DNA from: Spirochaetales bacterium
Lineage (GTDB): Bacteria > Spirochaetota > Spirochaetia > Treponematales > Treponemataceae
Length of the DNA: 64,000 bases
Direction of reading: 5' to 3'
Assembly (NCBI GenBank): GCA_030540405.1
Contig: JAUNWH010000004.1
Location: 1-64,000, forward strand
In this document: positions 1-64,000 of the stretch, in pieces
Layout of the letters: the number at the start of each line of letters is the position of its first letter
How positions within the stretch are numbered: the stretch's first letter is position 1
Program-made: the position numbers and the translations under genes
The notes under the pieces: model-generated
Seen by the model: the letters and a program-made list of their open reading frames with translations, nothing else
What the model was told of the DNA's origin: nothing
The model's database searches: none

Positions 1-8
1 AAAGGGAT

Positions 9-150
9 ACTTCCTAAGAGGCTGAGAGAGTATTCCTAAGACCCTGAGTAAGTATTCCTAAGAGCCTAAGCGAATATTCCTACGGGTCTTAGGAAGTATT
101 ACTTCAAGCCTTAGGGATATTCACTTAGGGAGTTAGGAAGTATTCCTTTT
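9..150. repeat. 22-bp degenerate tandem repeat array
   Basis: Six consecutive 22-bp units begin at 9, 31, 53, 75, 97 and 119, with a partial seventh at 141. The usual unit start is TATTCCTAAG. Some units carry the reverse motif CTTAGGAAG near their end, so the array also has a palindromic flavour. It lies downstream of the 162-530 minus-strand gene and probably continues past the left edge of the window. No coding role is visible. Confidence 0.85.
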
Positions 151-161
151 GGGCAAACATT

Positions 162-530
162 CTATTCACGCCACTTTTCATCTTCTTCCTCTTCTTTTAC
201 AGAATCAGGAAGAACTGTTTTTCTTGCGGCAACTGTATTTTCAGAAGAATCTTTTGTTTTTTTTGGTGAACCGCCGAATTTTTCATCAAGTGAATATTTT
301 TTTACAATTTTTGTCGTGATTTTTGAATACAAAAAAAAGCTTAATACAAGCCCTATTGTAAAGCTTCCAAACAGCGCGTTTCCGTACGCTTCAAAACTAG
401 CAGCATGGAAAACAAGCTTCAAAAAGACAAAGCAAATTCCAAAAAGCGAGCCAATTATCAGCGCAGTAAAAAGAATGTTTACAATGCTTGAAATCAATAT
501 ATATAGAAGATAAAAAACTTTTTTGTTCAT
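162..530 (-). CDS. Small two-TM membrane protein, unknown function
   Basis: A 122-residue protein that I do not recognise. Two hydrophobic segments (about residues 6-38 and 50-68) are followed by a charged cytoplasmic-looking tail of about 50 residues ending in a run of Glu and Asp. Its ATG lies 3 bases after the lspA stop codon, and its ribosome binding site (AAGGA) lies inside the last codons of lspA, so the two genes are almost certainly co-transcribed and possibly translationally coupled. It could be an accessory factor for envelope protein maturation, but that rests on position alone. Confidence 0.75.
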   Translation of the reverse strand: MNKKVFYLLYILISSIVNILFTALIIGSLFGICFVFLKLVFHAASFEAYGNALFGSFTIGLVLSFFLYSKITTKIVKKYSLDEKFGGSPKKTKDSSENTVAARKTVLPDSVKEEEEDEKWRE

Positions 531-533
531 AAT

Positions 534-1079
534 CTATTCCTTTTTATTGTTCTTGCGGTCTGATTTTACTTGAAACACAAATGTTATTACAAAAATAATT
601 CCGCAGACAACAACCGCAGAATCCGCAACATTGAATGTCGGCCAGCGTTCCATTCCGAAAAGTCCAAAGAAATAGCAGTCAACAAAATCAACAACTCCTT
701 CCGGACGGAAAAATCGGTCAATTAAATTTCCAATGCCGCCGCCAAGAATTCCGCAGACAGCCCACCGCTGAAGCTTTGTAAATTCATTGTTTCTAAAATA
801 GATCACGTAAACCGCGATAATCACAAAAAGCGGAAGCAATGCAAAAAGAATTCCCCTAAGTCCATCGGAAAGCCCAGAGCCCATGCTGAACGCAATTGCA
901 TTGTTGCGGACATGAATCAAGCGCAGATATTTTCCAAAAATTTCAATTACGGCATCATCAGCAAAAACTGTAAGACGTGGAATAAATTTCACAACAAGGC
1001 ACTTTGTAATCTGATCAAGAAGAATCACCGCAAAAGAAAGTGTAAGAGGCAAAAGTTTATTTTTTGTGTTCTGGTTCAT
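534..1079 (-). CDS. lspA: Lipoprotein signal peptidase (signal peptidase II)
   Basis: Integral membrane aspartyl protease that cleaves the signal peptide from prolipoproteins after lipid attachment to the lipobox cysteine. Four hydrophobic segments are visible. The two catalytic Asp motifs are present: GNLIDRFFRPEGVVDF and FNVADSAVV. I start at the ATG encoding MNQNTKNK; the longer reading frame to 1106 adds nine unusual residues. Length (181) is normal for the family. It heads a two-gene unit with the small membrane protein at 162-530. Spirochaetes are rich in lipoproteins, and this window encodes several candidates. Confidence 0.95.
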   Translation of the reverse strand: MNQNTKNKLLPLTLSFAVILLDQITKCLVVKFIPRLTVFADDAVIEIFGKYLRLIHVRNNAIAFSMGSGLSDGLRGILFALLPLFVIIAVYVIYFRNNEFTKLQRWAVCGILGGGIGNLIDRFFRPEGVVDFVDCYFFGLFGMERWPTFNVADSAVVVCGIIFVITFVFQVKSDRKNNKKE

Positions 1080-1165
1080 AAAATAATTATAGTACAAAAA
1101 CACCAAGCTTTACAACAATTCAAAATGCACTTGAAGGTAATTCGCATTTTCTCTATTATTTTTGC

Positions 1166-1723
1166 ATGAAATGGCTTATTGCTTCTGATATACATGGCTC
1201 ATCTTTTTATTGCAAAAAACTTCTTGAAAAGTTTAATGAAGAAAAAGCGGACAGACTTTTGATTTTAGGCGACATACTTTATCATGGTCCAAGAAATGAC
1301 TTGCCGAAAGAATACAACCCGAAAATTGTAACTGCGCTTTTAAATGAATATTCAGAAAAAATCAGTTGTGTAAGAGGAAACTGCGATTCCGAAGTAGACC
1401 AAATGGTTTTGAATTTTCCGATTATGGCGGAATATGCGATTCTCGATGTTGGAAGCAGACTTATTTTTGCAACCCACGGACACATTTTTAATGAGGTCAA
1501 TCCTTTAAAAATGCCAAGCGGAAGCGTTTTGATCTGCGGACATTTCCATATACCAAAAATTGTTAAGCATGAAAATTATCTGTACCTAAACACGGGGTCA
1601 GTTTCTCTGCCAAAAGAAAATTCGTGGCACAGCTATATAATTTTTGATGAGGACAGATTCTGCTGGAAAGACCTGGAAAGCGACGAAGAAAAACTTAATA
1701 TCCGCTTATCATCTGAGTATTGA
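1166..1723 (+). CDS. YfcE/MJ0936-type metallophosphodiesterase
   Basis: 185 residues, calcineurin-like phosphoesterase fold. Metal-binding motifs are in order: DIHGS (residues 8-12), GDILYHGPRND, RGNCD, then THGH and GHFHIPKI, which match the five conserved blocks of the YfcE family (manganese-dependent phosphodiesterase acting on small phosphodiesters in vitro). It is divergent from lspA and its 3' end overlaps the convergent gene at 1695-2738 by 29 bp. The start has no clear Shine-Dalgarno sequence. The physiological substrate cannot be read from the sequence. Confidence 0.9.
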   Translation: MKWLIASDIHGSSFYCKKLLEKFNEEKADRLLILGDILYHGPRNDLPKEYNPKIVTALLNEYSEKISCVRGNCDSEVDQMVLNFPIMAEYAILDVGSRLIFATHGHIFNEVNPLKMPSGSVLICGHFHIPKIVKHENYLYLNTGSVSLPKENSWHSYIIFDEDRFCWKDLESDEEKLNIRLSSEY

Positions 1724-2738
1724 AAAAATCTGTCAGAACTGTACCCAAATGATTTGACATATAACCGCTTCTGTCAGGCTGTACCCCAAGAACTGCACCC
1801 AAAACTGGCTCCGTATTTTCAACAGGACCAAAGCCTTTAGTGGTATAGTCATCTATGTAAGCCAAATCAAAACTGCCGAAAATCTTTACAAAGCTTTTCT
1901 GGCTTAAATACTGCATTGAACCAGACAAATCTTCATCTGTAACCAAGAAAACTGTATCCTTTTCTGTAGGATTGCACAACGAAAGCAGAATCCAAAATTT
2001 TTCGCTTGCAGAATCTGAATTTTTTTGAATCTGTTCATATTTGTCAGGATTAAAAATCTTTTGCCTTATTGCGGAAAAACGTCTTATCCATTTTAAATCT
2101 GTACCCTTTTTTGAGGCCAGATCAATTTCTTTATAAAAATCCAAAGAATAAACAGAAAATCCATTGTACGCAAGCTTGCAAAAAAATGATGTGTAAATTT
2201 CAGAATTTGCAGTTTCTGGAGGCGCAAACAAAACAATTTTTCTTCCTGCGGGACTTTCTGTTTCCGGCTCAAAGTTATAAAGCTTTGCAGAAGGAATTGT
2301 GAAAGGCATTTTCAACTCAGAAAATCCTTCTTGAAAACTTCCTGAATACAAAACAGTTTTTTGCTTTACTGGCAAGCGATTTTTTTTAGGATTCGTCGGA
2401 CGAAAATATATAACTGCGAAAATCATCAGCGCGGCAAAAAGAGCGTTCAGCGAGCAAATCAAAATAAGTTTTAATTCATACTGATCCAAAACAACATCAG
2501 AGAACATCCTCAAAACAGAGCGGACATTCCAAACGGCAGACAAAAATGCAAGAGCAAAAATCAAAAAATTTTCAATAGAAAGCGTAAAAACAAAAATATT
2601 TACAACCGCAATAAAAAGCCCAGCAAAAGGCGCAATCGACAGCGAATCTTTTCTGGAATGGTTCACAAAAACAAATCTGGCGTTTCCAATAAAAAGCAGA
2701 GCAAGAACAAGCAAGTCTGCCAAAGTCTGGTTTGTCAT
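1695..2738 (-). CDS. Membrane protein with soluble C-terminal domain, unknown
   Basis: 347 residues. The first 120 residues hold about four hydrophobic segments; the remaining 225 form a soluble domain. Within it, the stretch around IVLFAPPETANSEIY and YNGFSVYSLDF resembles the early strands of alpha/beta hydrolases, but I see no G-x-S-x-G nucleophile elbow, so catalytic activity is doubtful. It overlaps the upstream glycosyltransferase gene by 4 bp, implying one transcript and perhaps a joint role in cell-envelope glycan or glycolipid synthesis. Function is not assigned. Confidence 0.75.
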   Translation of the reverse strand: MTNQTLADLLVLALLFIGNARFVFVNHSRKDSLSIAPFAGLFIAVVNIFVFTLSIENFLIFALAFLSAVWNVRSVLRMFSDVVLDQYELKLILICSLNALFAALMIFAVIYFRPTNPKKNRLPVKQKTVLYSGSFQEGFSELKMPFTIPSAKLYNFEPETESPAGRKIVLFAPPETANSEIYTSFFCKLAYNGFSVYSLDFYKEIDLASKKGTDLKWIRRFSAIRQKIFNPDKYEQIQKNSDSASEKFWILLSLCNPTEKDTVFLVTDEDLSGSMQYLSQKSFVKIFGSFDLAYIDDYTTKGFGPVENTEPVLGAVLGVQPDRSGYMSNHLGTVLTDFFNTQMISGY

Positions 2739-3844
2739 TTTAACTTTTCCTGTGTTTCCTTGATGATTTTTTGGAACTGCTCCAGCGATTTTTCTATGCT
2801 GAACTGGCGCGCATGGCTGATAATTTTTTCTTTCTTAAAAGTGCCTTTTAAATCAAGCTGTTCAAATTCAAGAATTGAGTCCGCAACGCTGTCTGTTTCC
2901 TGCTTGTCAAAAAAGATGCCGGTTTTCCCGTCAATAACAGTTTCCAAAGCTCCCCCTTTTCCAAATGCAATTACAGGACGGCCGCAAGCCTGAACTTCCA
3001 AAGGAGTAAGCCCTAAATCTTCTTCCGCGCAAAAAATAAGAGCTCGGCAACGCTGAAGATATGAACGCACTTCTGAATCTTCTGCTCTTCCCGCAAAAAG
3101 AATATTCTTGTCGCTTCCTGCAAGTTTCTTTAGGTTTTCCATTTCAGAGCCAGCACCGATAACAACAAGCTTTCGTCCAAGTTTTTTACACGCGCTCACA
3201 GCCAAATCAATGCGCTTGTAAGGCACAAGACGCGAAAATGCAACATAAAAATCTTCCGGCTCAACATCAGCAGGAAAAAAACGTTCAGTGTTTATAGGAC
3301 AATAAACAACTTTAGCGTCCAAGTTCCAGAATTTTTTTATACGCCGGGCAATATAGTTTGAATTCGCTACAACAGTATCAATTCTCTGGCTTGAAATAAA
3401 ATCCCACTGCCGCAAGGAAGGAATCCAGCGGTTCATAAAAAAGCGTGTCAGTTTTCCGCTTCTCTTTCTGTAGTCAAAAAACAAATCCCAGGCATAGCGC
3501 ATCGGGGAATGAATATATGCAACATGGGGAACAGAAGGCGGCGTAATTACACCTTTTGCGCAACAAGAAGACGAGCAAAGAACCAAGTCATATCCTGAAA
3601 AATCAAAAGCTTCAAATGCATTCGGCATGAACTTTAAAAGCTTTGTATAAATGCGAGAAGCAAAAGGAAGTTTTTGTATATAAGAAGTGTAGATTTTATT
3701 ATTGGCAAAATGGCTGCCCATCTTTTTTTTATTGTACACAAGAGTGTAAATATCAGCATCTGGATAAAGACGAAGCATATATTCAACCCAAGTTTCAGCG
3801 CCGCCATAATTTACAAGCCAGTCATGTACAATTGCAACTTTCAT
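2735..3844 (-). CDS. GT4-family glycosyltransferase
   Basis: 369 residues with the two-Rossmann (GT-B) pattern. The N-terminus MKVAIVHDWLVNYGGAE has the Gly-rich acceptor loop of mannosyltransferase-like GT4 enzymes. The donor-site E-x7-E motif is seen as EEDLGLTPLEVQACGRPVIA. It probably transfers a sugar from a nucleotide donor to a lipid-linked or saccharide acceptor at the inner face of the membrane. No other polysaccharide genes are adjacent apart from the overlapping membrane protein downstream, so the product is unknown. The start lacks ambiguity: the ATG fits the family N-terminus. Confidence 0.9.
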   Translation of the reverse strand: MKVAIVHDWLVNYGGAETWVEYMLRLYPDADIYTLVYNKKKMGSHFANNKIYTSYIQKLPFASRIYTKLLKFMPNAFEAFDFSGYDLVLCSSSCCAKGVITPPSVPHVAYIHSPMRYAWDLFFDYRKRSGKLTRFFMNRWIPSLRQWDFISSQRIDTVVANSNYIARRIKKFWNLDAKVVYCPINTERFFPADVEPEDFYVAFSRLVPYKRIDLAVSACKKLGRKLVVIGAGSEMENLKKLAGSDKNILFAGRAEDSEVRSYLQRCRALIFCAEEDLGLTPLEVQACGRPVIAFGKGGALETVIDGKTGIFFDKQETDSVADSILEFEQLDLKGTFKKEKIISHARQFSIEKSLEQFQKIIKETQEKLK

Positions 3845-3900
3845 TTTTTATTTTCCTATAAATGAATTTTAATGTAAATCTGAATTGTTTTCAATGAATT

Positions 3901-4713
3901 TCACTCTGAAAGAGATTGAATCCAAGCCTGCATAAGAATTCCAAAAGCAACACCAACATTTAAAGACGCTTTTAATCCTGTCATCGGAATTGAAACTCTT
4001 CCGTAGCCAGATCTTTTCAATGCCTCTGGGCTTACACCAAGCTCTTCTGAGCCAATTATTACAATCCCTTCTTTTGGAAAAGAAAATTCAGTTATTGGAG
4101 TTCCGCCTGTCTCCAAAGCAAATACAGGTTTATCCTGCGGAAGTTCTTCTAGGGAACATCTTTTGTAGCCTAAAGTTTCTATGCAGCCCATTCCGCTTCT
4201 TAACGCACGAGGCTGATTTGGATCTGTGCAGTTCGGGGAAATAAAAACACTTTCGCAGCCCATCGCTTCCGCAGTTCTAAAAATAGAGCCAATGTTAAAT
4301 GGAGAGCGGATGTCTTCTGCATAAACGCTCACGCCTTTGAAAAAATTTCTGCTTTGAACACAAAGATTTTCACTGGAATGCGGCGCAATAACTAAATCCC
4401 ATTCAGCTGGAAAAGTTCCTATTATGGCCAGCAAGGAATTCCGGGCAAAATTGCAAACTCTTCGCTCATCAAAATTTTCTGCTTCAATAAGTTTTTTTAG
4501 TTCTTCTGCCGCACTTTGTGGAAGCTTTGGGTCATCCAGCACAATCCGTGCGACTGTTTTTGTGTATTCAGCACGCGTCATTCCCGGAAAATTATATTCA
4601 GTTCCATGTTCCGCAATGCCGGCAATGTCGCGTTCAAGCTCGCCAAAAGTAAGAGCCAGCTTGCGTCTTTTTTGTCCCGGTTCAAGCTGAAAAAGTTTTC
4701 CAGGATTTATCAT
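3901..4713 (-). CDS. TrmH/SpoU-family RNA 2'-O-methyltransferase
   Basis: 270 residues. The C-terminal half carries the three SPOUT motifs: NIGSIFRTAEAMG (motif 1), IVIIGSEELGVSPEAL (motif 2) and PMTGLKASLNVGVAFGILM (motif 3), which form the SAM-binding knot. The N-terminal 120 residues are helical and not typical of RlmB, so the exact RNA target (tRNA or rRNA) is uncertain. Its start codon overlaps the stop of the upstream degenerate dehydrogenase gene by one base, implying co-transcription. Confidence 0.9.
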   Translation of the reverse strand: MINPGKLFQLEPGQKRRKLALTFGELERDIAGIAEHGTEYNFPGMTRAEYTKTVARIVLDDPKLPQSAAEELKKLIEAENFDERRVCNFARNSLLAIIGTFPAEWDLVIAPHSSENLCVQSRNFFKGVSVYAEDIRSPFNIGSIFRTAEAMGCESVFISPNCTDPNQPRALRSGMGCIETLGYKRCSLEELPQDKPVFALETGGTPITEFSFPKEGIVIIGSEELGVSPEALKRSGYGRVSIPMTGLKASLNVGVAFGILMQAWIQSLSE

Positions 4714-5867
4714 CAGTAAGCCTTCTTTATGATTTCAAACAAATCGTCAGTTGTCATGCTTCGCTGAAGGCTGTTTATAAGCTCAAGCTCACCAGCGTCT
4801 TCCGCCGCAACAGAAAGCTGCTCTATAGAAAGCGAAAGGTCTTTTAAACGTGCCGGAATATTTATCTTCGCAATTTTCTGTCTTACATAATCCGCAAGAG
4901 AAGCAACTGCCGAAGAAACTGAATCTTCCGGACGTGAAGCATTTAAAAGCCGTGAAAGAACCGCAAGCTTTTCAGCCTTGAATGAAGCCGCATCTTCAAT
5001 GATATACGGAAGCAAAATTGCGGAAATCAGCGAGCGGGAAATTTTATATCTTGAATTTATTGCAAGCGAAAGAAGATTTGCAGCTCCAAAGGAACTTGAA
5101 GCGGCTCCCAAAGAAGCCATGCATCCGCCCTGAGCCAAAAGAACTTCCTGCGGAGTTGTAACAGAAAGATTCGGCGCGCCATCTTCGGCATAGCTCAAAA
5201 GCTGAACGGATTTTTCTATAATCATATCGCTGAAAAAAGTAGATTTTTGGCTTAAATATCCTTCAACTGCAAAAGCCAAAGCTTCAATTGACATACAGGA
5301 AATTTGCTTTTCTGTTAAAGCCATTTGAAGATTCGGGTCCCAAAGAACAAGCTTGCAAAGTCCGTTTTGGGTTTTTATAAGCTTTACTTTTGTTGAACGC
5401 GCGTCAGTTACAAATGCTCTGTCTGTAAAAATAAAATTGTCTCTGTTTGTTGAAGGCAAGCAGATAAGTGGAAGAGTTTTTTTAGGCGGAATCAAATTTT
5501 CGTCAATGTAATCATAAATGCTCTTGGAATTTTCATAGTAAAGAGCGCAGACAATGCGGGCAAGCGAAAGCGTTTTTCCGCCGCCAACCGCAATAACTCC
5601 GTGCACTTTTGCATCTTGAGCAAGCTTTAAAACGACTTTTGCAGTTTCTGAGTCTGCTCCAAGCGGAATTTCATCAAAAACGAAATAATCAACATTTCTT
5701 TCTGTAAGAGATGCCGTAACTTTTGAAGCTGTTCCAGATTCCTTTAGGACAGGATCCATTAAAACTAAAAAATTTGAGCCGTACTCCAACGCATACTGGC
5801 CAAGCCGAGTCGCTGTATAAGAACCAAGAACAATATTAGGTGAAATTTTGAATATAAAATCTGCCAT
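4713..5867 (-). CDS. Iron-alcohol-dehydrogenase-like protein lacking the metal ligands
   Basis: 384 residues with the overall layout of group III (iron) alcohol dehydrogenases or glycerol dehydrogenases: N-terminal nucleotide domain with AVGGGKTLSLARI, then the helical metal domain. The family normally has D-A-L-T-H and two further His before the ILLP motif; here they read EALAF and SRSLISAILLP, so the Asp is Glu and all three His are lost. The nucleotide motif GGGS..D.AK is also altered. It is therefore probably not a dehydrogenase. I chose the ATG at MADFIF, preceded by AGGAG; the longer frame starts at TTG. It is co-transcribed with the TrmH gene. Confidence 0.8.
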   Translation of the reverse strand: MADFIFKISPNIVLGSYTATRLGQYALEYGSNFLVLMDPVLKESGTASKVTASLTERNVDYFVFDEIPLGADSETAKVVLKLAQDAKVHGVIAVGGGKTLSLARIVCALYYENSKSIYDYIDENLIPPKKTLPLICLPSTNRDNFIFTDRAFVTDARSTKVKLIKTQNGLCKLVLWDPNLQMALTEKQISCMSIEALAFAVEGYLSQKSTFFSDMIIEKSVQLLSYAEDGAPNLSVTTPQEVLLAQGGCMASLGAASSSFGAANLLSLAINSRYKISRSLISAILLPYIIEDAASFKAEKLAVLSRLLNASRPEDSVSSAVASLADYVRQKIAKINIPARLKDLSLSIEQLSVAAEDAGELELINSLQRSMTTDDLFEIIKKAY

Positions 5868-5886
5868 ATTAGAAAAAAACTCCTGC

Positions 5887-5914
5887 AAAAAAAAAGAGCG
5901 GAACTATTCCGCCC
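5887..5914 (-). terminator. Intrinsic terminator after flgM
   Basis: Read on the minus strand, a GC-rich hairpin with arms GGCGGAA and TTCCGC is followed by a run of ten T. It follows the flgM stop codon and immediately precedes the next gene, separating the flagellar unit from the dehydrogenase-like gene. Confidence 0.75.
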
Positions 5915-5944
5915 TAATTTATCCCCTGCAAAAAATACGGAAAA

Positions 5945-6232
5945 TTACAAACCGTAAGCGCTAAGAATTTGATCCGCAGTAGCTGCAATCGTAGCTTCAT
6001 TGAGGTAATTTGGATCTTGAATCTTGAGCTTAATCTGCTCCACCAGCTCAGAACGAACATCTGGAGTTTCCTCTGCCACTTTATTCATAAACATGGCTTC
6101 TGCCATAGCTTTGGCTTCGTCGGAAACACTGATTTCATCAGACGCATACTGAGAACCTGCAACATTATTTGAACGTTTTGTGTTCTGCAATGTGTTTAGA
6201 GCATTAACCTCTGAAATCTTGTTTATCATCAT
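5945..6232 (-). CDS. flgM: Anti-sigma-28 factor FlgM
   Basis: 95 residues. The disordered N-terminal half and the helical C-terminal half (VRSELVEQIKLKIQDPNYLN ... ADQILSAYGL) fit FlgM, which holds the flagellar sigma factor FliA until the hook is complete and then is exported. Internal landmark DEISVSDEAKAMA is typical. It overlaps rsmI by 29 bp and ends at a strong terminator, so it is transcribed from the rsmI side. In spirochaetes the flagella are periplasmic. No other flagellar gene lies in the window. Confidence 0.88.
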   Translation of the reverse strand: MMINKISEVNALNTLQNTKRSNNVAGSQYASDEISVSDEAKAMAEAMFMNKVAEETPDVRSELVEQIKLKIQDPNYLNEATIAATADQILSAYGL

Positions 6233-6953
6233 ATCTTGCCTCTCTTATCTTATCGGAAGATTCCTCTGAAATCTTGACATTTTTATTTCCTGAAATAAAA
6301 ACAGCAAATTCGCCAAGAATCTTCTGACGGGAACTGTAATCTTCAAAAACTTCTTGCGCCGTTCCTTCTGTTATTTCCTCATGAAGCTTTGTAAGCTCCC
6401 TGCCCACAACAACACGGCGGCTGCTTTCAATATCGGCAATATCCGCCAGAAGTTTTACAATTCTAAACGGACTTTCGTACAAAATAACCGCATCTCCAGT
6501 TTCCAAAAGCTCCTTTACCCGGCTTTTTCTTCTGCCCGGCTTTTGAGAAAGAAAACCTTCGAATATCAAAGTTTTTCCGCCTGCTCCAGCAACACTTGCC
6601 AACGCCGCAAAGGCGCTTGCCCCAGGAATCGGAATAACAGAATGACCTGCTTTGCGCGCAAGACCAGCAAGAACTGCGCCAGGATCACTTATCCCAGGAG
6701 TTCCAGCATCGCTTGCATAAGCAACTTTTTGCCCTTCATCAAGCAGTTTTATAATTTTTTCAGATGCAAACTGCTCATTCTGCGCCCTGCAGCTAACCAA
6801 AGGCTTTCGAATTTCAAAATGGTTCAACAATTGAAGCGTATGGCGAGTATCTTCCGCCGCAACAACATCAACGTTTTTCAAAATTTCAACAGCCCTAAAA
6901 GTCATATCGCCCAAATTTCCAATAGGCGTAGCTACAATATATAATTCCGACAC
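6204..6953 (-). CDS. rsmI: 16S rRNA 2'-O-methyltransferase RsmI (C1402)
   Basis: About 249 residues. The N-terminus ELYIVATPIGNLGDMTFRA and the blocks DTRHTLQLLNHF, SDAGTPGISDPG and VIPIPGASA are diagnostic of RsmI (tetrapyrrole-methylase fold), which methylates the ribose of C1402 in the decoding centre. I place the start at a GTG six codons inside the longer TTG-started frame because it matches the family N-terminus. Its 3' end overlaps flgM, and the gene is divergent from ftsK. Confidence 0.93.
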   Translation of the reverse strand: MSELYIVATPIGNLGDMTFRAVEILKNVDVVAAEDTRHTLQLLNHFEIRKPLVSCRAQNEQFASEKIIKLLDEGQKVAYASDAGTPGISDPGAVLAGLARKAGHSVIPIPGASAFAALASVAGAGGKTLIFEGFLSQKPGRRKSRVKELLETGDAVILYESPFRIVKLLADIADIESSRRVVVGRELTKLHEEITEGTAQEVFEDYSSRQKILGEFAVFISGNKNVKISEESSDKIREARYDDKQDFRG

Positions 6954-7144
6954 CGTATTTATAGTATACAATTACTAAGATTTTTTTGCAATGTTTAAAA
7001 ACGGTTTTGGAATTTTTCTTGAATCATCACGGCTTAACTTCGTGGAAAAAAAACCGATAATTAAGCGAGGACTAGTTTTAAAATCTGCTTCTACTAAAAA
7101 CTGGCACTCGAACTTACAAAGCAAAATTAGAAGGTAAAAATACA

Positions 7145-9964
7145 ATGACAAAAAAAGAAAGAATTGCCGCAACTCTTACAGGAATTGCCTTGTATTGCGT
7201 GGCGGCTTTATTTTCTATAGGGCTTTTTCTTGGCGCGCTAGACTTCGGACTTTCTTCAGGGAAAAATATTCTTTTTAAAATGGGAGAAATGCTTGTTTCT
7301 GTTTATGGAATCTGCTCCATTTTAATTCCTGCGTTTTTCTTTGTGGCAGGCTCTTTTTGTCTAAGCGCAAAGTGGTCAGTTCAAAGAGCTTTCATTCTTT
7401 TAATTAGCATTGTGCCATTTTTTACACTTGTAATTGCCGAACGGACTTCTCAAACAATTGCAGCCCAGGACACAAGCCCGATTGCCTTTGCAAAAATTTT
7501 CACATTGGTAGCCATTGCTCTTCTTCTTGTTGCGCTTGAATATCTGCTTGCTATAACCGCCGCAACTTACATTGAAAAAGCCGTGGAGCGAAAAATTTCC
7601 ATCGACATAAAAAAAATCAAGATTAATCCAAAGAAAATAAAAACAATTATCAAAAGCAAGCTGAATTTTCCAAAGCCGAAGATTTCCGTAAAAAAAGAAA
7701 TAACGCCGAAAAATGAAGAAGAGAAAATTCCAGAGGAAGAACTTGATTTTGAAATTCCGCAGAAAAAAGTCCGCGGCGTCTGGTCAATTGATTCAGAAGG
7801 AAATGTAAAAGGCAAAGTTTCCGCGCCAGAAAAAAAGCCTGATGAAAATGCTCAGACAGAAATTCAAATTCCAGAAAACGAAAATTCCGCAGAAGAAAAT
7901 GAAGAAGACATAATCGATTTGTTTGAAAAAAGCTCAATGGATTTGACTGAAGAAATTTCAAAAGCTGAGCAGGAAGAGCTTGAAGAAAATTCTGAGCAAA
8001 TTGATTACGACATTGATTTTGAAGAGCCGGAAGATTTTTCAGAAGAACAAGACAATGAATATTTTGACATTCAAGATGAAAACGAGCCAGAGGAATCAGA
8101 AAGTTTTGAGACCGAAAATCAGGCTGATGAAACGGAACTTTCGGAAGACGACTTTGAAATAAAAGATGAAACAGAAGATGATTCAAGCGAAAATGAAAAT
8201 CAAGAAACTGAAAGCGATTTTGAAATAGAAGATTTCGATTCTGAAGAAAATTTTGCAGAACCAGAAGAAGAACAGGAAATTTCTTTTGAAAATGAAGATT
8301 ACCAAGAAAACATTCCTGATGAAAATTTCAAGACTGAACACAACGAGGAAAATTCTTTAGAAGAAAAAAAATCTGCGCCTTCAAATCTTGAAAGTGTTTT
8401 TTCAAAAATGGAAGAAGACGCGCGTATTCAAGTTGAAAAAGAAAATCTTCCGGCTCAAGAAAAAAATTCCGCGCCAATCGCATTTACAACAACCGAGGAC
8501 GGAAGCACAAAGCCAATTCCGCTTCCGCCTAAAAAGAAAAACAACGGTCCGTATAAAATTTCCACAGACTTGCTCACAGCTTATGACGAAAACAAGTACT
8601 GGATTATTGATGAGGAAACCGAGCAAGCCGCAAAAAGCCTAAAAGACACTTTGAGTGAATTTAAAATCGATGCGGAAGTTACAGGAATAAGAAAAGGTCC
8701 AGTTGTAACAATGTTTGAGCTTCTTCCAGCTCCGGGCGTAAAGTTAAGCAGAATTGTAGCTCTTTCAGACAACATTGCATTGAGGCTTGCGGCAAGTTCA
8801 GTCCGTATTGTAGCTCCTATTCCAGGAAAACGCGCAGTCGGAATTGAAGTTCCAAACAGAAACCGCGCGATTGTTTCGTTCAGGGAATGCGTTGAGCAGC
8901 AAAGAAATGAATGGAAAAAAATGGCAGTTCCTGTTGTGCTCGGAAAAGACATTCAGGGCGAAACTCAAATAATGGATCTTGTAAAAACTCCGCATCTTTT
9001 GATTGCAGGTTCAACTGGAGCCGGAAAATCAGTCTGCGTAAACAGCATGATTCTAAGCATTTTGTACAAACGGAATCCGCATGAAGTAAAGATGATTCTC
9101 ATTGACCCCAAAATAGTCGAGCTGAAACTTTACAATGGAATTCCGCACCTTTTGACTCCAGTCATAACAGAACCCAAAAAAGCAATGCAGGCTCTTCAGT
9201 ATTGCCTTTGCGAAATGGAACGCCGTTATGCAGTTTTAGACAGCATGGGATGCCGCGACATAGCAAACTACAACCGAAAAATTGTTGAGCAGCACATCGC
9301 AACGGAAAAACTTCCGTATTTGATTGTAATAATCGATGAATTTGCAGACTTGATGGCAACAACTGGAAAAGCCCTTGAAGGCGTTGTAGCTCGTCTTGCA
9401 GCAATGAGCCGCGCAGTTGGAATTCACCTTGTTCTTGCAACACAGCGTCCATCCGTTGATGTAATCACTGGTCTTATAAAGGCAAATATTCCAAGCAGAA
9501 TCGCATTTATGGTCGCCGCAAAAATGGACAGCCGAATAATAATCGACCAAGTTGGAGCTGAAAAACTTCTTGGAAAAGGCGATATGCTTTATGCCAGTGC
9601 AACAGATCCTTTCCCTGTGAGAATTCAAGGAGCTTTTGTAAGTGATCAGGAAGTTGAAAATGTTGTTGAAGCTGTAAAAGAATGGGGCGAACCGGAATAC
9701 ATTGACGATGAAATTTTTGTTGACGATGAAGATGATGAAAATGCCGACCAGCTTTCACTTTTTGGAGAAGGCGCAGAAGATCCTCTTTATGAAAAAGCAT
9801 TGGACATTGTAATTCAGGCCGGAAAAGCAAGCGCAAGCTATATTCAGCGCAGACTGAGCATTGGATATAACCGCGCCGCACGTCTTGTAGAGGAAATGGA
9901 AGAACGCGGAATTGTCGGACCTGCAAACGGCTCTAAGCCACGCGAAATTATTCACATGCCATAA
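7145..9964 (+). CDS. ftsK: FtsK/SpoIIIE-type DNA translocase
   Basis: 939 residues. Four hydrophobic segments (about residues 12-145) anchor it in the membrane. A very acidic, Glu/Asp-rich linker (about 180-440) follows. The motor has Walker A IAGSTGAGKSVCVN (about 618-632), Walker B YLIVIIDEFADLM and ATQRPSVDVITG. The C-terminal winged-helix gamma domain (ASASYIQRRLSIGYNRAARL to the end) would read KOPS-like sequences and activate XerCD at dif. It pumps chromosome DNA through the closing septum. Walker motifs are intact. The GH18 gene follows after 15 bp. Confidence 0.96.
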   Translation: MTKKERIAATLTGIALYCVAALFSIGLFLGALDFGLSSGKNILFKMGEMLVSVYGICSILIPAFFFVAGSFCLSAKWSVQRAFILLISIVPFFTLVIAERTSQTIAAQDTSPIAFAKIFTLVAIALLLVALEYLLAITAATYIEKAVERKISIDIKKIKINPKKIKTIIKSKLNFPKPKISVKKEITPKNEEEKIPEEELDFEIPQKKVRGVWSIDSEGNVKGKVSAPEKKPDENAQTEIQIPENENSAEENEEDIIDLFEKSSMDLTEEISKAEQEELEENSEQIDYDIDFEEPEDFSEEQDNEYFDIQDENEPEESESFETENQADETELSEDDFEIKDETEDDSSENENQETESDFEIEDFDSEENFAEPEEEQEISFENEDYQENIPDENFKTEHNEENSLEEKKSAPSNLESVFSKMEEDARIQVEKENLPAQEKNSAPIAFTTTEDGSTKPIPLPPKKKNNGPYKISTDLLTAYDENKYWIIDEETEQAAKSLKDTLSEFKIDAEVTGIRKGPVVTMFELLPAPGVKLSRIVALSDNIALRLAASSVRIVAPIPGKRAVGIEVPNRNRAIVSFRECVEQQRNEWKKMAVPVVLGKDIQGETQIMDLVKTPHLLIAGSTGAGKSVCVNSMILSILYKRNPHEVKMILIDPKIVELKLYNGIPHLLTPVITEPKKAMQALQYCLCEMERRYAVLDSMGCRDIANYNRKIVEQHIATEKLPYLIVIIDEFADLMATTGKALEGVVARLAAMSRAVGIHLVLATQRPSVDVITGLIKANIPSRIAFMVAAKMDSRIIIDQVGAEKLLGKGDMLYASATDPFPVRIQGAFVSDQEVENVVEAVKEWGEPEYIDDEIFVDDEDDENADQLSLFGEGAEDPLYEKALDIVIQAGKASASYIQRRLSIGYNRAARLVEEMEERGIVGPANGSKPREIIHMP

Positions 9965-9979
9965 AAACGGAGAAATAAA

Positions 9980-10936
9980 ATGAAAAAGATTTTAACATTT
10001 ATTGCATTGGCAATTTCTTCAGCCTGCGCATTTTCTCAGAATAAAATCAAATTCAACGAAACCTGGAGCTATGTTCTTACAGGATATGAAAACGAATTTT
10101 CTGCGGATTTACCAATAACTGATCTTTGCTACTTTAGCGCGGAAGTAAATGAGTACGGCGAAATTCCTTCAATTCCGAACAGAGAAAATATTCCGCCTGA
10201 ATTTAATGGCAGAGTTCATCTTGTTGCAATTTGCGAAAGCCGCTCGCTAAGCCACTTTGTAATCGACCCGAAATACAAAGTTTCAAAAAAAATAATTAAA
10301 ACTCTGGCAGAAGCTACAAAAAATTTTGACGGACTTCAAATTGACTTTGAGCTTGTTCCAAAGCGCGATGCTGAAAACTTCAAAATTTTCCTTAAAAAAC
10401 TGAAAAAAGCAATTGGCAAGGATAAAATGCTTTCTGTTTGCGTTCCTGCAAGAACAAAGACCATTCAAGATGATGTCTACGATTACACAGAGCTTGCATC
10501 TTGCGCAGACAGAATTTTTATAATGGCTTACGACCAGCATTGGGCAACAAGCACGCCCGGACCGGTTTCTGGAATGGACTGGTGCAAAAAAGTCACAGAC
10601 CACGCTTTGAATACAATCCCGGTTGGAAAAATAATAATGGGCTTGCCATTCTACGGAAGAAGCTGGGCAGAACCAAATTTTTCAAAGGCTTGGTACAACA
10701 GCGGAATCAACAGAATCCTTGGCGAAAATTCTGCATTGGAAAAAATACAAAGAACTGAAAATATTCCGCACTTTGAATTTAAAACTGAAATCACTGTAAA
10801 AGGCTGGTTCGATGACAAGGAATCTTTAGCAGCAAGATGCATTATGCTTTCTGAAAAAAACATTCCAAATGCCGGCTTTTGGAGAATTGGTCAGGAAGAC
10901 AAAGAATTCTGGCAAATTCTTTCCGTTCAGGATTAA
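9980..10936 (+). CDS. Secreted GH18 glycosidase-like protein
   Basis: 318 residues with a type I signal peptide (about residues 1-19, cleavage near CAFSQN). The GH18 active-site motif D-x-x-D-x-E is present as DGLQIDFE, and IFIMAYDQHWA and MGLPFYGRSW match later barrel strands, as in YaaH/SleL-type spore or cell-wall glucosaminidases. No LysM repeats are present. It probably acts on peptidoglycan or chitin-like N-acetylglucosamine polymers in the periplasm or outside. It lies 15 bp after ftsK and may share its transcript, consistent with a cell-division or wall-remodelling role (inference). Confidence 0.88.
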   Translation: MKKILTFIALAISSACAFSQNKIKFNETWSYVLTGYENEFSADLPITDLCYFSAEVNEYGEIPSIPNRENIPPEFNGRVHLVAICESRSLSHFVIDPKYKVSKKIIKTLAEATKNFDGLQIDFELVPKRDAENFKIFLKKLKKAIGKDKMLSVCVPARTKTIQDDVYDYTELASCADRIFIMAYDQHWATSTPGPVSGMDWCKKVTDHALNTIPVGKIIMGLPFYGRSWAEPNFSKAWYNSGINRILGENSALEKIQRTENIPHFEFKTEITVKGWFDDKESLAARCIMLSEKNIPNAGFWRIGQEDKEFWQILSVQD

Positions 10937-10975
10937 GGTTTTCTTCTGAAAGGAACTCATTTAACAATACAACAG

Positions 10976-11001
10976 CCCCCCCCCGATCACGCCGGGGGGG
11001 G
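10976..11001. terminator. Poly-C/poly-G hairpin between convergent genes
   Basis: Nine C (10976-10984), then nine other bases including GATCAC, then eight G (10994-11001). The two homopolymers can pair as a hairpin in either direction between the convergent GH18 gene and the gene at 11039. It may stop transcription, though no T-run follows. Homopolymeric C/G tracts of this length are exceptional in this AT-rich sequence; the only other one is at 38336. Confidence 0.5.
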
Positions 11002-11038
11002 ATAACTTCAGCACGAGAATGATATTCTTTTATCCATA

Positions 11039-12745
11039 TCAATATCCATCGCTCATGCTTCTGTTTATATCGCGCTGGTAAAGTTCCTGATAAACAAGGC
11101 TGCGCTTCTTTAAATCCTCTTTTGTTTCCTGCGGGAAAGGAATATAACGCCAGAAAATTCCACGCACTTCTTTTTCAAGCTTCTGAGTTCCCATAGATTC
11201 CTTTGTCATCCAAAGAATATAGTCTTCTATAAAGAACTGCTTTATGTCGCCCTTCATTTTGTGTTCTTCAAGATACTGATAATAATGTCCAGTAAGTCCG
11301 TCACTCATCCAGTCAAACGAAGCTTTTTCCTTAGCAACTTGCCATCTTAAATCAGCAACTGCAGTAAGGCAGGCAATTTTCAAATCGCGCGGATACATCG
11401 GAATTGCAATGCGGCCGCGGCTAGAAAGCCTGTTGTAACGGTCAAACGGCTCCCAGCAAAAACCAACATCGCCATAAGTCGGAACAAGCAAAACATAAGG
11501 AACAATTCTATGCGGAATATTTTTATGTATGCGGCAAAAGCACTGCGGATCAATTGATTCTATCCAAGAAAGCTCTCGGATTACATTTTCACGGAATCCA
11601 GTTCCTTTTTCTGTACAGTGGAAAAATTCCCTTGTAAAAATCGGATACTGGTTTCCCTGGCGGCCGCAAGTCATTTTTGCCATCTGGCGGATTGTGCTCA
11701 TTTCACCAAGAATTTCTTCTTTTCCAACATTGACTTCTTCCACAAAATCAGTTGACTTGTCATTGAGGCTCTGTTCAGTTTGTTTTGCCTCCTTGAAATC
11801 CTCAAGATGCTTCGAAAGCTCTTTGTCTATTTTTTGAAGCTGACGGAAATCGTTTATAACATCAGAAAAAAGTTTTCGCTGCAAATCTGTGTAAGGATTT
11901 TTATGCGGCTCAAGTCCAGGCAATGAATCATGCTGAAAAATATCGCGGATTTTGCCTTCAACAGAATTTTCCAAACTGGCTCGCTCAGCTTCCTTTGCAT
12001 TCAAAAGGCTTTCCGAAGTCTGAATTTTTCCATTGTTCTTGCTTTTTAAAGCCATGATGTGCTGCTGTTCCGCGGCAGGTCCTTTTGCGGCTCCTCTTGT
12101 CGGAACTTCATCAGTCGTACTAGGCTTCATGTGTCCAAGCGCAACAGAACGAATCCATTCATCCATATAAAGGATCGGCTCATAGGTATTGTTCTTGTCT
12201 ATTGCACGGGCAAACATATTTTTTTGCTCTGGAGTTGCCAAGGACGGAAGCAAAATGCCAAACCGCATAGCCATTCGCTTGCAATCTTCAATAGAAGAAC
12301 TCGCCATTTTTGGAGCAAGATTTCTTAAAAATTCCCAATAAGCTGTAATTATCTGCTGGCGATAAACTGTGCGGTCCTTTTTATCCTGGCAGTTAAGATA
12401 TTTTACCAAAAGAGAATGAAGCCTTTGTGAACTTGAACCTTCTCCTGTGAGGCATTTTTTATAATACGCAGGATCATCGTAGCACTTGCTCGGAGTGTCT
12501 TCAAAATATTTTTCAATTGGAGCAAATGATTTTATATTCAAGTCAACTTCAGGAACACAGCCGTTCATTTTGGGCTTGCCTGATGATTTTTCAGCTACAA
12601 AATTTTCAAAGTCTTTATTTTGCGGTCCGCCAAAAGAAGAAACGTCATCTTTTTTAGGCGCATTGAATCCCACTTCTGGAATTTCATCTTGAGTATCAGC
12701 AAGCAAAGCGGCAATGCTTGGATCAATATCATCATCAAAAGCCAT
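11039..12745 (-). CDS. Large conserved-looking protein, unknown function
   Basis: 568 residues that I do not recognise; no signal peptide or membrane segment. The first 100 residues are acidic and probably disordered (AFDDDIDPSIAALLAD). A helical section with charged, coiled-coil-like stretches spans about 255-360, and a compact C-terminal half contains several Trp/Tyr/Cys-rich blocks such as RFGILLPSLATPEQ upstream and GDVGFCWEPFDRYNRLSSRG. I start at the ATG preceded by GGAG; the longer frame begins with TTG. It stands alone, convergent with the GH18 gene. It may be spirochaete-specific. Confidence 0.8.
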   Translation of the reverse strand: MAFDDDIDPSIAALLADTQDEIPEVGFNAPKKDDVSSFGGPQNKDFENFVAEKSSGKPKMNGCVPEVDLNIKSFAPIEKYFEDTPSKCYDDPAYYKKCLTGEGSSSQRLHSLLVKYLNCQDKKDRTVYRQQIITAYWEFLRNLAPKMASSSIEDCKRMAMRFGILLPSLATPEQKNMFARAIDKNNTYEPILYMDEWIRSVALGHMKPSTTDEVPTRGAAKGPAAEQQHIMALKSKNNGKIQTSESLLNAKEAERASLENSVEGKIRDIFQHDSLPGLEPHKNPYTDLQRKLFSDVINDFRQLQKIDKELSKHLEDFKEAKQTEQSLNDKSTDFVEEVNVGKEEILGEMSTIRQMAKMTCGRQGNQYPIFTREFFHCTEKGTGFRENVIRELSWIESIDPQCFCRIHKNIPHRIVPYVLLVPTYGDVGFCWEPFDRYNRLSSRGRIAIPMYPRDLKIACLTAVADLRWQVAKEKASFDWMSDGLTGHYYQYLEEHKMKGDIKQFFIEDYILWMTKESMGTQKLEKEVRGIFWRYIPFPQETKEDLKKRSLVYQELYQRDINRSMSDGY

Positions 12746-12876
12746 GTTGTTCTCCAACTTTATTTAAATGCATTTTATAAAAACAAATTCTCGCCTTATT
12801 ATAACATGACATCTTAGGATTGCAAAGCAATAAATGCTATAAACAAAATCTATAGCCAAGTATAAAAATATAATAA

Positions 12877-12905
12877 TTGACAGTTCAAGCAAGAAAAGAT
12901 ATTTT
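12877..12905 (+). promoter_or_regulatory. Sigma-70 promoter of metQ
   Basis: TTGACA at 12877-12882, a 17-bp spacer, and TATTTT at 12900-12905. The start codon lies 33 bp further, with a GGAGG ribosome binding site just before it. Confidence 0.7.
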
Positions 12906-12937
12906 TAGCTTATCTTAAATATTTTTGGAGGAAAAAA

Positions 12938-13717
12938 ATGAAAAAAATATTAACATTGACTGCAGCAGTTTTTGCAGCCTCACTTTTGTCCGCACAGGCA
13001 AAATTAAAAGTTGGAGCAACTCCTGTTCCTCATGCAGAAATGCTCAATCTTGTAAAGGACGATTTAAAAGCTCAGGGCGTTGACATTCAGGTTATTGAAA
13101 TGACAGATTATGTTATTCTTAATGACGCTCTTGAAAGCGGCGAACTTGACGCAAACTTTGACCAGCATATTCCTTATATGGAATCCACAAACAAGGAAAA
13201 AGGCTATCATCTTGTAAATGCAGGCGGAATCCACATTGAGCCAATCGCCCTTTATTCAAAAAAAGTTTCAAAACTTTCTGACTTGAAGAAAAAGGCGACA
13301 ATTGCAATTCCAAATGATCCTACAAACGGAGGACGCGCTCTTTTGCTTCTTCAGGCGGCAGGACTTATTGAACTAAAAAAAGATGCGGGAATCACAGCGA
13401 CAACACTTGACATAGCAAAAAATCCGCTTAAGCTGAAATTCAAGGAACTTGACGCAGCTTCAATTCCACGTACTTTGAACGATGTTGACGCGGCTGTTAT
13501 CAACGGAAATTACGCAATTCCAGCAGGACTTTCTGCAACAAAAGACGGACTTTTTGTAGAAGGAAAAGATTCGCCTTACGTTAACATCATTGTTGTAAAA
13601 GACGGAAACCAGAATGACCCGCGTGTAAAAGCGCTTGTAAAGGCATTGCAGAGCGACAAAATCAAGAATTACATTTCTGAAAAATTCAAAGATGGCGAAG
13701 TTGTAGCCGCATTCTAA
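12938..13717 (+). CDS. metQ: MetQ/NlpA-family methionine-binding protein
   Basis: 259 residues. Signal peptide about 1-21 (LLSAQAK). The mature part LKVGATPVPHAEML, DANFDQHIPYM, AIPNDPTNGGRALLLLQ and DAAVINGNYA match the periplasmic methionine-binding component of MetNIQ ABC importers. Most homologues are lipoproteins; here no Cys follows the signal sequence, so it should be a soluble periplasmic protein. No metN or metI gene is adjacent, and I saw no SAM riboswitch; it is a monocistronic unit with its own promoter and terminator. D- or L-methionine specificity is inferred from family only. Confidence 0.9.
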   Translation: MKKILTLTAAVFAASLLSAQAKLKVGATPVPHAEMLNLVKDDLKAQGVDIQVIEMTDYVILNDALESGELDANFDQHIPYMESTNKEKGYHLVNAGGIHIEPIALYSKKVSKLSDLKKKATIAIPNDPTNGGRALLLLQAAGLIELKKDAGITATTLDIAKNPLKLKFKELDAASIPRTLNDVDAAVINGNYAIPAGLSATKDGLFVEGKDSPYVNIIVVKDGNQNDPRVKALVKALQSDKIKNYISEKFKDGEVVAAF

Positions 13718-13735
13718 AAGTTTTACAGACAAAGC

Positions 13736-13785
13736 GGACTGTTCAAGAAATTTTGGAAAATTCTTGGGCAGTCCATTTTTTATTT
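13736..13785 (+). terminator. Intrinsic terminator after metQ
   Basis: Arms GGACTGTTCAAGAA (13736-13749) and TTCTTGGGCAGTCC (13761-13774) form a 14-bp hairpin, followed by ATTTTTTATTT. It overlaps the stop codon of the convergent TPR gene. Confidence 0.85.
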
Positions 13786-15121
13786 AAATTGAAATCTGCT
13801 TTAATATTTTTGTAAGTTCTGTTTTTTCTATTAAGTCGATCGGGCGGCCTTCAATATATTTTTTGCTTTCTTCTGAAAAAATTCCTGCGGAAACACAAAA
13901 TCCGCGCTCTGCATTCACATCGCTCATGTGCTCGTGGAATTCTCTGATATAAATTTCTCCGACAGAACCTGTTGTCCTAAAAAATCTGAACAAAACAACA
14001 TCTTGCCAAGTAGCCGCAAAAATTTCAGTCAGAATATCTGTATAAAGAGAGTCGTTTTCTATGTTTTGGATTTTTACATTTGAATTTTTATATTTGGTCA
14101 AAATAAATTTACGGCAAAGCGTTACAAAATCATTGCTGTTCGCGGAAATATAAATCTGCAAGTTGCTGTTCTGGCTCAGCTCCTGATAACGATTTATAAG
14201 CGAATTTACATCTTTGTAATTTTGAACAGAATTTCGGATTGACTTTAAAAGTGCAAGCCCTTTTGCAATCTGTTTCTTTTCAAAATAGCAGCGGGCAAGA
14301 TTGTATTCAATTTCAACTCGTATGTCAGAAGGCGCGTTTTCGTGCTTAAGTCCGATTTCATAATCCTGAATCGCGGAAGTCAAATCATTTATTTTTGTAT
14401 GAAAAATTCCAGCCCTAAGACAAGACCTTGCGCCGTAAACTGGATCTGCTCTAAGATGCATGAAAATTTTTATAGCACGGTCGCCTCGTCCTTCCTGAAA
14501 CATCGCATCCGACATATTAAAAAGAGCTTCTTTGTTTGAAGGATCTTCATCCAAGGCTTTTTTAAAAAACGAAAGGCTTTCACGGTATTTTTTTGCAAAA
14601 TAAAGGCTTTGCGCAAGTAAAAAATAAACACCAGAAGATTCAGGCTTGGCAAGAATCGCTTTTTTAAACAAAGGCACGGATTTTTCATATAACTTCTGGT
14701 TGAACATTGCTTTGCCAAGGTAAAAATTATTTTCAAAGCTAACTGAATTTATTTTGTATGCGCTCACTAAAGCCTGAACCGCCTCTGGATTTTTTCCAAT
14801 CTGAAGCGCGCTGATTCCAAGCCGTAAAAAACATTCGCCTAAATTGATAACTCCAGACTTTGAATCAAGTTTTGAAAGGTCATTGTAAATTAAATATGCC
14901 TTGTCCCAAATCTGGCTCGAAAAATAAACATCGCCAAGCGGAATAAGCCCTGCCGGGTCATGCGGATTTTTCGCAAGCTTTTTATTTGCTTCTTTTATAA
15001 TTTGGGCTTTGTTTCTATTGCTAGTTTTTTTCTCTTTTGTGCCGCCGCCATTTTTTCCCATGAACAAAGTAAGAACTGCGACAAGAGCAATCATTATAAC
15101 GCCAGCAATAAGATATGACAT
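13784..15121 (-). CDS. Membrane-anchored TPR protein with decayed Mrr-like domain
   Basis: 445 residues. One N-terminal transmembrane helix (about 3-20), a basic Lys-rich stretch, then tandem TPR-like helix pairs (about 45-300; landmarks DPAGLIPLGDVYFSS, ESSGVYFLLAQSLYF, DPSNKEALFNMSDAMF). The last 110 residues resemble the Mrr_cat nuclease fold, ending with the family-like GFCVSAGIFSEESKKYIEG and RPIDLIEKTELTKIL. The catalytic D...Q-x-K residues are not present (the strand reads VVLFRFFR), so it is probably a binding, not cutting, domain. No operon partner is obvious. Confidence 0.75.
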   Translation of the reverse strand: MSYLIAGVIMIALVAVLTLFMGKNGGGTKEKKTSNRNKAQIIKEANKKLAKNPHDPAGLIPLGDVYFSSQIWDKAYLIYNDLSKLDSKSGVINLGECFLRLGISALQIGKNPEAVQALVSAYKINSVSFENNFYLGKAMFNQKLYEKSVPLFKKAILAKPESSGVYFLLAQSLYFAKKYRESLSFFKKALDEDPSNKEALFNMSDAMFQEGRGDRAIKIFMHLRADPVYGARSCLRAGIFHTKINDLTSAIQDYEIGLKHENAPSDIRVEIEYNLARCYFEKKQIAKGLALLKSIRNSVQNYKDVNSLINRYQELSQNSNLQIYISANSNDFVTLCRKFILTKYKNSNVKIQNIENDSLYTDILTEIFAATWQDVVLFRFFRTTGSVGEIYIREFHEHMSDVNAERGFCVSAGIFSEESKKYIEGRPIDLIEKTELTKILKQISI

Positions 15122-15235
15122 ATTCTAAAACCTTCCTTAACAAAGTGAAATTATTTGAGGGAATTTCAAAAGCTCTTATGAACTCAAGAATTCCCCCGTT
15201 TATTATTTATCGGAATTTTTTGCGTTTACCAAAAT

Positions 15236-16408
15236 TTAATTTTTTCGGCATTCATGGACAAAATCTGCAATTCTATCCAAGGCAACTTTGATTTTATCAA
15301 TAGCGGTTGCATAGCAGCATCTTATGTGTCCTTCTCCGCCTGCGCCAAAAACGCTTCCCGGAACAACAGCGACATTGTGCTTCTGGAAAAGCTTTGTAGC
15401 AAAGTCTTCACTTGAAAGTCCTGTTGATGAAATGTCCGGGAACATATAAAAAGCGCCAGAAGGCTCTGGAACAGGAAGCCCCATATCGCAAAAAGCCTTG
15501 TACATCAGATTTCTTCTCTGCTGATAGCTTACACGCATTTTTTCAACTTCAGACCAGCCGTTGCGCAAACCTTCTGTGGCAGCATACTGACTGAAAATCG
15601 GCGCGCAAATTGTGTTGTAGCCGTGAAGCTTTACAATTTGTGCAAGAAGTTCCGCAGGAGCCGCAATATATCCAATTCGCCAGCCTGTCATTGCAAAAGA
15701 CTTTGAAAATCCGTTAAGAATAATCGTATAATCTTTCATTCCAGGGAAAGAGCCGATTGAGACGTGTTCCGCGCCGTCATAAGCAAGCTCGCAGTAAATT
15801 TCATCGCTTATAACCCAAAGCTGATGTTTTTTTACAACTTCCGCGATTTTTTCAAGCTCTTCTTTTGGAATCATAGTTCCAGTCGGATTGTTCGGGGAAC
15901 AAATCATAATTGCTTTTGTTTTTGGAGTAACTGCTTTTTCAATTTGCTCTGCTGTCGGATAAAATCCATTCACGCTTGTATCAATAGGAACAACATTGAC
16001 TTCACAAAGACGCGCCAAAGGAACATAATTTACATAGCAAGGCTGGCAGACAATAATTTCATCTCCAGGATTAAGAATTGCGCGCAAAGAAGCATCAACG
16101 CCTTCACTTGCACCAACCGTTATAAGAATTTCTTTCTGCGGATTATAATGCATATTGTATTTCTGCATATATTTTGAAATTTCTTCACGCAGCTCAAGCA
16201 ATCCCCAGTTTGAAGTGTAGCTTGTATGTCCTTTTTCAAGATGATAGAAAGCTTCCTCGCGAATGCACCATGGAGTCGGAAAATCAGGCTCGCCAACAGA
16301 AAGCGAAATCACATCGTCATGCCCAATCAGCATTTCAAAAAATTTACGGATTCCGCTTGGAGGAGTCTGCACCATTGATGAACTGAATTTGTCTTCTCTT
16401 GTATTCAT
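15236..16408 (-). CDS. PLP-dependent class I/II aminotransferase (AspC/ArAT-like)
   Basis: 390 residues. PLP-site motifs are all present: SPNNPTGTMIPKEEL, VISDEIYCELAYDG and the Schiff-base lysine in LNGFSKSFAMTGWRIGY; the substrate-carboxylate Arg is in GEGHIRCCYAT. It transfers an amino group between amino acids and 2-oxo acids in the cytoplasm; aspartate or aromatic substrates are most likely by family. Its ATG overlaps the stop of the Lrp regulator gene by one base, so the pair is co-transcribed and the regulator probably controls this enzyme. Confidence 0.92.
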   Translation of the reverse strand: MNTREDKFSSSMVQTPPSGIRKFFEMLIGHDDVISLSVGEPDFPTPWCIREEAFYHLEKGHTSYTSNWGLLELREEISKYMQKYNMHYNPQKEILITVGASEGVDASLRAILNPGDEIIVCQPCYVNYVPLARLCEVNVVPIDTSVNGFYPTAEQIEKAVTPKTKAIMICSPNNPTGTMIPKEELEKIAEVVKKHQLWVISDEIYCELAYDGAEHVSIGSFPGMKDYTIILNGFSKSFAMTGWRIGYIAAPAELLAQIVKLHGYNTICAPIFSQYAATEGLRNGWSEVEKMRVSYQQRRNLMYKAFCDMGLPVPEPSGAFYMFPDISSTGLSSEDFATKLFQKHNVAVVPGSVFGAGGEGHIRCCYATAIDKIKVALDRIADFVHECRKN

Positions 16409-16902
16409 TAAGCCATTGCTCCTTCCCGGCTGTCGGAATTTTCTTCTATATAAACAATGTCATTTTCTTTGTAAGTCTTTAAAATAAAATGAGTTTTTGT
16501 AGAGCGCACACCTTGAAGCGTAGAAAGTTTTCTTGCAACAAAAAGCGCTACTTCCTGCAAAGTTTCGCCTTCAATTATAACTTTTAAATCGTAGCCGCCG
16601 CTCATAAGATAAAGAGATTTTACCTGCGGAAATCTGTAAATTCTGTCGGCAATTCCGTCAAATCCATGTTCACGTTCTGGCGTAACTTGAATTTCTATTT
16701 CCGCACAGACTTTTTCTTTTGCCTTGGAATCTTTTTCAGGATTTATAATTGCGGCATATTTCATAATAACGCCGTCGTTTTCAAGCTGCTGAATAATCGA
16801 CTTGACTTCTTCAACAGATTTTTTTGTCATCGCTGAAATGTCTTCTACAGAAATACGCGCATTGTCACGCAGCAGATTTAAAATTTCTTCTGTGCTGTCC
16901 AT
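16408..16902 (-). CDS. Lrp/AsnC-family transcriptional regulator
   Basis: 164 residues. N-terminal winged helix-turn-helix (about 1-55; NARISVEDISAMTKKSVEEV) and a C-terminal RAM ligand-binding domain (about 65-145; VKSLYLMSGGYDLKVIIEG). These regulators sense amino acids as octamers. It immediately precedes and overlaps the aminotransferase gene, a common arrangement in which the regulator responds to the enzyme's substrate or product. The ligand is not readable. Confidence 0.9.
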   Translation of the reverse strand: MDSTEEILNLLRDNARISVEDISAMTKKSVEEVKSIIQQLENDGVIMKYAAIINPEKDSKAKEKVCAEIEIQVTPEREHGFDGIADRIYRFPQVKSLYLMSGGYDLKVIIEGETLQEVALFVARKLSTLQGVRSTKTHFILKTYKENDIVYIEENSDSREGAMA

Positions 16903-16932
16903 TTTTTACCTTCTATCTATAAAAATAAAATT

Positions 16933-17550
16933 CTAAATAAGTCCTTTTGTGCTTGGAATTTCTCCGTTGCGTCTTGAATCAATTTCCACTGCCTGACGAA
17001 TCGCCCTAGCTGCGGCTTTAAAAAGTCCTTCAATTTTATGGTGGTCGCTTCTTCCGCGGATTGTATCAAGATGCAAATTGCACTTTGCGCCGTTTACAAA
17101 TCCCTGCCAGAAATCTTCAAAGCAATCCGTTTGGAACGAAGAAGATTTTCCGTCCTGTCCAATCGAAACAAGCGGAATGTTGGAAAGAGATGCATTTACA
17201 ACGCAAAACGGACGGCCGCCAAAATCAACAGCAGCCTGCAAAAGACTTTCATCCATCGGATAAATTGAAAATCCGCTTCTATAAATTCCAGCGCAGTTTC
17301 CCAAAGCAGAAGCAAAGCATTGTCCAAGAACAATTCCTGTGTCTTCTATAAGATGATGCTGGTCAACTTCCAGATCGCCTTTAAGCTCGCCGCTCAAATC
17401 AAAAAGTCCATGCTTACAAAAAGAATTCAGCATATGCCCAAAAAAACCGATTGGATTTTTTACAGAGCATTTTCCTGTTCCGTCAAGATTTAAAGAAAGT
17501 TCTATTTGAGTTTCGCCAGTTATACGTTTTATGCTTGCAGTTCTTTCCAT
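16933..17550 (-). CDS. hisB: Imidazoleglycerol-phosphate dehydratase
   Basis: 205 residues, single-function form. Metal-binding motifs of the di-manganese site are seen: GFFGHMLNSFCKHG, DQHHLIEDTGIVLG and GRSDHHKIEGLFKAAAR. It catalyses the sixth step of histidine synthesis. It follows hisG after 12 bp, so the two form a histidine pair inside a longer minus-strand run; other his genes are not in the window. Confidence 0.95.
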   Translation of the reverse strand: MERTASIKRITGETQIELSLNLDGTGKCSVKNPIGFFGHMLNSFCKHGLFDLSGELKGDLEVDQHHLIEDTGIVLGQCFASALGNCAGIYRSGFSIYPMDESLLQAAVDFGGRPFCVVNASLSNIPLVSIGQDGKSSSFQTDCFEDFWQGFVNGAKCNLHLDTIRGRSDHHKIEGLFKAAARAIRQAVEIDSRRNGEIPSTKGLI

Positions 17551-17562
17551 TTGAAAAATTCC

Positions 17563-18435
17563 TTATGACATGACTTTTCTAAGTTCATATTCCAAAATAT
17601 CTGTGGCTCCAAATTCCTTGAGCTTTGGAAGAAGAACTGGAACTTCACTTTTTTTAACCGCAGTTTTTACAGCATATCCTGAATCTCCAAAAAGCGGACT
17701 TACTGTCGGGCTTCTCATAGACGGAATTGCCTTTACAAGCGTGTCAAATTTTTCCTTGGAAACATTCATCTCAAGCATGACACGGTCGCGCGCATCAAGA
17801 ACAGCAGAAAAAAGCATTTTAAGCTCAAGAATCTTCTGTTTTTTTTCCGGGTCAGCCATTGCTTCTTTTGACGCATACATTCTTGTGGAGCTTTCCATAA
17901 GAGTGTCCACAATTTTCAAACGGTTCGCCTTTAAAGAAGAGCCTGTGCTTGTGTTGTCAATAAGAATTTGCGCAATTGAATCTTCTGTATTCTGAACAAA
18001 ACCTTCGCTCGTTCCCCAAGTTCGGAAAATTGTTCCGTTGATTTTTTTTGCCTCAACCCATTTTTTGCTTAGATTCTGATATTCAGTTGCAATTGTAACA
18101 TTTTTCTTTGCAAGCTCTTCATAGTCAAAATCTTCTGGAATCGCAGCAACAACACGGACTGGATCAAACCCCAAATCCATTATTTCAACAAGCGAATCTT
18201 CAACGCCATTTTCAAAAACCCAGTCTTTTCCAGAAAAAGCAATGTCAGCTTTGTTTGCCGCAAGAAGGACGCTCGCAATCTGAGGTTTTACGACTTGAAA
18301 CGCAAGGTCTTTCTGATTTGTTATAGGAAAATATGTTCTGTCTGGAAGCTTTAAAGAAATTCCAACATCACTCAAAAGCTCATATACAGATTCGTAAATT
18401 CTTCCTTTTGCCAATAAAATTTTTAATTTTTCCAT
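17563..18435 (-). CDS. hisG: ATP phosphoribosyltransferase, long form
   Basis: 290 residues. Joins ATP and PRPP in the first, feedback-controlled step of histidine synthesis. The N-terminus KILLAKGRIYESVYELL and GKDWVFENGVED are family blocks; the PRPP loop region is around ILIDNTSTGSSLKAN. The C-terminal 70 residues (from VMLEMNVSKEKFDTLVKAI, ending FGATDILEYELRKV) form the regulatory domain of the long form, so no HisZ partner should be needed. Located between rpiA and hisB on the same strand. Confidence 0.95.
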   Translation of the reverse strand: MEKLKILLAKGRIYESVYELLSDVGISLKLPDRTYFPITNQKDLAFQVVKPQIASVLLAANKADIAFSGKDWVFENGVEDSLVEIMDLGFDPVRVVAAIPEDFDYEELAKKNVTIATEYQNLSKKWVEAKKINGTIFRTWGTSEGFVQNTEDSIAQILIDNTSTGSSLKANRLKIVDTLMESSTRMYASKEAMADPEKKQKILELKMLFSAVLDARDRVMLEMNVSKEKFDTLVKAIPSMRSPTVSPLFGDSGYAVKTAVKKSEVPVLLPKLKEFGATDILEYELRKVMS

Positions 18436-18486
18436 AATATACGATTATAAATTGAAGTTGCCCCAAAATTCAAGTTGCACAGCAAA

Positions 18487-19206
18487 CTAGCGGCGCTCAA
18501 CAGTTCCGTCAGGTTTTGCAATAAAAACTTCTGGCTTTATCTTTGTAAAAAATCCGCATTCAACAACACCGATTATTCCATCGATTTTTTCTTCCATTTC
18601 ACGCGGATTGACAGGAGACTTCCATTTGCAGTCCAAGATAAGATTTCCGTTGTCTGTGATTACAGGGCCTGCTTTTTTTACGCCTTCCCGAAGCACACAT
18701 TCCGCGCCAAGTTTTTCTAAAGCTTTAATTACAGGAACTCTGGCTTCGGCTATAATTTCAACAGGAAGAGCAAAACCTGTTCCAAGGCTTTTTACATCTT
18801 TTGAAGAGTCCGCAACAATGGCAAATCTTGCTGAATTATACGCAATGATTTTTTCACGGAGCAATGCCGCGCCGCCTCCTTTTATAAGATTGTTGTCTGG
18901 ATCAATTTCGTCCGCGCCGTCAATTGCAAGGTCAAGAGTTCCATTGATCGCTTTGTCATTCAACGTGTAAACTGGAATTCCAAGTTCCTCGCAGGCCAAT
19001 GTAGTCTGAAAACTTGTTGCAACGGCTTTTATATCTTTTAAAGTTCCGTCTTCAATTCTCTGCGCAAGTCTTTTTACAGCCGGCATTGCAGTAGAGCCAG
19101 TTCCAAGTCCGATTTTCATTCCGCTGAAAATTTTTCCTTCTTTGATTAAAGAATCAACTGCTGTTGTCGCGGCTAAAATTTTTTGTTCGTCTTTAGAAAT
19201 ACCCAT
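18487..19206 (-). CDS. rpiA: Ribose-5-phosphate isomerase A
   Basis: 239 residues. Interconverts ribose 5-phosphate and ribulose 5-phosphate. Motifs: GLGTGSTAMPAVKRLA (phosphate loop), DGADEIDPDNNLIKGGGAALLREK (shown in part here: the acidic active-site block) and the later DGTVERR tail. Length is slightly above the family norm of about 220. The ATG overlaps the aroDE stop (TGATG), so the genes are translationally coupled. Its product feeds PRPP for the hisG gene downstream. Confidence 0.95.
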   Translation of the reverse strand: MGISKDEQKILAATTAVDSLIKEGKIFSGMKIGLGTGSTAMPAVKRLAQRIEDGTLKDIKAVATSFQTTLACEELGIPVYTLNDKAINGTLDLAIDGADEIDPDNNLIKGGGAALLREKIIAYNSARFAIVADSSKDVKSLGTGFALPVEIIAEARVPVIKALEKLGAECVLREGVKKAGPVITDNGNLILDCKWKSPVNPREMEEKIDGIIGVVECGFFTKIKPEVFIAKPDGTVERR

Positions 19207-20699
19207 CAGTATTCAACTCCTGTATATAATTCAAATTGCCTATATCCCTGATAAAGAAGCATGCTGAATCCATTGCAGATTTTACAGCCAGCCTCTCTTG
19301 CGCGCACCATTATCGGAGTTGCTTTCGGCATATAAATTATGTCGAACAAAGCTTCCTTTCCTGTAAAGTCATAAAAATAAAGCGGATCATTTTCTGGATT
19401 AGACGGTTCTTCGCAATGCATTCCTTTTGATGTAGTTTGAATAATTACGTCCGAATATTTTCTAATCGTAGAAACAGATTCAAAATTCAACGGAGCATAT
19501 TTAAAATCGTATTTTTCAGCAAGTTCTTTTGCCTTTGACAAAGTGCGGTTAAAAATGCAGGCTTTTCCGCCGGAATTATAAACTGCATACGCAACTGCTT
19601 TTGCAGCTCCGCCAGCTCCAATTATAGAAATTTTTTTGTGCTTTAAATTTTTTAAATTCAAAAATTCAAGCAAAGCTTTTAAAAATCCTTCCGCATCAGT
19701 ATTGTACGCAAGCCATTTTCCGTCTTTTTTTATCAATGTATTGCTTGATCCAATTTCAAGCGCGGCATTGTCTACAAAATCAGCCCTTGCAAGAGCTGCT
19801 TCTTTATGCGGAACAGTTACAGAAAGTCCCTGCACTCCGACTTGTTCAGAAAAATCAATTGCCTGCTCAAATTTTTCAGAAGGAAAAGGAATATAAACAG
19901 CATTCATTCCATGGCGGCAATAACCCGTATTGTGAAGCTCAGGACTTGAAGTTCCAGAAAGAGGCCAGCCAGTAATTCCAAAAATTTTAGTTGATTCATT
20001 TATAGATTTTGTTCTGTAAAGTCCGCCAAGTTTTACAGCATCCAAATGGGCAATATTTGAAGTATTTTGGATAGATTCCGGCGCAGAAGTGTATGTCAAA
20101 AAATTTTTCAGTTTTGCGCCAAGAACTCTAGTTGGAATTCCCATTGTTCCCATTGCAAGCAGAATATGGTTGTTTCCAGAAATTTTAGAAGCCTGCTCGA
20201 AAAGATTTGTAACATCGTCAAGGCTGTGAGGCATAAATGCGATTTTTGGAATTTCAAGTCCGGAAGGATTCAGTTCTTTAAGACGCTCCAAAATATTTCT
20301 TACAGGATTTTTCATATCATGGAAACTTCGGATTACTTTTGTCTCAAAGGCAAGCGTCGCATCTTCAAGGCTTGAAATATGAAAATCTTCCTCAAAATCA
20401 ACGTAAGCAAAATTTTTAGTTTTGTCTTCATCAGCAAAAGAAAGCGCGCGGGCAAAAAGAATTGTGCGGGCAGATTCTCCTTCTACAAATTTTCCTCCGT
20501 CTATTTCACGCCTGATTGTCAAAATGCACGGCAAGCCAGCCATCGAAGGAAAACGCCTTGCATAAAGCCGCTCATCCTGATTCAAAAAATCAACGCGCAG
20601 TTCCGCCATGTCAACATAACTTCTATATTTGTTAAGAAGCTCCAAATCTTCTGCAAGAGTTTTTCCTGTCAGCGTAAGGCAAATTTTTGGCGATTCCAT
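19206..20699 (-). CDS. aroDE: Bifunctional 3-dehydroquinate dehydratase / shikimate dehydrogenase
   Basis: 497 residues, fusion of two shikimate-pathway steps. N-terminal type I dehydroquinase (about 1-215): LRVDFL, RSFHDM with the catalytic His, and KIAFMPHS with the Schiff-base Lys. C-terminal AroE domain (about 235-497): GWPLSGTSSPELHN, LSVTVPHKE with the catalytic Lys, NTDAEGF, and the nucleotide loop IIGAGGAAKAVAY. I start at ATG (MESPKI), preceded by AAGGAG at 7 bp; the longer frame begins with TTG. Such AroD-AroE fusions are known from chlamydiae, plants and some spirochaetes. Confidence 0.95.
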   Translation of the reverse strand: MESPKICLTLTGKTLAEDLELLNKYRSYVDMAELRVDFLNQDERLYARRFPSMAGLPCILTIRREIDGGKFVEGESARTILFARALSFADEDKTKNFAYVDFEEDFHISSLEDATLAFETKVIRSFHDMKNPVRNILERLKELNPSGLEIPKIAFMPHSLDDVTNLFEQASKISGNNHILLAMGTMGIPTRVLGAKLKNFLTYTSAPESIQNTSNIAHLDAVKLGGLYRTKSINESTKIFGITGWPLSGTSSPELHNTGYCRHGMNAVYIPFPSEKFEQAIDFSEQVGVQGLSVTVPHKEAALARADFVDNAALEIGSSNTLIKKDGKWLAYNTDAEGFLKALLEFLNLKNLKHKKISIIGAGGAAKAVAYAVYNSGGKACIFNRTLSKAKELAEKYDFKYAPLNFESVSTIRKYSDVIIQTTSKGMHCEEPSNPENDPLYFYDFTGKEALFDIIYMPKATPIMVRAREAGCKICNGFSMLLYQGYRQFELYTGVEY

Positions 20700-20700
20700 T

Positions 20701-22797
20701 TCAAGACTCCTTTGCAATTAAATTTAAAAATGAAGCCGAACTTCTGATTTTTTTTACTTTCGAAATCAAGGCAATTGAAACCTCGTATTCTTCAACTGAA
20801 TTTGTTTCAGGATTTTTGCAAACTAAAAAAAGAATCTGGTTTTTTACAACAGCCCTTGGAACGCCTATCAAAATTTCTTTTGTTGTAGACATCTCAAGCT
20901 CAACAAAATCTTCATTTTGAACTGCGCTTTCCAAAACTCTAAGCTTCCCTGTAAAATTCATCCCGCTTGCCTCGGTAAGCTCAAACTTAACGCTTTCAGG
21001 CCGAAGCTGCTCCGAAGACAAAACCACACGCCGTTTTATGCGCTCCTCAAGTCCTTCTTTTTGCTCTGCGGAAGCTGAAATGTTTTCCAGCTGATTTTTT
21101 AAATCCTCAAGAATTTTTGAAACTTCTTTTTTTGAGCCGGAAGCTATGGAATTTTCCAATGAAAAAGCTTCAGAAGAACAAGGCAAAATTTTAGAATCAA
21201 ATTCAATTTGCGGAAATCCCAAGGCAGGCACAGTTTTTTTTGCAGATTTTACATTTCCAACAAAATCAAGACCAAGCCGCTCAACACAATTTCTTGCCTG
21301 CTCGTCGGATGAAAAATTCATCAGAAAAATTCCTGGCGACAAAATTTCAACAATATAAGATGAAAGTTTTTTTTCAATTACAATAGAATTTTCAGGACGG
21401 ATTTTTAAAATGTAGCCTTTGTAAAGCGCAGCCGAATTATAAGAATCAGCCCATTCATCAAGCGAAACCAAAAGATTCTGCGGAATTTCGTAATGCGAAT
21501 ATTTTTTTAAAATTGCGGAAATCTGGTCTTTTGTCATTTCAAAATCAAAAGCTTTTAAAACAGACTGGCGCGTAATTTCAAAAACAGCAGCTGTATCGCA
21601 TTTTTTTGGACAAAGAAATTTTATAAGCGGAACAAGCTCCGAAAGCAAAAATCCCGGCAAAACAGTAACCGAAAAACCTGCGTCAATGCTCAAAGAACCT
21701 TGCGATTTTTTTTCTTCAAAAATTTGATTCACACAAATAAATTCATTTTCGCCTTCAGAAACTGAATCGAGAATTCCAAGTTCAATCGCACAGTCAAGCA
21801 TCGCATCCCAAAAATTTGAATCAACTGAAAAATTTTCCGCAGAAGAGCCAAACGCAACAATCCTTGAAAACCGGCTGAAAGAATTTTCAGAGTAACGAGA
21901 ATTCTTGTCTTTTAGCAAAAAAGCAATTTGAAGAACTTTCTGTCTTGTGTAAACGTCTTGCTTTAGAAACGAAAGCGTCTTGAAAAAAATTTCCGCGCTA
22001 GACAAAATCATGCTTCTGGAAAATGAACCGGCACAAGCAGCGCAAATATATGCAACTTGATTTCCAAAAGTCAAATTTGAAAAAAGCTCAAGCTTCTGCC
22101 AGTCAACAAAAAATCCTTTGCCTTCAGAATCTTCCTGCACAAGATGAAGATTTTTAAGAGCCTTAAAAAGTGTTTCAAAAAATTCCTTGTTGAAATTCTC
22201 TTGAAAAATTTCCGCCAAATCAGAAGATGCTTTCTTTTTAAGTTCCCCGTTATTTTTGCAAATATCGGAATGGCTTGAAATATAACAGATAAAAACTGCA
22301 AGAAGCTCAGAAGAAATTCTCAAGTGGCGTTCAAGAAATTTTTTTTCGCCCTCTGGACTTATCAAAGTCTGCAAATTTAACAAGCCACTCAAATCATCTT
22401 CAAGATACGGATTTATTTTTATTAGATTTTTTTCATTTTTTACGCGGACAGAAAAAATCAAAAGCCGTTCTTCAAGGCTTGCAACCGCGCTGTAAAAATC
22501 TCCTTGCTGAATTGAAGATGAAAAAAATTTTTCAAGTTTTTCAACATCAGGCGCGTTCAAAAATTTTATCGCTGTAAGAATTTTTATATCAGTTTCATCA
22601 AGAAATTTTATAATCGATTCCCGGGTTTCTTTTTTGCGCAGAAAAGCTCCAATTTCTTCCGCCAGTTTTTGCTTATTATAAGGAGTTTTCACTTCACCAA
22701 GATAAATGCGGACTAACTCGAAAAAAAATTTATCCGGCAAAGTACAAAAACTTTCACGCCATTGAATTATCTTTTGAACTTTTGCATCTAAATTCAT
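20701..22797 (-). CDS. XPB helicase partner protein (helicase-associated domain)
   Basis: About 698 residues with no signal peptide. The helical N-terminal region (LPDKFFFELVRIYLG; DETDIKILTAIKFL) and the central block FDFEMTKDQISAILKKYSHYEIPQNLLVSLDEWA match the domain found in proteins that pair with bacterial XPB helicases; the same block (KKFSRYEIPQSVVVWIEE) also occurs near the N-terminus of the helicase next door, evidence of a shared fold. The ATG at caATGA overlaps the helicase stop by 4 bp. It probably forms a complex with that helicase in DNA repair (inference). Confidence 0.8.
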   Translation of the reverse strand: MNLDAKVQKIIQWRESFCTLPDKFFFELVRIYLGEVKTPYNKQKLAEEIGAFLRKKETRESIIKFLDETDIKILTAIKFLNAPDVEKLEKFFSSSIQQGDFYSAVASLEERLLIFSVRVKNEKNLIKINPYLEDDLSGLLNLQTLISPEGEKKFLERHLRISSELLAVFICYISSHSDICKNNGELKKKASSDLAEIFQENFNKEFFETLFKALKNLHLVQEDSEGKGFFVDWQKLELFSNLTFGNQVAYICAACAGSFSRSMILSSAEIFFKTLSFLKQDVYTRQKVLQIAFLLKDKNSRYSENSFSRFSRIVAFGSSAENFSVDSNFWDAMLDCAIELGILDSVSEGENEFICVNQIFEEKKSQGSLSIDAGFSVTVLPGFLLSELVPLIKFLCPKKCDTAAVFEITRQSVLKAFDFEMTKDQISAILKKYSHYEIPQNLLVSLDEWADSYNSAALYKGYILKIRPENSIVIEKKLSSYIVEILSPGIFLMNFSSDEQARNCVERLGLDFVGNVKSAKKTVPALGFPQIEFDSKILPCSSEAFSLENSIASGSKKEVSKILEDLKNQLENISASAEQKEGLEERIKRRVVLSSEQLRPESVKFELTEASGMNFTGKLRVLESAVQNEDFVELEMSTTKEILIGVPRAVVKNQILFLVCKNPETNSVEEYEVSIALISKVKKIRSSASFLNLIAKES

Positions 22798-24581
22798 TGG
22801 CCACATCCTTCAATTTGAATCGGAACTTTAAGCTCGTCAAAACTTTTTTCATTTTCGTAGCGAATAATTCTATAAGAATATCCTTGCTCTGCTAAAAATT
22901 TCTGGCGGTTGCTTCCAAAATCTTCTTCAACTGTTCCGCGCGTAATCAAAGTAAAAAATCTTGAAGTTCTTTCTTTGGGACGAAGAATTCTTCCAAGCCG
23001 CTGAGCCTCTTCCTGCCTTGAACCAAAAGTTCCGCTCACTTGAATCGCCATGCTTGCGTCCGGCAAATCAATTGCAAAATTTGCAACTTTGCTGACAACA
23101 AGCACACGGATTTTTCCGCTTCGAAAATCATCATAAATTATATCACGCTCGGAATTTTTTGTTTTGCCGGTGATAATCGGAACATTCAAAAGCTTGGCAA
23201 GAATTTCAAGATGAGTTAAAAATTGCCCAATTATAAGAATTTTATCATCCTTGAATTTTTCAACAAGCTCTTGAACAATTTTATTTTTCAAAGGATTTTC
23301 ACTTGCAATTCTGTGCTTTTCTCTGTTTGCCGCAACCGCATATTCAATTTCCTTATTTTCTGGAAGTCCAAGGCGAACTTCAATGCATTCAGCCTTTGCA
23401 ATCCACTTTGCCTTTTCAAGCTCTTTCCAAGGAACATCATATCTTTTAGGACCAACCAAAGAAAAAACGTAGCCTTCGCAGCCATCTTCACGCACAAGAG
23501 TCGCAGTCAGCCCGACACGCCGCACAGCCTGAAGTTCAGCGGCAACTCTAAAAACAGGAGCCGGAATCATGTGGACTTCATCATAAATAACAAGCCCCCA
23601 GTTGTTCTGCCTGAAAAGTGAAAAATGCGGATACGGACCATTTTTGTCAGGACGCCAAGTAAGAATCTGATAAGTAGCAACAGTTACAGGTTTTATAGTT
23701 TTATTTTCTCCTGTGTACTCCGCAATTTGGCTTGTATCCAAATCAGTTTTATCAATAAGCTCATCTATCCATTGATGAACAGCTGTAATATTTGTGGTTA
23801 CAATAAGCGTATTTGTCTTTAAAAGGCTCATTATTTCCATGCCGACAATTGTTTTTCCCGCACCGCAAGGAAGCACAATTGTGCCAAATCCAGTTCCCGG
23901 TCCTTTGTTTCCGACCAGCGCAGTTGCCGCAGCTTTTTGATATTCGCGCACTTCAAAAGGCCGTCCGCCCAAAGTCGTTTTCAGCAAATTTATTTCAAGA
24001 GGAAATCCATCCTGAAGCGGAACATCGTCTTTTACAGGCCAGCCAATTTTTAAAAGATTCTGCTTAACAATTCCGCGGTCCGTAAGCAAAAGTTTAAAGC
24101 AAAAAGTTTTTTCTTTTTCTGAAAGTCCTGCCGAAAATTCTTCTGAACATTCACATGGAACAAGAAATTTTCTGGCAAAAGCATTAGCTTCAATTTGCTT
24201 AAAAACATACGGAGAATTTGAAACAAGATAAAGATATTCTTCTTTTATTCCGTCTGAATTTTCCACGGAAGGACCTTGAACAAGCCTGAGTTTTCCAAAA
24301 CGCCCGGAAGTTTCTTCAATCCAAACAACAACGCTCTGCGGAATTTCATAACGTGAAAATTTTTTTAAAACTTCAACTGCCTGTTCGCCTGTAAATCCTG
24401 AGCTTTCAGCGTTCCATAATGAAAGAGAAGAAATTTGATATGTATGCAAATGTTCAGGAGAGCGCACAAGTTCCGCAAAAGGAATCAAGGCAGCCCTGCA
24501 TTCTTCAGCACGAGGCGCATGAACGTCAAGCAGAAGAGTTCTGTCAGACTGAACAATTAAAGGATTTTCGCTTTCAGGCAT
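22794..24581 (-). CDS. XPB/Rad25-type DNA repair helicase
   Basis: 595 residues, superfamily 2. An N-terminal domain (about 1-190) precedes the motor: Q-like REYQKAAATAL, Walker A LPCGAGKTIVG, DEVH box IYDEVHMIPAP, motif III GLTATLVRED with the RED motif typical of XPB, and motifs V/VI in VSKVANFAIDLPDA and GTFGSRQEEAQRLGRILRP. It unwinds DNA 3' to 5' in archaeal and mycobacterial relatives. It is translationally coupled to its partner gene downstream. This is the first gene of a long minus-strand run reaching hisB and beyond. Confidence 0.94.
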   Translation of the reverse strand: MPESENPLIVQSDRTLLLDVHAPRAEECRAALIPFAELVRSPEHLHTYQISSLSLWNAESSGFTGEQAVEVLKKFSRYEIPQSVVVWIEETSGRFGKLRLVQGPSVENSDGIKEEYLYLVSNSPYVFKQIEANAFARKFLVPCECSEEFSAGLSEKEKTFCFKLLLTDRGIVKQNLLKIGWPVKDDVPLQDGFPLEINLLKTTLGGRPFEVREYQKAAATALVGNKGPGTGFGTIVLPCGAGKTIVGMEIMSLLKTNTLIVTTNITAVHQWIDELIDKTDLDTSQIAEYTGENKTIKPVTVATYQILTWRPDKNGPYPHFSLFRQNNWGLVIYDEVHMIPAPVFRVAAELQAVRRVGLTATLVREDGCEGYVFSLVGPKRYDVPWKELEKAKWIAKAECIEVRLGLPENKEIEYAVAANREKHRIASENPLKNKIVQELVEKFKDDKILIIGQFLTHLEILAKLLNVPIITGKTKNSERDIIYDDFRSGKIRVLVVSKVANFAIDLPDASMAIQVSGTFGSRQEEAQRLGRILRPKERTSRFFTLITRGTVEEDFGSNRQKFLAEQGYSYRIIRYENEKSFDELKVPIQIEGCGQ

Positions 24582-24642
24582 ATCAGTGCATTATATAATG
24601 AATCGGCAAGGCTTACAATATTTTCTGGCAAAGCGCACAAAT

Positions 24643-24677
24643 AAAAAACCGGCCTGCCAACGACAAACCGGCTTTTT
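24643..24677. terminator. Bidirectional terminator-like hairpin
   Basis: AAAAAACCGG and CCGGCTTTTT flank a 15-base loop, giving a CCGG core extended by A/T pairs with one mismatch. T-runs occur on both strands. It lies between the divergent helicase and rubrerythrin genes, so its function there is less obvious than for a convergent pair. Confidence 0.5.
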
Positions 24678-24760
24678 GAGGAGAGTCTATCTATGAAAAA
24701 CAACAAGAGTTTTCCGACATTTTTATTTTAAGCCCGGAATTTAAATTTGTCAAATTTTTG

Positions 24761-24804
24761 TTGACAAAATAAATTTATTATAATAATATCATTATTGTAA
24801 TAAA
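24761..24804 (+). promoter_or_regulatory. Rubrerythrin promoter overlapped by a PerR/Fur-type operator
   Basis: TTGACA at 24761-24766, 17-bp spacer, TAATAT at 24784-24789. A near-perfect palindrome covers the spacer and -10 box: TTTATTATAATAAT (24774-24787), ATC, ATTATTGTAATAAA (24791-24804), with 13 of 14 positions pairing. It resembles the PerR box TTATAATNATTATAA. A Fur/PerR-family gene lies 600 bp downstream. Confidence 0.75.
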
Positions 24805-24849
24805 TACAAATTTATAAATAATCAAGTGTAAGGAACTTAGGAGGTTATT

Positions 24850-25392
24850 ATGAAAAAATGGGTTTGCAAAGTATGCGGATATGTTCACACAGGAGACAAT
24901 GCGCCGGAAGAATGTCCAGTTTGCCATGCAAAAAATGCTTTCAATGAAATGGTTGAAACAAAAGGATTCGCCTGCGAGCATCAAGTTGGTTCTGCAAAAG
25001 GCTTAGATGAAGAAGTTGTAAAAGGACTCCGTGAAAATTTTGCCGGTGAATGTTCAGAAGTTGGAATGTATCTTGCAATGTCCCGCCAGGCAGACCGAGA
25101 AGGCTACCCGGAAATCGCAGAAGCATACAAACGCTACGCTTTTGAAGAAGCCGAGCACGCTGCAAAATTCGCAGAGCTTCTTGGAGAAGTTCTTACTGAT
25201 TCAACAAAGAAAAATGTTCAGATGAGAGCCGATGCGGAAGCAGGAGCTTGCGAAGGAAAACTTCAGCTTGCAAAACGCGCAAAGGAACTTGGCTATGACG
25301 CAATTCACGATACAGTGCATGAAATGGCAAAAGACGAAGCGCGCCACGGAGCAGGATTCAAAGGAATAATGCAGCGTTATTTCAGCAAATAA
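24850..25392 (+). CDS. Reverse rubrerythrin (peroxide-reducing diiron protein)
   Basis: 180 residues with the rubredoxin domain at the N-terminus: Cys pairs C-K-V-C (6, 9) and C-P-V-C (22, 25), followed by a ferritin-like diiron four-helix domain (about 45-180; [49 protein letters not shown] carrying the Glu/His ligands). Domain order is the reverse of classical rubrerythrin. It reduces hydrogen peroxide to water in anaerobes using NAD(P)H through a rubredoxin-type electron path. A GGAGG ribosome binding site precedes the ATG, and the promoter carries a PerR-like operator, so it should be induced by peroxide. Confidence 0.93.
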
Positions 25393-25395
25393 AAT

Positions 25396-25443
25396 AAAAA
25401 AACACTGTGCTTTGAAAACATTTTCATTGCATGGTGTTTTTTA
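25396..25443 (+). terminator. Intrinsic terminator after rubrerythrin
   Basis: AAAAAACAC and GGTGTTTTTT arms flank a loop that itself carries GTGC/GCAT pairing. It is symmetric enough to work in either direction. It separates rubrerythrin from the regulator gene. Confidence 0.65.
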
Positions 25444-25471
25444 AATTCCAAAAAGTTTCACAGAGAAAAAA

Positions 25472-25876
25472 ATGAATCACGAACAAATCGCAGCAAAACT
25501 AGAAGAAAAAAATATCCGCCCGTCAGTTCAAAGAATGGCAATTTACAAATTTCTTGCGGAAAATCCAGTGCATCCGACTGTTGACACAATCTACACATCT
25601 CTTTCTCCGCAAATGCCAACTTTGTCGCGCACAACAGTTTACAACACGCTCAAGCAGTTTTCTGAATGCGGACTTGTGCAGACAATTACAATTGAAGACG
25701 GCGAACTTAGATACGATGCTGACACTTCAAATCATTTGCATTTTAAATGTGTAAAATGCGGAAAAATTTTTGACATTTTTAAGCCGGTCGAACTTCCGCC
25801 GCAGTTTTTGCAAGACGGATTCAAAGCTGAAAAAATTCAGACCAACATCTGGGGAATTTGCAAAGGCTGCTCTTAA
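25472..25876 (+). CDS. perR: Fur-family regulator, PerR-like
   Basis: 134 residues. N-terminal winged helix (about 1-80; PHMPTLSRTTVYNTLKQF-like block LSRTTVYNTLKQFSECG), then a dimerisation and metal domain. Regulatory-metal ligands resemble PerR: His in NPVHPTVDTIY and HLHF after DADTSN. A structural zinc site is suggested by two C-x-x-C pairs, CVKC and CKGC, the second at the very C-terminus. Likely represses the rubrerythrin gene just upstream until peroxide oxidises a His ligand. Fur or Zur cannot be excluded from the sequence, hence symbol is tentative. Confidence 0.85.
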   Translation: MNHEQIAAKLEEKNIRPSVQRMAIYKFLAENPVHPTVDTIYTSLSPQMPTLSRTTVYNTLKQFSECGLVQTITIEDGELRYDADTSNHLHFKCVKCGKIFDIFKPVELPPQFLQDGFKAEKIQTNIWGICKGCS

Positions 25877-25878
25877 TT

Positions 25879-26538
25879 CTACTGAAAAAGAATCAGCCCT
25901 TCCGGATTCATTGCCCTGTAACGGATCCGGCATTCCGCAATGGCAACCAAAACTACAACAAGCGAAAACCAAAAGAACATGCTGTCCATTTTAAATCCCG
26001 CAAAATAATTGTAAATTCCGTGCAGCAAAACCGCCAGAACGAACGGATAAAGCTTGAAATTTCCGTTCTTCAAATTGAAAACAAAAAGCCCCGAAAGTCC
26101 AGCGCAGCAAGAATGAATAACAACCGCAGTCAAAAGCCTAAGCTCAAGATTTTGAATTCCAGACGCAATATAAATTAAAGTTTCAAAACAGCCAAGTGAA
26201 AGTCCGCTCAAAACGGCGCAGGCAAAAAAAACTTTCATCGACATTTTCTTTGAAGAAAAAATAAAAAACATCGCCATTTTTATTGTTTCCTCAACAACGC
26301 CATTTACAAAAATGCTTTTAATCAAAACAGAAAAAAGAGAATGCACATTAATCAGGCCGAAAGCTTCCAATAAAAACTGAATCACGTAAATCGGAACAAC
26401 GGCAAAAAGACCGCAGAAAACTGCAATAAATCCAAAGCTAAGCTTGAATTCTTTTATGAGAACAACCATGCAAGCCAGCACCGCCAAAACAGGAATTGTG
26501 CAAATTAAAAACGGTGGAATCAAACTTGTAAAATTCAT
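25879..26538 (-). CDS. PrsW-like intramembrane metalloprotease
   Basis: 219 residues with about seven hydrophobic segments. The PrsW signature E-E-x-x-K is present (VEETIKMAMFF, about 82-92) together with membrane-embedded His in VIHSCCAGLSG and LLHGIYNYFAG, the expected zinc ligands. In Bacillus PrsW cleaves an anti-sigma factor; here no anti-sigma gene is adjacent. The stop codon is 2 bp from that of the convergent regulator gene, and the TetR gene lies one base upstream on the same strand, so TetR and protease are co-transcribed. Confidence 0.82.
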   Translation of the reverse strand: MNFTSLIPPFLICTIPVLAVLACMVVLIKEFKLSFGFIAVFCGLFAVVPIYVIQFLLEAFGLINVHSLFSVLIKSIFVNGVVEETIKMAMFFIFSSKKMSMKVFFACAVLSGLSLGCFETLIYIASGIQNLELRLLTAVVIHSCCAGLSGLFVFNLKNGNFKLYPFVLAVLLHGIYNYFAGFKMDSMFFWFSLVVVLVAIAECRIRYRAMNPEGLILFQ

Positions 26539-26539
26539 T

Positions 26540-27142
26540 TTATTTTTTCTCCGCCTTGAACTGCTCTATTACGAACTGAACTGTTCCGCGCATTTCATCA
26601 AGATTTTCCTGATTAAGAATTCCAAGCCGGAAAATTGAAGTTTCCAAAAGACAGTAGAGCAGGCTATTTATTTCCTTTATTGGAAGATTTTTTATTTCGC
26701 CCTTTTTCTGTCCGCGGATTAAAACCATATTCATCAAATGCTGAATTCTAATAACGCGTCTTGTTACACGGTCGTTTATATCCACGCCGCTTTTTTCGAG
26801 CTGCATAAGATACATTTTTAAAACACGGAAAAATGCCCGGTTGCTTTCCGCAATATCAATTATGCACAAAAAAATTTGCTTAAGGCATTCTATGGAATCA
26901 ATCTGGCTGTTTTTTATAATTCCAATAAGCTCCTGCTCAACGTCGTTTGTAAGCTGCTTTATGCTCCACAAAAAAATTTCACGCTTATTTTTAAAATATA
27001 TATAAAGAGTTGTACGAGTAATTCCGCATTTGTCCGCGATTTTCTGATAAGTAACATCTTCGTATCCATCTTCTATAAAAAGCTGAAATGATTTTTCAAG
27101 GATTTCCCTTTTGCGCTTTTCGTGCTCAACAACAATCGCCAT
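26540..27142 (-). CDS. TetR/AcrR-family regulator
   Basis: 200 residues. N-terminal helix-turn-helix (about 10-55) reads YQKIADKCGITRTTLYIYFK, the canonical TetR pattern; the rest is helical ligand-binding and dimerisation domain. Ligand unknown. It is followed after one base by the PrsW-like gene and preceded by the rRNA methyltransferase gene four bases away, so the three may form one transcript. Confidence 0.9.
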   Translation of the reverse strand: MAIVVEHEKRKREILEKSFQLFIEDGYEDVTYQKIADKCGITRTTLYIYFKNKREIFLWSIKQLTNDVEQELIGIIKNSQIDSIECLKQIFLCIIDIAESNRAFFRVLKMYLMQLEKSGVDINDRVTRRVIRIQHLMNMVLIRGQKKGEIKNLPIKEINSLLYCLLETSIFRLGILNQENLDEMRGTVQFVIEQFKAEKK

Positions 27143-27145
27143 ATT

Positions 27146-28309
27146 TTACCTGTAAATATAAAAAGAAGTGTCCAGATTTCCAGCTTTTAAAGGCTTTACT
27201 GCGGAAGCTTTTTTTCCGAAACAATTTTCAAAAGATTTTTGACTTGTAATAACGCCAATCTGCCAGTTTTCAAAATTTGAAATCAAGCCGCCCATTTTTT
27301 TGTAAAGACTTTCAGCCTGAAATTCATCGCCTAAACGCTCTCCATAAGGAGGATTGCAAAGTATAAGTCCGTTTTCAAATTTCGAATGCAAATTTTCAAA
27401 GTCGCTTACAAAAAATTCAGGACGCTCAATGCGCATATCGCTTCCAATCAGCTGCAAGGCTCTTCCTGCCATTGTACAAGCGTGCTCAGCATTCAGTTTT
27501 GCACGGTCAATTGCAAACGGATCTATGTCGCTTCCGGCAATATGGCATTCAACATCTGTGCGGATTTTTGCAGCTTCTTCTTTTTTTATTTCCAAAGCGC
27601 GGGAAGAATCATATATAGAAAGATTTTCATACGCAAAATTTCTTCCAAGTCCAGGAGCAACATTGTGAGCATAAAGAGCGGCTTCTATTGCAATCGTTCC
27701 GCTTCCGCAAAAAGGATCATGCAAAGGAGTTTTTCTGCGCCACATCATTTCCTGCAAAAGAACCGCAGCAGTTGTTTCCCGCAACGGAGCAGCACCGCCT
27801 TCAGTTCTGTAGCCACGCTTATGCAAAGCCTGTCCGCTTGTATCAAGCAAAATCACAGCTTCGTCCCGCTCCATATAAACACGCACATCCGCCTGATTTC
27901 CTGATTCCGGCAAAGAATTCATTCGCCAAATATCTCCAAGCTTTGTATAAATTGCCTTTTGAATCATTCCCTGAATCGTATGCTCGCTGTTAATCCGGCT
28001 TTTATAAACACGGACTTTATCCACAACAACACGAACATCTTTTCTAAAAAAATCCTGCCAGTCAATTCTATAGCAGCCTTCAAAAAGAGAATCAAAATTG
28101 TCAGCCTTGTATCGAGCCATCTGAAGATAAACTCTGTCGCTCGTCCTAAGACAAAAATTTGAGCGGTACAAAGCATCATTGTCACCTAAAAACGAAACTC
28201 GGCCCGGAGCGTTTCCTGCAAGAGCATAACCCAAATGTTTTATTTCATTTCCAAGAATTTTTTCCGCGCCAACTGCGCAAAGAGCAACAAAAGTATTCAT
28301 AAATGACAT
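27146..28309 (-). CDS. 23S rRNA guanine-N2 methyltransferase, RlmL-like
   Basis: 387 residues: N-terminal THUMP RNA-binding domain (about 45-155) and C-terminal Rossmann methyltransferase. Motif I region DPFCGSGTIAIEAAL and catalytic motif IV NPPYGERLG are intact, matching the N-terminal half of E. coli RlmL (m2G2445) and the stand-alone Bacillus YpsC. Length is normal for the stand-alone form. A second ATG three codons in is an equally possible start. Confidence 0.9.
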   Translation of the reverse strand: MSFMNTFVALCAVGAEKILGNEIKHLGYALAGNAPGRVSFLGDNDALYRSNFCLRTSDRVYLQMARYKADNFDSLFEGCYRIDWQDFFRKDVRVVVDKVRVYKSRINSEHTIQGMIQKAIYTKLGDIWRMNSLPESGNQADVRVYMERDEAVILLDTSGQALHKRGYRTEGGAAPLRETTAAVLLQEMMWRRKTPLHDPFCGSGTIAIEAALYAHNVAPGLGRNFAYENLSIYDSSRALEIKKEEAAKIRTDVECHIAGSDIDPFAIDRAKLNAEHACTMAGRALQLIGSDMRIERPEFFVSDFENLHSKFENGLILCNPPYGERLGDEFQAESLYKKMGGLISNFENWQIGVITSQKSFENCFGKKASAVKPLKAGNLDTSFYIYR

Positions 28310-28384
28310 TTTAACATTTTATGTTCAATTGCACAAGAAAAGCCGCCGGTTGAATTTTTACCTTGGCAAAATTAAGATACAGAA

Positions 28385-28837
28385 ATGGACACATTGAGCG
28401 CAGAGCAGAGAAGAGTGAACATGGCGAAAATCCACAGCAAAGACACCAAGCCCGAAGTCTTTTTAAGAAGCGCGCTCCATAAAGCCGGATTCAGATTCAG
28501 GAAAAACGACAAGCGGTATTTGGGAACGCCGGACATTTTTCTTCCTCATTACAACGCGGTAATTTTTATCCACGGATGCTTTTGGCACGGACACAAAAAC
28601 TGCCGGCTTTTCAGGCTGCCAAAAACAAATGTTGAATACTGGAAAAATAAAATTGAAAGAAACATGGCGCGCGACAAAAAAGTGATTTCAGCTTACCTTG
28701 ACAACTGCTACAGAGTCGCTGTCGTCTGGGAATGCTCAATAACAGGAAAACAAAAAGAGCAAAAACTTTCAAAAGTGACAGAAGAGCTTTCCCTGTGGCT
28801 CGAAGAAGATTTGACTGAAAACTACAGGGAATTTTAA
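28385..28837 (+). CDS. vsr: Very short patch repair (Vsr) endonuclease
   Basis: 150 residues, full length. Nicks DNA 5' to the T of T:G mismatches left by deamination of 5-methylcytosine. Motifs: KIHSKDTKPE, GTPDIFLPHY with the catalytic Asp, FIHGCFWHGH with the metal/active-site His and zinc-type Cys and His residues, and VAVVWEC. No cytosine-5 methyltransferase or restriction gene is next to it, which is unusual. Its stop region overlaps the convergent gene by 4 bp. Confidence 0.93.
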   Translation: MDTLSAEQRRVNMAKIHSKDTKPEVFLRSALHKAGFRFRKNDKRYLGTPDIFLPHYNAVIFIHGCFWHGHKNCRLFRLPKTNVEYWKNKIERNMARDKKVISAYLDNCYRVAVVWECSITGKQKEQKLSKVTEELSLWLEEDLTENYREF

Positions 28838-29391
28838 AGTGTTAGGTTCAATTTAATTACATCGGGACTATGGCGAGCGTACCATTTTTTGAAAAAACAA
28901 TCGATATTGAGGATTTTTACCTGCGCCAAGTTTTTTAACCGCTCAATCTGCCTGGCATATCCTTTTCTTGTAAAATAATGTCCGATTTTTAAAGTCCTAA
29001 ACCAAAAATCTTTGGAAAATATTGGAGGGCAATCTATAAAATCAACATCAAGCCGCATTTTCTTAGCGCTGCTGGAAAGTATAACAGATTTTAATCCGTC
29101 AATTCCTTCTAACGAGGAAGCAGACTGAATTTCAGGACTTAATTTAAATGAATTTATATGAATCTTGATATATTTATCTTTTCTGCAAATATCCGTCTCC
29201 ACAAATTCCAAAAGACCGTTATTCAGGCGGCACATTTCATAGATATACACATAACTATTGCAACAGCCAAAGCAAACCGGCTTAAACGGAGACTTTTCAA
29301 AGCCTTTCTCTTGCAGAATCGGAACAATGCTTTTGAGGAAAATATCGTTTCTTGCCTTTAACATTTCTTTTTCAGAAACTTTGTAAAACAT
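28834..29391 (-). CDS. Hypothetical cytoplasmic protein
   Basis: 185 residues after choosing the ATG at MFYKVSEKEM; the longer frame begins with TTG and adds 13 hydrophobic residues. I do not recognise it with certainty. The start (IFLKSIVPILQEKGFEKS) followed by a Cys-rich beta section (VCFGCCNSYVYIYE; KDKYIKIHIN) is reminiscent of DUF4304-type proteins of unknown role. It is convergent with vsr and could be cargo of the same accessory insertion. Confidence 0.65.
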   Translation of the reverse strand: MFYKVSEKEMLKARNDIFLKSIVPILQEKGFEKSPFKPVCFGCCNSYVYIYEMCRLNNGLLEFVETDICRKDKYIKIHINSFKLSPEIQSASSLEGIDGLKSVILSSSAKKMRLDVDFIDCPPIFSKDFWFRTLKIGHYFTRKGYARQIERLKNLAQVKILNIDCFFKKWYARHSPDVIKLNLTL

Positions 29392-29448
29392 TTTCGCCTT
29401 AAAACTGCCACAGAACAGAAAAATAAACAATACCCGCTCTTAAAACCG

Positions 29449-29919
29449 CTAAAACTTCTCTGCCTTTTCAGCGAAAGACTTTCTGCCGTTTGTTCCAGTC
29501 TTCTCATATATGTGGGTCAGGTGCTTTTTAACGGTCGCAAGGGAAATGTAAAAAGTTTCGGCAATCTGAATGTTTGAAAGCCCGCCCAAAACAAGCCAGC
29601 CGATTTCGCTTTCACGCCGGGAAAGTCCGCTTGCAGCCGCAAACTCAAGAAATTTCTCCTTGGACGGAAGTTTTTCTGCCGGATTTTCCTTCAACTTCGG
29701 CTCAAAAGATTCCGCCATATCATTCGCCTTATCTTTTAGCCTGCAAATCAAAAAAAGCATCGCAAGAACAGCAAAAAACGAAAGCAGAATTCCAAGCATT
29801 GAGACAAATTTCAAAAGCCTGTCCTGAATGCCGATGCGCTGAACAAAAACCGCAAGCACAACCGAAAATGCATATAGAACAAGGCACAGAAGAAACAAGC
29901 CCTTCCTCATCGTCCGCAC
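29449..29919 (-). CDS. Membrane-bound LuxR-type transcriptional regulator
   Basis: 156 residues. Two transmembrane helices (about 7-26 and 36-60) precede a cytoplasmic linker and a C-terminal LuxR/GerE helix-turn-helix (about 95-156; SRRESEIGWLVLGGLSNIQI and SLATVKKHLTHIYEK). There is no receiver or autoinducer domain, so the membrane part probably senses its signal, perhaps through the protein encoded just upstream. The start is a GTG directly after the stop of that gene (TAGGTG), with GAGGA just ahead, implying translational coupling. Confidence 0.85.
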   Translation of the reverse strand: MRTMRKGLFLLCLVLYAFSVVLAVFVQRIGIQDRLLKFVSMLGILLSFFAVLAMLFLICRLKDKANDMAESFEPKLKENPAEKLPSKEKFLEFAAASGLSRRESEIGWLVLGGLSNIQIAETFYISLATVKKHLTHIYEKTGTNGRKSFAEKAEKF

Positions 29920-30405
29920 CTATTCCTCGTCAAGATTCATAGCGTCAATAAGCGCAGTTTTTACATTCGCGTCCAAAGGAATAAGAATAAACTCAAGAAC
30001 CGCCGTGTAAAAAGCTGAAATGCAGACCACAGCAAGATTCTTTCCAAGCACGGAAAAATCCGAAACGTCCGAAAGGCACACAATAAGCGCGATGAACACA
30101 CTGAAAAATCCGCCGATAAGAACAAAACGCTGCATCATGGAAACCGCCTTTTCGCTCCGCTTGAGAAGAGCCACGCCAAAATCCTTCTTTCCAGCTGAAA
30201 AAGCACGCATAAAATCGCACCACATTCCGCTAAAGACCATAGGCGGAACAGAAAAAAGCAGAAGCAGCACGAGCGACGGTAAGTCCACGAACATAAAGAC
30301 AAGCGACAAATCGCCTTTCGTCATAAGAAGCGACACGGCGAGCGCAACAATCATCACAAAAAGCTCCACGCAAACCACAAAACCAACATTCATTTTCTTT
30401 TTCAT
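29920..30405 (-). CDS. MotA/ExbB-like integral membrane protein
   Basis: 161 residues after choosing the ATG at MKKKMNVGF, which has a GGAGG ribosome binding site; the longer frame adds 16 residues. Four transmembrane helices are visible. The pattern DLPSLVLLLLFSVPP, a long amphipathic cytoplasmic stretch with LLKRSEKAVSMMQ, and two more helices looks like a short MotA/TolQ/ExbB proton-channel relative, but no MotB or ExbD partner is adjacent. It is the first gene of a two-gene unit with the membrane LuxR regulator. Confidence 0.7.
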   Translation of the reverse strand: MKKKMNVGFVVCVELFVMIVALAVSLLMTKGDLSLVFMFVDLPSLVLLLLFSVPPMVFSGMWCDFMRAFSAGKKDFGVALLKRSEKAVSMMQRFVLIGGFFSVFIALIVCLSDVSDFSVLGKNLAVVCISAFYTAVLEFILIPLDANVKTALIDAMNLDEE

Positions 30406-30572
30406 AAAAACCTCCGCTAGATTCTTGCAGACGGAAATAAAGCCGCCCGCCATTGCTAGAAAATTTATCCCTGAAGTTTAAATTTGCATATTATACTTTT
30501 GCGTTTTTCAGGTGGAATTTTTAGGAAAAAAAGAATTTTGCCATTCGTACTGAATCCAAAAGCCATTTTTTG

Positions 30573-30816
30573 TGCCGCCCAACGTGTTTTCTGCCCATGC
30601 GGAAAATTTCACGAGCCGCCCAACACGTTTTCTGCTTATGAAATTTCTGCGTTGCCTGGCAAAACGTTTTTTCTTTGAATAAAATAATTTCACGGCTTGT
30701 CCAGCGTATTTTTTGCCCGTGCGGAAAATTTCACGAATCGCCCAATGCATTTTCCGTCTATGAAATCTCTGCATTGCCCGGCAAAATCTGTTTTCTGAAA
30801 ATGCAATGATTTCATT
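30573..30816. repeat. 122-bp imperfect tandem duplication
   Basis: Two adjacent copies (30573-30694 and 30695-30816) align at an offset of exactly 122 bp, for example TGCGGAAAATTTCACGA at 30599 and 30721 and ATAATTTCA/ATGATTTCA at their ends. Within each copy a shorter motif (GCCCAACACGTTTTCTGC and variants) recurs. The second copy runs into the remnant of a MATE transporter gene. Divergence between copies suggests an old duplication. Confidence 0.75.
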
Positions 30817-30973
30817 TATGCGCACGCTGATTTTTCAGGTTTTGTGCGTTCTTGTTCTGCCGGTTCTGTTGGGAATCGACGGAATCTGGCTGAGCGGAAT
30901 TGTATACGAAATGCTTTCCGCTGCGGTTGTCGCCGTGTGTCTGGTGAAATTTAGGAAACGGTATGGGTATTAG
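30764..30973 (+). pseudogene. C-terminal remnant of a MATE efflux transporter
   Basis: An open frame from 30764 to the TAG at 30971-30973 encodes about 69 residues, ending in a typical MATE C-terminus: ENAMISFMRTLIFQVL, LPVLLGIDGIWLSGIVYEML and a basic tail. Everything upstream of the last transmembrane pair is missing and the frame is closed by a stop at 30761. It is a decayed end of an efflux-pump gene, fused to the tandem repeat upstream. Confidence 0.7.
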
Positions 30974-31037
30974 AAGATTGAATGTTGTGGGAATGGAAAT
31001 TTTCTCCGCTAGCCATTAGAATAGTTCAGGGAAAAAT

Positions 31038-31478
31038 ATGCGCTTTGTAAATCTTTTTGGTTTGGCGGTAATCGCCGCAATCATGGTTCCGAACTTTGTT
31101 TTTGCGGCAATGCACAAAGACGGATTTGAAAATCTCTACAAGAACAAAGCGGTTGAGTTTTTGGAGCAGGTCGGAAGGTTCGGCTGCTTTGCGTTCATGA
31201 TTTTCTGCGTTCCGGTTTTGTGCCGCGGATTCTGTTTTGATGGAGCGAAAACTGTGTATTTTGCCGCAAGTTCCGCGCTTACGGTGGCTTATCTTTGCGG
31301 CTGGTGCGTTTTTTGGAAAGAAAATTCCTTGCGCAAGTCAATCATGCTTTCTGTAGTTCCGTCGCTGCTTTTCCTGGAAAGCGGATTTTTTACGCTGAAC
31401 ATTCCTCTGATTGTCTGCGCAGTGATTTTTTCGCCGTGCCACATCCTCATCAGCTGCAAAAATGCGGAAATGAGCTGA
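31038..31478 (+). CDS. Small multi-TM membrane protein, possibly frameshifted
   Basis: 146 residues, four hydrophobic segments (about 7-24, 48-68, 75-92, 100-140). Function unknown. The last codons look out of frame: an added A in the AAAAA run near 31461 would replace the short ending with a hydrophilic tail (ELIAGYGGIDKYYREQQDRR) ending at 31546. Either the gene is frameshifted or the base call is wrong. It faces the GH16 gene tail to tail. Confidence 0.65.
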   Translation: MRFVNLFGLAVIAAIMVPNFVFAAMHKDGFENLYKNKAVEFLEQVGRFGCFAFMIFCVPVLCRGFCFDGAKTVYFAASSALTVAYLCGWCVFWKENSLRKSIMLSVVPSLLFLESGFFTLNIPLIVCAVIFSPCHILISCKNAEMS

Positions 31479-31589
31479 TTGCAGGCTACGGCGGAATCGA
31501 CAAGTATTACCGCGAACAGCAAGACCGCCGGAACAATCGCATATAATTGCAAGGCAATTCCGGCAGTCTCAATGAACATCACGCAGGCT

Positions 31590-33818
31590 CTAGTTTCCTG
31601 TTTCCTCAAGCACGATGTTGTCTACTGTAACAGTGTGCTTTCTGGTGATCCGCTTGCCGTTCACGGCTCCCATCGAAATGCTCAGGATTACGGCGTTGTC
31701 GGTCGGCTCGTTCATCGTGAATTCGCATGAGTATCTTTTGAATTCCTTTGAGACATCGATTTTCTGTGTTCCAGAATACGGAATCCAGTTGTTGTCCGAA
31801 GAGCCGTCGCGCTGGAGGGCGAACATTATCGTGCGGTCAGCCGTGGACTTCGCGTCGAGCGTTATTCTGTATTTTTTTCCTTTTTCCAATGTTATTCCGT
31901 TCTGCTTAAGCTGAATCATCCAGTCAAGAGTTCCTGTGTCGGCGATGTTCATGCAGAACGCGTTGTCCTCGGAAAGGGAATCAACGGCGTAATCAGCGGA
32001 GGCCGACTCGTTCAGGTAGACCTCGTAGCCTGTAAGCCCGGAGGAGAAGTTTCCGTTCACGAGCATTGCGTTCTCCTGGATGCGCACGTTGTCCAGAAAA
32101 ACCGTTCCGTCTGTGTCAAAGCTGAAGGAAAGCGCGGATGATTTTTCCTTTTCCGCCGTGAACACGAACTTGAAATTCTTTTCGCCGGAAGAAAGCGAAG
32201 CCTCAAAAGTCTTTCCTGAAATTTCAGCCTTTATTTTTCCCCTGGAAGTTGAGGATGAGTCAAAGCTCAGAAGATATTCTGTTCCCGGAACAAGCGGAAT
32301 TCCTTCCTGAACAAGCCGGATTTTCGCGTCCTTTGGGTTTTCGGCGCAGAATTTGCGGATGTTGTCCGTGTTCGTAACAAGGAATTCAGCTCCCTTTTTG
32401 CCGGAGACGTTCCATTCCGCAAGCCTGTTTTCTCCCTCCTGAAATTCTCCGTTGTGCACAAGGTTTCCGTCGGGAAGCACGGATTTTTTTCCGTCCGAAT
32501 TTTGGGGCGCGCTGACCATCTCAAGCCGCACGCCGGAAATTCTTACCGCAGCGGTGGAATTCTGGTTTCCGAGGTTGAATTCAAGCCGTCCCATCGGATC
32601 GTCGGCGTCGTTCATTTTGAATGTAAACTCAAAATGCTTTTTCTGCGGTCCAAGATTTATTTTTGTGTCCTTGAGATAGCGAATCCATCCTGCTTCCGGA
32701 GCTGTAACCGCGGTTATCATCGTGCGCTCCTTTTCCGCGGATGCGTCGAACGAGAGCCTGTATTCCGCGCCCTTGAGCATCGGAAGACCTGCCTGCACAA
32801 GCTGAACAGAATAGTCAACGCTTCCAGCCGCCTCGGAGGTTATGGCGATGTTTGCGCCGTCGTAATTAAAGCTGCCTTTTCCGCCCTGGGCAAGAAGGAA
32901 GCTCCATGCGCCTCCGTCTTTTCGGATGTAGTTTCCGTCAGAATCCGCCGCCCGGAATTCCGCTTTTCCTGATTCGGGCTTACTCACGTTCTCGTCGTAG
33001 CTTTTTTTCTGATAGACTTTCACGTAGTCCACAAGAAGCTGCGCGTTCTTTGCGAATTTTGTGGAGCGGTCCGGATTTCCCGGCCAGTTTCCGCCCACGG
33101 CAAGGTTCAGGATTATGTAGAAAGGCTGGTCGAACGGAGCCGGATAAGTTACCTCGCCGAATCCCTTGCGCTTTGTGTACCAGCTGTTCTCCTTGTGGTA
33201 CATTTTTCCGTCGGCATAGAATCTGATTTCACCAGGTTCCCACTCGCAGGCTACAATGTGCCAGTCGTCGGAGAAGCTTTTTCCCTGCGCAAGAGCCTTT
33301 CCCTGGGACTCCTTGTGAGGCTCGCCGTAATGGAGCGTTCCGTAGATTTCCTCTGTCCTGTCGCCGAGAACTTCCGCAATGTCGATTTCGCCGCACTTGG
33401 GCCACTGTCCGTAGAGATTCTCTTCCGTGGGCATCATCCAGAACGCCGGGAGGAATCCCTTGCCGGAAGGAAATTTTATGCGCGCCTCAATCCGTCCGTA
33501 CTTGAAGTCATGCTTGCCTCTTGTGTTGATTCTGCCGGATGTGTACGAAGCTTTTCCGCCGCGTCCTTTTTTCTGCACAGCCTGAATCACGAGGTTTCCG
33601 TCCTTTACGTAGATGTTCTCCTTTGAGTCCACGTATTCCTGAAGCTCGTTGTTCACCCAGCCCGGCTCGTGGTATTCGTAGTTCCAGTCGTCAAGGTTGA
33701 GGGACTTTCCGTCAAAATCATCCTGCCAGACAAGGTCGCTTTCGCTGTAGCTGTTCTGCGCGAAGAATGGGGCTGCAGCGAAAATAATTCCCGCGGCAAA
33801 TGCAATCGTCTTTTTCAT
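31590..33818 (-). CDS. Secreted GH16 beta-glucanase with carbohydrate-binding modules
   Basis: 742 residues from the ATG at MKKTIAF (GGAGG 5 bp ahead). Signal peptide about 1-21. GH16 catalytic domain (about 28-270) with the nucleophile/acid motif GEIDIAEVLG and FLPAFWMMP. Then three CBM4/9-like beta-sandwich modules (about 285-440, 455-570, 580-740), recognisable by repeated endings such as AVRISGVRLEM, TVFLDNVRIQE and VTVDNIVLEE. It likely hydrolyses beta-1,3 or beta-1,3-1,4 glucans (laminarin, cereal glucan) outside the cell. It follows the GH5 gene, behind a terminator and a structured leader. Codons are richer in G and C than in housekeeping genes here. Confidence 0.92.
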   Translation of the reverse strand: MKKTIAFAAGIIFAAAPFFAQNSYSESDLVWQDDFDGKSLNLDDWNYEYHEPGWVNNELQEYVDSKENIYVKDGNLVIQAVQKKGRGGKASYTSGRINTRGKHDFKYGRIEARIKFPSGKGFLPAFWMMPTEENLYGQWPKCGEIDIAEVLGDRTEEIYGTLHYGEPHKESQGKALAQGKSFSDDWHIVACEWEPGEIRFYADGKMYHKENSWYTKRKGFGEVTYPAPFDQPFYIILNLAVGGNWPGNPDRSTKFAKNAQLLVDYVKVYQKKSYDENVSKPESGKAEFRAADSDGNYIRKDGGAWSFLLAQGGKGSFNYDGANIAITSEAAGSVDYSVQLVQAGLPMLKGAEYRLSFDASAEKERTMITAVTAPEAGWIRYLKDTKINLGPQKKHFEFTFKMNDADDPMGRLEFNLGNQNSTAAVRISGVRLEMVSAPQNSDGKKSVLPDGNLVHNGEFQEGENRLAEWNVSGKKGAEFLVTNTDNIRKFCAENPKDAKIRLVQEGIPLVPGTEYLLSFDSSSTSRGKIKAEISGKTFEASLSSGEKNFKFVFTAEKEKSSALSFSFDTDGTVFLDNVRIQENAMLVNGNFSSGLTGYEVYLNESASADYAVDSLSEDNAFCMNIADTGTLDWMIQLKQNGITLEKGKKYRITLDAKSTADRTIMFALQRDGSSDNNWIPYSGTQKIDVSKEFKRYSCEFTMNEPTDNAVILSISMGAVNGKRITRKHTVTVDNIVLEETGN

Positions 33819-33819
33819 G

Positions 33820-33931
33820 TTTCCTCCCATAAAAAGTCAATGAGAAAATTTCAATTTTCGATTTGACTTTTTATGCCCATTCGCAATGAAATGAGAATGG
33901 GCAGTTGATAATAAGTTTGCAACGCAAACTT
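33820..33931 (-). promoter_or_regulatory. Three-hairpin structured leader, copy 1 (GH16)
   Basis: In gene direction: hairpin 1 AAGTTTGC-GTT-GCAAACTT (33931-33913); 10-nt linker; hairpin 2 GCCCATTC/GAATGGGC with a 12-nt loop (33902-33875); hairpin 3 TAAAAAGTCAA/TTGACTTTTTA with a 22-nt loop (33873-33830); then directly the ribosome binding site GGGAGG and the GH16 ATG. The same architecture, with identical linker and loop lengths and compensating changes in stem 2, precedes dnaN at 52628-52738. Probably acts as RNA; mechanism unknown. Confidence 0.7.
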
Positions 33932-33975
33932 TTAAAGATAAAAACAGACGCCATTTTCGGCTGTTTTTATCTTAC
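33931..33975 (-). terminator. Hairpin terminator after GH5
   Basis: GATAAAAACAG (33937-33947) pairs with CTGTTTTTATC (33961-33971) around a 13-nt loop. It follows the GH5 stop codon (34004) and directly precedes the structured leader of GH16. The T-tail on the minus strand is weak, so read-through into GH16 is possible. Confidence 0.55.
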
Positions 33976-34003
33976 CTCCTTGTAAAGCTCCGTGCTATGT
34001 AAA

Positions 34004-35023
34004 TTATTCGGTCATCATCTTTATAAGACTAGCGCGGATTCCGTCGTAGTGGCTTTCCGTAAGTCCGAAGTCCATTTCCTTGTAAGTCCACACCGCGTGT
34101 CCCACACCGAATTCCCTGAAAATTTTATGTACATCGGCGAACCAGGCTTCCGTTCCCTTGACGGGCGCACGGTCAATCACTCCGTATTCTCCACAGTAAA
34201 CCGGAACTCCGGCGTTTTCAGCAGCCGCGCAAGCCTCTGCAATCATCTGCCGCATAAACTCGATTCCCGGAAGATTTCCGTCAGTGTCGGCGACATCCTT
34301 TCCCTTGTATCCGAGCGGAACGGATTCCTCGCGGAAATATGACAGCGTGGCAGGATATTTTATCTCGCGGTCGGGACTCATTCCCGGAACCCAGGGCGCT
34401 TTCTGATGCGTGAAAATCAGCGGCTCGTAAAAATGGAAGGTGAAAATCACGTTGCGGAATTCAGGCTTCCTTAAAAGGCGGAGAGTGCGCGCGCTGTTCC
34501 ACTGGATTCCGCCGTAAATCACCGGAGCTTCAGGCGCATTCTTTCTGATTACGCCGAGCGTGCGTCCGATAAGGACATTCCAAGGCTCCGCGGCATCCTG
34601 CTCCACAACCTCGTTCAGTAGCTCAAACGCGACGTTCTTTTTTCCGCCGAATCTTGATGAGACTTCATTCCAAAGCGACACGAAAAGCTCCTGAAGATGC
34701 GGACTTGAAAAAAGCGTGTTTCCCTTTTCTGTCCCCGCGTCGTTGAAGTCGTAGCCGCAAGCCTTGTGGAGATCAAGAATCACATCAAGCCCGGAAGTTT
34801 CCGCCCAGCCGACAAACTTTTCCAGCCGCGAAAATCCTTCCTCGATGAAAGTTCCGTCCGGATTCTGGACAACCTCGCTGTCGAACGGAAGCCTTATGTG
34901 GTCAAAGCCCCAGTCGGCGGCACGGCGCACATCGTCCTCATTTATAAAACTGTCGTAATGCTCCTTTGTGTGGCGGCACTGCGAAAGCCATCCCCCGAAA
35001 TTTATTCCCTTTGAAAGATTCAT
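34004..35023 (-). CDS. GH5-family endo-beta-glucanase
   Basis: 339 residues, single (beta/alpha)8 domain, no signal peptide, so probably intracellular and acting on imported oligosaccharides. N-terminus KGINFGGWLSQ, acid/base Glu in FELLNEVVEQ, FTFHFYEP, and nucleophile Glu in VYCGEYGV are the GH5 landmarks. GGAGG precedes the ATG. It is upstream of the secreted GH16 enzyme on the same strand and divergent from an AraC regulator, which fits a small beta-glucan utilisation locus: GH16 outside, GH5 inside. No sugar transporter gene is next to it. Confidence 0.92.
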   Translation of the reverse strand: MNLSKGINFGGWLSQCRHTKEHYDSFINEDDVRRAADWGFDHIRLPFDSEVVQNPDGTFIEEGFSRLEKFVGWAETSGLDVILDLHKACGYDFNDAGTEKGNTLFSSPHLQELFVSLWNEVSSRFGGKKNVAFELLNEVVEQDAAEPWNVLIGRTLGVIRKNAPEAPVIYGGIQWNSARTLRLLRKPEFRNVIFTFHFYEPLIFTHQKAPWVPGMSPDREIKYPATLSYFREESVPLGYKGKDVADTDGNLPGIEFMRQMIAEACAAAENAGVPVYCGEYGVIDRAPVKGTEAWFADVHKIFREFGVGHAVWTYKEMDFGLTESHYDGIRASLIKMMTE

Positions 35024-35145
35024 GTTTCCTCCGTTTTTAAGCCGAACTCTGAATTTGCAGAACCGGAATCACGCCGAAAGCAATGCAGTCCACGCGAACA
35101 ATCCTGCCTGACAACGGAATAATATCATTGAATTTCCGCCGGATA

Positions 35146-35177
35146 TATCATAATATTTGCATACATATCATAATATT
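35146..35177. promoter_or_regulatory. Direct-repeat operator in the GH5-AraC divergent region
   Basis: TATCATAATATT occurs twice, at 35146-35157 and 35166-35177, exactly 20 bp (two helical turns) apart, in the intergenic region between the GH5 gene and the AraC-family gene. Direct repeats with this spacing are typical of AraC-family binding sites. Confidence 0.6.
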
Positions 35178-35212
35178 CTGATTTTCTGCGGATGACATAA
35201 GGAAACATAAAA

Positions 35213-35995
35213 ATGAAAAGGAACATGAACGATGAGCTTGCGCGCATAAAGTCCGAGCCGACGCTTTCCGAGGAGCTTTTCAGAAGACGCGAGTATTCAA
35301 TCTATCATCTGGAATACGGCAAGGAGCTTGCGTTCTACGACGCTGTGAAGAAAGGCGACTTTGACCTTGTGAGACGGCTCATGCTTCCGCTGCGCAACGA
35401 AAAGCTCGGAAAACTTTCTGAAAATCCGCTGCGGAACCTCAAGTATCATCTTGTGATAACGGTCGCAATGATAACCCGGTTCTGCATTGAGGGAGGTCTT
35501 CCGCCTGAACCGGCATACACACTGAGCGACATCTACATCCGCCAGATAGACAATGCCGGGGACGAGGACACAATCACCATGCTGCACCGCGAGGCTGTAT
35601 TCGATTTCACCAGCCGCATGAAGGAGCTCAGGGAAGTTCACGGACTTTCGCACAGGACTACAGCCGCAATCGACTACATCTACGACCACCTGAACGAGAA
35701 AATCCAGCTTTCCCGCATGGCGGAGACGCTCGGCGTGAACAAGACATATCTCTGCGCTCTTTTCAGAAGGGAGACTGGAATCACAGCCGGGCAATATATA
35801 ATGAAGAAAAAAATCGAGGCGGCGGAAAAAATGCTTCTCTACAGCGGAAATTCATCCGCACAGATAAGCGCGCTGCTCTCATTCAGCTCGGCAAGCCACT
35901 TCATAGAAGCCTTCAAAAAGGAGACAGGACTTACTCCGTCCCAGTACCGAAAAATCCGGCGCAGCGAAGCATTCACCGCAATGGCAGAAAAATAG
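35213..35995 (+). CDS. AraC-family transcriptional regulator
   Basis: 260 residues. The C-terminal 100 residues hold two helix-turn-helix motifs: QLSRMAETLGVNKTYLCALF and AQISALLSFSSASHFIEAF, ending with KKETGLTPSQYRK, the classical AraC signature. The N-terminal 150 residues are helical and lack the usual cupin, so ligand binding is unclear. It is divergent from the GH5 gene and probably activates the GH5-GH16 locus in the presence of glucan breakdown products (inference). GC content and codon choice match the glucanase genes, suggesting they arrived together. Confidence 0.9.
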   Translation: MKRNMNDELARIKSEPTLSEELFRRREYSIYHLEYGKELAFYDAVKKGDFDLVRRLMLPLRNEKLGKLSENPLRNLKYHLVITVAMITRFCIEGGLPPEPAYTLSDIYIRQIDNAGDEDTITMLHREAVFDFTSRMKELREVHGLSHRTTAAIDYIYDHLNEKIQLSRMAETLGVNKTYLCALFRRETGITAGQYIMKKKIEAAEKMLLYSGNSSAQISALLSFSSASHFIEAFKKETGLTPSQYRKIRRSEAFTAMAEK

Positions 35996-36017
35996 GAATC
36001 CGATGAGGAAAGCGGTA

Positions 36018-36057
36018 TTGACAATTTTGCATAACATTGTTAAGTTATCATTGTTAT
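36018..36057 (+). promoter_or_regulatory. Promoter and palindromic operator of the TetR gene
   Basis: TTGACA at 36018-36023 with a weak -10 (TAAGTT) at 36041. A 27-bp imperfect palindrome (36031-36057, starting ATAACATTGTT and ending TCATTGTTAT) overlaps it, with 22 of 27 positions symmetric. This fits autorepression by the TetR regulator encoded next. Confidence 0.5.
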
Positions 36058-36078
36058 ATTATTCAAGGTGGATTTTTT

Positions 36079-36672
36079 ATGCGAAATGCAAATCCTGAGT
36101 TGGTTTCTTCTATTAAAAAGCGGACGCTTGAACTTTTGATGGAAAAAGAACCTGCGGAAATCGGAATGAGAGAAATTGCCCAAAAATGTGGCGTTTCGGC
36201 TACGGCGATTTATCATTATTACAGGGACAAGGACTGTCTTTTTCAGGCGATTTCGCTGGACTGTCTGAACGAGATAAATTCGGTGATTGAGTCCGCTGCT
36301 GAAAAAGTTACCCAGCCAAAGGAAAAATGCCTTTCCGCAATCAGGGCGTTCCGCGACTGGAGTCTGAAAAATCCTCGTGTCGCCTCGCTTGTTATGGAAA
36401 AAATAAAATCCGCGGTGAATCTTCCGCCCGAAGAAACTGAAAAATATTATGTCTGCAACCGCACTGGAGAAAAATTTCTTGAGCTTTGCATTGAGGATGG
36501 CTCGGCTCGTTCAGAAAATCCGCGTCTGGATATTGGCGTTTTGGTTTTCGGACTTTGGGGCTGCATTCAGTCTGTGATTTCGCGCAAGTCGGAAGTTGAA
36601 TATTGGGAAAATTCTGAACCGTTTACCGAGCGTTTTATCAAAATATGGGCAGAAAATATTTTTGTAAAATAA
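36079..36672 (+). CDS. TetR/AcrR-family regulator
   Basis: 197 residues from the ATG at MRNANPELV, which has AAGGTGG ahead; the longer frame adds 14 residues that lie in the operator. The helix-turn-helix (about 18-60) reads IAQKCGVSATAIYHYYRDKD. The C-terminal domain has a helix rich in Trp and Ser and probably binds a hydrophobic ligand. The target is unknown; candidates are its own gene and the DUF2271-like/flavodoxin pair downstream. Confidence 0.9.
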   Translation: MRNANPELVSSIKKRTLELLMEKEPAEIGMREIAQKCGVSATAIYHYYRDKDCLFQAISLDCLNEINSVIESAAEKVTQPKEKCLSAIRAFRDWSLKNPRVASLVMEKIKSAVNLPPEETEKYYVCNRTGEKFLELCIEDGSARSENPRLDIGVLVFGLWGCIQSVISRKSEVEYWENSEPFTERFIKIWAENIFVK

Positions 36673-36693
36673 AAGGATGAAAATTTGCCGCTC

Positions 36694-36825
36694 TGTCATT
36701 ATCGGGACAAAAATATTAGAAGTTGTTGACATCTGTCATTATCGGGCTTGACCCGATAATCTCACGTAGCGATTCCTGACCGAGTTTGTTACGAAACGTC
36801 GCGGCATCAAGTGCGAGAATAATAA
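36694..36825. repeat. GTCATT-family palindromic intergenic repeats (two copies)
   Basis: A partial copy TGTCATTATCGGG at 36694-36706 and a fuller copy from 36734 with the palindrome ATTATCGGGCTTGACCCGATAAT. The fuller copy continues with GACCGAGTTTGTTACGAAAC and GGCATCAAGTGCGAGAAT. Related sequences lie at 40233, 40967, 41047 and 45783. Confidence 0.7.
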
Positions 36826-36852
36826 TAAACTGACAATAAAATGGAGAAAATT

Positions 36853-37548
36853 ATGAAATTAAAATCAACTGTTAAGAAAATTTTTATGGCGTTTTTTACA
36901 CTTTTGATTTTTCAGCAGGCATGGGCTGAAGAAACTTCTGAAAATCGGACAGCGCAGGTTAGGGCGGTCGTAACACCCGGCAGCGAATGGAAGGGAAAAT
37001 TCCCGCCGCAGTTTGCCTTGTGGATTCAGAATTCGGATGGAACTTTCTGCCAAACAATTTTTGCCACAAAAAAGGCGTCAAAGAAAAAATGGATTTTCGC
37101 ACCGAAAAGTGGCCGCCCGGAATCACTTCCTGTCTGGTATCATTCCTGCAAAAATTTCCGCGCTTCGGAATCAGAAAGTGTAATGGATGCAGTAACTTCC
37201 GCGACTCCAAAAGGCGGCTTTGAAATCACGCAGAAAATTCAGTTTGTGGAAGGAAAAAAATACTTTGTCTTTGCGGAAGTGAACAAAAGTTTTGACTACA
37301 ACGAGTTTTATCCAAAAGACGCTGAAAAAAAATCCGCAGAATATTCCGGCGTGAACGGTCAGCCTTCCGCAGTTTACCGTGCGGAACTCAGCTTTGAAAA
37401 TCCTGAGGCAAAACTGGAACTTATTGGAACTGGCTCGCTCGATGGAAAAAGCGGTTCAATCGAAGACAAAACAGAAACCCTGACAACCGCAAAAAATCTT
37501 GTGGAAAAAATTGTCGTGTGTTTTGAATTTTCTGGAGATGAAAAATGA
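36853..37548 (+). CDS. Periplasmic DUF2271-like protein
   Basis: 231 residues from MKLKSTVKK, chosen because GGAG lies 5-8 bp ahead; the longer frame adds four residues. Signal peptide about 1-25 (ending QQAWAEE). The mature domain resembles DUF2271, a beta-sandwich with WIQNSDGTFCQTIF. Its last 4 bp overlap the flavodoxin-fold reductase gene, so they are co-expressed. Such proteins often sit beside redox genes; no precise function is known. Confidence 0.7.
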   Translation: MKLKSTVKKIFMAFFTLLIFQQAWAEETSENRTAQVRAVVTPGSEWKGKFPPQFALWIQNSDGTFCQTIFATKKASKKKWIFAPKSGRPESLPVWYHSCKNFRASESESVMDAVTSATPKGGFEITQKIQFVEGKKYFVFAEVNKSFDYNEFYPKDAEKKSAEYSGVNGQPSAVYRAELSFENPEAKLELIGTGSLDGKSGSIEDKTETLTTAKNLVEKIVVCFEFSGDEK

Positions 37549-38147
37549 AAATCCTGATTTTGAACGCTTCGCCGAAGCCGAATGGAACAATTTCGCAGAT
37601 GCTGAAATTCCTAGAAGATGAAATCTGCCGGAAAAATCCTTCCGCTGAAATCGAAATTGTCCGTGTGTCCTCGTTGAAATTTTCTTGCTGCACAGGATGC
37701 ATGAAATGCCGCTCATCCGGAAAATGCATTTTTGCCGGAGACGATGCGGACCTTACAGGGGAAAAAATTGCCCATGCGGATTTTCTCGTAGTGGCTTCTC
37801 CTTGCTGGTGGGGAAATATGACCGGCAGTTTAAAATCTCTTTTTGACCGCAACGTTTTCCGCATGATGGGCGAGTCAAAGCACGGAATTCCGCTTCCGCT
37901 CCTAAAAGGAAAAAAATCCGCAATCGTAACAGCCTGCACAACTCCGTTTCCGTTCAATGTGATTTGCCGACAGTCAACCGGCGTTTTTAATTCAATTGGC
38001 GAAATCCTAAAGTCTGGCGGAATAAAAATCACCGTAAAAATCTGCGCAGCCGGAACAAAACACTCTCTGGGACTTACAGCAAACAGAAAACGCAGGATTT
38101 CAAAACTTGCAAAGGCATTGGGAAAACTTAAAAAATACTTTTGTTAG
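37545..38147 (+). CDS. Flavodoxin-fold NAD(P)H-dependent oxidoreductase
   Basis: 200 residues, FMN-binding flavodoxin-like reductase. The phosphate loop is NASPKPNGTIS (about 7-17), with a CTGCMKCRSSGKC cysteine cluster typical of the iron-sulfur flavoprotein/WrbA-like group, and SPCWWGNMTGSLKSLFDR at the flavin isoalloxazine site. Probably reduces quinones, nitro compounds or disulfides in the cytoplasm. Translationally coupled (ATGA) to the periplasmic DUF2271-like gene. Confidence 0.88.
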   Translation: MKILILNASPKPNGTISQMLKFLEDEICRKNPSAEIEIVRVSSLKFSCCTGCMKCRSSGKCIFAGDDADLTGEKIAHADFLVVASPCWWGNMTGSLKSLFDRNVFRMMGESKHGIPLPLLKGKKSAIVTACTTPFPFNVICRQSTGVFNSIGEILKSGGIKITVKICAAGTKHSLGLTANRKRRISKLAKALGKLKKYFC

Positions 38148-38247
38148 TTGAAAACTTCAATCCGTGAGATTGCTCGGCTGACAAAAACTCATGGGATTTT
38201 AAACTGTAAACTTTGCAAATAATTTTTCACTTTTTTTGCCGTTTAAG

Positions 38248-38275
38248 TTGTCATTTCAAATAAACTCACTATAAT
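38248..38275 (+). promoter_or_regulatory. Promoter of the poly-C lipoprotein gene
   Basis: TTGTCA at 38248-38253, 16-bp spacer, TATAAT at 38270-38275. A GGAG ribosome binding site at 38303-38306 and an ATG at 38312 follow, placing the true start upstream of the poly-C tract. Confidence 0.65.
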
Positions 38276-38311
38276 TATAGATATACAAAATTCTATCTTT
38301 ATGGAGACAAA

Positions 38312-39230
38312 ATGAAATTTAATACCCACTTCACTCCCCCCCCGTGTGGCAGTAGCCTGCATTATTGCACTTAGCCTTGCGCTCTCGTTCACTTCATGTT
38401 CGGACGGCTCAAGCGGCAGCTCGGATGATGAAAAACCAACCTACACCGTAACCTTTGACGCGAACGGCGGAACAGGCACAATGAATCCTCAGATTTTTGC
38501 TTACGGTGAGCCTCAGAATCTTTCGCCAAACAAATTCTCAGTGGACGGAAAGGACTTTCTTGGCTGGGCGAAAACTTCCGGCGGAAGCATAGCCTACGAT
38601 GACAATTCCGAGTACACAATCGGCGCGGCGGACGTTACGCTCTATGCCGTGTGGGGAAAATTCGTAACCGCTGACAATGCCGCAACTGTAATTGCCGGAC
38701 TGGAAAGCGGAACTAGTGAAAATCCGAATGTCTATACAATAAAAATTACAGATAAAACATTGACTGCGGAACAACAGAAAGAAATAGGAACTGCACTGTA
38801 TACAAAATTTAGAGAAGAAAACGACTGGTACGGATTCATCAGCCTTGACCTTTCTTCCGCAACTGGAATTACAGAAATTCCGGAGGAAGCTTTTTCCTAC
38901 TCCTGTTTAAGCGGATTAATTCTGCCAGATTCTTTGGAAACTATCGGAATAGCTGCTTTTCGAGGCAATATATTTGAAGAAACTGTAATTCCTGACAATG
39001 TAAAAAGTATTGAGAAAGGCAGTTTTTGGGGCTGTTCAAGTCTTAAAACAATAACGCTTCCTGCAAGCCTTGTTTCCATCGGTGCTTCCGCATTCAAGAA
39101 TTGTGCCAGCCTAAAAACCGTAAACTACAAAGGCACGCAGGCACAGTGGGAGGCACTCAAGTCAAACATCAGTGACGGCAACGAAAAACTCACCGGCGCA
39201 AATATTGTTTACAACTACACCGGGGAGTAG
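38312..39230 (+). CDS. Phase-variable lipoprotein with InlB-type and BspA-type repeats
   Basis: As read, the ATG at 38312 leads into a tract of eight C (38336-38343) and a stop after 20 codons. With seven C the frame joins the long reading frame and gives a normal lipoprotein signal (hydrophobic VAVACIIALSLALSF, lipobox TSCS). The mature part has an InlB-B/Listeria-Bacteroides repeat (TYTVTFDANGG ... LYAVWG, about 40-105) and a BspA-like leucine-rich region (about 150-275; FSYSCLSGLILPDSLETI, LKTITLPASLVSIGASAF). A GTG at 38346 could start a version without the signal's basic part. Probably a surface adhesin switched by slippage. Confidence 0.8.
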
Positions 39231-39323
39231 ACTCTGCCCGACAATGACAATCATCTGTCGTACGGAACCAACAAGAAGAAAAACCGTTAGGCTTTTCCAA
39301 ATCCGTGTGGCAATCTCTACACT

Positions 39324-40127
39324 CTATTCACTTTCAAAAACCAGAATTTTTTCAGTCATTTTTTCAACAACCGGAAGTTTCTCAAACAGCTTTAAAACCG
39401 GATGAAGGGCAATCATTCCCCTTGTAATGTTATCATCCTTTATTTTTCTAAAGCCACCGGCAATGTCCGCAATATCTGCAAAACTGTCCGCGCCAAAAAT
39501 AAATTTCGCGCCAGTATTCTCAATCGATTTTTCAATCTTTTCCCGGTTCACCCATCTTTTCGCAAGACATTCAAGCATAACCGTCGCGTTTTTAAAATTT
39601 CTGCGGATAATCTCAAGCATCTTCGCATTTTCATTCTTCGTAAGATACATGCTCAAGCCTTCAACCACAAAAAGAACTTTTCCATCCGCATTTATATTTT
39701 TTACCCAGCCAGAATCAAGAACCGAACAGCCGATGTTCAAAACCCTTCCCGACTCATCAAAAATCTCGTTTCTAATCTCAATTATTTCCGGCAAATCCAG
39801 ATTGACCCACTGCAACATGCCGTTATCCATCCTGTAAAACCGCGTATCCAGTCCGCAGGCAATGTTCACAACCGTGCAATCAGGATTCCTAGAAATAAAA
39901 TCCTTTACAAGATCGTCAAACACAAGAGTGCGCGCAATAACGCCATCGCTCATCGTTGAATCGCCTTCCGCAAACGAAAAATCGTAGTCAATCCGCTCAA
40001 CAAGCTCAACCGCCTTAGCATCGTAAAACTTATATCCCTTGTTCTTGGAATATTTTGCACGCGCATAAAAACTCTGCAGCATAGTTTCCGCAGTGCCGTT
40101 CAATTTTACCTTGATTTTTTCAGCCAT
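39324..40127 (-). CDS. LCMT/TcmP-type SAM-dependent O-methyltransferase
   Basis: 267 residues of the leucine carboxyl methyltransferase superfamily, as in TcmP-type small-molecule O-methyltransferases. Motifs: SFYARAKYSK at the N-terminus, VVNIACGLDTRFYRM (SAM site), LDLPEII and FVVEGLSMYL. The substrate is a carboxylate or hydroxyl on a small molecule and cannot be named. GGAG precedes the ATG. A promoter with a palindrome over its -35 region lies 30-60 bp upstream, so it is probably repressed by a TetR- or MarR-type protein. Confidence 0.88.
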   Translation of the reverse strand: MAEKIKVKLNGTAETMLQSFYARAKYSKNKGYKFYDAKAVELVERIDYDFSFAEGDSTMSDGVIARTLVFDDLVKDFISRNPDCTVVNIACGLDTRFYRMDNGMLQWVNLDLPEIIEIRNEIFDESGRVLNIGCSVLDSGWVKNINADGKVLFVVEGLSMYLTKNENAKMLEIIRRNFKNATVMLECLAKRWVNREKIEKSIENTGAKFIFGADSFADIADIAGGFRKIKDDNITRGMIALHPVLKLFEKLPVVEKMTEKILVFESE

Positions 40128-40159
40128 AATAATTTCTCCAAACCAGTTCTTTTCATTTG

Positions 40160-40188
40160 ATTATACAGAAGTTAGCAAAAGCTAACAA
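40160..40188 (-). promoter_or_regulatory. Promoter with operator palindrome for the methyltransferase gene
   Basis: On the minus strand: TTGTTA (40188-40183), 17-bp spacer, TATAAT (40165-40160). The palindrome GTTAGC-AAAA-GCTAAC (40171-40186) covers the -35 box and most of the spacer, which is the place expected for a repressor. Confidence 0.65.
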
Positions 40189-40232
40189 TATACTGGAGAA
40201 ACATTATTTTGCGCGGAAAGGGCTGTTTCAAT

Positions 40233-40260
40233 TGTCATTATCGGGCTTGACCCGATAATC
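40233..40260. repeat. GTCATT-family palindromic repeat
   Basis: TGTCATTATCGGGCTTGACC followed by CGATAATC, nearly identical to 36734-36761, in the gap between the methyltransferase and the acetyltransferase gene. Only the palindromic core of the element is present. Confidence 0.75.
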
Positions 40261-40310
40261 ATTTTTTCACCGGGAGCACGTATGTATGAAAGCAGTGACT
40301 GCAATAACAA

Positions 40311-40955
40311 CTACCCGAAAATTTGACCCGGCAGTTTTAGCTTTTCTTTTGGCGGAAACTGCCTGTCAAAATCCTCGGCTTCCTTTGAGCCGATGAAGTA
40401 GCCGTCCGGCTCTTTAAAAGTTCCCCCGCCTGCGTCTTTCACTTGGTCTAAAAAGCCCGGAATCAGCTCGTTTATTAAAAAATAGTCCGCATCCGGGTCG
40501 GCATGGTAGAGAACGCCTTTTGTTTTTGCCACGATAAAGCCGCTTTTTCCGTAAAAGCCGATGTTGCCGGTGATTGCAAGCGCACCACATCCTATTTCCT
40601 TTGCCTTTTCCATCGCGTGCCGGAGAAGAACTGTTCCGTAGCCTTTACGTTTGAAGTCCGGCGCAATGCTGATTGGACCGAACGTCATAATTGGAAGATT
40701 TTTGCCGTTGTTCAGCTTGATTTCCGCCCTTGCGAACATCACGTGCCCCACAAGAACGCCGTTTTCTTCCATAATAATGTCGAGTTCCGGCACAAAGTCG
40801 CTTCTGGTGCGGAAGTTGTGCAGCACAAAATGCTCGTCGCAGCCGGGCTTGTAGACGTTCCAGAACGCCTCGCGCGTCAAATTTTCGACCGCCCTGTAGT
40901 CCGCAGGAGTCTCGTTCCTGAAAGTGATTTTTTCCATGTCGATTTTGCCGTTCAT
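40311..40955 (-). CDS. GNAT-family N-acetyltransferase
   Basis: 214 residues from the ATG at MNGKIDMEKI, preceded by GGGGG; the longer frame would run through a repeat element. The acetyl-CoA motif is IAPDFKRKGYGTVLLRHAM (motif A, R/Q-x-x-G-x-G/A) and GNIGFYGKSGF is the usual C-terminal loop, as in predicted YhbS-like acetyltransferases. Substrate unknown. Confidence 0.88.
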   Translation of the reverse strand: MNGKIDMEKITFRNETPADYRAVENLTREAFWNVYKPGCDEHFVLHNFRTRSDFVPELDIIMEENGVLVGHVMFARAEIKLNNGKNLPIMTFGPISIAPDFKRKGYGTVLLRHAMEKAKEIGCGALAITGNIGFYGKSGFIVAKTKGVLYHADPDADYFLINELIPGFLDQVKDAGGGTFKEPDGYFIGSKEAEDFDRQFPPKEKLKLPGQIFG

Positions 40956-40966
40956 TTTTCCCCCTA

Positions 40967-41115
40967 TGTCATACTCAGGTTTGACTAGATGATTTCTCGC
41001 GCATAGATTTCTGCGCCGGAGCACAGAAATGACATCTGAAGAGGACCGTCATTGCCGGGCACAGACCCGGCAATCCGTTGCGAAAAAACATCCTTTGCCA
41101 GTCAAGAGAATGACG
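40967..41115. repeat. Two GTCATT...AATGAC repeat elements in tandem
   Basis: First copy about 40967-41034, from TGTCATACTCAGGTTTGAC to AGAAATGACAT; second copy 41047-41115, from CGTCATTGCCGGGCACAGAC to GAGAATGACG. Both have the same inverted ends, which gives them a MITE- or REP-like outline of about 68 bp. Confidence 0.65.
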
Positions 41116-41224
41116 TTTTCGTATAGTTTTATAATACGAAAAGCTGCGCCTGTTTCCTACCTCAAAGACATTTCAGAAAAGAGAATGAGAAAATCCGTGT
41201 AGAATAAGAAAAATCCGTTCGGGC

Positions 41225-41267
41225 AAAAAAACGGCGGACAGACAAAATTCATTGCCGTATCCGCCGC
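41225..41267 (-). terminator. Intrinsic terminator after the 93-residue gene
   Basis: On the minus strand CGGCGGA pairs with TCCGCCG around a 21-nt loop and is followed by seven T. It begins 5 bp after the stop codon. Confidence 0.8.
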
Positions 41268-41271
41268 ATTT

Positions 41272-41553
41272 TCATCTTGCTTCCGCTTTTTTTTCGTGCA
41301 AGATGATTCTGTAGACTGACTTTTCGCTCAGAAAGAATTCTTGAGAAATCTCGCTGACCGAAAATCCTTCCTTGTAATTTTTGTATATCCGCTGGTTCCG
41401 ATTATTATACCAGGCTTTGGAATCCTTTGATTCTCCCCAGTTTTTTCGGCTTTCGCATTTCTGCGGAATATACAAGTAAGTTCCGGCCGCGTATTCCTGA
41501 ATCATTTCAAGAAGCTCGGACGGAAGGACATTTTTCGCTTTTACATAGTTCAT
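41272..41553 (-). CDS. CD3324-like small HTH protein
   Basis: 93 residues. N-terminus NYVKAKNVLPSELLEMIQEY and the C-terminal helix-turn-helix (YKEGFSVSEISQEFFLSEKS) match small Mor/CD3324-like proteins seen in clostridia and spirochaetes, probably DNA-binding. Has its own terminator; no partner gene on the strand. Role unknown. Confidence 0.75.
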   Translation of the reverse strand: MNYVKAKNVLPSELLEMIQEYAAGTYLYIPQKCESRKNWGESKDSKAWYNNRNQRIYKNYKEGFSVSEISQEFFLSEKSVYRIILHEKKAEAR

Positions 41554-41751
41554 TTTGATGACGCTTTTTCAAAAAGATTTTGATTTTCTGATTGAATAAG
41601 CAGTAAAAGCCATTGAAACTCAAACTGCGCCTTTACTGCCGGCGCGGCACAAGCTCCATTTTTGTCGTGTTTTTTATAAGTCGCTCCTTAGAAAACAAAT
41701 TTGCTTTCAATAATAAAAGTATAATGCAAAAAAATATAAATTTCTATCTAT

Positions 41752-42231
41752 TTATTTTTCATGGAATTTTCCAGTTAATTCTTCCACATCAATTCTTATC
41801 ATGCTAGTTTTTTTCATCATGATAGCAGGAAAAACAGTTGGTCCTTTGTACCCGTATTTTTTTAGGATACAGATTAATCCTTCTTTTTTTTCATCTGCAT
41901 CCTCCAAAACAACAGCATTTCCTTTTCCGCAAACACTTCTATAAAAATTCGTCCACCCGCAAGGCTCTTTGTCTGTACCTATTTCGCAATAGCATACAGC
42001 AGAAAAAGATACACGGGGACAATTCTTTATGCAGTTAAGCTTTGTGCCTTCTGTAGCTCCATGAATAAAAATCTGAATCTGTTTTCTGTCGCCATCCAGT
42101 TTGTACCCAAAATTTACGGGTACAGAATACGGCTCATTTCCATTTATCATCGCAAGCGTCAAAAAATTCGATTCATCAAGAATTTTTATCATCTCTTCAA
42201 AATCAGTAATTTCCCTTTCTTTTCGCCTCAT
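41752..42231 (-). CDS. Pyridoxamine-5'-phosphate-oxidase-like flavoprotein (NimA-like)
   Basis: 159 residues, split-barrel FMN-binding fold. N-terminus RRKEREITDFEEMIKILDES and SVPVNFGYKLDGD plus FIHGATEGTKLNCI match the 5-nitroimidazole-reductase-like (Nim) group, whose members often reduce or bind flavin and sometimes protect against nitro drugs. Cysteines in VSFSAVCYCEIG are unexplained. It is divergent from the S1 protein gene, whose leader overlaps its 5' end. Confidence 0.87.
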   Translation of the reverse strand: MRRKEREITDFEEMIKILDESNFLTLAMINGNEPYSVPVNFGYKLDGDRKQIQIFIHGATEGTKLNCIKNCPRVSFSAVCYCEIGTDKEPCGWTNFYRSVCGKGNAVVLEDADEKKEGLICILKKYGYKGPTVFPAIMMKKTSMIRIDVEELTGKFHEK

Positions 42232-42318
42232 TTTTTCACCTGTTCAGCAAAAATTTGCAAATTGAATTTTTTTCAAATTCATTTTATAATTTGGACATCA
42301 ATTTTACAAGGAAAACAA

Positions 42319-43416
42319 ATGAAAAATTTATATGAGCAGGGACAGATGATTGAAACAACTGTCGCCGCAATTTCAAATGACACAGTTTTTATTGATCTTG
42401 GGCTAAAAAGCGAAGGTTTCGTTAACAAAGCTGAATTTTGCGATGAAAACGGAAATTGTTCTATAAAGGAAGGCGACAAGATAAAAGTTTATTTTCTAGG
42501 TGGAAAAAACGAAGAGCTTCATTTTACAACAAAACTTACCGGGCAAAACGCAGGAAAATCAGTTCTTGAAAATGCATTTAAAAACGGAATTCCAGTAGAA
42601 GGCCACGTTGAAAAAGAAATTAAAGGCGGATTTGAAGTAATGATTGGCACAAGCCGCGCATTCTGTCCCTATTCTCAAATGGGGTACAGACAGAAAAAGG
42701 AGCCAGCTGAATATGTAGGAGAACACCTTGCTTTCAAAATCCAGGAATATAAAAATGATGGCAAAAACATAGTGCTTTCAAACCGCGCAATTCTTGAAGA
42801 ACAGGCAAATGCGGAACTTGATCAGCTTTCAAAAAAATACACAGAAGGAATGACCGTTACCGGAAAAGTAAAATCAATTGAATCCTACGGCGCATTCATC
42901 GATTTAAATGGATTCCAAGCGCTACTTCCAATTTCTGAAATCTCTCATGCTAGAGTCAGCAACGTTTCAGACGTTTTAAAAGTAGGACAAGAAATAACGG
43001 CAAAAATCATAAAAGCAGACTGGCAACATGAAAAAGTCTCTCTTTCAACAAAAGAACTTGAAGCAGATCCTTGGGACAATGTAAAAAGCGAATTTCCAGC
43101 TGGAACAAAAATCGAAGGAACAATTTCGCATGTAGCTGATTTCGGAATATTTGTAAACATCGCATCTGGAATAGACGGGCTTGTTCACATATCTAAAATG
43201 AATGTTGAACGCAATACAAATCTGAAAAAAATCTACAAGCCTGGTGAAAAATTTCCAGTCATTGTTGAAAATGTTGATTCTGAAGAAAAAAGAATTTCGC
43301 TTGCTCCAGTTGTTTCAAATGAAGAGCAGGACAATGCGACAGAATATCTTTCATCACACAAAGACGATGATGACGGAGAAACTTACAATCCTTTTGCAGC
43401 GCTTCTAAAAAAATAA
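42319..43416 (+). CDS. S1-domain RNA-binding protein (ribosomal protein S1-like)
   Basis: 366 residues from the ATG at MKNLYEQG (AAGG ahead); the much longer frame from 42061 overlaps the divergent gene and is not credible. Four S1 OB-fold repeats: about 8-72, 88-155 (divergent), 178-245 (SIESYGAFIDLNGFQALLPI) and 262-330 (HVADFGIFVNIASGIDGLVH). Length is like short four-domain S1 proteins. It likely helps bind mRNA to the ribosome; a second, full-length rpsA elsewhere cannot be excluded. Confidence 0.88.
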   Translation: MKNLYEQGQMIETTVAAISNDTVFIDLGLKSEGFVNKAEFCDENGNCSIKEGDKIKVYFLGGKNEELHFTTKLTGQNAGKSVLENAFKNGIPVEGHVEKEIKGGFEVMIGTSRAFCPYSQMGYRQKKEPAEYVGEHLAFKIQEYKNDGKNIVLSNRAILEEQANAELDQLSKKYTEGMTVTGKVKSIESYGAFIDLNGFQALLPISEISHARVSNVSDVLKVGQEITAKIIKADWQHEKVSLSTKELEADPWDNVKSEFPAGTKIEGTISHVADFGIFVNIASGIDGLVHISKMNVERNTNLKKIYKPGEKFPVIVENVDSEEKRISLAPVVSNEEQDNATEYLSSHKDDDDGETYNPFAALLKK

Positions 43417-43425
43417 ACCAAAATA

Positions 43426-43505
43426 AAAGAGGATGACCAATAAAGTTCAAAATGTCATTGTAGCACTCGATGCGACAATCTCTACTTTTTGGGCATCCTT
43501 TTTTT
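43426..43505. terminator. Large two-level hairpin between convergent genes
   Basis: GGATG-A-CCAA pairs with TTGG-G-CATCC, followed by TTTTTTT (plus strand). Inside the loop ATTGT-A-GC pairs with GC-G-ACAAT. Each stem contains one A-G mismatch. It serves as the terminator of the S1 gene but is larger than usual (about 75 nt) and could also be a small RNA or 3' UTR element. Confidence 0.6.
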
Positions 43506-43977
43506 ATCTTATCTTTTTTCCATTTAAAAAGGCTTCTTTTAAAATTCCAGTTTTATATATCAGCTTAAGAGAAAAAAATGGCTCTCCTTTTTCCATTAAA
43601 TCAAGAAAAATTAAATCGCCTTCCCAATGTTCAAGATTTTTAAAATCTGACTTTTTTATCCATTCAAGTTTTCCTTCATCACACTCAATAAGATTTCCGG
43701 AAAAATCATCGCTTGTGTAAAGGCACATATATTCAGCAGGATTATCGTCAGACAAAAATGTTACAATTCCTCTAAAAGAAAATGAATTCAGAACAAGTCC
43801 AGTTTCTTCTTTTACTTCCCGAAGCAAACAATCTTCAGGGCTTTCTCCCGCTTCAAAATGTCCGCCAACGCCAATCCATTTATCGTGGTTTATATCATTT
43901 TTCTTTGTAACTCTATGGAGCATCAGATAGCTATTATCTTTTTCAATATAGCATAAAGTTGTAAGCTGGCTTTTCAT
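43504..43977 (-). CDS. NUDIX hydrolase, MutT-like
   Basis: 157 residues from the ATG at MKSQLTTLC (AGGAAG ahead). The Nudix box G-x5-E-x7-R-E-x-x-E-E-x-G-U is complete: GGHFEAGESPEDCLLREVKE plus ETGL. Catalyses pyrophosphate hydrolysis of a nucleoside diphosphate linked substrate, 8-oxo-dGTP being likely by resemblance to MutT/YjhB-type enzymes. Follows tRNA-Val on the same strand behind a terminator. Confidence 0.9.
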   Translation of the reverse strand: MKSQLTTLCYIEKDNSYLMLHRVTKKNDINHDKWIGVGGHFEAGESPEDCLLREVKEETGLVLNSFSFRGIVTFLSDDNPAEYMCLYTSDDFSGNLIECDEGKLEWIKKSDFKNLEHWEGDLIFLDLMEKGEPFFSLKLIYKTGILKEAFLNGKKIR

Positions 43978-44000
43978 TTTCTTCCTGCAAACAGTTAAAT

Positions 44001-44036
44001 AAAAAAAAGACCTCATGCAGAAACATGAAGTCTTTA
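44001..44036 (-). terminator. Terminator of the tRNA-Val gene
   Basis: On the minus strand AAGACTTCATG pairs with CATGAGGTCTT (one G-T mismatch) and runs into eight T. It sits immediately 3' of the tRNA. Confidence 0.85.
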
Positions 44037-44110
44037 TGGGCTCTGAGGGGATCGAACCCCCGACATTCTGGGTGTAAACCAGACGCTCGTACCAGCTGAG
44101 CTAAGAGCCC
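44037..44110 (-). tRNA. tRNA-Val (anticodon TAC)
   Basis: Cloverleaf on the minus strand: acceptor GGGCTCT (44110 side) pairs with AGAGCCC, D-arm AGCTCAGCTGGTACGAGC, anticodon arm TCTGG-TTTACAC-CCAGA with TAC at positions 34-36, and T-arm GGGGGTTCGATCCCC. The discriminator is A and CCA is not encoded. Reads GUN valine codons. Confidence 0.95.
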
Positions 44111-44205
44111 TTATGTTTTATAATGATAGCATATATAAAAAACTCTGTCTATATGAAAAAACAAAAAGATTTTATTTATAACAATTTGTTATTCGGTTTT
44201 GATGA

Positions 44206-44233
44206 TTGACAGTTTTTTTTAGCTTCGTAATAC
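44206..44233 (+). promoter_or_regulatory. argA promoter giving a very short leader
   Basis: TTGACA at 44206-44211, 16-bp spacer, TAATAC at 44228-44233. The ATG is at 44243, so transcription would start at most a few bases before it and no Shine-Dalgarno sequence is present. The mRNA may be leaderless. Confidence 0.55.
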
Positions 44234-44242
44234 TAATATAGT

Positions 44243-45652
44243 ATGGAAGAAAATCTTATTCATGAAAAAGCCGAAAGAATCCGGGACGTAATCCGCTATA
44301 TAAAAAGATTTAAAAATGCGCTTGTTGTTATTTATATAGACGACACTCTTATTGACAGTCCGCATTTTCTAAACCATATAAGAGACATTTGTTTTATTCA
44401 CGAAGCAGGACTAAAAATAATTCTTGTTCCCGGAGCAAGCAAAAAAATAAATGAAATTCTTTCAAGTGCAAATATAAAGTGGAAAGTTCACTGCAACTGC
44501 CGCATAACAGGTCCAGAAGCAATGCCACTTATAAAAATGGCGGCGTTTGATGTTTCAAATCAAGTAATGACAGCTTTTGCAGGTGAAGGAAAAACCGCAG
44601 TCATTGGAAACTGGGTCAGAGCCAGAGGAAAAGGCGTTATCGACGGATTTGACTACGGCACAAGCGGAGAAATAGAAAAGTTCCAAACTGATTCAATAAA
44701 AACAGTTTTAGACAACGGATTTATTCCGATTTTTCCATGTATTGGATGGAGCATAGCCGGCAAGCCTTACAATATTTCTTCAATTGAACTTTCACAGCAA
44801 ATCGCAATCAATTTAAATGCAGACAAACTTTTTTTCCTTGTTCCAAATGCAGAAATCAACTCTGAAAATTTTTTAATTCCAAAAGGAATCGGTCTTTCTC
44901 CAGAAGGAAATATTCCGGCTTTAAACTTAGAGGAAGTTGAAATATTTTTAAAAACAAACGAACCATCGGTAAATTCAGACGGAACTAATGAAAATTCTAC
45001 CGAACGTTTGGTAATTTCAGATAAAAATGTTTCACATGAAACAAACAAAGCATATCTAAAAGCAAAAATTTTCACTCTTCTAAAAAAAGCGGAAAAAGCT
45101 TGCACGCAAGGAGTTGACAGAGTTCATATATTGAACGGCTCTATAGACGGAGTTGTTCCATGTGAAATATTCAGTGATTTAGGCTCTGGAACAATGGTTT
45201 ATAGCAACAACTACGGAAAAATCAGGGAAATGACAAGAGAAGACATTCCAGCAGTTTTAAATGTAATGCAGCCGTTTATAGAATCAGGAATTCTACTTCC
45301 CAGAACAAAAGAAAGTCTTTCAGCCCAGTTCAACAACTTTATCGTATACGAACTTGATGGCGCAATCAGAGCCTGTGCTTCGCTTATTCCTTATTCCGAT
45401 GGACAAACGGAAATTGCAGGAGTAGCAGTTGACAAAAACTGTTCCCATATAGGAATTGGCCCAAGAATGATAGAGTTTCTCGTGAAACAAGCAAAAAACA
45501 ACAATTCAAAAGGAATATTCCTGTTAACAACACAAACAGCAGATTGGTTTGAAAAATTAGGCTTTAAAATTTCAGATACATCAACATTGCCCAAAGAAAG
45601 AAAAGAAAAATGGAATCCAAACAGAGGCTCAAAAGTGTTAAGGCTTTTTTAA
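44243..45652 (+). CDS. argA: N-acetylglutamate synthase (amino-acid acetyltransferase)
   Basis: 469 residues, classic ArgA fusion: amino-acid kinase fold (about 1-290; IYIDDTLIDSPHFLNHIRDI, FIPIFPCIGWS, INLNADKLFFLVP) and C-terminal GNAT domain (about 325-465; MTREDIPAVLNVMQPFIESG, AVDKNCSHIGIGPRMIEFL with the acetyl-CoA loop, DWFEKLGFK). It makes N-acetylglutamate, the first step of arginine synthesis, and the kinase domain carries arginine feedback sites in relatives. A parS-type sequence lies inside the coding region at 45028-45043, in a variable Asn/Ser-rich linker. Confidence 0.93.
   Translation: MEENLIHEKAERIRDVIRYIKRFKNALVVIYIDDTLIDSPHFLNHIRDICFIHEAGLKIILVPGASKKINEILSSANIKWKVHCNCRITGPEAMPLIKMAAFDVSNQVMTAFAGEGKTAVIGNWVRARGKGVIDGFDYGTSGEIEKFQTDSIKTVLDNGFIPIFPCIGWSIAGKPYNISSIELSQQIAINLNADKLFFLVPNAEINSENFLIPKGIGLSPEGNIPALNLEEVEIFLKTNEPSVNSDGTNENSTERLVISDKNVSHETNKAYLKAKIFTLLKKAEKACTQGVDRVHILNGSIDGVVPCEIFSDLGSGTMVYSNNYGKIREMTREDIPAVLNVMQPFIESGILLPRTKESLSAQFNNFIVYELDGAIRACASLIPYSDGQTEIAGVAVDKNCSHIGIGPRMIEFLVKQAKNNNSKGIFLLTTQTADWFEKLGFKISDTSTLPKERKEKWNPNRGSKVLRLF
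45028..45043. other. parS-like centromere site 1
   Basis: TGTTTCACATGAAACA, one central base away from the ParB-binding consensus TGTTTCACGTGAAACA. It lies within the argA coding sequence, in the interdomain linker. Confidence 0.75.
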
Positions 45653-45750
45653 TAAACAATATCAAAAATTATGAACCACTTTTTTAATTTTTGAATAAAG
45701 CTAAAATCAAAAAAGTGCAATAAGTTAAAAAATTTTTACTAAATATTGAA

Positions 45751-45786
45751 ATCCCATGTTTCACGTGAAACATGGGATTTTTTTAT
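45751..45786. other. parS site 2 inside a terminator hairpin
   Basis: Perfect parS TGTTTCACGTGAAACA at 45757-45772, extended by ATCCCA/TGGGAT on either side into a 28-bp palindrome and followed by seven T on the plus strand. The same bases can thus serve as ParB site in DNA and argA terminator in RNA. Confidence 0.85.
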
Positions 45787-45871
45787 CAGTGCTTGATACG
45801 ATAATCTTTCCAACGGATTATCAACCGAGTTTCATTCAGAAACATCGCAGTGTCAAGTCCTATGATGACGC
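45783..45871. repeat. Diverged GTCATT-family repeat
   Basis: TTATCAGTGCTTGATACGAT followed by ACCGAGTTTCATTCAGAAAC, ATCGCAGTGTCAAGTCC and ATGATGAC aligns along its length with the repeat at 36740-36820. Confidence 0.55.
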
Positions 45872-46007
45872 TAAAATTTAAAACTCGAAATTAAAGCCTA
45901 GCAAATTTTCTCAAAAAAAAATCGCAGAATCTCGACATTTTTCATATTATTAAAACACTTTTCTTTTCAAAAATTAACAGAAAAAAACTAGAGAAAATCA
46001 ATGAATC

Positions 46008-46023
46008 TGTTTCACGTGAAACA
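46008..46023. other. parS site 3
   Basis: Perfect 16-bp ParB consensus TGTTTCACGTGAAACA. A TGTGGAAAA sequence follows 4 bp later (46028-46036). Confidence 0.9.
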
Positions 46024-46170
46024 TAAATGTGGAAAAACTATGGAAATTTTTAAATACAAAAATAAAAACAAATTTAAAAATTCTGTAATTCTTTATTTTA
46101 TAAGAAACTACAAGTAGTTTTAAATTCTAAAAGAAAAGTCTATACTTGTGGAAAACTTGTTGAAAAACAT

Positions 46171-46186
46171 TGTTTCACATGAAACA
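46171..46186. other. parS-like site 4
   Basis: TGTTTCACATGAAACA, the same one-base variant as site 1, in the argA-gyrA gap. It is followed at once by a half-site (TTTTGAAACA). Confidence 0.8.
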
Positions 46187-46277
46187 TTTTGAAACATCTA
46201 TATTTAAATAAAGATAATACAAAATTTAAATAAATTTATAATAAAAACAAATTTGACAAAAATTTAGTAAAAATTCA

Positions 46278-46315
46278 TAAAAAAAGCCGCAGATTTTCTA
46301 TTGAAATTCTGCGGC
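46278..46315 (-). terminator. gyrA terminator
   Basis: On the minus strand GCCGCAGA pairs with TCTGCGGC around a 14-nt loop and is followed by seven T. It lies 20 bp after the gyrA stop codon. Confidence 0.85.
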
Positions 46316-46334
46316 GAACTTTGAATCTTACAAA

Positions 46335-48791
46335 TTATTTCTTTTCATCCTCATCATTGGCAATTCTATCAACTCCAACAACATAATCAGGGTCTGTAAT
46401 TGAAACAACTTTTATTCCGCTTGCTCCTCTACCCTGCACTGTTATATCTTTGGCTTCTACACGGACAGAAGTACCTTGGCTTGTAATGCACATAATGCTA
46501 TCTGAATCACGGACACACAAAGCTCCTATAATTTCGCCTTTGTCATCAACATTGCCAAATATCTTTTGTCCGCCTGTTCCTCTTCCGTGCGCATTAAATT
46601 CTGCGGAATCAACTCTTTTTCCTATGCCTTTTTCTGTAACTACAAGAATTTTTGAATCAGGCTCTGTATGAATCCTTATAGCGGAACAAAGCTCATCACC
46701 TTCAGAAAGCTTCAATCCGGCAACACCGCGGCTAGATCTTCCCATTGGACGCACATCTTCTTCATTTATTCTTAAAGCTTGTCCACGGCGGCTTACAAGA
46801 AGCAGCTCATCTTTTCCTGTTGAAAGAATCGCACTTACAAGAGTATCTCCTTCATCAAGACGAACAGCTTGCATTCCACGGGACTTTGCATTTCTAAAGT
46901 CGCTTGTAGGAGTTTTCTTGACAACGCCATTTGCTGTAGCCATAAACAAATAATTGTTTTCTGAAAATTCTTTTAAGCTGACAATTGTTGTAATATCTTC
47001 ATTTGCACTGACAGCAAGAAGGCTTTTTATATGAGAACCGCGGCTTGTCTTTGATGCTTCAGGAATTTCATGGACTTTTATCCAGTAAGCTTTTCCTTCA
47101 GTTGTAATAAACATCAAATAATCATGCGTTGAAGCAATAAACATTTGATTTATATAATCTTCTTCAACAAGCTTTGCTGAAATAGTTCCTTTTCCGCCTC
47201 TTCCCTGACTTTTATACTGGCTTACAGAAACTCTTTTTATATAGCCAAGCTTAGAAACAAGAATGACCATATCTTCTTCTTTTATCATGTCTTCAACATT
47301 TATGCTTTCAACTTCACCAGCAACAATGTCAGTTTTTCTATCATCGCCATATTTTTCAGAAAGCTCATTTGTTTCATCTTTTATAATCGCAAGAATTTTT
47401 TCATGGTGAGCAAGCAAATCTTCACAATGGGCAATAAAAGCCTTTACTTCTTCCATTTCCTTACGAAGCTCATCGATGCGCAAATTTGTAAGACGGCCAA
47501 GACGCATTTCAACAATTGCTTCAGCCTGAATTTCATCAAATCCAAAACGCTGCATAAGTTTGGCTTTGGCTTCTGTTTCATCACGGCTAGAGCGAATCAT
47601 CTTTATAACTTCATCAATCGCATCAACAGCTGTAATCAACGCTTCCAGAATATGTTCGCGCGCACGTGCTTTATTTAAGTCAAAAGTTACGCGGCGAGTT
47701 ATAACTTCATCACGATGATCAACAAAGCATTTTATAATCTGCTTTAAATTTAAAATCTGCGGACGCCCTTTTACAAGCGCAAGATTTATAACTCCAAAAC
47801 TTGACTGCAACGCTGTTTTTGCAAAAAGCTGATTTATTACAACTTTTGTTATTGCGCCACGTTTTAGATGAATTACAATTCTCATTCCGCTTCTGTCGGA
47901 AGATTCATCATTTATTGCGCTAATTCCATCAATAACTTTATCACGTGCAAGTTCGCCTATTTTTTCACAAAGAGTTCTTGTATTCACTCCGTAAGGAACT
48001 TCAGTAAACACAACGGATTCAAGTCCTGTTTTGCTTACCTCAATATTGAATCTTCCGCGGACAAGAATTTTTCCACGTCCAGTTCTATAAGCATCTGCAA
48101 TTCCTTGCTTTCCAAAAATAATTCCGCCTGTAGGAAAATCAGGACCTTTTATATGATTTAAAAGCTCATCGACTGTTATATCCTGATTATCAATATATGC
48201 GCTTATGGCATTTGCAACTTCACGCAGATTGTGAGGAGGCATATTTGTAGCCATTCCAACAGCAATTCCAACAGATCCATTGCATAAGAGAAACGGAAAT
48301 TTTGAAGGCAAAACTGTAGGCTCTTCCTTTGTATCATCATAGTTAGGAATCATGTCTACAGTATCTTTGTTTATATCCTCAACCATTTCCTCGGCAATTT
48401 TTGTCATTTTTGCTTCGGTGTAACGATATGCGGCTGGAGGATCTCCGGCTATTGTTCCAAAATTTCCGCCCGGATGAACTACGATATAACGCTGGCTAAA
48501 ATCCTGGCCAAGGCGAACAAGAGCATCATAAACAGAAGCATCTCCATGAGGATGATATTTTCCAAGAACATCACCGACAATCGTAGCGCATTTCTTTGTT
48601 TTTCCGCCTGCAGAAAGATGATTTTCTTCCATGGAATAAATAATTCGGCGGTGAACAGGCTTTAAACCATCGCGGGAATCAGGAAGAGCGCGGCTTACAA
48701 TAACAGACATTGAATAGTCAATAAAAGCCTGCTTTACTTCATTTTCAATCGGAATTTTTATAAGATTTGTTGTATTTTCTGTGTTTTCCAT
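46335..48791 (-). CDS. gyrA: DNA gyrase subunit A
   Basis: 818 residues. Breaks and rejoins DNA for negative supercoiling with GyrB. Breakage domain: RALPDSRDGLKPVHRRI, quinolone pocket HPHGDASVYDALVRLGQDF, catalytic Tyr in AAYRYTEAKM. C-terminal beta-pinwheel (about 500-818) with the GyrA box QGRGGKG near 535, which separates it from topoisomerase IV ParC. The residue matching E. coli Ser83 is Ala. It follows gyrB by 8 bp on the minus strand, reading away from the origin. Confidence 0.97.
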   Translation of the reverse strand: MENTENTTNLIKIPIENEVKQAFIDYSMSVIVSRALPDSRDGLKPVHRRIIYSMEENHLSAGGKTKKCATIVGDVLGKYHPHGDASVYDALVRLGQDFSQRYIVVHPGGNFGTIAGDPPAAYRYTEAKMTKIAEEMVEDINKDTVDMIPNYDDTKEEPTVLPSKFPFLLCNGSVGIAVGMATNMPPHNLREVANAISAYIDNQDITVDELLNHIKGPDFPTGGIIFGKQGIADAYRTGRGKILVRGRFNIEVSKTGLESVVFTEVPYGVNTRTLCEKIGELARDKVIDGISAINDESSDRSGMRIVIHLKRGAITKVVINQLFAKTALQSSFGVINLALVKGRPQILNLKQIIKCFVDHRDEVITRRVTFDLNKARAREHILEALITAVDAIDEVIKMIRSSRDETEAKAKLMQRFGFDEIQAEAIVEMRLGRLTNLRIDELRKEMEEVKAFIAHCEDLLAHHEKILAIIKDETNELSEKYGDDRKTDIVAGEVESINVEDMIKEEDMVILVSKLGYIKRVSVSQYKSQGRGGKGTISAKLVEEDYINQMFIASTHDYLMFITTEGKAYWIKVHEIPEASKTSRGSHIKSLLAVSANEDITTIVSLKEFSENNYLFMATANGVVKKTPTSDFRNAKSRGMQAVRLDEGDTLVSAILSTGKDELLLVSRRGQALRINEEDVRPMGRSSRGVAGLKLSEGDELCSAIRIHTEPDSKILVVTEKGIGKRVDSAEFNAHGRGTGGQKIFGNVDDKGEIIGALCVRDSDSIMCITSQGTSVRVEAKDITVQGRGASGIKVVSITDPDYVVGVDRIANDEDEKK

Positions 48792-48799
48792 TTTTTATC

Positions 48800-50725
48800 C
48801 TAAACATCCAGATTTGCATAGACAGCGTTTTCTTCAATAAATTTTCTGCGGGGTTCTACTTCTTCTCCCATGCAAATACTGAAAATTCTGTCTGCAGCAA
48901 CTGCATCTGGAATCGTAACTACTTTCATTCTGCGTGTTTCAGGATTCATAGTCGTATCCCAAAGCTGATTTCCGTCCATTTCGCCAAGACCTTTATAACG
49001 CTGAACATCCGCTTTTTCTCTTTTGTCTCCAAGCTTTTCTAGCTCAGCATCGCGCTCTTCGTCAGAATAAACATAAATTTTCTGCTTTCCAATTTCAATT
49101 TTAAACAAAGGCGGCATTGCAAGATAAACATAGCCTTTTTCAATAAGCTCAGGCATATATCTGAAGAAAAATGTTAAAAGCAAAGTTCTAATGTGGCTTC
49201 CATCAACATCAGCATCTGCCATTATTATAATTTTATGGTAACGAAGCTTTTCAATATTGAAATCTTTTCCAAATCCTGCTCCAAGAGAAGCAATTACAGG
49301 CTGAAGTTTTTCGTTATTTACAACTTTGTCTGCACGGACTTTTTCAACATTGAGCATTTTTCCCCACAAAGGAAGAATTGCCTGAGTTTTAGCATCGCGA
49401 CCTTTTTTTGCAGAACCACCTGCAGAATCTCCCTCGACAATGTAAACTTCACATTCAGCGGCATTTTTTGAAGAACAATCGCTTAATTTTCCTGGAAGTC
49501 CAAAACTGTCTATATTGTTTTTACGGCGCGCGCTGTCTTTAGCTTTTCTAGCGGCAATGCGGGCAGCAGCTTCTCCAACAGCTTTTTCAAGAATCATTGT
49601 TGTAATCTGCGGATTCTGCTCACAGAAAAGTGTAAGTTTTTCTTTTACAAGCGAATCGACATATCCGCGGACTTCAGAATTTCCAAGTTTAGTTTTTGTC
49701 TGACCTTCAAACTGAGGCTCTGGAATTTTTAGTGACAAAACAGCAGTAAGTCCTACCCTAACGTCGTCTCCTGTAAGTTTTTCATCCTTGTCAAGCTTTT
49801 TAAGAAGCTTTTCATTTTTTTCAAGGAATTTATTTAAAACCACAGTAAGCGCAATTTTAAATCCGTCAAGATGAGTTCCGCCTTCTCTAGTATTAATATC
49901 ATTTACATAAGAAAAAATATTTTCAGAATAGCTGTCATTATATTGCATTGCAAGTTCTATGATTACATCATTTTCTTCGCCGTTAATATAAATTGGCTCT
50001 TCTGGAATTATTTTTTTTCCTTCATTTAAATAGCTTACATAATGCTTAATTCCGCCTTCAAATTTAAAGACAACTTCCTTTGGATTTTCGAGCCGTTCAT
50101 CTCTAAAAACAATTGTTATTCCAGGATTTAAAAATGCAAGTTCTCTAAGCCTTGTAGAAAGAACATCAAAATTATAAGTCGTTGTTTCTGTAAAAATTGA
50201 AGCGTCTGCTTTCCAGCGGATTGTAGTTCCATGAAGTCCTGTTTCTCCAATGCATTCAACTTTAGACTTAGGAATTCCTTCCGCATATTTCTGATGATAA
50301 CGTTTTCCATCTTTATTTACAAAAGCTTCCATCCATACAGAAAGCGCATTTACGCAGGAAACTCCAACTCCATGAAGTCCGCCAGAAACTTTATAATTTG
50401 ACTTGTCAAATTTTCCACCAGCATGAAGACGAGTAAGAACAAGCTCAAGCGCTGAAATATGTTCTGTAGGATGAATATCAACAGGAATTCCACGTCCATT
50501 GTCTTCTACACGGCAAATATCGTCTTTTTCAAGAGCCACAGTAATTTGAGTACAGTAACCAGCCATGGCTTCATCAATACTGTTGTCTACAACTTCATAA
50601 ACAAGATGATGAAGTCCATTTGGTCCTGTAGAACCTATGTACATTCCAGGTCTTTTTCTTACAGCTTCAAGTCCTTTTAAAACCTGAATGCTTCCTGCTC
50701 CGTATTGATTATTTTCTTCAGACAT
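48800..50725 (-). CDS. gyrB: DNA gyrase subunit B
   Basis: 641 residues from the ATG at MSEENNQYGAG (GGAG ahead); the longer frame enters the dnaA promoter region. GHKL ATPase domain: LEAVRKRPGMYIGSTG, EVVDNSIDEAMAG, VEDNGRGIPVD. Transducer domain about 230-400, TOPRIM metal motifs in VEGDSAGGSAKKGRD and MADADVDGSHIRTLLLTF, and the C-terminal YKGLGEMDGNQLWDTT. Drives supercoiling with GyrA. It is divergent from dnaA, as in many bacterial origins. Confidence 0.97.
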   Translation of the reverse strand: MSEENNQYGAGSIQVLKGLEAVRKRPGMYIGSTGPNGLHHLVYEVVDNSIDEAMAGYCTQITVALEKDDICRVEDNGRGIPVDIHPTEHISALELVLTRLHAGGKFDKSNYKVSGGLHGVGVSCVNALSVWMEAFVNKDGKRYHQKYAEGIPKSKVECIGETGLHGTTIRWKADASIFTETTTYNFDVLSTRLRELAFLNPGITIVFRDERLENPKEVVFKFEGGIKHYVSYLNEGKKIIPEEPIYINGEENDVIIELAMQYNDSYSENIFSYVNDINTREGGTHLDGFKIALTVVLNKFLEKNEKLLKKLDKDEKLTGDDVRVGLTAVLSLKIPEPQFEGQTKTKLGNSEVRGYVDSLVKEKLTLFCEQNPQITTMILEKAVGEAAARIAARKAKDSARRKNNIDSFGLPGKLSDCSSKNAAECEVYIVEGDSAGGSAKKGRDAKTQAILPLWGKMLNVEKVRADKVVNNEKLQPVIASLGAGFGKDFNIEKLRYHKIIIMADADVDGSHIRTLLLTFFFRYMPELIEKGYVYLAMPPLFKIEIGKQKIYVYSDEERDAELEKLGDKREKADVQRYKGLGEMDGNQLWDTTMNPETRRMKVVTIPDAVAADRIFSICMGEEVEPRRKFIEENAVYANLDV

Positions 50726-50798
50726 GAAAAACTCCGAAATTTCTGCAAAATGAAATGTATATAAAATAGAAATAAATTGAAAAATAAGTATACTCATA

Positions 50799-50828
50799 TT
50801 GAAGAAAAAAGTAAAGACAGAGTATAAT
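50799..50828 (+). promoter_or_regulatory. dnaA promoter with a very short leader
   Basis: TTGAAG at 50799-50804, 18-bp spacer, TATAAT at 50823-50828. The ATG is at 50837 with no Shine-Dalgarno sequence, so the transcript probably begins at or within a few bases of the start codon. Confidence 0.55.
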
Positions 50829-50836
50829 CGTAAGCT

Positions 50837-52294
50837 ATGAGTGAACAGAATTACCGTGCTTTTTGGAATGAAGCCTTAAAACAAATCCATGATGAATACA
50901 AATTAAAAGGATTAGAATCAGAATTTAAGCTTTGGTTCAACATGGAATATGTAGAAGATACAATTGAAACTATAACCGTATCTGTACCCTCTGATTTCAT
51001 GTGGATCAGCATGGTAAACAAAGGTTATGTAAACGCAGTAGAATCAAAAATAGCCGAACTGTCAGGGCAAAATATAAATTTAACTTATATATTGAAAAAG
51101 AGAAATTCTCAAAAAGAATCTGAATCTATAAATTCTGTACCCAAAACTGCAACCATTGATTCTAACAATTCAAATATTTCAAACGAAACAGAAGCCGATT
51201 CAGAAAAAAAATCTGCACCCATAAATTTTGTACCCACTTTTAAAATTCATCCACAATTAAGCGAAGATTACACATTTGAAAAATTTGTAAAAGGCGAAAA
51301 CAGCGAATTTGCCTACAGCGCATCTCTCGCAGCCGCAAAAGAACCAGGAAGACGTTTTAATCCTCTTTTAATTTATGGAGGAGTCGGACTTGGAAAAACC
51401 CACTTAATGCAGTCAATTGGAAATTACATTTATAACAATCCGCCTGAAGGAAAAGAAAACATAAAAATATGTTACATAAGCGCGGAAAATTTTTTAAACG
51501 AATTTACTTTTTCCTTAAGAGATGGAACTTCCGAAAAATTCAAAAACAAATACAGAAAACTTGATGTTCTCCTTTTGGATGACATTCACTTTCTAGAAGA
51601 CAAAATTCAGACGCAGGAAGAGCTTTTTTATACATTTGAAGAGCTTTACAGAACTCATGCTCAAATTGTATTCACTTGCGACCGTCCGATTTCTGAACTA
51701 AATGGAATTGAAGACAGACTGAAATCAAGATTTTCAATGGGAACTACAATAGATTTGCAGCCTCCAAGCTACGAAATAAGAAAAGCCATTCTCTTAAAAA
51801 AACTTGAAATAAAGAAAAAATCAGTTCCAGAAGACGTAATTGATTTCATAGCAAAAAATATTCAATCGAACGTTCGAGAACTTGGAGCGTGCCTTGATAA
51901 AATGATTGGTTATGCTGAACTTTTGCAAAAAAATCTTACAATCGATATTGCAAAAAAACTTTTAAGCGACAATATAAGCAAAGTTTCCGACGGCTCAATT
52001 TCAATAGACACAATTCAAAAAGTTGTCGCAAACCATTACAACATTTCTTTAAGCGATATAAAAGGCGTAAAGCGCAATAAAAAAATAGCATATTCGCGCC
52101 ACATTGCAATTTATATTTCACGGATTCTAACTGAATCTTCATTCAATGAAATCGCAGCTGAATTCGGCGGAAAAGACCACTCAACTATAATGCACAGCTA
52201 CAATACAATCGAGCTTCAGCTTAAAACAGACGAAAGCTTAAATTCAACAATTGAGCTCCTTATAAAAGAAATAAAAGATTACAAGAGGCTTTAA
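50837..52294 (+). CDS. dnaA: Chromosomal replication initiator DnaA
   Basis: 485 residues. Domain I (about 1-80) binds partner proteins; domain II is a Ser/Asn-rich linker (about 90-145). The AAA+ motor has Walker A GGVGLGKTHLM, Walker B VLLLDDIHFLED and sensor 2 region. Domain IV ends with the DNA-binding signature GGKDHSTIMHSYNTI. Opens the origin as an ATP-bound filament on DnaA boxes and trios, which lie just downstream in this window. No clear ribosome binding site. Confidence 0.98.
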   Translation: MSEQNYRAFWNEALKQIHDEYKLKGLESEFKLWFNMEYVEDTIETITVSVPSDFMWISMVNKGYVNAVESKIAELSGQNINLTYILKKRNSQKESESINSVPKTATIDSNNSNISNETEADSEKKSAPINFVPTFKIHPQLSEDYTFEKFVKGENSEFAYSASLAAAKEPGRRFNPLLIYGGVGLGKTHLMQSIGNYIYNNPPEGKENIKICYISAENFLNEFTFSLRDGTSEKFKNKYRKLDVLLLDDIHFLEDKIQTQEELFYTFEELYRTHAQIVFTCDRPISELNGIEDRLKSRFSMGTTIDLQPPSYEIRKAILLKKLEIKKKSVPEDVIDFIAKNIQSNVRELGACLDKMIGYAELLQKNLTIDIAKKLLSDNISKVSDGSISIDTIQKVVANHYNISLSDIKGVKRNKKIAYSRHIAIYISRILTESSFNEIAAEFGGKDHSTIMHSYNTIELQLKTDESLNSTIELLIKEIKDYKRL

Positions 52295-52627
52295 TTTCAG
52301 TGGAAAACTATATTCAAATATGTTATAATCCTGTGGAAAAAATAAGGATTTTATAAAAAAAGTGAATTTGTGGAAAAAAAGTGAATTCATTTCATTGACT
52401 TTTGCACAACTTAATTTCTTTTTATGCAAAAAGAAAAATCACTTTTCCATAAATCCACAGGCACTATTACTACTATTACTAAAATTTATAAATTTATAAA
52501 TTTAATATAGCTTGTGTATAAAAATTCATTTGCTTTTAAAAAGCGAATAATTATGCAAAATTGTATAGTAAAGCTAGGAGATTACAATAAAAACTTTGTC
52601 TAAAATAGCGTCAAAGCTTTTATTTAC
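52295..52627. other. Origin of replication (oriC), dnaA-dnaN gap
   Basis: No gene is present. DnaA-box-like sequences: AGTGGAAAA at 52299, TGTGGAAAA at 52332-52340 and 52369-52377, and AAATCCACA at 52451-52459. A T-rich inverted repeat, TTTCTTTTT/AAAAAGAAA, lies near 52413-52436. Six DnaA-trios and an AT-rich unwinding stretch follow (52464-52511). The remaining part to 52627 is AT-rich and may carry the dnaN promoter. Confidence 0.8.
52451..52511 (+). other. Basal unwinding element: DnaA box, DnaA-trios, AT-rich DUE
   Basis: DnaA box AAATCCACA, a short GC spacer (GGCA), then six trinucleotides CTA TTA CTA CTA TTA CTA (52464-52481), which on the complementary strand are the 3'-GAT/AAT-5' DnaA-trios, then an A/T-only stretch to about 52507. 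The order matches the Bacillus subtilis basal origin unwinding system. Confidence 0.8.
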
Positions 52628-52738
52628 AAGTTTGCGTTGCAAACTTTCTTATCAACTGCAATTTCTCACTTTGTTGCGAAATTGCACTAAAAAGTCAAAT
52701 CGGAAATTGAAATTCCTTCATTGACTTTTTATGGGAGA
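52628..52738 (+). promoter_or_regulatory. Three-hairpin structured leader, copy 2 (dnaN)
   Basis: Hairpin 1 AAGTTTGC-GTT-GCAAACTT (52628-52646); 10-nt linker; hairpin 2 TGCAATTTC/GAAATTGCA with a 12-nt loop (52657-52686); hairpin 3 TAAAAAGTCAA/TTGACTTTTTA with a 22-nt loop (52688-52731); then GGGAGA and the dnaN ATG. Hairpins 1 and 3 are the same as upstream of GH16, whereas stem 2 differs in sequence but pairs perfectly in both. Confidence 0.72.
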
Positions 52739-52743
52739 AATAT

Positions 52744-53868
52744 ATGAGATTTACATTTGACAAAGACACAATGATTAAAGAAATTTCAATTGCCCAAGAA
52801 ATCATTTCAACAAAAAACATGGGTTCAATCCTTTCAAATATTCTGATTATAGCTCAGGAAAATAAGCTGACTATAAAAGCAACTGATATAAAAGTTAATT
52901 TTGAAACTCAAGTTCCTGTTCAAATAACTGAAGAAGGTACTACAACAGTTTACTGTGATAAATTCATGGGAATTTTGAATTCCCTTCCTTCTGGAGAAAT
53001 TGAATTCAATCAGGAAAAAAAAGAAGGCGAAGAACAGTCCATAAATGTAATAATCAAGCCTGTAGACAAAAAAATTAAATTCCAAATGAAAAGCATGTCT
53101 CAGGAAAAATTCCCTGAATTTTATTCAGCTGAAAATGTTCCTTATTTTGAAGTTTCATCAAAAGACATAAAAGAAATGATAGCACAGACTTCTTTTGCAG
53201 TAAGCGAAGATGAAACGCGCTATTTTATGAACGGTGTTTTCTTTGAGAAAAAAGGCGACAATTTAAATATGGTTGCCACAGACGGTCGCCGTTTGAGTTT
53301 TGTTTCAAAATCAATCCTTGCTGGAATAAGCGAATTTCCTTCAGCGATAGTTCATCCAAAAATTTTAAATATTATATTAAAGCACGCTCCGGAAGAAGGA
53401 AATATTTTTGTGGCTGTTGTTGATAAAATGATTTTCTTTAAATTCGGAAACTACAGATTTGGAGCGGCTCTTTTGGAAGGACAGTTTCCTAATTATGAGC
53501 GTGTTATTCCTGAACATCAGGCTTACAGTTTTCAAGTTTACAGAACTGATTTAGTAGATGCTCTTAGGCGTGTTGCTCTTATGGTTGATAAAAAAGCTGG
53601 ACGTATTTTCTTTAATATTTCTGACGGAGTTTTAAAAATAACATCTTCTCAGTCGGATATGGGAAGCGCAGATGAAGAAATTCCGTGTCAATATCAAGGT
53701 GAATCTTATACAATAGCGTTAAATTTCCGCTATATTGAAGAACCTTTAAAAGGCATAAATTCTGAAAAAATTGCATTTGAATTTACAGAGGAAATGAAAG
53801 CTGTTACCATGCGCCCTGAGCCAGCTGAAGATTATTTCCACATAATAATGCCGATGCAAAAAGAATAG
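52744..53868 (+). CDS. dnaN: DNA polymerase III sliding clamp (beta subunit)
   Basis: 374 residues made of three clamp domains. Landmarks: IKATDIKVNFETQVP, VSEDETRYFMNGVFFE, VATDGRRLSFVSK and the C-terminal MRPEPAEDYFHIIMPMQ, a variant of the usual MPMR-L ending. Forms the ring that tethers replicative and repair polymerases to DNA. It lies 17 bp before recF. Its ATG follows the structured leader at 52628-52738. Confidence 0.96.
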   Translation: MRFTFDKDTMIKEISIAQEIISTKNMGSILSNILIIAQENKLTIKATDIKVNFETQVPVQITEEGTTTVYCDKFMGILNSLPSGEIEFNQEKKEGEEQSINVIIKPVDKKIKFQMKSMSQEKFPEFYSAENVPYFEVSSKDIKEMIAQTSFAVSEDETRYFMNGVFFEKKGDNLNMVATDGRRLSFVSKSILAGISEFPSAIVHPKILNIILKHAPEEGNIFVAVVDKMIFFKFGNYRFGAALLEGQFPNYERVIPEHQAYSFQVYRTDLVDALRRVALMVDKKAGRIFFNISDGVLKITSSQSDMGSADEEIPCQYQGESYTIALNFRYIEEPLKGINSEKIAFEFTEEMKAVTMRPEPAEDYFHIIMPMQKE

Positions 53869-53885
53869 AAAATAAAGCATAAAAA

Positions 53886-55007
53886 ATGCCTTTTCTTTCT
53901 CTGTCTCCATATAATTTTAGAAATCTCTGCAATGAAAACATAGATTTGTCTTCAAAAGAAATTTATTTTGTTGGAAAAAATGGACAAGGAAAGAGCAATC
54001 TTTTAGAAGCTCTTTATTATTCTGCTTACGGCTCATCGTTTAGAACTCATATTGATTCAGAGGTTATAAAAAAAAATGAAAGTGAAATGAGCCTTCGTTG
54101 CTTGTTCAGGGAAGAAAATGGAACTTCACATACGACTTCAATTATTTTAAAAGAAAGGCTTAAAAAAATAGAAAAAGACGGAAAAATTCTTCATGACCGA
54201 AAAGAACTTATAAATACAATGCCGTGTGTTCTTTACAGTCATGAAGATTTGGACTTTGCCATAGGTTCTCCAGAAAGAAGGCGATTTTTCATAGATCAAT
54301 CATTGAGCATGTACGATGTTCTTTACATTGATATTATGAGAAAATATAAGCGTATTCTGAAAAACAGAAATTTAAGTCTAAAAGAAAAACATTACGATTT
54401 GCTTGAAACTTATGATTTTCAGCTTGCTCAAAATGGACTTGAAATTCAGAAAAAAAGAAAAGATGCTGTTTTTGGTTTTAATCAGATTTTTGGAAAACTT
54501 TACGAGCAGGTAACTGGAATTTCTGGAGTTTCCATAAAATATATTCCGTCTTGGAAAAACAAATCAGACAATTTTAATTCTTCTTTTTTTGACAGAAATA
54601 TTCCATCAGTCGATTATGTTGTTGATTATTTAAATAAAACAAGGGAGCAGGAAAAGATAATAGGATCTTCAATGAGTGGACCGCACCGGGATAAAATTGT
54701 TTTTGAAAAAGAAGGAATTCCTTTTGTTCCAACAGCATCTACTGGTCAAAAAAGGCTTATAGCTTTGATTTTAAGAACTGGACAAGCTGTTTTTTATAAA
54801 CAGATTACTTCAAGAAAGCCAGTTTTGCTTATGGATGATGTTCTTCTTGAGCTAGATCCTGAAAAAAGACAAAAAGTAACTTCTCTTTTGCCTGAATATG
54901 ACCAGCTTTTTTGCACTTTTCTTCCCGGAGAACCTTATAAAAATTACAAAAGAGAAAGCACAAGAGTTTACAAAATTCAAGACGGAAAATGGGAAGATTC
55001 AGAATGA
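53886..55007 (+). CDS. recF: Recombination mediator RecF
   Basis: 373 residues, SMC-like ATPase that loads RecA at gaps. Walker A is VGKNGQGKSNLLEALYY; the ABC signature region SSMSGPHRDKIVF and Walker B PVLLMDDVLLELDPEKR are intact. The stop overlaps the next gene (ATGA). Part of the conserved dnaA-dnaN-recF cluster. Confidence 0.95.
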   Translation: MPFLSLSPYNFRNLCNENIDLSSKEIYFVGKNGQGKSNLLEALYYSAYGSSFRTHIDSEVIKKNESEMSLRCLFREENGTSHTTSIILKERLKKIEKDGKILHDRKELINTMPCVLYSHEDLDFAIGSPERRRFFIDQSLSMYDVLYIDIMRKYKRILKNRNLSLKEKHYDLLETYDFQLAQNGLEIQKKRKDAVFGFNQIFGKLYEQVTGISGVSIKYIPSWKNKSDNFNSSFFDRNIPSVDYVVDYLNKTREQEKIIGSSMSGPHRDKIVFEKEGIPFVPTASTGQKRLIALILRTGQAVFYKQITSRKPVLLMDDVLLELDPEKRQKVTSLLPEYDQLFCTFLPGEPYKNYKRESTRVYKIQDGKWEDSE

Positions 55008-55546
55008 GCGAAGAAATTGTTTCTTTTAGCCAGATAATTTCAAATGCATTCAATTCTATAAAAGTTGAAAATGCGCAGAATTCTGTAAATATTTATGACG
55101 AATGGAAAAAAATTCTTTCGCGCATAAAAACTAATTCTTCAAATCCGAATGAAGGTCTTAACATGGCAGGACATAGTCGTGTAATTGACTTGAAAAATGG
55201 AATTTTGCTCATTGAAGCCGATCATCCTGGCTGGATTTCGCTTATACAATTTCATAAAAAATACATACTCAATGGATTTAGAATGAAATTTCCTGAAGTT
55301 GAATTTAAAACTCTTGCATTCCGCCTAAAAGGAAACAAAGGTGGAATTTCATCAGGAATAGAAAATAAAGATTCGATTTATAAAAAAGTCGAAAAAAAAC
55401 TTGAATTTGAAGAAGAAATTAACAAAAAATCTGGAATCAACATCAATAAAAATTTGAAAAAGTCAGAAAAAAAAGAGCTTCCTCCAGAATTAAAAGTTCT
55501 TTTTGATGATTTAAGAAAAAGTATGTTGACCAATCTTGAAAAATAA
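55004..55546 (+). CDS. DUF721 / DciA-type protein
   Basis: 180 residues from the ATG at MSEEIVSF, overlapping the recF stop by 4 bp; the longer frame begins inside recF. The DUF721 block is MAGHSRVIDLKNGILLIEAD and HPGWISLIQFHKKYILN. DciA members load or regulate the replicative helicase in bacteria without DnaC/DnaI, and its position directly after recF supports that role. A Lys/Glu-rich tail (about 130-180) is low in complexity. Confidence 0.82.
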   Translation: MSEEIVSFSQIISNAFNSIKVENAQNSVNIYDEWKKILSRIKTNSSNPNEGLNMAGHSRVIDLKNGILLIEADHPGWISLIQFHKKYILNGFRMKFPEVEFKTLAFRLKGNKGGISSGIENKDSIYKKVEKKLEFEEEINKKSGININKNLKKSEKKELPPELKVLFDDLRKSMLTNLEK

Positions 55547-55553
55547 TGATAAT
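55526..55553 (+). promoter_or_regulatory. Likely rpmH promoter
   Basis: TTGACC at 55526-55531, 16-bp spacer, GATAAT at 55548-55553 preceded by an extended TG-like context. It overlaps the 3' end of the DUF721 gene; the rpmH ATG is 50 bp further on. Confidence 0.5.
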
Positions 55554-55602
55554 ATTTGCTCTACTAATCTGAAAAAAATTTTATTTATATAGGAGTCTTA
55601 TT

Positions 55603-55758
55603 ATGTTACGTACATATCAGCCTAGCAAAGTAAAGCGCAATAGAAAATTCGGTTTCCGTGCACGTATGGCAACTCGCGGCGGACGCATGGTTCTTGCTAG
55701 AAGAAGAGCTAAGGGTCGCTACAAGCTTACAGTTTCTGACGAAAAGAAGCCTTACTGA
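55603..55758 (+). CDS. rpmH: 50S ribosomal protein L34
   Basis: 51 residues. The sequence [39 protein letters not shown] is the canonical L34, here with a short C-terminal extension ([10 protein letters not shown]) typical of longer forms. AGGAG lies 9 bp ahead. Followed by rnpA after 17 bp, the universal rpmH-rnpA pair. Confidence 0.97.
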
Positions 55759-55775
55759 TTTTTCTGAATTAAAGG

Positions 55776-56138
55776 ATGGATACGGACTTGCTAAAAACAG
55801 GGCGTTTTAGAAGAGAAGAACATATAAAGCGCTTTGCCGACATCCAGAAACTTTTTAAAACAGGGAAGAGATTCAGTGTTGCTGGAGCAAAAATTTTTTT
55901 TTCCAGAAACGATTTGAATTTTAATAGAATTGCTTTTCCTCTTCCCCGTGGCTATGGAAATGCTGTTGAAAGAAACAGATCTAAACGCTATAGCCGTGAA
56001 ACATATCGTTTTTTTAAAGCGCGCCTGAACACCGGTTTTGATATTCTTTTTTTAGTTTATCCCGGAAATGACTCGTTCCTTTCGCGGTGCGGACAATTTA
56101 AGACATTATGCAAAAAAGCTGGCTTATTAAAGGAATAA
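55776..56138 (+). CDS. rnpA: Ribonuclease P protein component
   Basis: 120 residues. The RNR motif region is [19 protein letters not shown]; the N-terminus [20 protein letters not shown] is also typical. Binds the M1 RNA to mature tRNA 5' ends. The 3' end overlaps yidD by 31 bp, so the genes are coupled. Confidence 0.92.
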
Positions 56139-56356
56139 AAAATTTCTTCATAAGTTTTTTAGTTCTTTTTATAAGATTTTATCAAGTTTGTATTTCTCCT
56201 CTATTTCCTCCGTGCTGCCGTTATACTCCAAGTTGTTCTGCCTATGCATTGGAGTCAATTCAAAAACATGGTCCTGTAAAGGGTCTTTATTTCGCCATAA
56301 AAAGAATTCTCAGATGCAATCCTTTTTGCAAAGGAGGCTATGATCCTGTTCCTTAA
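56108..56356 (+). CDS. yidD: Membrane protein insertion efficiency factor YidD
   Basis: 82 residues. The signature [20 protein letters not shown] and [15 protein letters not shown] plus [13 protein letters not shown] at the C-terminus make the assignment certain. Small amphipathic, membrane-associated protein helping YidC. Overlaps rnpA and precedes yidC by 21 bp. Confidence 0.95.
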
Positions 56357-56377
56357 AAGGCGTAAAAGGAAAAATTT

Positions 56378-58186
56378 ATGGAAAAAAATACAATTTTAGC
56401 AATATCACTTTCTACAATTGTTCTTGTTGTTTCTTTATTTATCCAAACAAAGTATGTTATGCCGCGTCAGCAGGAAAAAGCACGTGAGCAAGCTGCTGAA
56501 TTTGAAGCAAAAAAAGAAGAGCAGGAAGCTCAAATAAAAGCTGAAAAAGAAATGATTTCTGCTTCATTTTCTGAGGCAACTGTTCAGAATTCAGAAGATG
56601 TTCAGGAATTTGTAATTTCAACTAACAAAGCAAAAGTTACATTTACAAACCGCGGCGGAGATATTATAAGCTATCAGCTTCTTGAGCATAAGGATAAAGA
56701 AACTGGTTCTGGCGTTGAAATGGTAAATAATATAACCAGTTCAAACAGAGCGTTCAGTCTTTCTTTTGGCGGAACTGAAAATCCGGCTTTAAATGATATA
56801 TTCAATGTGACAAAAAAAGATGATTATACGATTCTTTTTTACCGTGATTATGAAATTAAAGATTCTGAAGGAAATCCTAAAAAATTCACGCTTGGAAAAA
56901 GATATACTTTCAGTCCTGATGATTATTCTTTTAAACTTGATGTTTCTATAATTTCAAAGGAAGGCGGAGAATTTGAACTTGGAGGAGCAGCTTATACTTT
57001 AAGAACAGCTCCTCAAATTGGACCAAGATATGATAAGAAAAACCGCTACGAAGTAAGACAAGTTCTTGCATTGAATAGTGGAAAAAAATTCCGCAAGAAT
57101 ATTTCAGATAAATTTTACGACTTGAATTCTGTAGACTGGGTTGGAGTCGGTGGAAAATATTTTACAATGCTTGTAAAGCCTTCTTCTCCTTCTGATATGC
57201 TTGGAAAAATAAAAGTTACATCTAAATCCGAAAATGAAGACGGATGCCAAATTTTTATTCCAAGAAAGCCTGTTTTGGACGAAACTTCAAATGATACTTA
57301 TTACATTTATGTTGGACCGCGCCAGGAACGTGAGCTTATAAAATATAATGATCAGACAAAAAACGCATGGAATCTTTCAAATGCTAAATTCAACGAAGCT
57401 TTGCAGACAAGCGGATTCCTTTCTTGGATTGAAATAATTTTAAAATGGTGTCTTGAAAAAATCAATTTAGTTGCCCATAACTGGGGAATTTCCATAATAA
57501 TTCTTACAATTCTTTTGAAGATTGTTTTGTTCCCGCTGAATAAAAATGCCGCTATGGGTTCTCTTAAGATGCAGAAAATTCAGCCTAAAATGAAAGCTCT
57601 TCAGGAAAAATACAAAAATGACCAGCAGAAGCTTAGCATGGAAATGCAGAAGCTTTATAAAGAAGCTGGATATAATCCTATGTCTGGATGTCTTCCGATG
57701 GTTGTTCAAATGTTTATTTTGTTTGCTCTTTACAATGTTTTTAACAATTACTTTGAATTCCGCGGAGCAAGTTTTGTAAAAGAATGGATTGAAGATCTTT
57801 CGGCAGGAGACAGCATTTGGACTTGGAAGCGCAACATTCCTTTTATTTCAGCGTTTACAATGAACAATTTGCGACTTCTTCCGTTTATTTATACTGCATC
57901 TCAGCTTTTGAACGGAAAAATAACTCAGTACGGAAATCCTGGAACTGGAGCAAGCCAGTCGCAGATGAAGTTCATGATGTATGGAATGCCGTTAATGTTC
58001 TTTTTCTTGTTCTATAATGTTCCGAGCGGACTTTTGCTTTATTGGGCAGTCAGCAATATTATTCAGATTGGTCAACAGCTTGTTATAAACAGCGTAATGA
58101 ACAAAAAACGTTCCGAGCTTGAAAATGAAAAAACTGTAAATAAAAACGTCTTGAAATTTAAAGGCGGAAAAAAGAAAACAAGATAA
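56378..58186 (+). CDS. yidC: Membrane protein insertase YidC
   Basis: 602 residues, long gram-negative form. N-terminal transmembrane helix (about 5-23), a large periplasmic beta domain (about 60-330), then the 5-TM insertase core: LVAHNWGISIIILTILLKI, NAAMGSLKMQKIQPKMKALQ and MSGCLPMVVQMFILFALYNV. The C-terminal tail is Lys-rich. It inserts and folds inner-membrane proteins. Between yidD and jag, the standard order. Confidence 0.96.
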   Translation: MEKNTILAISLSTIVLVVSLFIQTKYVMPRQQEKAREQAAEFEAKKEEQEAQIKAEKEMISASFSEATVQNSEDVQEFVISTNKAKVTFTNRGGDIISYQLLEHKDKETGSGVEMVNNITSSNRAFSLSFGGTENPALNDIFNVTKKDDYTILFYRDYEIKDSEGNPKKFTLGKRYTFSPDDYSFKLDVSIISKEGGEFELGGAAYTLRTAPQIGPRYDKKNRYEVRQVLALNSGKKFRKNISDKFYDLNSVDWVGVGGKYFTMLVKPSSPSDMLGKIKVTSKSENEDGCQIFIPRKPVLDETSNDTYYIYVGPRQERELIKYNDQTKNAWNLSNAKFNEALQTSGFLSWIEIILKWCLEKINLVAHNWGISIIILTILLKIVLFPLNKNAAMGSLKMQKIQPKMKALQEKYKNDQQKLSMEMQKLYKEAGYNPMSGCLPMVVQMFILFALYNVFNNYFEFRGASFVKEWIEDLSAGDSIWTWKRNIPFISAFTMNNLRLLPFIYTASQLLNGKITQYGNPGTGASQSQMKFMMYGMPLMFFFLFYNVPSGLLLYWAVSNIIQIGQQLVINSVMNKKRSELENEKTVNKNVLKFKGGKKKTR

Positions 58187-58209
58187 AATTTAATTTTGCG
58201 AGGTAATAT

Positions 58210-58926
58210 ATGATTTACGAATATGAAGGAAAAACAGAAAAAGAAGCTATTGAAAAAGCTGCTGCTGAGCTTGGACTTGAAAAAGACCAGTTTGATGTTG
58301 AAATTCTTGAATCCCAGAAAAAAAGTTTGTTTAAAAACGGATATGTAAAAATCAGAGTTCACACAGTTGATTCAAAAAATCAAGTTTCACCTGAATTTGA
58401 TGGAAAAGTTCCTAACGCAACGACAAGAGCTAATGACCCTTCGTTAGTTTCTAATCCTCTTCCTCAGGACGAAATTGAAGAAAAAATTATTGATTTTGTA
58501 AAAACTCTTATTGAAAAAATGGGATATGAGGCTGCTGTTGAAATCATGTTCCGTGAAGAAAAAAAGATTGGAATAAAACTTTCAAGCGAGTCGTCTTCAA
58601 TTCTTATTGGAAGAAAAGGCAAAAACCTTGATGCAATGCAGCTTATTGTAAATGTTTACGCAGGACATCTTGGAAGAGAAGATTTGCGCATTATTCTTGA
58701 TACAGAAAATTATAGAATCCGCCGTGAAGAAAGCCTTGTGCGCCTTGCTTATGTTACAGCTGACAAAGTCCGCCAGAAGAAAACTTCGATTTTGCTTGAG
58801 CCTATGAATCCTTTTGAGCGCCGTCTTATTCATACAACTTTAAATGATATTGCAGATGTTGAAACCAAATCGGAAGGAGAAGGTTTATATAAGCAGGTGC
58901 GCGTTATTTATAAAGGCGTACGCTGA
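58210..58926 (+). CDS. jag: RNA-binding protein Jag/KhpB
   Basis: 238 residues: Jag_N domain (about 1-50; EYEGKTEKEAIEKAAAELGL), KH domain (about 90-165; SSILIGRKGKNLDAMQLIVN) and R3H domain (about 175-238; PMNPFERRLIHTTLNDIADV). In other bacteria it works with KhpA in RNA regulation of division and cell wall. AGG ribosome binding site ahead. Confidence 0.93.
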   Translation: MIYEYEGKTEKEAIEKAAAELGLEKDQFDVEILESQKKSLFKNGYVKIRVHTVDSKNQVSPEFDGKVPNATTRANDPSLVSNPLPQDEIEEKIIDFVKTLIEKMGYEAAVEIMFREEKKIGIKLSSESSSILIGRKGKNLDAMQLIVNVYAGHLGREDLRIILDTENYRIRREESLVRLAYVTADKVRQKKTSILLEPMNPFERRLIHTTLNDIADVETKSEGEGLYKQVRVIYKGVR

Positions 58927-58947
58927 TTAAAATTTGGAGAAAAGCCG

Positions 58948-59724
58948 ATGAAAAAGTTTATTTGTAGAATTTCAGGATTTCTTTTGGTTTTGAATTTTTT
59001 TACTGCATTTTTGTCGGCTTATTCTGCAGAAGAAATTCTTGGAAAAGAAAATTTTGAGATTTTAAAGCAGCAGGGAAAAATTCAGGCTAACGAGTTTAAG
59101 CCAAAAGAAGCCAAATTTTCGCTTCTTCCTAAAACTGAACTTTCAAATAAAATTGCAGAAGAACTTGCGTCAAATAAAGGTGATTTGCCTTCTCTCATTG
59201 GCGAAAATATTTATCTTATTCCAAAAGAAAATATTGATTTGAATGAGGCTTCTGTAATTTTACGTTCTGTCAGCAAAATGGAAGGAATGCAATATTATTC
59301 AAATGGTGAAAAAAAGTGGACTACGCTTTATCACGACGCATATTGCATTGCAGGACCTCAAGACAGGACTAGAGTTGATGATAAAACAGAAGGAAGCGCA
59401 AACGGACTCGTTCAGTATTGCCTTTTAAATGACAATTCGCTTGGAAAAACAAACTACGAAGTTTCGTATTTTCAGACGGAAAATGAAATTTCAATGAAAC
59501 TTGTAAACACAACTCCTGTATATTACAAGTTTATAAAAGCTGTAAAGCCAGAAAACGTTCATATAAATCTTGTTATGACAGTTTGCGATGATTATATTGT
59601 CGTTTATATGAATGTGAAGGCTAATTTTTTCTCTTTGGGGGTTCTTGAAAAAAGAATGCAAAAGTCGCTTTTAAATAGGCTTGATGCGATTTACACATGG
59701 TTTTCTAAGCAAATTTCTGAGTGA
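58948..59724 (+). CDS. Secreted or periplasmic protein, unknown function
   Basis: 258 residues with a signal peptide (about 1-26, ending SAYSAEE). The mature protein is beta-rich with blocks LPSLIGENIYLIPKE, MEGMQYYSNGEKKWTTLYHD and ISMKLVNTTPVYY. I do not recognise a family; similar proteins may exist only in Treponema. It overlaps nothing, but the next gene starts 14 bp later and they likely share a transcript with jag. Confidence 0.8.
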   Translation: MKKFICRISGFLLVLNFFTAFLSAYSAEEILGKENFEILKQQGKIQANEFKPKEAKFSLLPKTELSNKIAEELASNKGDLPSLIGENIYLIPKENIDLNEASVILRSVSKMEGMQYYSNGEKKWTTLYHDAYCIAGPQDRTRVDDKTEGSANGLVQYCLLNDNSLGKTNYEVSYFQTENEISMKLVNTTPVYYKFIKAVKPENVHINLVMTVCDDYIVVYMNVKANFFSLGVLEKRMQKSLLNRLDAIYTWFSKQISE

Positions 59725-59738
59725 TATTTGGAGGAAAA

Positions 59739-60761
59739 ATGAAAAAATTTATAGGGGCGTTGCTTTTTACTTGCGCGCTTATTTTTTATGGAGGATGTAA
59801 ACCTATGAAATCTTTGGAAGGAAAAAATGGAATTTTTGCTGTAATAAATACAAGCAAAGGCGATATTATTCTTGAACTTTTTTATAAACAGGCTCCTTTA
59901 ACGGTAACAAACTTTGTTGGACTTGTGGAAGGAACTTTGGATGCTGCAAAGGGGAAGCCTTTTTATGACGGATTAAAATTCCATCGAGTTATTTCTGATT
60001 TTATGATTCAGGGTGGAGATCCAAAAGGAAACGGAACAGGCGGACCTGGATATAATTTTGCAGATGAAATTGTAGATGGACTTGAATTTACAGGTTCTGG
60101 AGTTCTTGCAATGGCAAATGCAGGTCCTGGAACAAATGGAAGCCAGTTTTTTATAACCCATGTAGAAACTCCTTGGCTGAATGGTCATCATACAATTTTT
60201 GGGCACGTTGTTGATGAAGCAAGTCAGGCTACAGTAAATGCTATTGCACAGAATGATGAAATTAAAAGCATAAAAATTATTCGTCAAGGCGCAGAAGCTG
60301 AAAAATTCACTGCAACACAGGCTGATTTTGACAGGCTTGCCGCAGAAGCTGAAAAAAAGGCTTTGGAAGCAAAAGAAAAAGCAAATGCCGCAAAAATTGC
60401 AGAAGTGGAAAAGAATTTTCCGGGCTTTGAAAAAGACAAGAATGGAATTTACTATAAAATAACAAAAGAAGGCACTGGAAATAAATGCGGCTCAAGAAAA
60501 TCAGTTGCTACTGAATATAAGGGATATTTAGTAGACGGAAGTGTTTTTGATCAGTCAAAAGGCAGAGGTCCTCTTGAATTCCAAACTGGAGCAGGACAAA
60601 TGATCCCGGGCTTTGATATTATGGTTCAGGATATGAAGCTTGGTGAAAAAAGAACAATTGTAATTCCTTCTGACTTGGCGTATGGAGACAGAGGCTATCC
60701 TGGAGTGATTCCTGGCGGCGCTTATATTGCATTTGATATTGAACTTGTAAAGATGAAATAA
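59739..60761 (+). CDS. Cyclophilin-FKBP fusion prolyl isomerase lipoprotein (CFBP)
   Basis: 340 residues from the ATG at MKKFIGALL (GGAGG ahead). Lipoprotein signal with lipobox YGGC. Cyclophilin domain (about 28-195): FHRVISDFMIQGGDPKGNG, FADEIVDGLEF, MANAGPGTNGSQFFIT, HTIFGHVV. An Ala/Glu/Lys-rich helical linker (about 200-238) joins an FKBP domain (about 245-340): VFDQSKGRGPLEF, IPGFDIMVQDMKLGEKR, AYGDRGYPGVIPGG. Such two-family immunophilins, cyclophilin first, are described from Treponema and a few others. It should fold proteins in the periplasm. Confidence 0.94.
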   Translation: MKKFIGALLFTCALIFYGGCKPMKSLEGKNGIFAVINTSKGDIILELFYKQAPLTVTNFVGLVEGTLDAAKGKPFYDGLKFHRVISDFMIQGGDPKGNGTGGPGYNFADEIVDGLEFTGSGVLAMANAGPGTNGSQFFITHVETPWLNGHHTIFGHVVDEASQATVNAIAQNDEIKSIKIIRQGAEAEKFTATQADFDRLAAEAEKKALEAKEKANAAKIAEVEKNFPGFEKDKNGIYYKITKEGTGNKCGSRKSVATEYKGYLVDGSVFDQSKGRGPLEFQTGAGQMIPGFDIMVQDMKLGEKRTIVIPSDLAYGDRGYPGVIPGGAYIAFDIELVKMK

Positions 60762-60779
60762 ATTTTTTGAAAATTAACA

Positions 60780-60812
60780 GGCACGTTGTTAATAACAGCG
60801 TGCTTTTTTTTA
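60780..60812 (+). terminator. Terminator after the CFBP gene
   Basis: GCACGTTGTTA pairs with TAACAGCGTGC (one G-T pair) and is followed by eight T. It ends the long origin-proximal plus-strand run. Confidence 0.85.
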
Positions 60813-60813
60813 T

Positions 60814-60946
60814 TGTGGAAAAGTCATTTATTCACTTTTTTACACCAAGTTTTCCACAAAAATTTAAGAGTTTTACACATAAATCTGTGGAAAATTCCCT
60901 TTAAATACACATGAATTTACACAAGTTTTCCACAATTGGTGGAAAA
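60814..60946. other. Cluster of DnaA-box-like sequences
   Basis: Five related nonamers in 133 bp: TGTGGAAAA (60814-60822), TTTTCCACA (60850-60858), TGTGGAAAA (60886-60894), TTTTCCACA (60926-60934) and GGTGGAAAA (60938-60946). Two point one way and two the other. Between the CFBP and acetyltransferase genes. Confidence 0.75.
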
Positions 60947-60981
60947 TTCAGTAAATTTATGTTGAGTAAAAAGAGGTTTCA

Positions 60982-61515
60982 ATGGAAATTTTAAGAAAAG
61001 CCACAAAATCTGATATAGATGACATTATGAACATTGAGAAAGAGGCTTTTGCAGAGGGAATTCAAGAAAGTAAAGATATTTTTCTTGAGCGTATAGAAAC
61101 ATTTTCTGAAGGTTTTTTTATTTTAGAAGAAAACAATAAAAAAATTGGATATTTTTCTTCTGAATTGTGGAATTCTGTACCTCAAAAAGGTGACAGTTGC
61201 TTTTCTTTAAATCATTCAGCGTTGAAAAATCATAAAAAAGAGGGTGCAGTTTTATATATAAGTTCCATAGCAATTTTAAATGAGTACAAAGGAAATGGAT
61301 TGGGGTACAGATTTTTCAATAAAAGTGTAGAAAAAATTATAAAGTCATTTCCACAGATAAAAGAAATTGTACTTTTAGTAAATGAAATTTGGATTCCAGC
61401 TTTGCACATATATAAAAAATGTGGTTTTATTGAATATGGACGGATACAGAAGTTTTTTTCTTCAAATGAAACAAAAACTGATGGAATTTTAATGCGAAAA
61501 ACTGTGGAGCGGTAA
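60982..61515 (+). CDS. GNAT-family N-acetyltransferase
   Basis: 177 residues. N-terminus EILRKATKSDIDDIMNIEKE, motif A IAILNEYKGNGLGYRFFNK (Q/R-x-x-G-x-G pattern) and IYKKCGFIEYGRI near the end give a clear GNAT fold, like RimI-type acetyltransferases. Substrate unknown. The next gene starts 3 bp later, so the two are co-transcribed. Confidence 0.88.
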   Translation: MEILRKATKSDIDDIMNIEKEAFAEGIQESKDIFLERIETFSEGFFILEENNKKIGYFSSELWNSVPQKGDSCFSLNHSALKNHKKEGAVLYISSIAILNEYKGNGLGYRFFNKSVEKIIKSFPQIKEIVLLVNEIWIPALHIYKKCGFIEYGRIQKFFSSNETKTDGILMRKTVER

Positions 61516-61517
61516 AA

Positions 61518-62273
61518 ATGAATGATTCACAATGGAATGTTTTTTTGAAGTTTAGAGATGAGTTTAAAAATCTTTGTAGTCAATGGAGCCAGTTTTCAAG
61601 TGAACTGTACCCATTGCAAAAAGAATCTGCAAAAGATACTCCAGCTTACAATTTGGAAACTTCAATTGTCTATAACAAAGCTTATGATGATGTTCAAAAA
61701 ACTGATAAAATAAATTTCATTGTTATTGGAGACAATCCTGGAAAAGAAGAGCAATTGACTTCTACTCAAAAATATTTGGTCGGACAAAGCGGAAGAATTG
61801 CAGAAGGATTTTTTAGGCGCAATCCAGAATTGGATACTGATTTTAGAAAAAATGTCTTGATTTTGAATAAAACTCCTATTCATACTGCAAAAACTGTTCA
61901 GTTAAAATATATTCTAAAAAATGGAAGCAAAAAAATTGTAGAGCTTGTAAATGAAAGCCAAAAAAAAATGGCTCAGCTTGCATTTGAGCTTCATAATGGA
62001 CTTTTTTCTAATGCAGAAGATGGTTTTCCGGAATTATGGCTTGTTGGATATTCTGAACTTAAGAAAAATGGAGTTTTTAATGGGTATAGAGAAGAGTTGA
62101 AAAAACAATATGAAGGGTACAGTTCTTGGAATAAAGTTTTTGTATACCAGCATTTTTCAATGAACCGGTTTATTGTAGATTTAAACGAATTCAGAAAAAA
62201 CAACAATCTTCCTCTAAAAAACTGCCTTGAAGAAATCGGCAAAATTCATAAAAACGAAATATTTGGCTCTTAA
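61518..62273 (+). CDS. Diverged uracil-DNA-glycosylase-superfamily protein
   Basis: 251 residues. The UDG active-site-like motif is IGDNPGKEEQLTSTQKYLVG, matching family 4 style G-E-x-P-G-x-x-E-D, followed by GQSGRIAEGFF and KNVLILNKTPIHT, which correspond to the usual NVLKCRPP strand. The final His motif is VYQHFSMNRF instead of HPS. It may excise uracil or bind damaged DNA, but the missing canonical residues make this a tentative call. No iron-sulfur Cys cluster is evident. Confidence 0.65.
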   Translation: MNDSQWNVFLKFRDEFKNLCSQWSQFSSELYPLQKESAKDTPAYNLETSIVYNKAYDDVQKTDKINFIVIGDNPGKEEQLTSTQKYLVGQSGRIAEGFFRRNPELDTDFRKNVLILNKTPIHTAKTVQLKYILKNGSKKIVELVNESQKKMAQLAFELHNGLFSNAEDGFPELWLVGYSELKKNGVFNGYREELKKQYEGYSSWNKVFVYQHFSMNRFIVDLNEFRKNNNLPLKNCLEEIGKIHKNEIFGS

Positions 62274-63652
62274 ATTTGCTCTATGCTGGACAAATAATTT
62301 ATTAGCTTGTCTTTTATCAAAAAATCAGCGATTGCCATTTGGCTTAAAATAGAAAGTGGACATCCAAATTTTTGGTACTGATTTTTGTAGCTTTCTAAAA
62401 TTTTCTTTGGAAGAATAGCCGCCGTCGTATTTATTGATTTTGAAATCAGATTTGAAAAATTTTCAATATAAATGCATTTTCCGTTAAAATCTTGGCTATA
62501 AACAAAGTCAGAGCCAGATATTTCTGTAGATGTGTCGTATTCAATTATATATCTGAAATTTTCTTTTTCCGCCCATTCAAGAATTTCCTGCTTTTTCTTC
62601 TTTGAATCTGTGTTTTTTGAGTAAATAAACGCTGATGTTGCCCCGCTTTTTTCTAGCAATGCGGCAATGGATTCTTTTGAGTCAAATGGAATTTCAGTGG
62701 TTTTTATATTTGCCGCGGAAAATACATCTGTAAGAGAAGAATGAAATCCCTGCGGAACTGCAATGCACGGTTTTATTTCCCTTGGACTGATTGATTTTTC
62801 TGCAAGCTGCAAAAGTCCGTGCAAACTGCTCTTGGGATTTTTGAATTCATCTAAAAGAAGAAGCTTAAATAAAATATCGGCTTTATTGCAAGAAACAACT
62901 ACTTGCGATGGATTTACTTCCAAATGATGAAATTTATATAAAAATGCGGATATTGCTATTCTTAGAGGCGCTTCACCGGTCAAATCTGGAATTTTGTTTC
63001 CTTCCAAGAGATTTTTATTTTCTTTTATGGCAGTTTTTGCTGATTCAACATAATCTTCTATTGGAGAAAGTATTTTTCTTTTTTCTGGTGAGGCTTTTAC
63101 AAGGTCGCCTGTGTTCATCAGAATTGTTTTTTCATTATCATCAGAAGGCAGTTTTAAAACAGAATTTTGTTCTTCCTGTTCGTTTGAGAAAGGATCGGGC
63201 AAAATAAAAGTTCCTGAATTTTTTAAAACAGAACTGTCTGCGTCAATGTTTTCTGTTACAAAGTCGCTTTTTCCGTCAGATTTTTCTTTTTTGCGTTCTT
63301 TTATTATTGATTCAACTGTGGGAATTCCTTCATCTTCAGTTTTTTCTTTGGAATGGAGATTTGGTTCTGTATTGCTTGGATTTTTTACAAAGAATCCGCT
63401 TTTAGAAAGAGAATAAATGTAGCCGTTTGATTCAAGTTCGCTGTAGGCTTTTGTTACTGTGTTCCGGCTTATGTTGTAGTCTTCTGAAAGTGTTCTAATT
63501 GAAGGAAGCTTTGTTTCTTCTGGAAGCTCTTTGTTTTCGATTGCATTTACGAAAAATAAATAAAGCTGATGATAAAGCTTTACTTTGCTTGTCTTGTCCA
63601 GTTTTATTTCAAAATTGTTCACAAAGCCACTCCAATTTTTATCTGTACCCAT
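62270..63652 (-). CDS. MocR-like GntR regulator lacking the PLP lysine
   Basis: 460 residues. GntR winged helix at about 15-85 (KLPSIRTLSEDYNISRNTVT, KAYSELESNGYIYSLSKSGF). A long charged linker (about 90-190) follows, then an aminotransferase-like domain (about 190-460; DLTGEAPLRIAISAFLYKFH, IIEYDTSTEISG). The PLP-binding lysine expected in the G-x-F-S-K motif is Asn (ENFSNLISKS), and the C-terminal 80-100 residues of the usual fold are absent. It probably regulates transcription without PLP catalysis. The gene ends 4 bp inside the convergent UDG-like gene. Confidence 0.82.
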   Translation of the reverse strand: MGTDKNWSGFVNNFEIKLDKTSKVKLYHQLYLFFVNAIENKELPEETKLPSIRTLSEDYNISRNTVTKAYSELESNGYIYSLSKSGFFVKNPSNTEPNLHSKEKTEDEGIPTVESIIKERKKEKSDGKSDFVTENIDADSSVLKNSGTFILPDPFSNEQEEQNSVLKLPSDDNEKTILMNTGDLVKASPEKRKILSPIEDYVESAKTAIKENKNLLEGNKIPDLTGEAPLRIAISAFLYKFHHLEVNPSQVVVSCNKADILFKLLLLDEFKNPKSSLHGLLQLAEKSISPREIKPCIAVPQGFHSSLTDVFSAANIKTTEIPFDSKESIAALLEKSGATSAFIYSKNTDSKKKKQEILEWAEKENFRYIIEYDTSTEISGSDFVYSQDFNGKCIYIENFSNLISKSINTTAAILPKKILESYKNQYQKFGCPLSILSQMAIADFLIKDKLINYLSSIEQI

Positions 63653-63697
63653 AAAAAGGCATTATATATTATAAAACATGATTTTCAAAAAAGCAAA

Positions 63698-64000
63698 TTA
63701 TAAGCTGAAACTTTCCGGCAAAAGCTGTTCCAAAGTCATTATTTTGTATTCGTCTGTAGATTTTGCCAAGATTATTTCAAAGTCCTTTTTGCAGAATTCA
63801 GCAAGAACTTGGCGGCAAACTCCACATGGCGGGCAAAAATTTTTTATTTTTCCATTTTTTCCGCCGACAATCGCAATTGCTTCGAATTCTTTTTTTCCTT
63901 CGCTTACAGCTTTAAAAATTGCAGTTCTTTCAGCGCAGTTGCTTGGTCCGTAAGCTGCGTTTTCAATGTTGCATCCTGTATATATTTCGCCTTCGGAAGT
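63698..64000 (-). CDS. cdd: Cytidine deaminase, C-terminal part
   Basis: Partial: the last 101 codons, running off the right edge; about 30 N-terminal residues are missing. Zinc-site and catalytic motifs are intact: GCNIENAAYGPSNCAERTA (C-A-E) and PPCGVCRQVLAEF (P-C-x-x-C). Converts cytidine or deoxycytidine to uridine in pyrimidine salvage. Stop codon at 63698-63700. Confidence 0.93.
   Translation of the reverse strand, partial: TSEGEIYTGCNIENAAYGPSNCAERTAIFKAVSEGKKEFEAIAIVGGKNGKIKNFCPPCGVCRQVLAEFCKKDFEIILAKSTDEYKIMTLEQLLPESFSL

Follow-up and report, generated by a model that had tools for sequence, protein, structure and literature searches.

The gene described here occupies positions 38248 to 39230 of the window, by which we mean the whole 64,000-nucleotide stretch of Spirochaetales DNA that was analyzed; its elements are collected in Table 1. 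An earlier note on this DNA had described a promoter, a GGAG and an ATG in front of eight C, and each of these elements was confirmed at its position. Because a TAG at 38372 follows the eight C, the frame that starts at the ATG is only 20 codons long, as the note had said. The downstream frame, which ends with TAG at 39228–39230, is shifted by +1 against that of the ATG; 7 or 10 C would join the two, and the note's frame arithmetic was right on this point as well. At 24 nt after the ATG, the tract is part of the coding frame and not of the promoter.

Table 1. Elements of the tract-carrying gene, in window coordinates.
Feature	Positions	Strand	Basis or remark
Sigma-70-like promoter, TTGTCA-16-TATAAT	38248–38275	+	11/12 consensus matches
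Ribosome-binding site, GGAG	38303–38306	+	Sequence; alignment of leader genes
ATG (38312–38314) with 8-codon leader MKFNTHFT	38312–38335	+	Leader type shared with 12 other genes
C8 tract, proposed switch	38336–38343	+	Pure C, C8 or C9, in all leader genes examined
TAG that closes the frame of the ATG as assembled (OFF)	38372–38374	+	After MKFNTHFTPPPCGSSLHYCT
Downstream open frame: signal peptide, InlB-type repeat, BspA-type LRR	38346–39230	+	294 codons

The downstream frame begins with a signal peptide that terminates in FTSC, with the lipobox Cys at ∼38397, and it contains both an InlB-type repeat (Flg_new, E 1.2e-13) and a BspA-type leucine-rich repeat (LRR_5, E 9.5e-21), each above the Pfam cut-off. 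The lipoprotein signal, recognized by a sequence rule, and the two kinds of repeat agree with what had been predicted from the letters, and the protein may be lipid-anchored and exposed at the cell surface. Rfam returned no match around the gene, and no syntenic orthologue of it was found in either of the two related genomes introduced below. Two repeats of other kinds were seen elsewhere in the window: a tandem array at 11–147, whose 22-base unit is built of small palindromes, and a short dispersed palindromic element, tcgggcttgacccga, at ∼40233–40260, with ∼40 matches in the two related genomes together.

The same module, consisting of promoter, ribosome-binding site, short leader, C tract and signal peptide, opens 13 genes (hereafter leader genes): four in the source genome (G000), seven in an uncultured Treponema MAG (G021), and two in Treponema succinifaciens 6091T (G145). 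Among these genes the leader DNA is 81–92% identical and the tract is always pure C, eight or nine bases long. The promoter of the window gene sits in a 5′ block that the alignment showed to be kept in most paralogues, and the GGAG is conserved across the alignment with the exception of G000:C10, which has GGAA. When 200 genomes of the genus were searched, strong leader matches came only from these three, and matches in the remaining genomes were short and weak. Scanning genome contigs for the promoter pattern matched G021 alone, and a second strain of the source species was not found. In one comparison, a stretch of ∼200 bases spanning promoter through signal peptide (window 38228–38425 and G021:C3:15196–15396) was 92% identical, and the proteins behind these two blocks had bodies only ∼35% identical; the 5′ block shared by these two genes seems to move between genes.

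Translation could in principle begin behind the tract, at the GTG at 38346, in which case tract length would be irrelevant. This codon is in frame with the body, and the earlier note had named it as a possible start that would speak against phase variation. Nevertheless, it has the C8 run in front of it instead of a Shine-Dalgarno sequence, a protein started there would have no charged n-region, and in most of the other 12 leader genes the corresponding codon is GCG, GTA, TGG or another non-start. We regard a start at this GTG as extremely improbable. In most leader copies, reading through the tract places a basic or polar residue ahead of the hydrophobic stretch, which, together with the lack of conservation of the GTG, argues that the tract is apparently meant to be translated.

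In the assemblies, only one of the 13 leader genes is in frame, and codon 50 of that gene is a stop; the other 12 are out of frame, which leaves no leader gene with an intact frame. If one third were expected in frame, finding at most one of 13 would have p ∼0.04, a value that is inflated, the members being related and not independent. The absence of intact copies, along with a second lesion in G021:C4 and in G021:C28:655, is what one would expect if the tract were a fixed frameshift in a family of decaying pseudogenes. The bodies, however, are open for 294–632 codons (nine examined), and dN/dS was 0.41–0.48 for the three closest full-length leader-gene pairs and 0.45–0.48 for the window gene against two relatives, from which we conclude that leader genes are translated at least sometimes. 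Promoter, ribosome-binding site and tract are also conserved, and decay is unlikely to have disabled 12 genes by one identical lesion at a single position. We consider a pseudogene family very unlikely.

The full protein might also be made from an unchanged gene, by programmed ribosomal frameshifting or by slippage of RNA polymerase in the C tract, which would make switching at the DNA level unnecessary. CCC CCC C is slippery for tRNA-Pro, and nine of the 11 long-bodied leader genes are out of frame by one and the same offset. Within this one family, and within one genome, the offsets are nevertheless mixed: the window gene and G000:C47 need +1, G000:C10 and G000:C62 need −1, and G021:C4 is in frame. 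These differences disfavor programmed frameshifting, as do the other tract genes described below, which fall into all three frames and include near-identical genes that differ in frame. Only a small probability can be given to this explanation.

A more trivial possibility is that tract lengths were miscalled in assembly and that the true gene is in frame. Homopolymers are error-prone in sequencing, G000 and G021 are draft assemblies, and their leader genes often lie near contig ends. Against this, short reads usually read tracts of 8–9 nt well, and both leader genes of T. succinifaciens are also out of frame in a genome that is finished, polished with 960x Illumina coverage and stated to contain <1 error in 100,000 (PMC3156407). 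Miscalling is thus a highly improbable explanation.

Long G/C tracts are far more frequent in this DNA than chance predicts. The window holds four overlapping C8/G8 matches against 0.17 expected, a number reached in none of 100 shuffles, and the whole genome (2.48 Mb in 83 contigs) has 106 places with C8 or longer against ∼7 expected, the latter being the window figure scaled up. The same count across 145 other genomes of the genus ranged from 0 to 271, and nine exceeded the source genome. At one intergenic site in the window (10976–11001), which the earlier note does not mention, a C9 and a G8 are separated by nine bases and, as an inverted pair, might fold into a hairpin; a similar inverted C/G pair was found at G021:C5:65870–65892.

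We took the stretches around tracts of eight or more bases in the three genomes (58, 58 and 51, at least 167 in total) and scored a start tract where a Shine-Dalgarno ATG lay upstream of the tract and a frame of ≥80 codons downstream. Among the tracts listed, there were at least 56 such cases, 19 of them in frame and 37 out; the in-frame share of 34% is close to one third and fits random tract lengths. The start-tract genes other than leader genes (45 among the tracts listed) were distributed over 19 in frame, 17 at offset 1 and nine at offset 2. By a crude sequence rule, a lipobox was called in 40 of the 56 start-tract genes listed and in three of 59 background ORFs. A second position was also favored: among the tracts listed, the tract filled the spacer between a TTGACA-like −35 and a TATAAT-like −10 element in at least 38 cases, compared with 1.05 from shuffled flanks. 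By eye, ∼29 of the 38 spacer tracts listed precede lipoprotein genes and two precede an outer-membrane beta-barrel gene, and in both the start and the spacer class most of the tract-associated genes listed encode lipoproteins.

The only families recognized by Pfam in ten other tract genes were those of a solute-binding protein and of an outer-membrane beta-barrel; the remaining genes had no family. A second lipoprotein family (L087, L002, L007, L008, L080, L102 and L108) had no Pfam match in the one member scanned; it carries a G8–G9 tract ∼200–224 bases after the start, and of its members in the source genome four are out of frame and three in. A gene for an extracellular solute-binding lipoprotein (L085, L212) has a G9 tract adjoining its lipobox and is in frame in both genomes.

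Lengths of orthologous tracts, among those listed, differed in 32 of 62 pairs (7/20, 11/18 and 14/24) at 4.6–7.6% divergence. In the clearest cases a length difference separates an ON from an OFF frame in nearly the same gene. G021_12 and G145_16, which are 99.8% identical over 1010 nt, have 8 nt in frame (ON) and 10 nt out of frame (OFF), respectively; G000_40 and G021_7, 97.8% identical, have nine bases out of frame (OFF) and eight in frame (ON); and in T. succinifaciens two neighboring, near-identical genes have eight in frame (ON; G145_31) and nine out (OFF; G145_32). As a control, we examined A/T runs in the same flanks, where runs of 6–9 nt had changed in 40 of 274 cases and runs of 8–9 nt in 10 of 31. 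Since A/T runs of 8–9 nt often change too, instability alone is not special to the C tracts; long homopolymers are unstable generally, and the case for function comes from where the G/C tracts are located.

We consider it very likely that the C8 run acts as a contingency locus of the translational type, undergoing phase variation by slipped-strand mispairing, and that the window gene was assembled in its OFF state. The tract would gain or lose bases through mispairing at replication; one length in three would join the ATG at 38312 to the lipoprotein signal and the BspA/InlB-type surface domain, so that the protein is made (ON), and with the other two lengths translation would end after 14–20 codons (OFF). 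The window gene would be one of a large repertoire, mostly of lipoprotein genes, with G/C tracts placed near the beginning of the coding frame in some and in the −35/−10 spacer in others. The earlier note had proposed phase variation, and this reading is supported by the gene's anatomy and its recurrence in 13 genes, by open bodies under purifying selection, and by the length and frame differences observed at other tracts of the same genomes. Its statement that the clone is OFF applies to the consensus as assembled and is limited to that consensus. The window tract would presumably switch within one population, and such switching may bring a biological benefit.

The leader genes had no intact frame in 13, whereas 19 of the 45 other start-tract genes listed were in frame (Fisher p ∼0.02, inflated by shared descent). 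This excess of OFF genes could mean that selection favored OFF in the state that was sampled, or that the genes are designed to be expressed rarely. A bolder proposal, which we put forward tentatively and consider unlikely, is that the leader genes form a held-OFF set, in which a shared 5′ cassette of promoter, leader, C tract and signal peptide would have been spread over different surface-domain bodies by recombination; almost every cell would keep these genes out of frame, and rare slippage would sample them.

The slipped-strand mechanism is already known, and what the probable contingency genes described here add is a large repertoire from a group of hosts in which none was expected. Large mononucleotide phase-variation repertoires are known mostly from pathogens. 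The present group, whose named member T. succinifaciens is a harmless, cultivable pig-gut commensal of biosafety level 1, has dozens of tracts, sited where lipoprotein genes start and in their promoters, and it offers a safe system in which to study random switching of a spirochaete surface. Annotation deserves a check as well, in that such out-of-frame genes may sit among the 115 pseudogenes reported for the T. succinifaciens genome. In the openly accessible literature, we found no earlier report of so large a set in a harmless gut treponeme; two papers there name T. succinifaciens along with phase variation, and judged by title and abstract neither deals with such tracts.

A close likeness in gene layout is with the poly-G/C contingency loci of Neisseria, Campylobacter and Helicobacter, where a mononucleotide tract likewise lies near the start of a surface gene's reading frame and one third of lengths are in frame; the targets in the present genomes, where switching is predicted from sequence, are mainly lipoproteins. 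The window protein shares LRR_5 and Flg_new with BspA-like leucine-rich repeat and InlB B-repeat surface proteins, but its domains stand behind a tract-carrying leader that is itself common to other, partly unrelated bodies. Several pathogens, T. pallidum included, are known to have large simple-sequence repertoires (PMC11868660). Ten treponeme genomes, a sample that did not include T. succinifaciens, have been surveyed for G/C tracts; that study linked the tracts to slipped-strand change, and its lowest count came from the commensal T. ruminis (PMC8049484); in contrast, the commensal T. succinifaciens group is rich in tracts, which are sited at gene starts and promoters. Within the same genus, poly-G length controls the promoters of T. 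pallidum surface genes (PMC7864442): tprE/G/J, tprL and tp0126 have promoter G tracts of ∼8–10, and that of tp0126 is inside the −35/−10 spacer, a layout identical to that of the spacer tracts described here. The window tract differs from these T. pallidum loci in that it lies in the coding frame, belongs to another protein family, and comes from a harmless gut species rather than a pathogen.
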